Assembly (NCBI GenBank): GCA_016931955.1
Contig: JAFGDV010000028.1
Span: forward strand, 1 to 25,656
DNA from: Candidatus Altarchaeota archaeon
Lineage (GTDB): Archaea; Altiarchaeota; Altiarchaeia; IMC4; QMZM01
Length of the DNA stretch: 25,656 nucleotides
Direction of reading: 5' to 3'
Part shown: positions 1-25,656 of the stretch, in pieces
How positions within the stretch are numbered: the first letter of the stretch is position 1
How the letters are laid out: every line of letters begins with the position of its first letter
Program-made: the position numbers and the translations under genes
Notes under the pieces: generated by a model
Seen by the model: the letters and a program-made list of their open reading frames with translations, nothing else
Told to the model about the DNA's origin: nothing
The model's database searches: none

Positions 1-3
1 TTA

Positions 4-22
4 GAATCTGCGAAGCAGATTC
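4..22. repeat. Perfect hairpin with GCGAAGC core
   Basis: An 8-bp perfect inverted repeat (arms 4-11 and 15-22) closes a GAA loop, so the tip reads GCGAAGC. The same tip recurs in the hairpin at 403-421. d(GCGAAGC) is known as an exceptionally stable DNA mini-hairpin. It lies beyond the 3' end of the tRNA gene and could be a termination or processing structure, or one copy of a dispersed palindrome. Its role is unknown. Confidence 0.6.
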
Positions 23-45
23 CAATTTTTCTTTGGGATGATAGA

Positions 46-70
46 CCTTTCTTTTTCCTAAAAAGAAAGG
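46..70 (-). terminator. Hairpin and T-rich tract after tRNA-Arg (putative terminator)
   Basis: An 11-bp perfect inverted repeat (arms 46-56 and 60-70, loop cct) begins five bases past the tRNA 3' end. Read on the minus strand it gives CCTTTCTTTTT, a short spacer, then the complementary purine arm. Archaeal RNA polymerase terminates at T-rich tracts, so the pyrimidine arm right after the tRNA is a likely terminator. Whether the hairpin itself matters is inference. Confidence 0.5.
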
Positions 71-74
71 GCTA

Positions 75-169
75 TGCCCGCGCCGAGATTTGAACTCGGG
101 TCGGAAGCTCTCTGTGAACCTTTTTTTTTCTCCGCAGGCTCCCAGGATGTCCAGCTACCCTACGCGGGC
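75..169 (-). tRNA. tRNA-Arg(GCG) with a 22-nt bulge-helix-bulge intron
   Basis: Read on the minus strand. The acceptor stem GCCCGCG (169-163) pairs with CGCGGGC (82-76) and the discriminator A is at 75; CCA is not encoded. The D arm is GGGT..AGCTGGACA..TCCT. Anticodon stem GGAGC (142-138) pairs with GCTTC (108-104), with loop C-T-GCG-G-A, so the anticodon GCG (135-133) reads CGC (Arg). The variable loop is CGAC and the T arm is CCGAG-TTCAAAT-CTCGG. The intron is 131-110, between positions 37 and 38. It forms a bulge-helix-bulge: 3-nt bulges GG|A and AG|A, a central helix CTGC/ACAG (one C-A mismatch) and an inner stem GAA/TTC closed by an A-rich loop. This is the signature cut by archaeal splicing endonuclease. 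The mature tRNA is 73 nt. The 5' half is duplicated upstream at about 262-295. Confidence 0.9.
110..131 (-). other. tRNA intron (37/38 position)
   Basis: This 22-nt intron interrupts the anticodon loop after position 37. Its ends fit a bulge-helix-bulge: first bulge G133-G132|A131 and second bulge A111-G110|A109, one base inside each 3-nt bulge as the archaeal endonuclease cuts. It contains a nine-A run at 129-121. Removing it restores a standard 7-nt anticodon loop. Confidence 0.85.
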
Positions 170-206
170 CCGACGCAAAGTTGATGATTTTGGTTTCTTT
201 TATTCG

Positions 207-240
207 GTGGGGCTAAGCTCCGAAGGAGCGCACGCCCCAC
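207..240. repeat. GC-rich interrupted hairpin between tRNA and 5'-half copy
   Basis: Arms gtggggc (207-213) and gccccac (234-240) are perfectly complementary and enclose an inner stem gctcc/ggagc (217-221 with 224-228, sharing bases around the tip). It sits between the stranded tRNA 5' half and the complete tRNA-Arg gene. It could be a processing structure or the stem of a small RNA. No RNA family is recognised. Confidence 0.45.
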
Positions 241-261
241 ACTGGTGCCAGCTGACAGTGG

Positions 262-295
262 CAGCTGCAGGGATATCCAGCTACCCTACGCGGGC
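262..295 (-). pseudogene. Orphan tRNA 5' half (duplicate of tRNA-Arg 5' half)
   Basis: On the minus strand 295-271 repeats the acceptor 5' strand, the 8-9 linker and the D arm of the tRNA-Arg gene (145-169): 25 bases with one difference. Past the D arm the sequences diverge. No T arm or 3' acceptor strand (CGCGGGC) follows before the complete tRNA begins at 169. The anticodon-stem region (269-264) does not pair with the 3' half of the neighbour in the normal register, apart from a shifted 4/5 match that leaves no U33. It may be a decayed tRNA, an old integration scar, or a 5' half of a split tRNA. A TATA-like GTATAC (minus strand, about 310-316) lies upstream. The identity is open. Confidence 0.55.
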
Positions 296-337
296 TTTTT
301 GAGTGGGTATACTATTAGTGGTGAATTGATTTGTTAA

Positions 338-447
338 GTCCTGTCGAGCAACAGCGAAGACAGGACACGCATTTTAAAATCGCAGAGCGATTTTAAAGCC
401 ACAAGATTGCGAAGCAATCTTGATGTGTCAACTGGGCGTGACAGTTG
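338..447. repeat. Four tandem hairpins between the tRNA region and the BofA-family gene
   Basis: Four inverted repeats follow each other with little spacing. They are 338-366 (8 bp, arms gtcctgtc/gacaggac), 373-397 (11 bp perfect, loop aga), 403-421 (8 bp perfect, GCGAAGC tip) and 429-447 (6 bp, arms caactg/cagttg). No coding sequence is visible at 300-482. The series could be a structured RNA, a dispersed palindrome cluster, or a barrier between the tRNA and the next promoter. Nothing in it is recognised as a known family. Confidence 0.6.
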
Positions 448-448
448 T

Positions 449-460
449 TATATATTTATT
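449..460 (+). promoter_or_regulatory. Box A (TATA) promoter for the BofA-family gene
   Basis: TATATATTTATT lies with its centre about 29 nt before the ATG at 483, the spacing expected for an archaeal TATA box serving a transcript with little or no leader. Confidence 0.55.
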
Positions 461-482
461 CAGTAAGCGTTAAGTATTAACT

Positions 483-731
483 ATGTTGTATGGGTTCCTG
501 GGTTATTTGTTGGTTGGTATTGTGTTGTTGGGTTTCCTGTATATATTCTGGAAGGTTTTAAGGAAGGTGGTCGTGAATTCGTTGGTGGGTTTGTTCCTGC
601 TTTTCGTGCTGAAATACGCCTTCGGGATTCCGATACCGATAAACTACGCCACTATCGCAGTAACTGCCTTATTCGGGCTTGCCGGCGTCGGGAGTTTATT
701 GATTCTCTCACTTGGCGGCATGCTGAGTTGA
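483..731 (+). CDS. BofA-family small integral membrane protein
   Basis: This 82-residue protein is almost wholly hydrophobic: one membrane segment at about 2-22, a basic stretch (KVLRK, about 24-28) and two further segments at about 33-46 and 56-80. The pattern VVNSLVGLFLLFVLK, then IPIPINYATIAV, then a Gly-rich GLAGVGSLLIL end matches the BofA-type family (named after the Bacillus pro-sigma-K processing inhibitor), which also occurs in archaea that do not sporulate. Its archaeal role is not established, so the sporulation name should not be read as a function. It has its own TATA element and is followed 33 bases later by a separately promoted glycosyltransferase gene. Confidence 0.75.
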   Translation: MLYGFLGYLLVGIVLLGFLYIFWKVLRKVVVNSLVGLFLLFVLKYAFGIPIPINYATIAVTALFGLAGVGSLLILSLGGMLS

Positions 732-736
732 GTTAA

Positions 737-747
737 TTATTTTTATT
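737..747 (+). promoter_or_regulatory. Box A-like element before the GT2 gene
   Basis: TTATTTTTATT is centred 23 nt before the GTG start at 765. No Shine-Dalgarno motif lies between, which fits a leaderless message starting the block that runs to 6926. Confidence 0.45.
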
Positions 748-764
748 CCAATTCTTAACCTAAT

Positions 765-1628
765 GTGGCGACTAAAGTAGAGATTTCGGTTGTGGTTCCA
801 GTCTACAACGAGGAGCGGTCCATATCCGGGCTGATAGCCGACCTTAAGAGGGTTATGAAGGCGTCCGGATACGGTCACGAGATTATTGTAGTGGATGATG
901 GGAGCACCGACGGCTCAAAGAAGATCCTTGAAGGCATCGATGGAATAAAGGTGGTTGAGCATGGGGAGAACAGGGGATACGGTGCAGCACTGAAGAGCGG
1001 GATAATGAAGTCTGCAGGCGAATGGATTCTTATAATAGACGCCGACGGTACCTACTCATCTGATGATATACCAAAGCTCCTTGGACACTTTAGAAAATAT
1101 GATATGATGATCGGCGCACGGATCGGGGAAAAGGTCAGAATACCGCTTAGTAGGAGGCCGATAAAAGGCTTCTTTAATATGTTCGCCGGTTACTTGACTG
1201 GCAAAGACATTCCTGACCTTAACTCAGGTCTCAGGCTTTTCAGGAGGGACATCGTGGAGAAATACTGGAAGCTGTTCCCGGATAAGTTCTCTTTTACATC
1301 GACTTTGACCATGCTCGCTATGACGAACGATCATGGCGTTAAGTTTATCCCAATAAACTACCACAAGAGGGTCGGCAGCTCCACCATACACCCGATAAAG
1401 GACACGATGAGGTTTTTCGCTCAACTGGTGAGGTTGACCCTCTACTTTAACCCATTGAAGGTGTTCGCCCCTATTAGCGCTGTTCTCTTGTTTCTAGCTC
1501 TTGTAAGGGGCATAAGAGACTTTATTGTCACCGACAGCATAGGAAACCTTGCACTGATATTGTTTTTTATGGGTGTTCAGGCACTCTTCTTCGGTTTACT
1601 GGCGGATATCATAAATAAGAGGACTTAG
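765..1628 (+). CDS. GT2 family (DPM1-like) glycosyltransferase with C-terminal membrane segments
   Basis: A 287-residue GT-A-fold glycosyltransferase. It likely moves a sugar from a nucleotide sugar to a polyisoprenyl phosphate or a lipid-linked glycan at the inner face of the membrane. Visible: N-terminal VVVPVYNEE (about 9-17), the nucleotide-binding VVDDGSTDG (42-50) and the metal-binding D92-A-D94. Two hydrophobic segments follow at about 230-250 and 258-280, as in membrane-anchored dolichol-phosphate mannosyl- or glucosyltransferase relatives. It starts at GTG; no in-frame ATG lies upstream and the family motif begins at once. It opens the block of amidotransferase, methyltransferases and GT-C-like protein. 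Sugar and acceptor cannot be told from sequence. Confidence 0.85.
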   Translation: MATKVEISVVVPVYNEERSISGLIADLKRVMKASGYGHEIIVVDDGSTDGSKKILEGIDGIKVVEHGENRGYGAALKSGIMKSAGEWILIIDADGTYSSDDIPKLLGHFRKYDMMIGARIGEKVRIPLSRRPIKGFFNMFAGYLTGKDIPDLNSGLRLFRRDIVEKYWKLFPDKFSFTSTLTMLAMTNDHGVKFIPINYHKRVGSSTIHPIKDTMRFFAQLVRLTLYFNPLKVFAPISAVLLFLALVRGIRDFIVTDSIGNLALILFFMGVQALFFGLLADIINKRT

Positions 1629-1638
1629 GCTCTGGAAG

Positions 1639-3525
1639 ATGTGTGGAATAAGCGGCTTCAACTGGTGTGACACAGAACTGATCAGGGAGATGGATAATAG
1701 GTTGAAGCACAGGGGACCTGATGGAGAAGGAACATATGTAGATGATCACGTTTCCCTGGGCCATAGGAGGCTTGCTATCATAGACCTCTCTGAAAATGGC
1801 AGACAGCCGATGTCCAATGAGGATGAGAGCGTATGGATCACCTATAATGGAGAGGTCTATAATTTTAGGGAACTTAGGGTTGACTTGGAGGTAAAAGGCC
1901 ACCGATTTAAGTCAAAAACAGACACTGAGACCTTGGTTCACGCCTATGAGGAATATGGTTCGGATTTCGTCAACAAACTGGATGGCATGTTCGCTTTCTG
2001 CATCTATGATTCAAGAAAAAGAATGCTGTTTCTGTGCAGAGACAGGCTTGGGATAAAGCCTCTCTATTACTACTGGGATGGTAGCAGGTTTATTTTCTCC
2101 AGCGAGATAAAGGGGATACTAGAGCATCCTATAGAGAGGAGAATAAACCCCATAGTCTTAAACGAATTCATGAGCATGAGATACATCTCACATCAGGAGA
2201 CCATATTCAAAAACATTTATAGAATGCTGCCAGGTGAGTTGATGAGCTTTAGCCTGGAGGAAAAGAAACTCAACAGGTCTTTTTACTGGGATACTGGCGG
2301 GATTGATGAAGTATGCGTCGGCTGGAATGATGCGAAGAATGTAATCGAAAAGAGACTGTCGGATGCTGTTAATAAGCAATTGATTGCTGACGTGCCTGTG
2401 GGAGTGTTTCTCTCTGGAGGCATAGACTCCAGCGCAGTTACCGCATTCATAAGGTCATTGGATAAGGACAGAGAAATCAAGACATTCTCCATAGCCTTCG
2501 AACACGGCGACCAGGTGAATGAGTTGCCATATGCAAAGACTGTGAGTGATTTATTGAATACTAAACACAGAGAATTCATGATTGGCCCAAGCTCCTTCCA
2601 GGACATACGGAAGATAGTGAGTTCCTTCGACGAGCCAATGGCAGATCCAGCATCAATACCCCTTTACCATCTGTCCAAAAAAACGAGCAAGTACGTTAAA
2701 GTCGTCTTGGTGGGGGATGGAGCGGATGAGTTATTTGCAGGATACGACCAGCACAGGTTCATCGGCTTACATTCGAGGATACGAAAGATTATGCCCCAGA
2801 GGTTAAGGTCTTTGGGAGCTTACCTTGTAAGGCTTACTCCGTCGATGGTCTTCAAGCAGATGTATAAATACTATGACGACCTCGGTGAAAGAGGGAGGGA
2901 ACGGATTGAGGAATTACTTGAACTGGATAACAACTTTGATGTTTACTTCAATCTTTATCAGGCCTTCACAGACACAGAGCGACGAGAAGTGCTTGGGGGG
3001 AGTTTCCGGGAATTGGATTTCCTGAGAGAGAGGAAACATCTATTCAGCGACATGAACCAAGTCCTCAGATATGACATAAAGTATCTTCTGGCAGAGGGTT
3101 ACCTGATGAAAACAGACAAGATGACGATGGCACATTCACTGGAGGCAAGAGTGCCCTTCCTCGACCACGAGCTCGTTGAATTCGTTCTAGGTTTGCCCTA
3201 CTCCTTTAAGTATAATAGGAGGATGACTAAGTTTATTTTAAGGGATATCCTGAAAAAACACCTGCCAAAGGAAATCGTCTCAAGGAAAAAACAGACCTTC
3301 CACGTTCCAATAGATAGGTGGATTCAATACGACCTGAAAGACGACTTCGGGGGGATTTTAAGTAGGGAGAATGTGGGAGAGCATGGCTTATTCAGTTATA
3401 AGTACATAGAAAAAGTATTTGATAGATTCAATAGGTCGCCTTTTTACTATGCAAGACAGCTCTGGAATCTCGCCACATTCCAAATATGGTATGAAGAGTA
3501 CATGATTGAATATGACCCAGGATAA
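1639..3525 (+). CDS. Asparagine-synthase-type glutamine amidotransferase (first copy)
   Basis: A 628-residue AsnB-family enzyme. The N-terminal class II glutaminase domain starts MCGISGF, so Cys2 becomes the N-terminal nucleophile, with RGPDGEG and YNGEVYN further on. The C-terminal ATP-pyrophosphatase domain has the loop SGGIDSS (259-265) and VLVGDGADELFAGY. It releases ammonia from glutamine and adenylates a carboxylate to make an amide. Free-living asparagine synthetase is one option. In glycan clusters such paralogues (WbpS type) are thought to amidate uronic acid residues, and the setting and the second copy at 13302 favour that. It begins 10 bases after the GT2 stop and overlaps the next gene at its 3' end. 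A GGAAG precedes the ATG. Confidence 0.88.
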   Translation: MCGISGFNWCDTELIREMDNRLKHRGPDGEGTYVDDHVSLGHRRLAIIDLSENGRQPMSNEDESVWITYNGEVYNFRELRVDLEVKGHRFKSKTDTETLVHAYEEYGSDFVNKLDGMFAFCIYDSRKRMLFLCRDRLGIKPLYYYWDGSRFIFSSEIKGILEHPIERRINPIVLNEFMSMRYISHQETIFKNIYRMLPGELMSFSLEEKKLNRSFYWDTGGIDEVCVGWNDAKNVIEKRLSDAVNKQLIADVPVGVFLSGGIDSSAVTAFIRSLDKDREIKTFSIAFEHGDQVNELPYAKTVSDLLNTKHREFMIGPSSFQDIRKIVSSFDEPMADPASIPLYHLSKKTSKYVKVVLVGDGADELFAGYDQHRFIGLHSRIRKIMPQRLRSLGAYLVRLTPSMVFKQMYKYYDDLGERGRERIEELLELDNNFDVYFNLYQAFTDTERREVLGGSFRELDFLRERKHLFSDMNQVLRYDIKYLLAEGYLMKTDKMTMAHSLEARVPFLDHELVEFVLGLPYSFKYNRRMTKFILRDILKKHLPKEIVSRKKQTFHVPIDRWIQYDLKDDFGGILSRENVGEHGLFSYKYIEKVFDRFNRSPFYYARQLWNLATFQIWYEEYMIEYDPG

Positions 3526-4285
3526 ACAAGATGAGTGGAGATGGCAGTGGGATAGATTCTATGACGAGAATCTGTTTTTATTCAAGGAATGGATCCACCC
3601 AACTAGGTTAGAGGATTTCAGGGAAAAAAGCGTTCTGGATTGCGGCTGTGGTAACGGACAATACATCAACATCATCGCCCCTTACTGCAAAAGGATACTT
3701 GGAGTCGATTTGAATGCGGCCGAGATCGCGAGAACTAATACAGCCCATAACACAAATGTTGAGATCATAGAGGCTGACATAACAACTATGAATCTAAAAA
3801 AGAATTTTGACATTGTTTATTCAATCGGTGTTTTACATCATACCGATAATCCAACAAACGCCTTCAACAATATCAAGAGATTTGTAAAAAAGGGTGGTAG
3901 ATTGATAGTCTGGGTTTATTCCCGTGAAGGAAATTTCTTGAATATGCTGGTATTAGAACCGATAAAGGAATTATTTTTTCGAAAACTTGACCGGAAATTT
4001 TTATTGTACCTAGCCCATGCATTGACAATCATACTCTACATGCCGATTTATACTTTATATCTACTGCCTCTGAGATTCCTGCCCTACTACCAGTATTTTC
4101 AAAACTGGAGGAAATTAAGTTATAAGAGAAATTTTATGAACGTATTCGATAAACTGAACGCCCCCACAACCCACTTCATCGGAAAGGAAACTGTGGAAAA
4201 ATGGTTCGATTCAGATGAATTCAAAGACGTGCATATCTCACTTTATAAGGGAGTCAGTTGGAGGGCTTCGGGGACTAAGAGATGA
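3512..4285 (+). CDS. Class I SAM-dependent methyltransferase
   Basis: A Rossmann-fold methyltransferase of 257 residues from the ATG at 3512 (a TTG at 3506 would add two). Motif I is VLDCGCGNGQ (about 41-50), the acidic motif II region is LGVDLN, and FDIVYSIGVLHHT holds motif III-IV. The N terminus carries QDEWRWQWDRFY, resembling methyltransferases of polysaccharide clusters. A hydrophobic stretch follows the catalytic core (about 150-190), so the protein may touch the membrane. The start lies inside the end of the amidotransferase gene (14-base overlap), and the stop overlaps the next ATG. Probable role: O- or N-methylation of a glycan sugar. The substrate is unknown. Confidence 0.82.
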   Translation: MTQDKQDEWRWQWDRFYDENLFLFKEWIHPTRLEDFREKSVLDCGCGNGQYINIIAPYCKRILGVDLNAAEIARTNTAHNTNVEIIEADITTMNLKKNFDIVYSIGVLHHTDNPTNAFNNIKRFVKKGGRLIVWVYSREGNFLNMLVLEPIKELFFRKLDRKFLLYLAHALTIILYMPIYTLYLLPLRFLPYYQYFQNWRKLSYKRNFMNVFDKLNAPTTHFIGKETVEKWFDSDEFKDVHISLYKGVSWRASGTKR

Positions 4286-5022
4286 CGAATGACGAGGGGA
4301 TAAATTCATTTTTTGAGTTTTACGAAACACTTGACCAGGATTTCTGGTGGGTGGAGTCAAGGAATGACCTGATTGGTAAGATGATTGATAGATATGTCGA
4401 CCCTAACAAAAGATTAAGGATCTTAGACCTCGGCTGCGGGACAGGCCTGAACTACAGGTCACTCCAAGAGCACGGTGAAGTGTACAGTTTAGACCGATCA
4501 GATAAGGCGCTTAGGTATTGCAGACAAAAGGGCATAGACAGCCTGGTTTTGGGGGATGCAGAAAAGCTTCCCTTCTCTTCATCTCAATTCGATTTGGTTG
4601 TGGCGATAGAGCTAATAGAACATATAGAAAAAGACCACGTTGTTGTGGCTGAGATAAACAGGATCCTGAAGGATGACGGATTAGTTGTGATTACAACACC
4701 AGCCTTTGATTTCCTCTGGAGCTCCGATGATGTGGTCTCAGGTCATAAGAGGAGATACACCCAAAAAGGGCTTAGAAGATTGTTGGAGGATAACGGCTTC
4801 AAGATTCTCCTATCCAGTTACAGGTATTTTTTTATATTCGCTCCAACATTTATTCTGTTTAGATTACAGTCAATACTTGATATGAAGAAGAACAGCCTCA
4901 GCTACACGCCAGGCCTCATCGGATGGCTTTTGAAGAGAATAAACGCAATAGAGAACTATCTCATATCAAAGGGGGTGAGGTTTCCCGTTGGCGTCGGACT
5001 GATCTGTGTGATAAAAAAATGA
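4282..5022 (+). CDS. Class I SAM-dependent methyltransferase (second of the pair)
   Basis: A 246-residue methyltransferase with motif I ILDLGCGTG (about 48-56), VYSLDRSDKAL for ribose binding, and FDLVVAIELIEHIEKD. The N-terminal FWWVESRNDLI is typical of a methyltransferase subgroup linked to lipid-linked sugars and glycosyltransferases. A hydrophobic segment at about 178-192 (FFIFAPTFILF) could be a membrane contact. It is joined to both neighbours by ATGA overlaps (4282 and 5019), so it is translationally coupled. It is unlike the upstream methyltransferase outside the SAM motifs, so the two probably act on different groups. Confidence 0.82.
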   Translation: MTNDEGINSFFEFYETLDQDFWWVESRNDLIGKMIDRYVDPNKRLRILDLGCGTGLNYRSLQEHGEVYSLDRSDKALRYCRQKGIDSLVLGDAEKLPFSSSQFDLVVAIELIEHIEKDHVVVAEINRILKDDGLVVITTPAFDFLWSSDDVVSGHKRRYTQKGLRRLLEDNGFKILLSSYRYFFIFAPTFILFRLQSILDMKKNSLSYTPGLIGWLLKRINAIENYLISKGVRFPVGVGLICVIKK

Positions 5023-6926
5023 TTGACAGAAAAATTAGCCTACAATATTCTTTATTGGCGGCGGTTATAGTTGTGTATTTGTTCTACCAATTCAGTCTCA
5101 TCTCATCATTCCAGTCTCTACCGTCGCCAATTTATGGGGGAGACTACTATCATCAGCTTGGATCAGTGATTAACATCTACCGGGGGGGGAATCCCTTCGA
5201 CAGCAGCAACACGTTAACATCCAACCCCGTTTATCTTCCCTTGTATCCTATCCTTGTGGCGTTATTTGGTAGGATTCTTTCACTGGAACCCATCAAGGCA
5301 ATGCTTAATTTCTCCTATCTGGTTATGATCTCTGCAATCGTTATCTACTACTATCTCTCCCGCCTGCTTCTCAGGAATAATTATGTTGCAGTAATAACGA
5401 CCCTTTTCTTTCTGCCGCTAGCAAAGTTCCCAGTACTGAGGTATACGGAATTCACTCAGACCATCATGATGCCCTTGTTTTTCATAACGCTCTTCTTCTT
5501 CATCAAAGATATGAACTATAAAACCAGTTTTTTATTAGCATTGGTTATGGGCTTAGCGGCTGTCTCCCACAGTAGTGCGCTTATTTGTATGTATCCTGCT
5601 TTTTTCCTGACGCTCCTCTGTTCCTCGGATATCCTATCCCTGAAGATCGAAACGAAAAAGGCTGATGATGACAGTGAAAAGGGGGGACCAACACAGGTAG
5701 ACGTGCCGAGGATAAAGATAGGGTACAGTTCAGATAAATTCAGGAAGCTTGTGAAAGACAATCTCAGATACATTCTTCTAGCATTCGTCTTAAGTTTTAT
5801 CATAGCCCAGCTCTACTGGTTCGAACCGTTTTTCATCTATCATGGGAAGACACGAATTCATTACCTGGAGTGGAACTCGTTTGATTATTCAAACAGTTCG
5901 GTGCGGTCTGAATTTCTTGTGAGTACGATTAAGGGGGTCTTTCTCAACTTGGCGTCGCCTATTTCCATAATCAGATCCATACTGTCTCTCCTAGGTGTTG
6001 TATTCATCTTAAAATCTGGGAGAGACCTTGAGGTAAAATATCTCAAACTGATGCTCATTATCGCCTTCGCCTGGACGTTCCATTATTTCCTGACCATGCC
6101 GCTCTTAAACACCCATTTTGTGCCGTACCGGATTATTGATATGCTCTTATACCCCTTAACACCCATCTTGACTGGGGGAGGTTTGATGTTCATACATTCA
6201 AAGGCTGAGAAGAATACAAAAAAATACATAAGCTTCTTTTTTGTGCTATTGATAGCCGCAACCCTAGTGGATAACGTGACCAGTTTTGAAAAAAGGATAG
6301 GAGAGAGCAAATGGATTGAGACCGGCAGAAGCCCGATACCAGCTAACCTCAATGATCTAAGCGAGTTTGTTACAGAGGATACTGGAGTAAACGATGTTTT
6401 CCTAACAACGAATGAGGTTGGGTTTGCCTTAAATGCCCTAACCGGGGCAAAGTTGTTAACTACCAGAAGAGCTCACAGTGACCCATTCATGGACATGGAT
6501 TCCAGAATGCTTGCAGCATCAATCATACTCTACGGAAACGACACAAACAAGAGGATTGATCTAATACAAGAATACGACGTCAAGTATCTCTACTGGGATT
6601 ACTACTGGATTCAAAGCGAGTACTACTTTGACGAACAGGGAAGGGTTGTAGGGTGGTTTGATCCACTGCTGCTATTTGATACACCAGATAACAGGAAGAC
6701 ATTAGAAAGATATGATATCTCATATTTCCAACAAAACACCTGGGTCGATCCAGCATTAAAGGGTGATAACTTTTTAAAATTCGATCTGCTCTTCATCTCC
6801 CCACAGAACTACCGCAGTTTCGACCGCCCATGGAACCCTGATCTAGATGAATACTTGGAGGAGGTCTGGAGCTACAACTATCAGGGGGAAAAGATCGCAG
6901 TATTATATAGTATCAAGACTCAGTAG
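5019..6926 (+). CDS. Large GT-C-like integral membrane protein (putative glycan transferase)
   Basis: About 635 residues from the ATG at 5019, which overlaps the preceding stop as ATGA; this is preferred over an upstream GTG/ATG inside that gene. Visible: a first membrane segment (about 11-30), then an external loop with YGGDYYHQL (Asp42), then roughly ten hydrophobic segments to about residue 430, with a charged loop at about 205-255. A hydrophilic C-terminal domain of about 190 residues is rich in Tyr and Trp. An Asp in the first external loop followed by many helices and a C-terminal soluble domain is the plan of GT-C enzymes (oligosaccharyltransferase, mannosyltransferases, PTPS-related membrane proteins). 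It may transfer a sugar from a lipid carrier outside the cell. The family is not firmly identified. Confidence 0.6.
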   Translation: MIDRKISLQYSLLAAVIVVYLFYQFSLISSFQSLPSPIYGGDYYHQLGSVINIYRGGNPFDSSNTLTSNPVYLPLYPILVALFGRILSLEPIKAMLNFSYLVMISAIVIYYYLSRLLLRNNYVAVITTLFFLPLAKFPVLRYTEFTQTIMMPLFFITLFFFIKDMNYKTSFLLALVMGLAAVSHSSALICMYPAFFLTLLCSSDILSLKIETKKADDDSEKGGPTQVDVPRIKIGYSSDKFRKLVKDNLRYILLAFVLSFIIAQLYWFEPFFIYHGKTRIHYLEWNSFDYSNSSVRSEFLVSTIKGVFLNLASPISIIRSILSLLGVVFILKSGRDLEVKYLKLMLIIAFAWTFHYFLTMPLLNTHFVPYRIIDMLLYPLTPILTGGGLMFIHSKAEKNTKKYISFFFVLLIAATLVDNVTSFEKRIGESKWIETGRSPIPANLNDLSEFVTEDTGVNDVFLTTNEVGFALNALTGAKLLTTRRAHSDPFMDMDSRMLAASIILYGNDTNKRIDLIQEYDVKYLYWDYYWIQSEYYFDEQGRVVGWFDPLLLFDTPDNRKTLERYDISYFQQNTWVDPALKGDNFLKFDLLFISPQNYRSFDRPWNPDLDEYLEEVWSYNYQGEKIAVLYSIKTQ

Positions 6927-6931
6927 TCGGA

Positions 6932-8218
6932 TCAAGACCTGCCAACGCCTCTATAGATGATCCCATATTTTTCAACTACTTCCTTGTTCACAACATTTCT
7001 GCCGTCGACGAAGACCTTCACGCCCTTATCCTTCAGTTCCGCGAAGTCTAGGTCCCTGTATTCCCGGTGATTTGTCGCCAGGACTACCGCATCCAGCGAA
7101 CTGGGATTCTGGAGGTCTGAGAACATGGCCCCGAAGCCCTCGATCTCCTCCTTGGAGAACAATGAGTCATGGACGAATACATTCGCCCCAGACTTCTTCA
7201 GATTTTTTATTAATGCTATCGCTGGGCTCATGAAGGTCTCCTTTACGTTGCCTCTATAAGCTAAGCCGAGGATGAGGACATTCTTTTTCTTGAACGAACC
7301 CAGTTCCTTTTTGAGTATGCTTACTGTGAACTTCGGCATGCCGTCGTTTATCTTCCTCGCCTTCTTTGCGATGCTTAAATCGATGCCGACATCAGCAGCA
7401 TTCTTTATTAAGAAATGGGGGTACACCGGCGCACAATGACCTCCGACCCCCACTCCTGGGAGGAGGATGCGCGAAAACGGGTTCGAGTTAGCCGCTTCTA
7501 TTATCTCGACTACGTCAAGTCCTCGTGCATCGCAGAATTGGGCGAATTCATTGGCTACTGCAATATTTATGTCTCTGTAGACCATGTCGAAGAGCTTCGC
7601 CGCTTCGGCTGCTTCGCAGCTTGATACTGGGATGACTTTGGAGTCGAGAACCTTCCCATAGAATTCAACACCCCTCCTTGTTGATTCCTCATTTATTCCT
7701 CCGACGAGTTTCGGTATGTTGCGGAGATAGTCGAACATTACCCCAGAGGAAACCCTCTCCGGGCTGAAAACTAGATGAAAGTCTATCCCCACCTTGAGGC
7801 CTGACTTCTCCAGGATAGGTGCCATCCTGTTCCTGGTGTCGCCTACAGGTAGGGTTGTCTCGTAGACTACTAGAGAATTTTTCTGGAGGCCTTTTGCTAC
7901 TGTCTCAGTTACTGAGTCGACTATGCAATAGTCTATGTTTCCTTTCTTATCAACTACGAGAGGGACTATGATAACTACAACATCCGACCTCTTTACTGCT
8001 TCTACGGTATCGGTTGTTGCAGAAAGAAGACCCATAACTACTGCAGCCTTGACTTTCTCTCCTAAGCCCGGTTCTTCTTTTATATGGGATACGCCCCTAT
8101 TTATTGATTCCACGACGTCCTTGTTTACGTCACAGCCAATAACCTGAAAGCCCTTACTAGCGTATTGCGCAGCCAAGGGTAACCCGATCTTGCCTAAACC
8201 GATTACACATACCCTCAT
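6932..8218 (-). CDS. wbpA: UDP-GlcNAc/ManNAc 6-dehydrogenase (WbpA/WecC-like)
   Basis: A 428-residue UDP-sugar dehydrogenase that oxidises C6 of a UDP-HexNAc to the uronic acid with 2 NAD+. It has N-terminal GLGKIG (7-12) for NAD binding, FSPER (151-155), and GVGVGGHCAP with the catalytic Cys262, plus a C-terminal UDP-binding domain ending near 425. It is the last gene of the operon wbpD-wbpE-wbpB-wbpA and its ATG overlaps the preceding stop (ATGA, 8215-8218). With those partners the natural product is UDP-GlcNAc-uronic acid, the first step toward diacetamido-uronic acid. The stop faces the GT-C-like gene with only 5 bases between. UDP-ManNAc dehydrogenase (WecC) remains possible by sequence alone. 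Confidence 0.88.
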   Translation of the reverse strand: MRVCVIGLGKIGLPLAAQYASKGFQVIGCDVNKDVVESINRGVSHIKEEPGLGEKVKAAVVMGLLSATTDTVEAVKRSDVVVIIVPLVVDKKGNIDYCIVDSVTETVAKGLQKNSLVVYETTLPVGDTRNRMAPILEKSGLKVGIDFHLVFSPERVSSGVMFDYLRNIPKLVGGINEESTRRGVEFYGKVLDSKVIPVSSCEAAEAAKLFDMVYRDINIAVANEFAQFCDARGLDVVEIIEAANSNPFSRILLPGVGVGGHCAPVYPHFLIKNAADVGIDLSIAKKARKINDGMPKFTVSILKKELGSFKKKNVLILGLAYRGNVKETFMSPAIALIKNLKKSGANVFVHDSLFSKEEIEGFGAMFSDLQNPSSLDAVVLATNHREYRDLDFAELKDKGVKVFVDGRNVVNKEVVEKYGIIYRGVGRS

Positions 8219-9216
8219 AGAGAAATCACCTGCTTTTTTTCCGTCGACTCAATCAGTTTTTGCGCTAAAACCAATGCCTTTAGGCCGTCTTCCCCAGATA
8301 CAAGGGGTTCTTTGCCGTTCCCGACCGCATCGACCCAGGATTCCAGCTCAGCCTTTAGAGGCTCTTTCTTCTGGATCCTGATCTGCATTATGTTCCCCTC
8401 AGCCACGCCCATGAGTATGTCGGAGTAACTGTATTTTCCGTTTATGGCTTCAACGTTCTCGTAGAAGTACAGTTCTTGGGTCAGATACTTCACGACGAAC
8501 ATGCCCTTCTCCCCGATAATGGATATCTCCCTTATCTTTTCAGGGGTCAGCCAGTTAACCGATAAAACCCCTATGGTGTCGTTCTGGAACTTCAACAATC
8601 CAGAGAGTAGGTCCTCGTACTTTGTGTGGATCTTACGCTCTGTCTCGGCATAAAGCCTCTTCACATCGGAATTTGTCAGGTAACGCATGATGTCGATGTC
8701 GTGCACTGCAAGGTCTATGACAACACCAACATCCCTTATCCTACTAGGAAAAGGACCGACACGTATCGCCTTTATTTCGAATATCCTCCCCAATTCATCC
8801 CTGTCCAGCCTCCTTTTTAATTCTATGACAGCCGGGTTAAAGCGCTCAATATGCCCCACCGTGACCTTCACTTTGTTTTTCTCTGCGCTATCTATTATGG
8901 CTCTCGCATTATCCTCAGAATCAGCTATCGGCTTTTCGACCAGTGAGGGAATACCCCTCCTGGTGCACTCCAAAGCCACCTCACGATGATACTTTGTTGG
9001 AACAGCTATTGACAAAAGATCTATGTCCTCTTTATCTAACATCTCCTTGTAGTCTTTGTATGGATTACACCTTAGGGATTCTGCAACGTCCTTCGCGCTA
9101 TTGAAGGCCGCATCCGATACCGCTACGAGGTCAGTACTATCCAATTCAGCATAGATCCTAGCATGGTTTCTCCCCATGGAACCGACTCCGATAACCGCCG
9201 CTTTAAGCTTCCCCAT
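8215..9216 (-). CDS. wbpB: Gfo/Idh/MocA oxidoreductase, UDP-GlcNAcA 3-dehydrogenase (WbpB-like)
   Basis: A 333-residue NAD-dependent oxidoreductase with N-terminal AAVIGVGSMGRNH (Rossmann) and the family signature EKP (94-96), with the downstream IDLAVHDIDIMRYL stretch that shapes the active site. In the Pseudomonas O-antigen pathway WbpB oxidises C3 of UDP-GlcNAc-uronate and is paired with the aminotransferase WbpE; here the same two genes are adjacent (1 base apart). The other members of the set flank it, so the assignment rests on both sequence and context. Overlap with the downstream dehydrogenase is 4 bases. Confidence 0.85.
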   Translation of the reverse strand: MGKLKAAVIGVGSMGRNHARIYAELDSTDLVAVSDAAFNSAKDVAESLRCNPYKDYKEMLDKEDIDLLSIAVPTKYHREVALECTRRGIPSLVEKPIADSEDNARAIIDSAEKNKVKVTVGHIERFNPAVIELKRRLDRDELGRIFEIKAIRVGPFPSRIRDVGVVIDLAVHDIDIMRYLTNSDVKRLYAETERKIHTKYEDLLSGLLKFQNDTIGVLSVNWLTPEKIREISIIGEKGMFVVKYLTQELYFYENVEAINGKYSYSDILMGVAEGNIMQIRIQKKEPLKAELESWVDAVGNGKEPLVSGEDGLKALVLAQKLIESTEKKQVISL

Positions 9217-9217
9217 C

Positions 9218-10288
9218 TTAGACCTCGTTTAGGACAGATGCGATATAATCCAGGTTTTCCCTGGTTACTGAGGGGTGTATAGGCAAGGAAATGACTTTTC
9301 TTGCGAGCTCCTCTGAAACTGGTAGGCTTATCCTGTAGCCCAGATCCAAGTAGAGCCCTTGCTTGTGTATCGGAATGGGATAATAGATCCCAGTTCCTAT
9401 ACCCTTCTGGTTCAGTGTATTCACAATAGCGTCTCTGTCGCCTTCAACGCGTATAGTGTACTGGTGGAAGACATGCGTGCAATTTTTCCGAACAACTGGA
9501 GGCTTCACCTTCTTGTTTTCGATCAACTCTGTGAGGTATGCCGCATTCTCAGCCCTCTTCCTGTTGAATCCTGGAAGCTTCTTCAGCTGACACAAGCCGA
9601 TCGCTGCAGAGATGTCCGTCATCCTTAGGTTGAAGCCAATGATCTCATGGACGTAGCGCTGTTTTGAACCATGGGAGCGGATCATCCTCGCTTTTTCGGC
9701 AATTTTTTCATCATCTGTTGTAATAATTCCGCCCTCAGAGGTCGTCATGTTCTTGGTCGGATAGAAGGAGAAACAGCCTGTACCGAAAGAGCCGACCTTT
9801 TTTTTGTTGAATTCGGCGCCGTGGGCCTGACAAGCGTCTTCTATTACCACAAGGCTATGATCTTCAGCGATCTCCATTATGGCCTTCATGTCCGCTGGAT
9901 GACCATACAAGTGCACTGGCATGATCGCCTTCGTTTTTTCGGTTACCATCTCGGCCACGTCTACTGGATCAATGCAGAATGTGTCCTCTTCTATGGCTGC
10001 GAAAACGGGCCTTGCGCCGGTGAAGAGAACAGAGTTCGCAGACGCGATGAAAGTAAAAGAGGGAACGATCACTTCGTCGCCGGGGCCTATTCCGTGGGCG
10101 AGCAAGGCGACGTGCAACGCAGCAGTCCCAGAATTGACTGCTACCGCATGCTTAGTTCCTGTAAATCCAGAGAATTTGGTTTCAAACTCCTTGACCTTAG
10201 GACCTTCCGCAATAATACCGGAACCTAGGACTTCCATAACTGCCTGCTTTTCCTCTTCCCCTATCAATGGTTTAGCTATGGGGATCAT
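9218..10288 (-). CDS. wbpE: PLP-dependent sugar 3-aminotransferase (WbpE-like)
   Basis: A 356-residue DegT/DnrJ/EryC1/StrS-family aminotransferase. It shows NSGTAALHVAL (52-62), EDACQAHGAE with Asp151 and Gln154 near the pyridine ring, and SFYPTKNM with the PLP-binding Lys179. The partner genes suggest it aminates the C3-keto UDP-GlcNAc-uronate made by the adjacent WbpB-like enzyme, with glutamate as likely amino donor. It overlaps the acetyltransferase gene upstream (10285-10288). A second member of the superfamily, PseC, is at 20540-21673 and acts at C4 in the other pathway. Confidence 0.87.
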   Translation of the reverse strand: MIPIAKPLIGEEEKQAVMEVLGSGIIAEGPKVKEFETKFSGFTGTKHAVAVNSGTAALHVALLAHGIGPGDEVIVPSFTFIASANSVLFTGARPVFAAIEEDTFCIDPVDVAEMVTEKTKAIMPVHLYGHPADMKAIMEIAEDHSLVVIEDACQAHGAEFNKKKVGSFGTGCFSFYPTKNMTTSEGGIITTDDEKIAEKARMIRSHGSKQRYVHEIIGFNLRMTDISAAIGLCQLKKLPGFNRKRAENAAYLTELIENKKVKPPVVRKNCTHVFHQYTIRVEGDRDAIVNTLNQKGIGTGIYYPIPIHKQGLYLDLGYRISLPVSEELARKVISLPIHPSVTRENLDYIASVLNEV

Positions 10289-10875
10289 TTTTTATCGAGT
10301 TCTTCATGGACTTCTGGGGGTATTGTGACCTTCTTTCTGCAGACTGAACACTTCAATACAACACCCTGGGGGGTCACTTTTTCCTCCTCAAGCCTTCTCC
10401 CGCACTCGCAGACGAAGCCTCTGAGCTTTGCCGGGTTCCCGTACACGAGGGCATGGTCTGGGACGTCTCCTGTGACTACTGAACCGGAGCCTATCATCGC
10501 GTATCTGCCTATGGTGGTGCCGCATATGATCGTTGAGTTCGCGCCTATGGATGCGCCTTTCTTCACCAGGGTCTGGTATACTTTGAAATCCGAATTCGCA
10601 GCTCTGGGATACATGTCATTTGTGAATGTCATCGATGGACCCAGGAAGACGTCGTCCTCCACAACAACGCCGTGATAGACCGATACGAAGTTCTGTATCT
10701 TGACCCTGTCTCCTATTTTGACGTCGACGTCTATGTAGGATGATTTCCCTATGATGCAGTTTTTGCCTATCTTTGAGTTCTCCCGGACCTGTGCGAAGTG
10801 CCAGATCCTTGTTCCTTCACCGATCACCGCTTTTTCGGAGACTTCCGCTGTGGGGTGGATAAAAACGTTTTCCAT
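10285..10875 (-). CDS. wbpD: UDP-sugar 3-N-acetyltransferase, left-handed beta-helix (WbpD-like), with C-terminal zinc-ribbon-like tail
   Basis: A 196-residue hexapeptide-repeat acyltransferase: IHPTAEVSEKAVIGEGTRIW and the following repeats to about residue 145 form the left-handed beta-helix. The insert SVYHGVVVEDDVFLGPSMTFTND is typical of WbpD-type enzymes, which acetylate the C3 amine with acetyl-CoA. The tail (about 150-190) holds four cysteines in a C-x-C ... C-x-x-C arrangement, resembling a zinc ribbon, which lies outside the catalytic fold. It is the first gene of the minus-strand operon, with an AT-rich promoter region upstream. Confidence 0.87.
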   Translation of the reverse strand: MENVFIHPTAEVSEKAVIGEGTRIWHFAQVRENSKIGKNCIIGKSSYIDVDVKIGDRVKIQNFVSVYHGVVVEDDVFLGPSMTFTNDMYPRAANSDFKVYQTLVKKGASIGANSTIICGTTIGRYAMIGSGSVVTGDVPDHALVYGNPAKLRGFVCECGRRLEEEKVTPQGVVLKCSVCRKKVTIPPEVHEELDKK

Positions 10876-10882
10876 GCCAATA

Positions 10883-10909
10883 ATATTAAATATTGTTTAA
10901 TATATTTAT
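10883..10909 (-). promoter_or_regulatory. Promoter region of the wbpD operon with palindrome
   Basis: Read on the minus strand, TAAATATATTAA (10909-10898) is centred about 28 nt before the wbpD ATG, as for an archaeal box A. Overlapping it toward the gene is an inverted repeat ATATTAAA/TTTAATAT (10883-10890 and 10896-10903, 5-base spacer), in the place an operator would occupy. The surroundings are almost pure A/T, so chance symmetry is possible. Confidence 0.4.
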
Positions 10910-10980
10910 ATATATTATATACATTCTATTTTTATAAACAAGCCCATGACGCAGGCGAACATATAATTCCCCGGCGCCCT

Positions 10981-10990
10981 AATAATTATA
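10981..10990 (+). promoter_or_regulatory. Box A-like promoter for the GT4 block
   Basis: AATAATTATA is centred 22 nt before the ATG at 11008 with no Shine-Dalgarno motif between, consistent with a leaderless start. Together with the wbpD promoter it makes 10876-11007 a divergent control region. Confidence 0.45.
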
Positions 10991-11007
10991 GCAGATAGAA
11001 TAGAAAA

Positions 11008-12210
11008 ATGAGGATATTGCAGACGGCAAGGTGGTTCTTCCCCCACGTCGGAGGAGCAAGCGTAAGAGTCTACCAGACAGCGAAAAATCTCGTAGATAAA
11101 GGCCACGAAGTCCACCTATTGGTACACAACCCAAAGTCGATAGAGCAATGCAATCTATCACAAGAAGTGCCAAACTATGAAGAATATGATGGAATACATG
11201 TCTACAGGATGCCATATTTTGCGCCAAAACAGGTCTACTGGGCTGCAACGATCCCCTTAATGGCAAAAAAAGCAATCAACATCATCAAGAAAGAAAAAAT
11301 CGACGTCATTCTCTCACATAATCCGCCCTACCTAGTCGGTATGTCCTCCTGGATAGCCAGCAAGTTTACTGGAGTGCCATTAACCCTTAATGTCCATGAT
11401 GTTTGGGGAGCTCCGCATTACAAAAAATACGAGTACATGATCGGTAAATCCCTCGAAAGATTCTGCTGTAACAGAGCCAAACGGATCATAACAGTGTCCG
11501 AGGGCTTATCCGAGGTCCTGGCAAATGAGACGGGTGTGGATAGGGATAAAGTAACGGCAGCACCGAATGGTGTCGACATTGAAAGATTTAGGATAGAAAG
11601 AGAAGAGACTGACAAACTGAAGGAGAAATACGACCTCTCAGGTAAAAAGGTTGTTTTTTTCGTGGGAATACTCCGAACATGGGCAGGCATACAGTTTCTG
11701 ATAAAGGCATTCCCGAAGGTTCTCGAAAAACAGCCAGAAAGTGTGCTCTTTATTGTAGGCGACGGGGGAGACAGGAAATACCTTGAAAGTTTAGTTGATG
11801 AATTAGAGATCCGAGAGAATACAGTCTTCACTGGATCTGTTCCCTACAGCGATGTTCCATCTTTCATCGATCTGGCGGATGTGTGCGTCGCCCCTTTTCC
11901 CTCGACAAAGGTGACTGACAGCAGAAAACTCATGTCACCCCATAAAGTCCTTGAATACATGGCTGCAGAGAAAGCCGTCATTGCAAGCAGGGTGGGGGGA
12001 ATGGAAAACTATGTCGAAGAAGGGGAAACCGGTTTTTTAGTTGAACCTGAGGATATCAGCGATCTAGCAAATAAGATAATAGCTCTATTGGAAGATCCGA
12101 ACATGAGAGAAAGATTCGGGAGAAAGGGCAGAGAGCATGTGGCAGAGAAACATGCTTGGACTAATTATGTAGGGATTGTGGAAAAAACCCTGGAGGATGT
12201 ATTAACATGA
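11008..12210 (+). CDS. GT4 family glycosyltransferase
   Basis: A 400-residue GT-B-fold retaining glycosyltransferase. The N-terminal domain opens with QTARWFFPHVGGASVRV (about 5-21), the glycine-rich acceptor loop. The C-terminal domain has PNGVDIERF and an E-x7-E-type donor motif in the region EYMAAEKAVIASRVGGMENYVEEGETGFLVEP. No signal peptide is seen, so it acts in the cytoplasm or at the inner membrane face. It is the first gene of a plus-strand operon with the 2-epimerase (ATGA overlap at 12207) and an amidotransferase. It may add the diacetamido-uronic acid or another sugar to the lipid-linked glycan; donor not determinable. Confidence 0.88.
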   Translation: MRILQTARWFFPHVGGASVRVYQTAKNLVDKGHEVHLLVHNPKSIEQCNLSQEVPNYEEYDGIHVYRMPYFAPKQVYWAATIPLMAKKAINIIKKEKIDVILSHNPPYLVGMSSWIASKFTGVPLTLNVHDVWGAPHYKKYEYMIGKSLERFCCNRAKRIITVSEGLSEVLANETGVDRDKVTAAPNGVDIERFRIEREETDKLKEKYDLSGKKVVFFVGILRTWAGIQFLIKAFPKVLEKQPESVLFIVGDGGDRKYLESLVDELEIRENTVFTGSVPYSDVPSFIDLADVCVAPFPSTKVTDSRKLMSPHKVLEYMAAEKAVIASRVGGMENYVEEGETGFLVEPEDISDLANKIIALLEDPNMRERFGRKGREHVAEKHAWTNYVGIVEKTLEDVLT

Positions 12211-13298
12211 AACTCTCCATAGTGGTCGGGACGCGGCCGCAGCTGATAAAGATAAGCCCGCTCATAAGGAGGATAGAAAAAGAGAGAGACATAAGACTGC
12301 AGTTCATCGATACTGGACAACACTACGACTATGAGCTGAACAAGACCTTCTACGATGAATTACGTCTGCCTGCATCAGAATTCTTAGACATCGGTTCAGG
12401 AACTCCTGGAGAGCAGACCGGTAATGCATTGATTGCAGTTGAAAGAGAGATTATAAAATTCAATCCAGATCTCGCACTAGTTATTGGGGATACTAATTCA
12501 GCCCTTGCAGGAGCCCTTGCTGCGGTAAAACAGAAGATCCCTGTAGGGCATATTGAAGCCGGTCTGAGGAGCTTTGACAGGAGGATGCCTGAGGAGATTA
12601 ATAGGATCATAGTCGACCACGTCTCAGATCATCTTTTCGCGCCCACAAAAAACGCAGTTAACAACCTAATGCGGGAGGGGATACCAAAGGATAAAATCTT
12701 CTTCACCCACGACATTACTGTAGACGCATGCCTGGAAAACTACGAGATTGCGAAAGAAAAATCCAAGATATTAGAGAAACTGAACATTAACCCAAGGGAC
12801 TATGTCTTAGTGACCGCCCACAGACAGGAGAACGTCGATGATAAAAGGAATCTGGAGAAATTGGTCAATGCATTAACGAAGCTCGAAAAGCCAACAATAT
12901 TCCCAGTGCATCCGAGGACACTGAAGAACATGAAGGCATTCAGCCTCTTGGAGAAGCTGGGAAAGAACTGCACATTAACCAAGCCTCTGGGCTACTTCGA
13001 CTTCTTGATGTTGCTTAAGAATGCGGCATGCGTTGTCACGGACTCTGGGGGCGTACAGAAGGAGGCTCTTATCCTGAAGACACCATGTGTTACCATTAGA
13101 ACAACAACGGAGTGGCCAGAAACGATAAAACTTAATGCAAATGTTCTTGTTGGCCTTGACGGGAAAAGGATTATCAATGAGGTCAATAGGAGATCTAATA
13201 ATGAATTCCACAGAGCTATGGAGGACATAAAGAGCCCATATGGTGAAGGAAAAACAAGTGAGAGTATATTAGATGCTATATTAGGACTCCAACAGTGA
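12207..13298 (+). CDS. wbpI: Non-hydrolysing UDP-N-acetylglucosamine 2-epimerase family (WbpI/WecB-like)
   Basis: A 363-residue GT-B-fold epimerase with VVGTRPQLIKISPL (6-19), DTGQHYDYELNKTF, the conserved GHIEAGLRS and DRRMPEEINR, VTAHRQEN and VTDSGGVQKEA. These are the hallmarks of the non-hydrolysing UDP-GlcNAc 2-epimerase family. With WbpA, B, E and D types encoded divergently upstream, the best fit is WbpI, which inverts C2 of UDP-2,3-diacetamido-glucuronic acid to the mannuronic form. If it is instead WecB, the neighbouring dehydrogenase would give UDP-ManNAc-uronate. It overlaps the GT4 stop by 4 bases and lies 3 bases before the amidotransferase. Confidence 0.85.
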   Translation: MKLSIVVGTRPQLIKISPLIRRIEKERDIRLQFIDTGQHYDYELNKTFYDELRLPASEFLDIGSGTPGEQTGNALIAVEREIIKFNPDLALVIGDTNSALAGALAAVKQKIPVGHIEAGLRSFDRRMPEEINRIIVDHVSDHLFAPTKNAVNNLMREGIPKDKIFFTHDITVDACLENYEIAKEKSKILEKLNINPRDYVLVTAHRQENVDDKRNLEKLVNALTKLEKPTIFPVHPRTLKNMKAFSLLEKLGKNCTLTKPLGYFDFLMLLKNAACVVTDSGGVQKEALILKTPCVTIRTTTEWPETIKLNANVLVGLDGKRIINEVNRRSNNEFHRAMEDIKSPYGEGKTSESILDAILGLQQ

Positions 13299-13301
13299 AA
13301 A

Positions 13302-15128
13302 ATGTGCGGTATATGCGGTTTCGTTGGTCTGGAAGACAAAGGCCTACTGAGTCGAATGAACGGCGTTATCCAACACAGGGGCCCTAATGAATCCGGCATC
13401 TACATGGACAAAAACATCGGATTAGGACATCAACGCCTGAGCATAATAGACCTCAGAACGGGTAAACAACCAGTGCATAACGAAGACCAGAGCATATGGA
13501 TAAGCTATAACGGAGAAACATACAACTTTCTGGACCTGCGGGTAGAGTTAGAAGAGAAGGGACATAAGTTTTATACAAATACAGATACAGAAGTCCTGAT
13601 ACATCTCTACGAAGAGGAGGGCGACCTGTTCGTGAAAAAACTCAATGGAATGTTTGCCTTCGCTCTGTGGGATTCAAACCAGAAAAAACTGCTGCTTGCA
13701 AGAGACAAAATCGGGATAAAGCCACTGTATTACACAATATCAGAGGATGGAAGCTTTCTTTTCGCGTCTGAGATCAAGTCTATCCTACAATACGAGAACT
13801 TGGAGAGAGCCGTCGACTTAGAAGCCTTAAACCTTACCATAAACCTCATGTACATTCCCGGAGAAAGAACCATGTTCCGGGGGATAAAAAAACTGCTGCC
13901 TGGGTTCATTTTGACATATAAAGACGGCAAAACAAACCTGCATAGATACTGGAACCTGAACATCAACCCAATAAAAGATTCTGAATCATACTACGCGAGA
14001 GAACTTAGAAGACTGCTAGAGGACGCTGTAAAAAGTCACATGATCAGTGACGTTCCTATCGGTTCTTTTCTTTCCGGCGGCTTGGATACTTCAACGATGG
14101 TTGCTTTGATGAGCAAATTCAGTGAAGAACCGGTTAAGACATTCTGCATGGGCTTTGGGGAAGATACAGACGAGCTCTCTGACGCCCGTTTGGTTGCAGA
14201 GCATTTTGGGACCGAGCATTACGAATTCATAATAACCCCAAAAAAAGGCCTACAAATACTGGAAAAAGCAATATGGCACGTAGAGATGCCAAAGATAAAT
14301 CTCTTCCCATATTACGTGTCAGAACTTGCTGCAAAGAAGGCCAAAGTCTGCATATCCGGTTTAGGCGGGGATGAACTATTTGCGGGCTATTTGCGGAGAT
14401 ACAAGGCTGTTTTGTTGGCAGACAGAATCAGGAAACTTATCCCAGCAGTCGTTAAGGGAAACCTTTTCACAAAACTTGGATTCGTAGACCGGGGGGGTAG
14501 GTACAACTACTTCCTGGCACTCTCTAAACTGGATGATTGGGCTGATTTCTATCTTGTGTTATTTGGTGACGTACTCGATAAGAACGAACTTGATAGGCTC
14601 TATCTGATGGGAGCCAATAATGGCGACCTTAAGGCCGAATTCGCAACTTTCTTTAACAACGACCTACATCCAGTGGATAAAGTGCTCCTAGCAGATATAA
14701 AAACCCAGTTAGTTGATGACTACCTTGTCGTAGACGACGCAATGTCGATGGCGAATTCCCTCGAAATACGGGTGCCTTTCTTGGATGCAGAACTCATAGA
14801 CCTATCTTGTAAAATACCTTGGAATCTGAAGTATAGAAATGGTTTGGGGAAGTATATCCTCAGGAGAGCTATGTCAGATATATTGCCAAAGGAGATCTTC
14901 AGAAAGAAGAAGCGCGGCTTCGGCATGAGCTCTTACTCTTGGTTTAAGGATGAATTGAGAGAGTATTCACAACAGCTCCTTGAAAGCGAGGCAATAAATG
15001 ACTACTTCAAAAGAGATCGCCTAGAAAAAATCTTCAGGAACGCGGAAAATGAAAGCCATCGACACCACCAATTAATGTTGACACTACTATCCTTCAACAT
15101 CTGGTATAAAAGATTCATCGAGGATTAG
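13302..15128 (+). CDS. Asparagine-synthase-type glutamine amidotransferase (second copy)
   Basis: A 608-residue AsnB-family protein with MCGICGFVG (nucleophile Cys2), HRGPNESG, SYNGETYN, the ATP loop SGGLDTS (258-264; Thr where the usual loop has Ser) and ISGLGGDELFAGY. It follows the 2-epimerase by 3 bases, which links it to the diacetamido-mannuronic acid pathway; amidation of the C6 carboxylate is the simplest reading. It shares the domain plan with the copy at 1639-3525 but the two differ widely along their length (for example TISEDGSFLFAS here versus WDGSRFIFSS there), so they are not a recent duplication. Ordinary asparagine synthesis cannot be excluded for either copy. Confidence 0.87.
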   Translation: MCGICGFVGLEDKGLLSRMNGVIQHRGPNESGIYMDKNIGLGHQRLSIIDLRTGKQPVHNEDQSIWISYNGETYNFLDLRVELEEKGHKFYTNTDTEVLIHLYEEEGDLFVKKLNGMFAFALWDSNQKKLLLARDKIGIKPLYYTISEDGSFLFASEIKSILQYENLERAVDLEALNLTINLMYIPGERTMFRGIKKLLPGFILTYKDGKTNLHRYWNLNINPIKDSESYYARELRRLLEDAVKSHMISDVPIGSFLSGGLDTSTMVALMSKFSEEPVKTFCMGFGEDTDELSDARLVAEHFGTEHYEFIITPKKGLQILEKAIWHVEMPKINLFPYYVSELAAKKAKVCISGLGGDELFAGYLRRYKAVLLADRIRKLIPAVVKGNLFTKLGFVDRGGRYNYFLALSKLDDWADFYLVLFGDVLDKNELDRLYLMGANNGDLKAEFATFFNNDLHPVDKVLLADIKTQLVDDYLVVDDAMSMANSLEIRVPFLDAELIDLSCKIPWNLKYRNGLGKYILRRAMSDILPKEIFRKKKRGFGMSSYSWFKDELREYSQQLLESEAINDYFKRDRLEKIFRNAENESHRHHQLMLTLLSFNIWYKRFIED

Positions 15129-15176
15129 ACAGGTTGAATGATAGCATGTATGATGAAGTGAGTTTGAGTCCGACGC

Positions 15177-15188
15177 TTTTATAATATA
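15177..15188 (+). promoter_or_regulatory. Box A promoter for the 15215 gene
   Basis: TTTTATAATATA is centred about 32 nt before the ATG at 15215, giving a short leader. It suggests that this gene is transcribed apart from the preceding GT4-epimerase-amidotransferase operon. Confidence 0.5.
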
Positions 15189-15214
15189 AGCTACTGGACA
15201 CATATACTGTTACA

Positions 15215-16837
15215 ATGCCCAAGGAAACAGCTGGTGATGAATTTCTCAGAAGCGTAAAGAATTTCTCCCACACACCCATCGAAGACGGTAGAGACCTGAG
15301 GGATATCCTTGAATATGATGGTTTCTCTCTCTGGTGGTTCATAGAACCGTACCTTTATAATAGAGTGCTTGAGGTCATGAAGGGGGAATCAAACCTGCTT
15401 ATCAGCTACATCCGCTCCGGCAGCAAATACTGGATATTCGTAAAATTCGTCGTCCGATGCCTTCTTGGAAAAATTCTACGACCCCTTCACTTAAGAAGGC
15501 CGCCTTGTGTCCTTGTCATAAGTTCTGCCCTCAATTGGAGAAATAGCAATGATCCGCAATCAGGCAAGAAAAAGAAGGACATAATGTTAGGGGATGTCAT
15601 CGCTACACTAAAACAAATTGGTCATAGTGTAATAACCTTGGACCAGGTCACGACCAGTTCAGGTGATATGAAAAGCGTGATAGAAAAAAACTGCGAAGAT
15701 CTCGGAACATGGATACCTGCAGAAGCCTATCTATCACCAAGCATTTTTTTGAAGACCCTCAGGACTGCTCAGAGACTTAAGACCCTTTTATATGAGCTAA
15801 AGAAGAATAGGAAGTTTGTTGAAGCGCTAAGATCCAATGGGCGTTTGTTGTTCGAGGATATAGAAGAAGACCTGAATCTGTGTTTCAGATATCACCTCCC
15901 TAAAGACGCACTATATTTCGAGATGATGAAAAAGGCAGTGGACGTAGAAAAGCCGGACATTATAGTAGTAACCTGCGAATATGGTTCTCTTGGTCTGGCT
16001 GCCATAATGGCCGGAAGAACAAGGGGAATACCCACGCTAGCCCTGCAGCATGGAGTTATCCACCCAAAGCATTTCGCCTACGTGCATGCCGCTGACGAGG
16101 TCTCTGAGGATATATCACCACGATTCTACCCTCTCCCTGACAAGACAGCAGTCTATGGAACCTATGACAAACATGTCCTTACAGAAATCAACGCATACCC
16201 TGAAAGCAGCATAGTCGTCACTGGCCAGCCCAGATACGACATACTTGCACATGCCTCATCTACTTTCAGTAGAGAAACAACGATAAAAAAAATCGGTCTC
16301 AACCCAGACAAGAAACTCATGTTGTGGACGACGCAATCACATGGGTTGACAATAGAGGAAAACCGACGGTCATTTTTTGAGGTCTACCGGACAATAAATG
16401 AGCTGTCAGAAAGAGTGCAACTGGTGATAAAACTCCACCCAGGAGAGACAGACTACCGCATGCACAAGAGCATTGCGGATGAAGTCGGCATATCTCCGGT
16501 AATCACTAAAGACATCGACATCTACGAAATCATTCATGCCTGCGACCTGATGATAACAAAAGCCTCTACCACTGGACTGGAAGCCATCGCATTAAATAAG
16601 CCAGTCATAATCCTGAACTTTGGCGGCGAACCAGATATCTTCGACTACGTTAAGGAGGGTGTGGCTGCAGGAGTCTACAGAGAAAACGAGCTGAAGGCGA
16701 CAATCGAAAGACTGCTGGAAGATGACTCCAAGCTTGCAAAAAACAGGGGCGCATACATAGAGAAACACTTGTACAGGATAGACGGCAAAGCCACGGAGAG
16801 AGTAGTCGACCTCATACGCAAGATGATCAAATCTTAG
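15215..16837 (+). CDS. Surface-carbohydrate GT-B-fold protein (capsule/KpsS- or LIC13510-like)
   Basis: A 540-residue protein without signal peptide. The N-terminal part has DGFSLWWFIEPYLYNR (about 47-62), a motif seen in surface carbohydrate biosynthesis proteins. The C-terminal half has QHG (278-280), KLHPGE (406-411) and KASTTGLEAIALNKPVIILN, the nucleotide-sugar half of a GT-B fold as in capsule Kdo-transferases, CDP-glycerol transferases and polysialyltransferase-like proteins. It sits between the diacetamido-uronate genes and the nonulosonic acid operon, so transfer of the CMP-nonulosonic acid is an attractive guess. Its stop overlaps the stop of the convergent TIM-barrel gene by 11 bases. 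Exact activity unknown. Confidence 0.6.
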   Translation: MPKETAGDEFLRSVKNFSHTPIEDGRDLRDILEYDGFSLWWFIEPYLYNRVLEVMKGESNLLISYIRSGSKYWIFVKFVVRCLLGKILRPLHLRRPPCVLVISSALNWRNSNDPQSGKKKKDIMLGDVIATLKQIGHSVITLDQVTTSSGDMKSVIEKNCEDLGTWIPAEAYLSPSIFLKTLRTAQRLKTLLYELKKNRKFVEALRSNGRLLFEDIEEDLNLCFRYHLPKDALYFEMMKKAVDVEKPDIIVVTCEYGSLGLAAIMAGRTRGIPTLALQHGVIHPKHFAYVHAADEVSEDISPRFYPLPDKTAVYGTYDKHVLTEINAYPESSIVVTGQPRYDILAHASSTFSRETTIKKIGLNPDKKLMLWTTQSHGLTIEENRRSFFEVYRTINELSERVQLVIKLHPGETDYRMHKSIADEVGISPVITKDIDIYEIIHACDLMITKASTTGLEAIALNKPVIILNFGGEPDIFDYVKEGVAAGVYRENELKATIERLLEDDSKLAKNRGAYIEKHLYRIDGKATERVVDLIRKMIKS

Positions 16838-17588
16838 AGCCGTTGCCAAAGATATTGGCCACATACTCGACGTTCTTTATGTCCTCAGCAAGGCCGTTTC
16901 TACGTGGAGTCTCCAATGTCACACGAGGCCTGTCCATAGAAAGAAGACATTTTGCTATGTATTCTAAGTCAAAATTGCCGTCCCCAAGAGACTTGTGGTC
17001 GTCTACCTCCTTATTAGTGTCGCCGTCGCTCAGATGGAACATCGCCGGCTTAAGGTCAAGGAAGCTCCCGATAACCTCCATATAGGGTCTTCTCATGCTA
17101 ATGGATGCTTTATACGCGTGACCGAAATCCAAGCAGAATCCTATATTGAACCTATCAAGCAGGACAGCAAAATCATGGGGGTCATAGTACAGACAATCCC
17201 CACCGTGAATGCCTGCCTTCGGCATATTCTCGAGGATGACCCTGTCCAATTCTATGCTACTGAGTATGTCTTCGGCCGCCTCCCTGCTACCGTACTCCGC
17301 ATGCAGGATGACGTACGGAGAATGAAACCTTCTCGCAATCTGGAGGGAGACATCAATCATCTCAAGGTTGAAGTTCCTCTTGCTCGGATCGCCGATATTA
17401 ACCCCCAGATTCGAGTGCGGCGCATGTATTATGTAGTCACTCCTCGGAAGCTTCAAAACATCATCCACGTGTCCGGGCACAACCAGCAATTCAAAGTAGT
17501 CGACTATTTTCCTTACTTCTTCTGGAAGCTCATCTATCAGAGCCACATCATCCGACCTGAACTTCAGACCTAAACATATTTTTTTCAT
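16827..17588 (-). CDS. Endonuclease IV-like/xylose isomerase-like TIM-barrel metalloprotein
   Basis: A 253-residue AP-endonuclease-2 superfamily barrel. Candidate metal ligands fall in the same order as the nine trinuclear zinc ligands of endonuclease IV: His55 (HAPH), His96 (LHAEYG), Glu120 (VILENMP), Asp154 and His157 (LDFGH), His185 (FHLSDGD), Asp196 and His198 (DDHKSLGDG), Glu226 (TLETP). Sugar isomerases of the fold usually keep only part of this set. It lacks the typical N terminus of DNA-repair endonuclease IV. It is the last gene of the nonulosonic acid operon, overlapping the GNAT gene start region by 4 bases. It may be a sugar epimerase or a phosphoester/pyrophosphate-cleaving enzyme; the operon lacks PseG, whose job it could do. 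That is a hypothesis. Confidence 0.7.
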   Translation of the reverse strand: MKKICLGLKFRSDDVALIDELPEEVRKIVDYFELLVVPGHVDDVLKLPRSDYIIHAPHSNLGVNIGDPSKRNFNLEMIDVSLQIARRFHSPYVILHAEYGSREAAEDILSSIELDRVILENMPKAGIHGGDCLYYDPHDFAVLLDRFNIGFCLDFGHAYKASISMRRPYMEVIGSFLDLKPAMFHLSDGDTNKEVDDHKSLGDGNFDLEYIAKCLLSMDRPRVTLETPRRNGLAEDIKNVEYVANIFGNGSKI

Positions 17589-18076
17589 ATCTCATGCCTT
17601 CTTAGCACCATCAAGACGATTTGTGAGTCAGAACCGGCTTCCTTGAAGCTTGCATCATGGAAGGCATTAATCGATGCTTTGTTAAACTTCTTTATCCTCG
17701 CCCTCAGACAACGCAGAGATTCTCTCTCGTTGAAGAAACGCTCGCATGCCTTCCTCAGAGCAATCGACCCCAGACCTTTGCCCCTCCATGCAGGTGCTAT
17801 AGTCACGTTAATCTCCGCTTCGCTATCATCGTCCATTATATCAAAACGAACCTGGCCGACTCTCTCCTCACCGACCATGATCATCATTAAAACCCTTTTT
17901 TTGCTGACCAAAACGCCATCGAACCATCTACTATGCTCTTCAGCGCTTATCTTGTGACTGCTGAATGAATACTTTCGCGTTTCAGGGTCATTTCTCCACT
18001 CTAGTAGGATTTCACAGTCAGATTTCTGTGCAGGCCGCAGTGTTATCTCCTCTCCACTTATGACAGCATGCTCCAT
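17585..18076 (-). CDS. pseH: GNAT N-acetyltransferase, PseH-like
   Basis: A 163-residue GCN5-related acetyltransferase. ITLRPAQKSDCEILLEWRNDPETR is the start seen in RimJ/L- and PseH-type enzymes, and APAWRGKGLGSIALR (about 113-127) is the acetyl-CoA pyrophosphate loop. PseH acetylates the 4-amino group made by PseC, giving the 2,4-diacetamido-trideoxy sugar. PseC lies four genes upstream in the same operon, and the gene overlaps the synthase gene by about 19 bases. The start ATG at 18076 follows directly from the reading frame; no clear ribosome site is seen. Symbol given on context plus family. Confidence 0.7.
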   Translation of the reverse strand: MEHAVISGEEITLRPAQKSDCEILLEWRNDPETRKYSFSSHKISAEEHSRWFDGVLVSKKRVLMMIMVGEERVGQVRFDIMDDDSEAEINVTIAPAWRGKGLGSIALRKACERFFNERESLRCLRARIKKFNKASINAFHDASFKEAGSDSQIVLMVLRRHEI

Positions 18077-19113
18077 GTTATCCCCTCACCCGCCCTTATG
18101 TCGCGCTTAGCCTTCTTTCCCCAGATTTTCTCAATATGCTTCGGCTCAAGGCCGGGCCTGTTCTTGCCGCTTCGCAGGACTGCAACGTTCTTGGACAACA
18201 ATTGTTCGCCTCTTTTTATATCCTTTGTCGCATGGATCCTACGCTTAGCGAAATCGTATAGCTCTCTCTCGACATCTTCGACCTTTTTCCTGCCAGAACC
18301 AAGCGCTTCCTCGACCATACGGATCTTCTTTACCATGTCCGCAAGCTCGTGAGGCTCCAAGGAGAACCTATGATCCGGTCCTAAAAGGTCGTTGTCAAGT
18401 GTGAAGTGTTTCTCTAGGATGTTCGCACCAAGGGCTACTGCCGCAAGCGGTGCTACAAGAGGCTCCCTTGAATGGTCGGATAATCCCACTGGGATCCTGA
18501 ACTTCCGCTTCATCGACACTATGACACGTAGATTCATCGAACTTTGCGGGGCAGGATACTTTGCAGTGCACTGAGTAAGACAGACCTTCCTGTTGCCCGT
18601 AGAGTAAACAGCATCAAGCGACTCCACCACCTCGGAGAGGGTGCTCGCACCAGTTGATATTATCATCGGTTTATTTTTTCTGGCAACGTATTTCAGCAGA
18701 GGAATATGGCTTACCTCATAGGAGGCTATCTTATGTGCAAGAACATATTCATCCAGTCTATCCACTGATTCTTCATCGAAGACACTGACCAAAAAAAAGA
18801 CCCCTTTTTTCTCACAGTAGCCTGCAAGCTTTTCAATCCAGTTGTAAGGCATCTCAAGACCTTTTATTATCTCGCCTATCTGCTTCCTTGTGCCTAGATA
18901 GTCTGAGTTCCCCGCACCCTTGGAGTACAACTTCTCAGACCTGAACAGTTGGAACTTGACTGCGTCGGCTTTAGATTTGACTGCTACGTCTATAAGCTTC
19001 TTTGCCTGCGCCAAGCTGCCATCGTGATTAGACCCTGCTTCAGCGATGATAAAACACGGCTCGCCGTCGCCAATCAACCTATCTCCAATCCGTATCTTTC
19101 TCATATTATCCAT
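18058..19113 (-). CDS. NeuB/PseI-family nonulosonic acid synthase (first copy)
   Basis: About 351 residues from the ATG at 19113, chosen because a GGAGGT lies 4 bases upstream (19118-19123); a TTG at 19125 is less likely. It condenses phosphoenolpyruvate with a six-carbon amino sugar. The TIM-barrel starts FIIAEAGSNHDGSLAQAKKL, with DAVKFQ, VGLSDHS and the metal/catalytic EKHFTLD. A C-terminal SAF (antifreeze-like) domain contains RPGLEPKHIEK, keeping the Arg that in bacterial sialic acid synthase reaches across the dimer to the N-acetyl group. It lies in the operon between the CMP-sugar synthetase and the GNAT gene, so PseI is the expected role, though the sequence also resembles NeuB/LegI. 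Confidence 0.88.
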   Translation of the reverse strand: MDNMRKIRIGDRLIGDGEPCFIIAEAGSNHDGSLAQAKKLIDVAVKSKADAVKFQLFRSEKLYSKGAGNSDYLGTRKQIGEIIKGLEMPYNWIEKLAGYCEKKGVFFLVSVFDEESVDRLDEYVLAHKIASYEVSHIPLLKYVARKNKPMIISTGASTLSEVVESLDAVYSTGNRKVCLTQCTAKYPAPQSSMNLRVIVSMKRKFRIPVGLSDHSREPLVAPLAAVALGANILEKHFTLDNDLLGPDHRFSLEPHELADMVKKIRMVEEALGSGRKKVEDVERELYDFAKRRIHATKDIKRGEQLLSKNVAVLRSGKNRPGLEPKHIEKIWGKKAKRDIRAGEGITWSMLS

Positions 19114-19117
19114 TAAA

Positions 19118-19123
19118 ACCTCC
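19118..19123 (-). promoter_or_regulatory. Strong Shine-Dalgarno site of the first NeuB-family gene
   Basis: GGAGGT on the minus strand, 4 bases before the ATG at 19113. It decides the start of this gene and is stronger than the sites of its neighbours, fitting the 86-base gap from the previous stop: this internal gene is not translationally coupled. Confidence 0.7.
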
Positions 19124-19199
19124 AAGTCCTTGCAGATGAGGATCCTTCAACCGCCAGATATGTCCAAGAACCCCTCTAGGATATACCCAAACAACCATC

Positions 19200-19883
19200 T
19201 TAGCTTTTCCCCCCAGTCCTTGCCAGCAGCCACTCAACGATCTCAAAATCCTCAAGCTCGTCGATGTCGATGGACTCATTCGACCCCATCACCAGGAAGC
19301 CGACTTTGCCACCAGTTAACTCGCCTTTTTCCATCAACAAATCCCTTGTGCAGACATACAAGGCTCCATTCTCCTTTAGGAGAGGCTTGGACAATTGGCG
19401 GTTATTTATGCTTTTAGGGTAGAAGCGAATGTATCTGCCGTTGCTCTCAGCCCAGTAATGCCCTCGGTCTGGAACGACGCTAACAACAGAATCGAAGCCG
19501 CCTGAGGTAAGGAGGCTCACACCTTCGGAGATCCGCGAAGACGAAAGTAGAGGAGAAGTCGCATACAAGAGGACGACAATATCAGGATTATAATCCTCTT
19601 TCTCCTCCAGATATCCCACCGCATGCTGAAGAACTGGCAACGTCGGAGTCTCGTCGCTGGCAAGAGCTGCGGGGCGGATGAAAGGCACTTCTGCACCATA
19701 CTTATTCGCGACCCCAACGATCTCTTCATCTTCCGTTGAGACGATGACCCTGTCAATCCCTTCCGCTGCAAGGGCTGATTCTATAGCGTACGCAATAAGG
19801 GGCTTATCCGATAGAAGCTTCAAGTTCTTCCGCGGGATTCCCTTGGAACCCCCACGCGCCGGAATTATTGCAATGACTTTCAT
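19200..19883 (-). CDS. CMP-nonulosonic acid synthetase (NeuA/PseF family)
   Basis: About 227 residues from ATG at 19883, which lies 5 bases after the preceding stop; a TTG at 19892 would overlap it. IAIIPARGGSKGIPRKNLK is the signature CTP-binding start of acylneuraminate cytidylyltransferases. IVSTEDEEI and VVLLYATSPLLSSS follow the family, and DSVVSVVPDRGHYW fits the sugar-binding part. It activates the nine-carbon acid as a CMP-sugar for transfer. It is the only CMP-sugar synthetase in the window although there are two NeuB-family synthases. In this operon it most likely serves as PseF. Confidence 0.88.
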   Translation of the reverse strand: MKVIAIIPARGGSKGIPRKNLKLLSDKPLIAYAIESALAAEGIDRVIVSTEDEEIVGVANKYGAEVPFIRPAALASDETPTLPVLQHAVGYLEEKEDYNPDIVVLLYATSPLLSSSRISEGVSLLTSGGFDSVVSVVPDRGHYWAESNGRYIRFYPKSINNRQLSKPLLKENGALYVCTRDLLMEKGELTGGKVGFLVMGSNESIDIDELEDFEIVEWLLARTGGKS

Positions 19884-19888
19884 CGGAT

Positions 19889-20533
19889 TCAACCTTTCTT
19901 CAGCAGATACATGACGTCTCTGTTATCGTTATTCGTGTATTTCATGACCTTCTTCTTGAGAAGCTTTGCATCTGGGAACCGATCAAGGAAAAGCTTTGGG
20001 AAGTCGGTCTTCCACAATAGATCATCCTTGCCGCGGTAGTTTATCATCTCATATCCCTTCTCCGAATAATACTCAAAACCCCCTATATATGAGGCTGCGC
20101 AGCGGTGAATCTCATCCAACGCCTTATTTATGTCGCTCGGAGAGATGTGTATCAGGACGCCTGCAGTGAAAACCATGTCGAAGAAGTCGTCTTTGAACGG
20201 CAGATCGAACGCTGACCCCAAGACTATGTTCAACCCACTAGTCCTCTTCCGAGCTACCTCAACCGCGTAGCTCTGAATCTCGACACCCCACAAATTGGAA
20301 TAACCCATGGTCTTGAGTAAGTCCAACTGATTCCCGACGTTGCACCCGACCTCGAGAATCCTGTCGTACTTCTCCAGAACACCATCAAGGAACTCTTTGT
20401 TCAGGGAAGTCCTTGAAATGCCATAGTTCCCTTCATAGAGGCTATCCAGTTCAGCCGGGGCCAAAAGATTCCTGTCCGTGTAATCTTTGCCGAATTCGCC
20501 CGACCATACCTCTTCCTGCTTCGTCTTAGCCAT
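19889..20533 (-). CDS. Pseudaminic acid biosynthesis-associated methylase
   Basis: A 214-residue class I methyltransferase. The N-terminal EVWSGEFGKDYTDRN is characteristic of the methylase family found with pseudaminic acid genes. SAM motif I is ILEVGCNVGNQ (about 59-69), LWGVEIQSYAV follows, and the acidic end of the core is FDMVFTAGVLIHI. It lies between pseC and the CMP-sugar synthetase, 6 bases after pseC, and almost touches the next start. It probably methylates an intermediate or the N-acyl/hydroxyl group of the nonulosonic acid; the exact position is not known for the family as far as I can say. Confidence 0.8.
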   Translation of the reverse strand: MAKTKQEEVWSGEFGKDYTDRNLLAPAELDSLYEGNYGISRTSLNKEFLDGVLEKYDRILEVGCNVGNQLDLLKTMGYSNLWGVEIQSYAVEVARKRTSGLNIVLGSAFDLPFKDDFFDMVFTAGVLIHISPSDINKALDEIHRCAASYIGGFEYYSEKGYEMINYRGKDDLLWKTDFPKLFLDRFPDAKLLKKKVMKYTNNDNRDVMYLLKKG

Positions 20534-20539
20534 AAAACA

Positions 20540-21673
20540 TCACCCAATATAGTCTTTCGTTTTGCTGCAGATGTACTCAACGTTGTCGTCGCTCATCTTC
20601 GGATAAAGCGGCAACGTGACTATCCTCCTGAAGACATCCTCAGTCACTGGAAAATCCTTCGGCTTTACGCCAAGGCTTTTAGCGTAAAAACTGTGCCGGT
20701 AAACAGGTATGTAATGGACGTTAACTCCTATGTTTTCGTGACGCATATAATTGAAGAATTTATCCCTGTCAACTCTGAGGAGCACTGTGTATAGATGCCA
20801 CGCATGCTTTACGTCTTCCTCTGCGTGGGGCAACTCAACGAAACCAACGTCTCCAAGGAACTCGCCATAGAGTCCTGCTATATCCCTCCTGCGCTCAAGG
20901 AAGACATCAAGCTTCCTGAGCTGCGAGACACCGAGGGCGCACTGGAAGTCCGTGATCCGGTAATTCCTCCCAAGGAACTTCATATCGTAGACGTAACCCG
21001 CATCCTTCCCCTGCCTGCTGCTAGCATCCCGGTCTATGCCATGATTCCTCAATAACAACATGCGCTCATAAAGTTCACTGCTATCGGTCACAACAGCACC
21101 GCCTTCACCAGTAGTTATGTGCTTTACTGGATGGAATGAGAAGATAGAGAGGTCTGCGAAACACCCAAGACGTTTACCCCTGTATTCGGCACCTAGGGCA
21201 TGACATACATCCTCTATCAGGTAGAGTTCATGCTCTTCAGATATCTCCTGCAAGGCCTTGATATCACATGGGTGGCCTGCATAGTCTACATACAAAATCG
21301 CCTTCGTCTTCTCCGTTATCTTTTCCCTAACGCTCTCCGGATCGATGTTCCTCGTTTCTTTGTTTATGTCGGCAAAGACTGGCCTGCAGCCGTTGAAGAG
21401 TATCGCATTAGAGGAGGCAACAAAGGTAAACGGTGTTGTTATTATCTCAGAACCCTTAGGCAGTTCGAGGGATTGAACTGCAATATCCAAAGCAGCCGTC
21501 CCATTACAGACAGCGACCGAATGCTTACACCCAAGGTAGCTGCTGAGTTTTTCCTCGAACTCTCTCACCATAGGTCCACCAGTTAGCCACTCAGACCTGA
21601 GGGTAGATACAACTGCGGCAATGTCATCCTCCCCTATGTCATGGAGGCCGTATGGTATGAGTTCCTTTGCCAC
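20540..21673 (-). CDS. pseC: UDP-4-amino-4,6-dideoxy-L-AltNAc transaminase (PseC)
   Basis: About 377 residues from a GTG at 21673, one base after the cupin stop; a TTG at 21682 would add three residues and overlap it. It is a DegT/DnrJ-family PLP aminotransferase: IPYGLHDIGEDDIAAVV near the start and LRSEWLTGGP are typical of PseC. CNGTAALD, IEDVCHALGA and SFHPVKHITTGEGG with the PLP lysine (about residue 184) complete the active site. It aminates C4 of the keto sugar made by PseB, which is encoded two genes upstream. It is clearly distinct from the WbpE-like enzyme at 9218-10288. Confidence 0.88.
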   Translation of the reverse strand: MAKELIPYGLHDIGEDDIAAVVSTLRSEWLTGGPMVREFEEKLSSYLGCKHSVAVCNGTAALDIAVQSLELPKGSEIITTPFTFVASSNAILFNGCRPVFADINKETRNIDPESVREKITEKTKAILYVDYAGHPCDIKALQEISEEHELYLIEDVCHALGAEYRGKRLGCFADLSIFSFHPVKHITTGEGGAVVTDSSELYERMLLLRNHGIDRDASSRQGKDAGYVYDMKFLGRNYRITDFQCALGVSQLRKLDVFLERRRDIAGLYGEFLGDVGFVELPHAEEDVKHAWHLYTVLLRVDRDKFFNYMRHENIGVNVHYIPVYRHSFYAKSLGVKPKDFPVTEDVFRRIVTLPLYPKMSDDNVEYICSKTKDYIG

Positions 21674-21674
21674 T

Positions 21675-22076
21675 CTATTCAAACCGGTAGATGAAGGTGT
21701 CTGATGGATCCTCTAAGCCATCGCTGAAAACGACGAGACTTGCACTTTTTTGCCTGCTTGGATTCTTCACAAGATGCGCCACCCCCGGGGGTATCAGGTA
21801 GACTGCATATTCGTCAGATTCCGAGTCCATGACAATCTTCTCCCTCATCCTGCAACCCACATCTTCTAACGTCAGCTCGATCCTGCCGCTTGCCAAGCAA
21901 AGCCACTCCTTCTTCTTTCTATGGAAATGACCGGCCCTACTATGCTCCGGCTCGATATTCACGAGATAGCTGTGGATAAAATCATGAGGCTCATCAGCGT
22001 AAGCTTTTGATACAAGCTCCACCAGCCAGCCGTCTTCCCTCACATGCTTCTCTCGGATCAGTTTCTCGCCCAGCAT
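21675..22076 (-). CDS. Small cupin-fold sugar-modifying protein
   Basis: About 133 residues from the ATG at 22076, just behind the pseB stop; a TTG at 22082 overlaps that stop. A single RmlC-like cupin: AGHFHRKKKEWLCLASGRIEL carries the H-x-H metal-binding pair and downstream Glu of cupin motif 1, and YLIPPGVAHLVKN is motif 2. Relatives include the cupin half of CapF, WxcM-like proteins and FdtA-type ketoisomerases, which act on nucleotide-linked keto sugars. Standard pseudaminic acid synthesis has no cupin step, so its place between pseB and pseC suggests action on the 4-keto intermediate, or a regulator of flux. Function unassigned. Confidence 0.7.
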   Translation of the reverse strand: MLGEKLIREKHVREDGWLVELVSKAYADEPHDFIHSYLVNIEPEHSRAGHFHRKKKEWLCLASGRIELTLEDVGCRMREKIVMDSESDEYAVYLIPPGVAHLVKNPSRQKSASLVVFSDGLEDPSDTFIYRFE

Positions 22077-22078
22077 TT

Positions 22079-23062
22079 TCAATCCTGAGCCTTTTCAGCC
22101 ATCTTTTTCAGCTCCACGCCAGTAAGCCACTGATCGTTAGCGTCGCTAGCGTACCTGAACCCTTCAGGCAGGCGCTTACCGGACGTCATATGCTCGTCGC
22201 TCCAGAAAGGATGCTCTGGATCTATGACAAAATAATCATCGAACTCCCTCGAGTGCCTCGACTCATCCTCTGTGAGAAGGATCTCGTGAAGCTTTTCTCC
22301 AGGGCGGATGCCTATCACCCTCCTTTTCGCCTTAGGCGCAATAGCGTCCGCAAGATCAGTTATCCTCATACTCGGTATTTTTGGGATGAATACCTCACCA
22401 CCCTTCATCCTCCCAATGCAGGACATGACGAACTCAACACCCTGCTCAAGGGTGATCCAGAACCGCGTCATCCGCTCATCGGTCAAAGTGATCTCTCCCT
22501 TCTCCCTCTGCTTCAAGAAAAGAGGGATAACGCTGCCTCGGCTACCGACGACATTGCCGTAGCGGACGCAGGAAAGCTTCGTCTTCTTCCCCCCAGAAGC
22601 GTAAGAATTGCCTTGGACGAACAATTTTTCGGCCACCATCTTGGTCGACCCATACAGGTTGACGGGGTGCACTGCTTTGTCTGTGCTGATAGCAAGAACC
22701 CTGTCGACGGCGTTATCAATAGCAGCGTCTATGACGTTGACTGAACCTTCGATGTTAGTCCTCACGGCTTCGATGGGGTTGTACTCACACGCAGGCACCT
22801 GCTTTAAGGCAGCCGCATGCACTACGATGTCTACGTTGTTCATCGCCCGAGAAAGCCTCACCCTGTCCCGGACATCGCCGATCAGGAAACGAAGCCGAGG
22901 ATCATCGAACTTGTTTTCCATCTCATACTGCATCAACTCGCCGCGGGAATATATGCGAACACTATCAGGCTTATGCTTCCTCAACAAGATTTCAGTGAAT
23001 TTCTGACCGAAAGACCCCGTACCCCCAGTAACCAATATCGTTTTTTCGTCAAAAATCGACAT
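22079..23062 (-). CDS. pseB: UDP-GlcNAc 4,6-dehydratase, inverting (PseB)
   Basis: A 327-residue extended SDR. KTILVTGGTGSFGQKF (8-23) binds NADP. The active site reads STDKAVHPVNLYGSTK, with the Asp-Lys pair and Tyr typical of the soluble inverting dehydratase PseB/FlaA1. It has no membrane segments, unlike the long retaining PglF/WbpM type. It removes water across C4-C6 of UDP-GlcNAc and inverts C5, the first step of pseudaminic acid synthesis. First gene of the eight-gene minus-strand operon, with AGGGTG (23068-23073) 5 bases before the ATG. Confidence 0.9.
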   Translation of the reverse strand: MSIFDEKTILVTGGTGSFGQKFTEILLRKHKPDSVRIYSRGELMQYEMENKFDDPRLRFLIGDVRDRVRLSRAMNNVDIVVHAAALKQVPACEYNPIEAVRTNIEGSVNVIDAAIDNAVDRVLAISTDKAVHPVNLYGSTKMVAEKLFVQGNSYASGGKKTKLSCVRYGNVVGSRGSVIPLFLKQREKGEITLTDERMTRFWITLEQGVEFVMSCIGRMKGGEVFIPKIPSMRITDLADAIAPKAKRRVIGIRPGEKLHEILLTEDESRHSREFDDYFVIDPEHPFWSDEHMTSGKRLPEGFRYASDANDQWLTGVELKKMAEKAQD

Positions 23063-23067
23063 AATTA

Positions 23068-23106
23068 CACCCTGACCTAAATATATTCCTTTTATGTCCT
23101 TAAATT
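23068..23106 (-). promoter_or_regulatory. Promoter and ribosome site of the pseB operon
   Basis: On the minus strand a Shine-Dalgarno AGGGTG (23073-23068) precedes the ATG by 5 bases. Two TATA-like elements are possible: AATATATTTA (23087-23078, centre about 21 nt from the ATG) and TAATTTAAG (23106-23098, about 40 nt). The second leaves room for a leader that includes the ribosome site and is the better fit. Confidence 0.4.
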
Positions 23107-23210
23107 AAGCGTGGATAGAGAATATTCGTGCTATTTTTCCTCTTCATCCTGACCCTGACGCGGGCAGAAAAAAGTGGGTAAAAAAGCAATACTGCGCGGG
23201 ATTCTTTTGA

Positions 23211-23240
23211 CTTATTAAAATCAAAAACTATTTATATTTA
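23211..23240 (+). promoter_or_regulatory. Promoter of the second NeuB-family operon
   Basis: CTTATTAAAA (23211-23220) is centred about 27 nt before the ATG at 23243, as for a leaderless archaeal gene. A second TATA-like TTTATATTTA (23231-23240) abuts the ATG; if it were used the transcript would begin inside the gene, so it is less likely to serve this start. Confidence 0.4.
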
Positions 23241-23242
23241 AT

Positions 23243-24292
23243 ATGATAAGGCTGCGAACAAGAAACCTGACGCGAGATTCTCCGCCCTTTGTAATCGCTG
23301 AGATAGGCAACAACCACCAAGGAAGCCTGAAGAACGCCATAGAGCTTGTGAAGACCGCCAAGTTCTGCGGGGCCGACGCGGTCAAGTTCCAGAAGAGAAC
23401 TAACATTAAGCTTTACACAAAACACCTATACAATCAATTGTATGACAATCCAGACAGTTTCGGGGAAACATACGGAAAACATCGCGAGGCCTTGGAACTT
23501 TCACTGGATGAATTCATCGAACTAAAGAAGTATACAGAAGACCTAGGTCTCGAGTTCATGTGCACTGCCTTTGATTTTGATGCCGTCGATTTCCTTGAGG
23601 GCATAGGATTACACAGCTACAAGATAGCCTCAGGCGACCTGACTTCTCTACCATTAATCGAATACGTCGCCAAGCTGGGCAAACCCATATTCATTTCAAC
23701 GGGCGCCGCAACCTTGGAGGAGGTACACACCGCCTATAAGACGGTCCTGGAATACCACGACCAGATCTGCATAATGCAATGCACTGCTTCCTATCCCGCA
23801 GACTATGAGATCCTTAACCTCAACGTCATAAAAACATATCTCGAAGAATTCCCGGAGGCCATAATAGGGTACTCAGGACATGACACCGGCGTTTTAGCCA
23901 CCTCAATCGCTAGGATGCTCGGCGCCACGGTCTTCGAGAAACACTTTACCATGAACAGGGCTTGGAAGGGGACAGACCACAAGTTCAGCCTAGAGCCCCG
24001 TGGCCTGCAGGTAGTAGTAAGGGATCTGAAGAGAATCAGCCAAATACTTGGATCGCACGAAAAACAGACACTTGACGTGGAGAAAAACGCCAAGATCAAG
24101 ATGGGTAAAAGCATATATTATTCAAGAGACCTTAAGGCGGGAACGGTGCTCTCAGAAAGAGACATAAACATCAAATGCCCATTCAAGGAAGTGCCTGCTT
24201 CTGATTTCAAAAGATTCATAGGCAAGAAAATCCTGGTCGACGTTGAAGAAGACGATGCTCTGGAGTACTCTCACTTCAAAGGTTTATCATGA
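23243..24292 (+). CDS. NeuB-family sialic-acid-like synthase (second copy)
   Basis: A 349-residue PEP-condensing synthase. FVIAEIGNNHQGSLKNAIEL, DAVKFQKR, then FGETYGKHREALELS, IGYSGHDTG and EKHFTMNRAWKGTDH mark the NeuB barrel. The C-terminal SAF domain (about 290-347) lacks the Arg-Pro-Gly motif kept by the first copy, having CPFKEVPASDF there, so the substrate contact from the partner subunit must differ. It overlaps the HAD phosphatase gene by 4 bases. Together they suggest a route through a 9-phosphorylated sugar acid (Neu5Ac-9-P or KDN-9-P type), unlike the operon at 16827-23062. Exact substrate unknown. Confidence 0.85.
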   Translation: MIRLRTRNLTRDSPPFVIAEIGNNHQGSLKNAIELVKTAKFCGADAVKFQKRTNIKLYTKHLYNQLYDNPDSFGETYGKHREALELSLDEFIELKKYTEDLGLEFMCTAFDFDAVDFLEGIGLHSYKIASGDLTSLPLIEYVAKLGKPIFISTGAATLEEVHTAYKTVLEYHDQICIMQCTASYPADYEILNLNVIKTYLEEFPEAIIGYSGHDTGVLATSIARMLGATVFEKHFTMNRAWKGTDHKFSLEPRGLQVVVRDLKRISQILGSHEKQTLDVEKNAKIKMGKSIYYSRDLKAGTVLSERDINIKCPFKEVPASDFKRFIGKKILVDVEEDDALEYSHFKGLS

Positions 24293-24783
24293 AAGCAGAT
24301 TACCGAAAGATAAAGCTTTTTGCCATGGACTTCGACGGCGTATTGACAGACAACTTTGTCTACGTCAGCGACGAAGGAAGAGAATTCGTGAGATGCACTC
24401 GCGCAGACGGCATAGGGTTGCAGAAACTCAGAAGCCATGGGATCGAACTGCTTGTTCTCTCAACAGAAGAAAACTCTGTTGTATCCAAGAGATGTGAGAA
24501 ACTCAACCTAAAATATTTTCACGGAGTCAAAAACAAGGCCGACTTCTTGAGAGAATACATAGAGAAAAAAGGCATTAGACCAGAGAATGTGGCCTTTGTT
24601 GGAAACGACGAAAACGATCTGGATGTCCTGAAGATCGTTGGATTCCCATTCGTTGCGGGTGACTCTCATCCCAACGTGAAGAACGTAGCAAAATATGTGA
24701 CAAAAAAATCAGGCGGAACGGGCGCTGTAAGGGAAATATGCGATTTGATAGATGACTCCTTTGGGGGTGGGGTTGATGAGTAA
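24289..24783 (+). CDS. KdsC-like HAD phosphatase
   Basis: A 164-residue C0-type HAD phosphatase with motif I DFDGVLTD (nucleophile Asp14, acid Asp16), motif II Ser/Thr in VLSTEE, motif III Lys in VKNKADF and motif IV GNDENDLD, ending SGGTGAVREICDLI as in KdsC. KdsC removes phosphate from Kdo-8-P; homologues next to or fused with sialic-acid genes take phosphate from 9-phosphorylated nonulosonic acids. No KdsA-type synthase is present, and the 4-base overlap with the NeuB-family gene supports the 9-phosphate reading. Probably a tetramer, as others of the family. Confidence 0.87.
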   Translation: MKADYRKIKLFAMDFDGVLTDNFVYVSDEGREFVRCTRADGIGLQKLRSHGIELLVLSTEENSVVSKRCEKLNLKYFHGVKNKADFLREYIEKKGIRPENVAFVGNDENDLDVLKIVGFPFVAGDSHPNVKNVAKYVTKKSGGTGAVREICDLIDDSFGGGVDE

Positions 24784-25597
24784 ATACAAAAACACGCTCT
24801 TCGACCTCAGCGGGGAAATCGCTGTAGTAACAGGTGGGATGGGACAACTGGGTGCGCAGTTCTCTCTTGTATTGATGGATGCTGGCGCAAAAGTTGCTAT
24901 ACTAGACATCACAGACAAAACATTAAACAATAGGCTGAGAAAAGCAATTGATTCTGAAGAAATAATGCTCATAAAAGCGGACATCACAGACAAAAACGAG
25001 GTCAAGGATGTCGCCGAAAAAATCAAAAGAGAACTTGGCATCCCAACTATTTTGGTCAACAACGCCGCATTGGATTCTCCACCCAACGCTTCCGCAGAAG
25101 AAAACGGGCCCTTTGAGTCTTATCCAGAGGAGTCATGGGATAAGGTCTTGGATGTCAACCTGAAGGGGGTATTTCTTATGTCGCAGGTCTTCGGCGGGGA
25201 AATGGCGAAAAAAGGTAAAGGCAGCATCATAAACATTTCCTCTGTCTATGGCATGGTTTCACCGAACCAGAGGATATATGAGTACAGGCATCGGGGAGAT
25301 AAAAAATTCTATAAGCCCGTCGCCTACTCAGTCTCCAAGTCGGGGATATACAATTTCACAAGGTATCTCGCCACTTACTGGGCTAAGAAAAACGTTAGAG
25401 TAAACACCCTCACCCTCGGAGGGGTGTTCAATAACCAAGACAACCAGTTTCTGGAGAATTACTGCGGTATCGTGCCCAAAGGCAGGATGGCGAAAGAAGA
25501 TGAATACAACGGAGCTGTGTTGTTTCTTGCTTCTATTGCCTCAGAATACATGACAGGCTCTAACCTGGTCATAGACGGCGGCTGGACCATCATTTAA
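24776..25597 (+). CDS. SDR-family oxidoreductase of a nonulosonic acid cluster (PtmA-like)
   Basis: About 273 residues from the ATG at 24776, chosen because GGGGGTGGGG precedes it by a few bases and because the family's LFDLSG start follows; it overlaps the HAD stop by 8 bases. Classical short-chain dehydrogenase: TGGMGQLG (19-26) binds the cofactor, NNAALDS follows, the catalytic Ser is in INISSVYG, and Tyr and Lys are in AYSVSKSG. The end is MTGSNLVIDGGWTII. Such SDRs accompany legionaminic and sialic acid genes (PtmA of Campylobacter is one). The likely substrate is a hexose or hexosamine precursor. Co-transcribed with synthase and phosphatase; more genes probably follow past the window. 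Confidence 0.78.
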   Translation: MSKYKNTLFDLSGEIAVVTGGMGQLGAQFSLVLMDAGAKVAILDITDKTLNNRLRKAIDSEEIMLIKADITDKNEVKDVAEKIKRELGIPTILVNNAALDSPPNASAEENGPFESYPEESWDKVLDVNLKGVFLMSQVFGGEMAKKGKGSIINISSVYGMVSPNQRIYEYRHRGDKKFYKPVAYSVSKSGIYNFTRYLATYWAKKNVRVNTLTLGGVFNNQDNQFLENYCGIVPKGRMAKEDEYNGAVLFLASIASEYMTGSNLVIDGGWTII

Positions 25598-25611
25598 AAA
25601 AAAATAAACTT

Positions 25612-25631
25612 CCCCGCCCTGAAGGGCGGGG
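25612..25631. repeat. Perfect GC-rich inverted repeat near window end
   Basis: CCCCGCCC (25612-25619), loop TGAA, GGGCGGGG (25624-25631): eight G-C pairs with no mismatch, 15 bases after the SDR stop and an A-run. It resembles hairpins found at the ends of IS200/IS605-type elements and next to tnpB genes, but no transposase is visible before the window ends. It could also be a 3'-end RNA structure for the operon. The following 25 bases are AT-rich without a gene. Confidence 0.5.
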
Positions 25632-25656
25632 TATTATGTAATTAAAAATGTGTCAA

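Follow-up and report, generated by a model that had tools for sequence, protein, structure and literature searches.

Organization of the locus

The stretch of DNA analysed (the window; 25,656 nucleotides) is contig C45 of an Altiarchaeota MAG. On its minus strand, an operon runs from 23062 to 16827 in the order PseB, cupin, PseC, Pse-type methylase, PseF-like, PseI/NeuB-like, PseH-like and a TIM barrel protein (hereafter the barrel). Its features are as follows.

22079..23062, minus strand: PseB, UDP-GlcNAc 4,6-dehydratase (inverting); TIGR03589, 499 bits, above cut-off
21675..22082, minus strand: cupin (FdtA/WbuC-like); FdtA 25 bits, WbuC 27 bits
20540..21682, minus strand: PseC aminotransferase; TIGR03588, 438 bits, above cut-off
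19889..20533, minus strand: pseudaminic acid biosynthesis-associated methylase; TIGR03587, 185 bits, above cut-off
19200..19892, minus strand: PseF-like CMP-sugar synthetase; TIGR03584, 164 bits, below cut-off of 206
18058..19125, minus strand: PseI/NeuB-family nonulosonic acid synthase; PF03102, 270 bits; TIGR03569 (NeuB_NnaB), 335 bits, and TIGR03586 (PseI), 284 bits, both below cut-off
17585..18076, minus strand: PseH-like N-acetyltransferase (GNAT); best NCBIfam match TIGR03585 (PseH), 57 bits, below cut-off of 93
16827..17588, minus strand: candidate PseG-replacing UDP-sugar hydrolase, endonuclease IV-like metal TIM barrel; PF01261 (59 bits), metal ligands, AF2 model and pse synteny in 15 operons

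The sequence-only reading had described an operon with PseB, PseC, a PseH-like protein, a synthase and a CMP-synthetase, and this assignment held, with PseB and PseC scoring over the curated cut-offs and PseH, PseF and PseI under theirs. For PseI the curated cut-off is 340 bits, which was not reached by the window protein (284 bits) and was reached by those of loci L149, L171 and L043. The barrel ORF (253 aa, ATG start) occupies exactly 16827-17588, and its start overlaps the stop of the PseH-like gene in the ATGA at 17585-17588; the barrel was therefore taken as the last gene of the operon.

In Altiarchaeota, the cupin gene is found next to PseB, or to a PseB-like gene, at three loci (window, 21675-22082, minus strand; L007, 4603-5013; L008, 9891-10286), and the L007 and L008 cupins are 55-57% identical to that of the window. 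A divergent second set on the plus strand (23243-25597), encoding a NeuB-family synthase, a HAD-type phosphatase and a short-chain dehydrogenase, may represent another route to nonulosonic acid. The WecB-like gene at 12207-13298 was considered as the hydrolase and rejected, as it scores as a non-hydrolysing 2-epimerase (373 bits against a cut-off of 210).

Family, metal ligands and predicted fold of the barrel

The window barrel matched PF01261 (AP_endonuc_2/xylose isomerase-like TIM barrel) with 59.3 bits, above the gathering cut-off of 31.1 bits; the L149 barrel matched with 43.3 bits. Scores against the curated deoxyribonuclease IV model (25.1 bits; cut-off 244) and the CbiR model NF041277 (23.2 bits; cut-off 105) fell below the cut-offs, and the window contig gave no match to the PseG family TIGR03590, so that the barrel is not a sequence member of that family. 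By profile alignment to solved endonuclease IVs, the metal-ligand positions are occupied by His55, His96, Glu120, Asp154, His157, His185, Asp196, His198 and Glu226, and these nine residues are invariant in the five Altiarchaeota copies, in a 14-sequence alignment and in 28 family members (the lone apparent gap at Glu226 among the 28 stems from L048, whose sequence was cut and reads LTLET there). The alignment and this conservation confirm the earlier description of a TIM barrel with residues at all nine endonuclease IV ligand positions. The AlphaFold2 model was confident (pLDDT 92.6) and its nearest folds were MJ1311 and endonuclease IV. Since MJ1311 seems to have the same nine ligands and M. 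jannaschii gives a match to the PseG model, the activity cannot be told from the nine ligands by themselves.

Distribution of PseG

In the genome of the window, nothing scored above the curated cut-off of TIGR03590. The single partial match (22 bits, contig C26) was rejected as a hidden PseG, as it sits in a 374-aa protein read from its sequence as a GT-B-like glycosyltransferase. At this cut-off, the lack of PseG noticed earlier in the window extends to the genome. PseG was above the cut-off in none of 29 genomes of the phylum Altiarchaeota and in none of 32 barrel genomes, most of which are incomplete MAGs; the 32 comprised 5 from Altiarchaeota, 12 of relatives from the alignment-based survey described below and 15 further Spirochaetota. 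PseB was above its cut-off in 8 of the 12 non-Altiarchaeota genomes of the first survey set. TIGR03590 does recover PseG (E<=1e-10) from Caulobacter and from other spirochaetes; Caulobacter FlmD and C. jejuni PseG share only 22% identity (PMC7591256). PseC was above its cut-off in 5 of the 29 Altiarchaeota genomes, four of which also encode the barrel; in the fifth (G007), PseC lies near a contig end.

A PseG gene elsewhere in the genome, or operons carrying both genes, had been named in the sequence-only reading as evidence against a replacement. No PseG over the cut-off was present in this genome or in the 29 of the phylum, and no operon or genome among the 32 with a barrel combined the two. 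In barrel genomes G060 and G328, a PseG-like stretch of 51-60 bits (53 bits in G328) was found inside a protein of about 820 aa, encoded at a locus other than that of the barrel. Loci L172 (5257-7731, 53 bits) and L173 (4942-7410, 60 bits) each encode a protein, 822-824 aa in length, that begins like a CMP-synthetase and contains a weakly PseG-like stretch.

Barrel relatives and pse operons

A scan of genome contigs with the barrel as single sequence gave no relative; the alignment-based scan gave 21, from Patescibacteria, Omnitrophota, Spirochaetota, Deferribacterota, Delongbacteria and a divergent Woesearchaeote. No relatives were found in plasmids or in viral contigs. The phage collection search returned L059 (MT838706.1), an unannotated faecal record of 4,958 bases labelled Bacteriophage sp., with a distant relative (27.5% identity) beside sugar-nucleotide genes. 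Deltaproteobacterial and Streptacidiphilus matches (L054-L058) were set aside as non-family, and the tree places L054, L055 and L058 outside. The barrel lies inside a pse operon in 15 cases, in five phyla of two domains (archaea and bacteria):

Altiarchaeota: window, L007, L008, L009
Patescibacteria: L042, L043, L052
Omnitrophota: L044, L050
Spirochaetota: L045, L049, L146, L149, L150
Delongbacteria: L048

The PseI of L043, a locus assigned to Patescibacteria, is 91% identical to Altiarchaeota PseI, and L043 may therefore have been transferred recently or belong to a wrongly binned contig.

The cleanest operon, L149 from a spirochaete, reads PseB-PseC-PseF-barrel-PseH-PseI, with scores above the cut-offs for PseB (535 bits), PseC (511 bits), PseF (290 bits) and PseI (511 bits) and a weak score for PseH (49 bits). 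Besides the five assigned Pse genes and the barrel, it holds an AbiEii-like gene and a small ORF, both between PseH and PseI. The L049 barrel is flanked by PseF and PseH. PseG is fused to PseH in the spirochaete operons L162, L163 and L164, adjoining or close to PseI, and in the plasmid operons L201 (Parabacteroides) and L202 (Klebsiella), beside PseI; in the spirochaete L165, PseG adjoins PseH. The barrel thus fills the slot that is taken in related operons by PseG, often in PseH-fused form. The survey of pse operons for barrel present and PseG absent that had been proposed from the sequence found this combination in five phyla, the barrel taking the position that PseG usually has.

In Deferribacterota genomes G034 and G038, a pse operon without PseG is present and the barrel lies elsewhere in the genome, next to a GlmS-like gene; at L047 and L051 of this phylum, the barrel (about 7990-8770) directly follows a GlmS-like gene, not pse genes. 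A formyltransferase domain is fused to a PseH-like acetyltransferase in L008 (989-2137) and lies beside one in L182 (6669-7229), and a gene of L183 (6834-7322) appears similar; the pairing of formyltransferase and PseH-like protein suggests N-formyl sugars.

PseI tree and spirochaete genomes

On a PseI tree of 25 loci, the barrel and PseG states required six changes, at least four of them on starred (well-supported) branches, and PseI of barrel operons was up to 69% identical to PseI of PseG operons. The spirochaete survey included 13 genomes with a curated PseI: four had the barrel, six had PseG (one of them at 151 bits, slightly below the cut-off), three had neither and none had both. Within Spirochaetota alone this non-overlap is weak (p 0.049), and it is therefore the operon position and the repeated swapping that carry the weight of the case. 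The three with neither gene over the cut-off are L161 (G220), L157 (G114) and G216:C12; G216 has a 68-bit PseG-like match near PseI, and these genomes may have a divergent PseG or solve the step in a third way. Because of these three, the absence of PseG alone does not imply that a barrel must be present. Of the 17 spirochaete genomes surveyed that have a barrel, 13 had no PseI over the cut-off. Spirochaete barrels are in many cases not located near pse genes, and the genomes concerned have only lower-scoring NeuB synthases; the family may for this reason act on more than one NDP-sugar.

Proposed function and alternative readings

The six steps PseB-C-H-G-I-F are necessary and sufficient for pseudaminic acid synthesis, and in E. 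coli they suffice (PMC7591256). Because these six activities suffice, UDP release is the step left without an enzyme in the barrel operons, and because the barrel sits in PseG's place in these PseG-less operons, it probably performs the PseG step by unrelated chemistry. From the gene patterns, the barrel is predicted, with a probability of about 0.75, to be a metal-dependent UDP-sugar hydrolase that stands in for PseG as its non-orthologous replacement. This prediction draws on sequence, ligands, predicted fold, operon position, PseG absence and swapping on the PseI tree; the proposal of such a replacement, made from the window alone, gains support at the genomic level from barrel-bearing pse operons that lack PseG, found across two domains and five phyla.

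The barrel would act at the fourth step of the pathway and free UDP from UDP-2,4-diacetamido-2,4,6-trideoxy-L-altrose; the freed sugar would then be condensed with phosphoenolpyruvate by PseI. Three divalent metals would be bound, and a metal-bound hydroxide would attack the phosphorus and break the P-O bond, as in endonuclease IV, yielding UDP and leaving the anomeric oxygen on the sugar. PseG cuts the C-O bond. It appears somewhat likelier than the contrary that UDP-sugar hydrolases exist in a second, unrelated form, namely this previously unnamed trinuclear-metal TIM barrel family, which breaks P-O and, with its unrelated fold, has repeatedly displaced PseG in archaea and bacteria. CbiR, of the same superfamily, hydrolyses a phosphodiester and is a precedent for new hydrolases in this fold (PMC7733943).

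Most PF01261 enzymes are sugar epimerases or isomerases, and the barrel might likewise alter one stereocentre and lead to a different nonulosonic acid, UDP being released by an unrecognised enzyme. Its fold is common to ketose 3-epimerases and isomerases (Z 20-22), and the window synthase scores higher as NeuB_NnaB than as PseI. The metal site of epimerases has four ligands, however, and the five that the barrel has beyond this set are invariant; moreover, PseI identity between the two operon types points to a shared substrate, and an epimerase would leave the hydrolase step of the minimal operon L149 without a gene. An epimerase is accordingly considered unlikely. A cut within the pyrophosphate is less probable still: the same metal centre could in principle attack either phosphorus, but the UMP and sugar 1-phosphate so formed would call for a general phosphatase to finish the reaction, and no conserved phosphatase gene accompanies the barrel, nor is there one in L149. 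It is very improbable that the barrel acts in DNA repair as an endonuclease IV and owes its operon position to chance, although superfamily and ligands are shared with that enzyme; its deoxyribonuclease IV score is roughly a tenth of the cut-off, and chance placement beside pse genes is ruled out by the 15 operons in five phyla.

If PseG replacement by the barrel is true, a missing step of nonulosonic acid synthesis is filled in lineages where PseG cannot be found, the AP_endonuc_2 fold gains a new reaction, and calling organisms pseudaminic acid-negative from the absence of PseG is unsafe. It would also be a clean and directly testable case of an unrelated enzyme replacing another with the rest of the pathway unchanged. 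Among the papers searched, none joined pseudaminic acid with AP endonuclease, MJ1311 with epimerase, or Altiarchaeum with pseudaminic.

Comparison with known systems

PseG/FlmD/RkpO (TIGR03590) occupies the same pathway slot as the barrel, either fused to PseH or as its neighbour, adjacent to PseI. PseG has a GT-B fold and cleaves C-O, whereas the barrel is a predicted TIM barrel with predicted metal-dependent P-O cleavage. With endonuclease IV (Nfo), the barrel shares nine aligned metal ligands and a fold match of Z up to 22.3; it differs in falling far below the deoxyribonuclease IV cut-offs, in its length of 253 aa, in its pse context and in an identity of about 16-21%. MJ1311 (3wqo, D-tagatose 3-epimerase-like) is the best solved-structure match in both sequence and fold (Z 23.7, 20% identity), and its nine ligand positions appear occupied; it is listed as uncharacterised, however, and M. 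jannaschii has a PseG-model match of its own. CbiR (NF041277), a cobamide-remodelling phosphodiesterase of the same superfamily, differs from the barrel in substrate and operon, and was likewise a new phosphodiester hydrolase found through its gene neighbourhood (PMC7733943).
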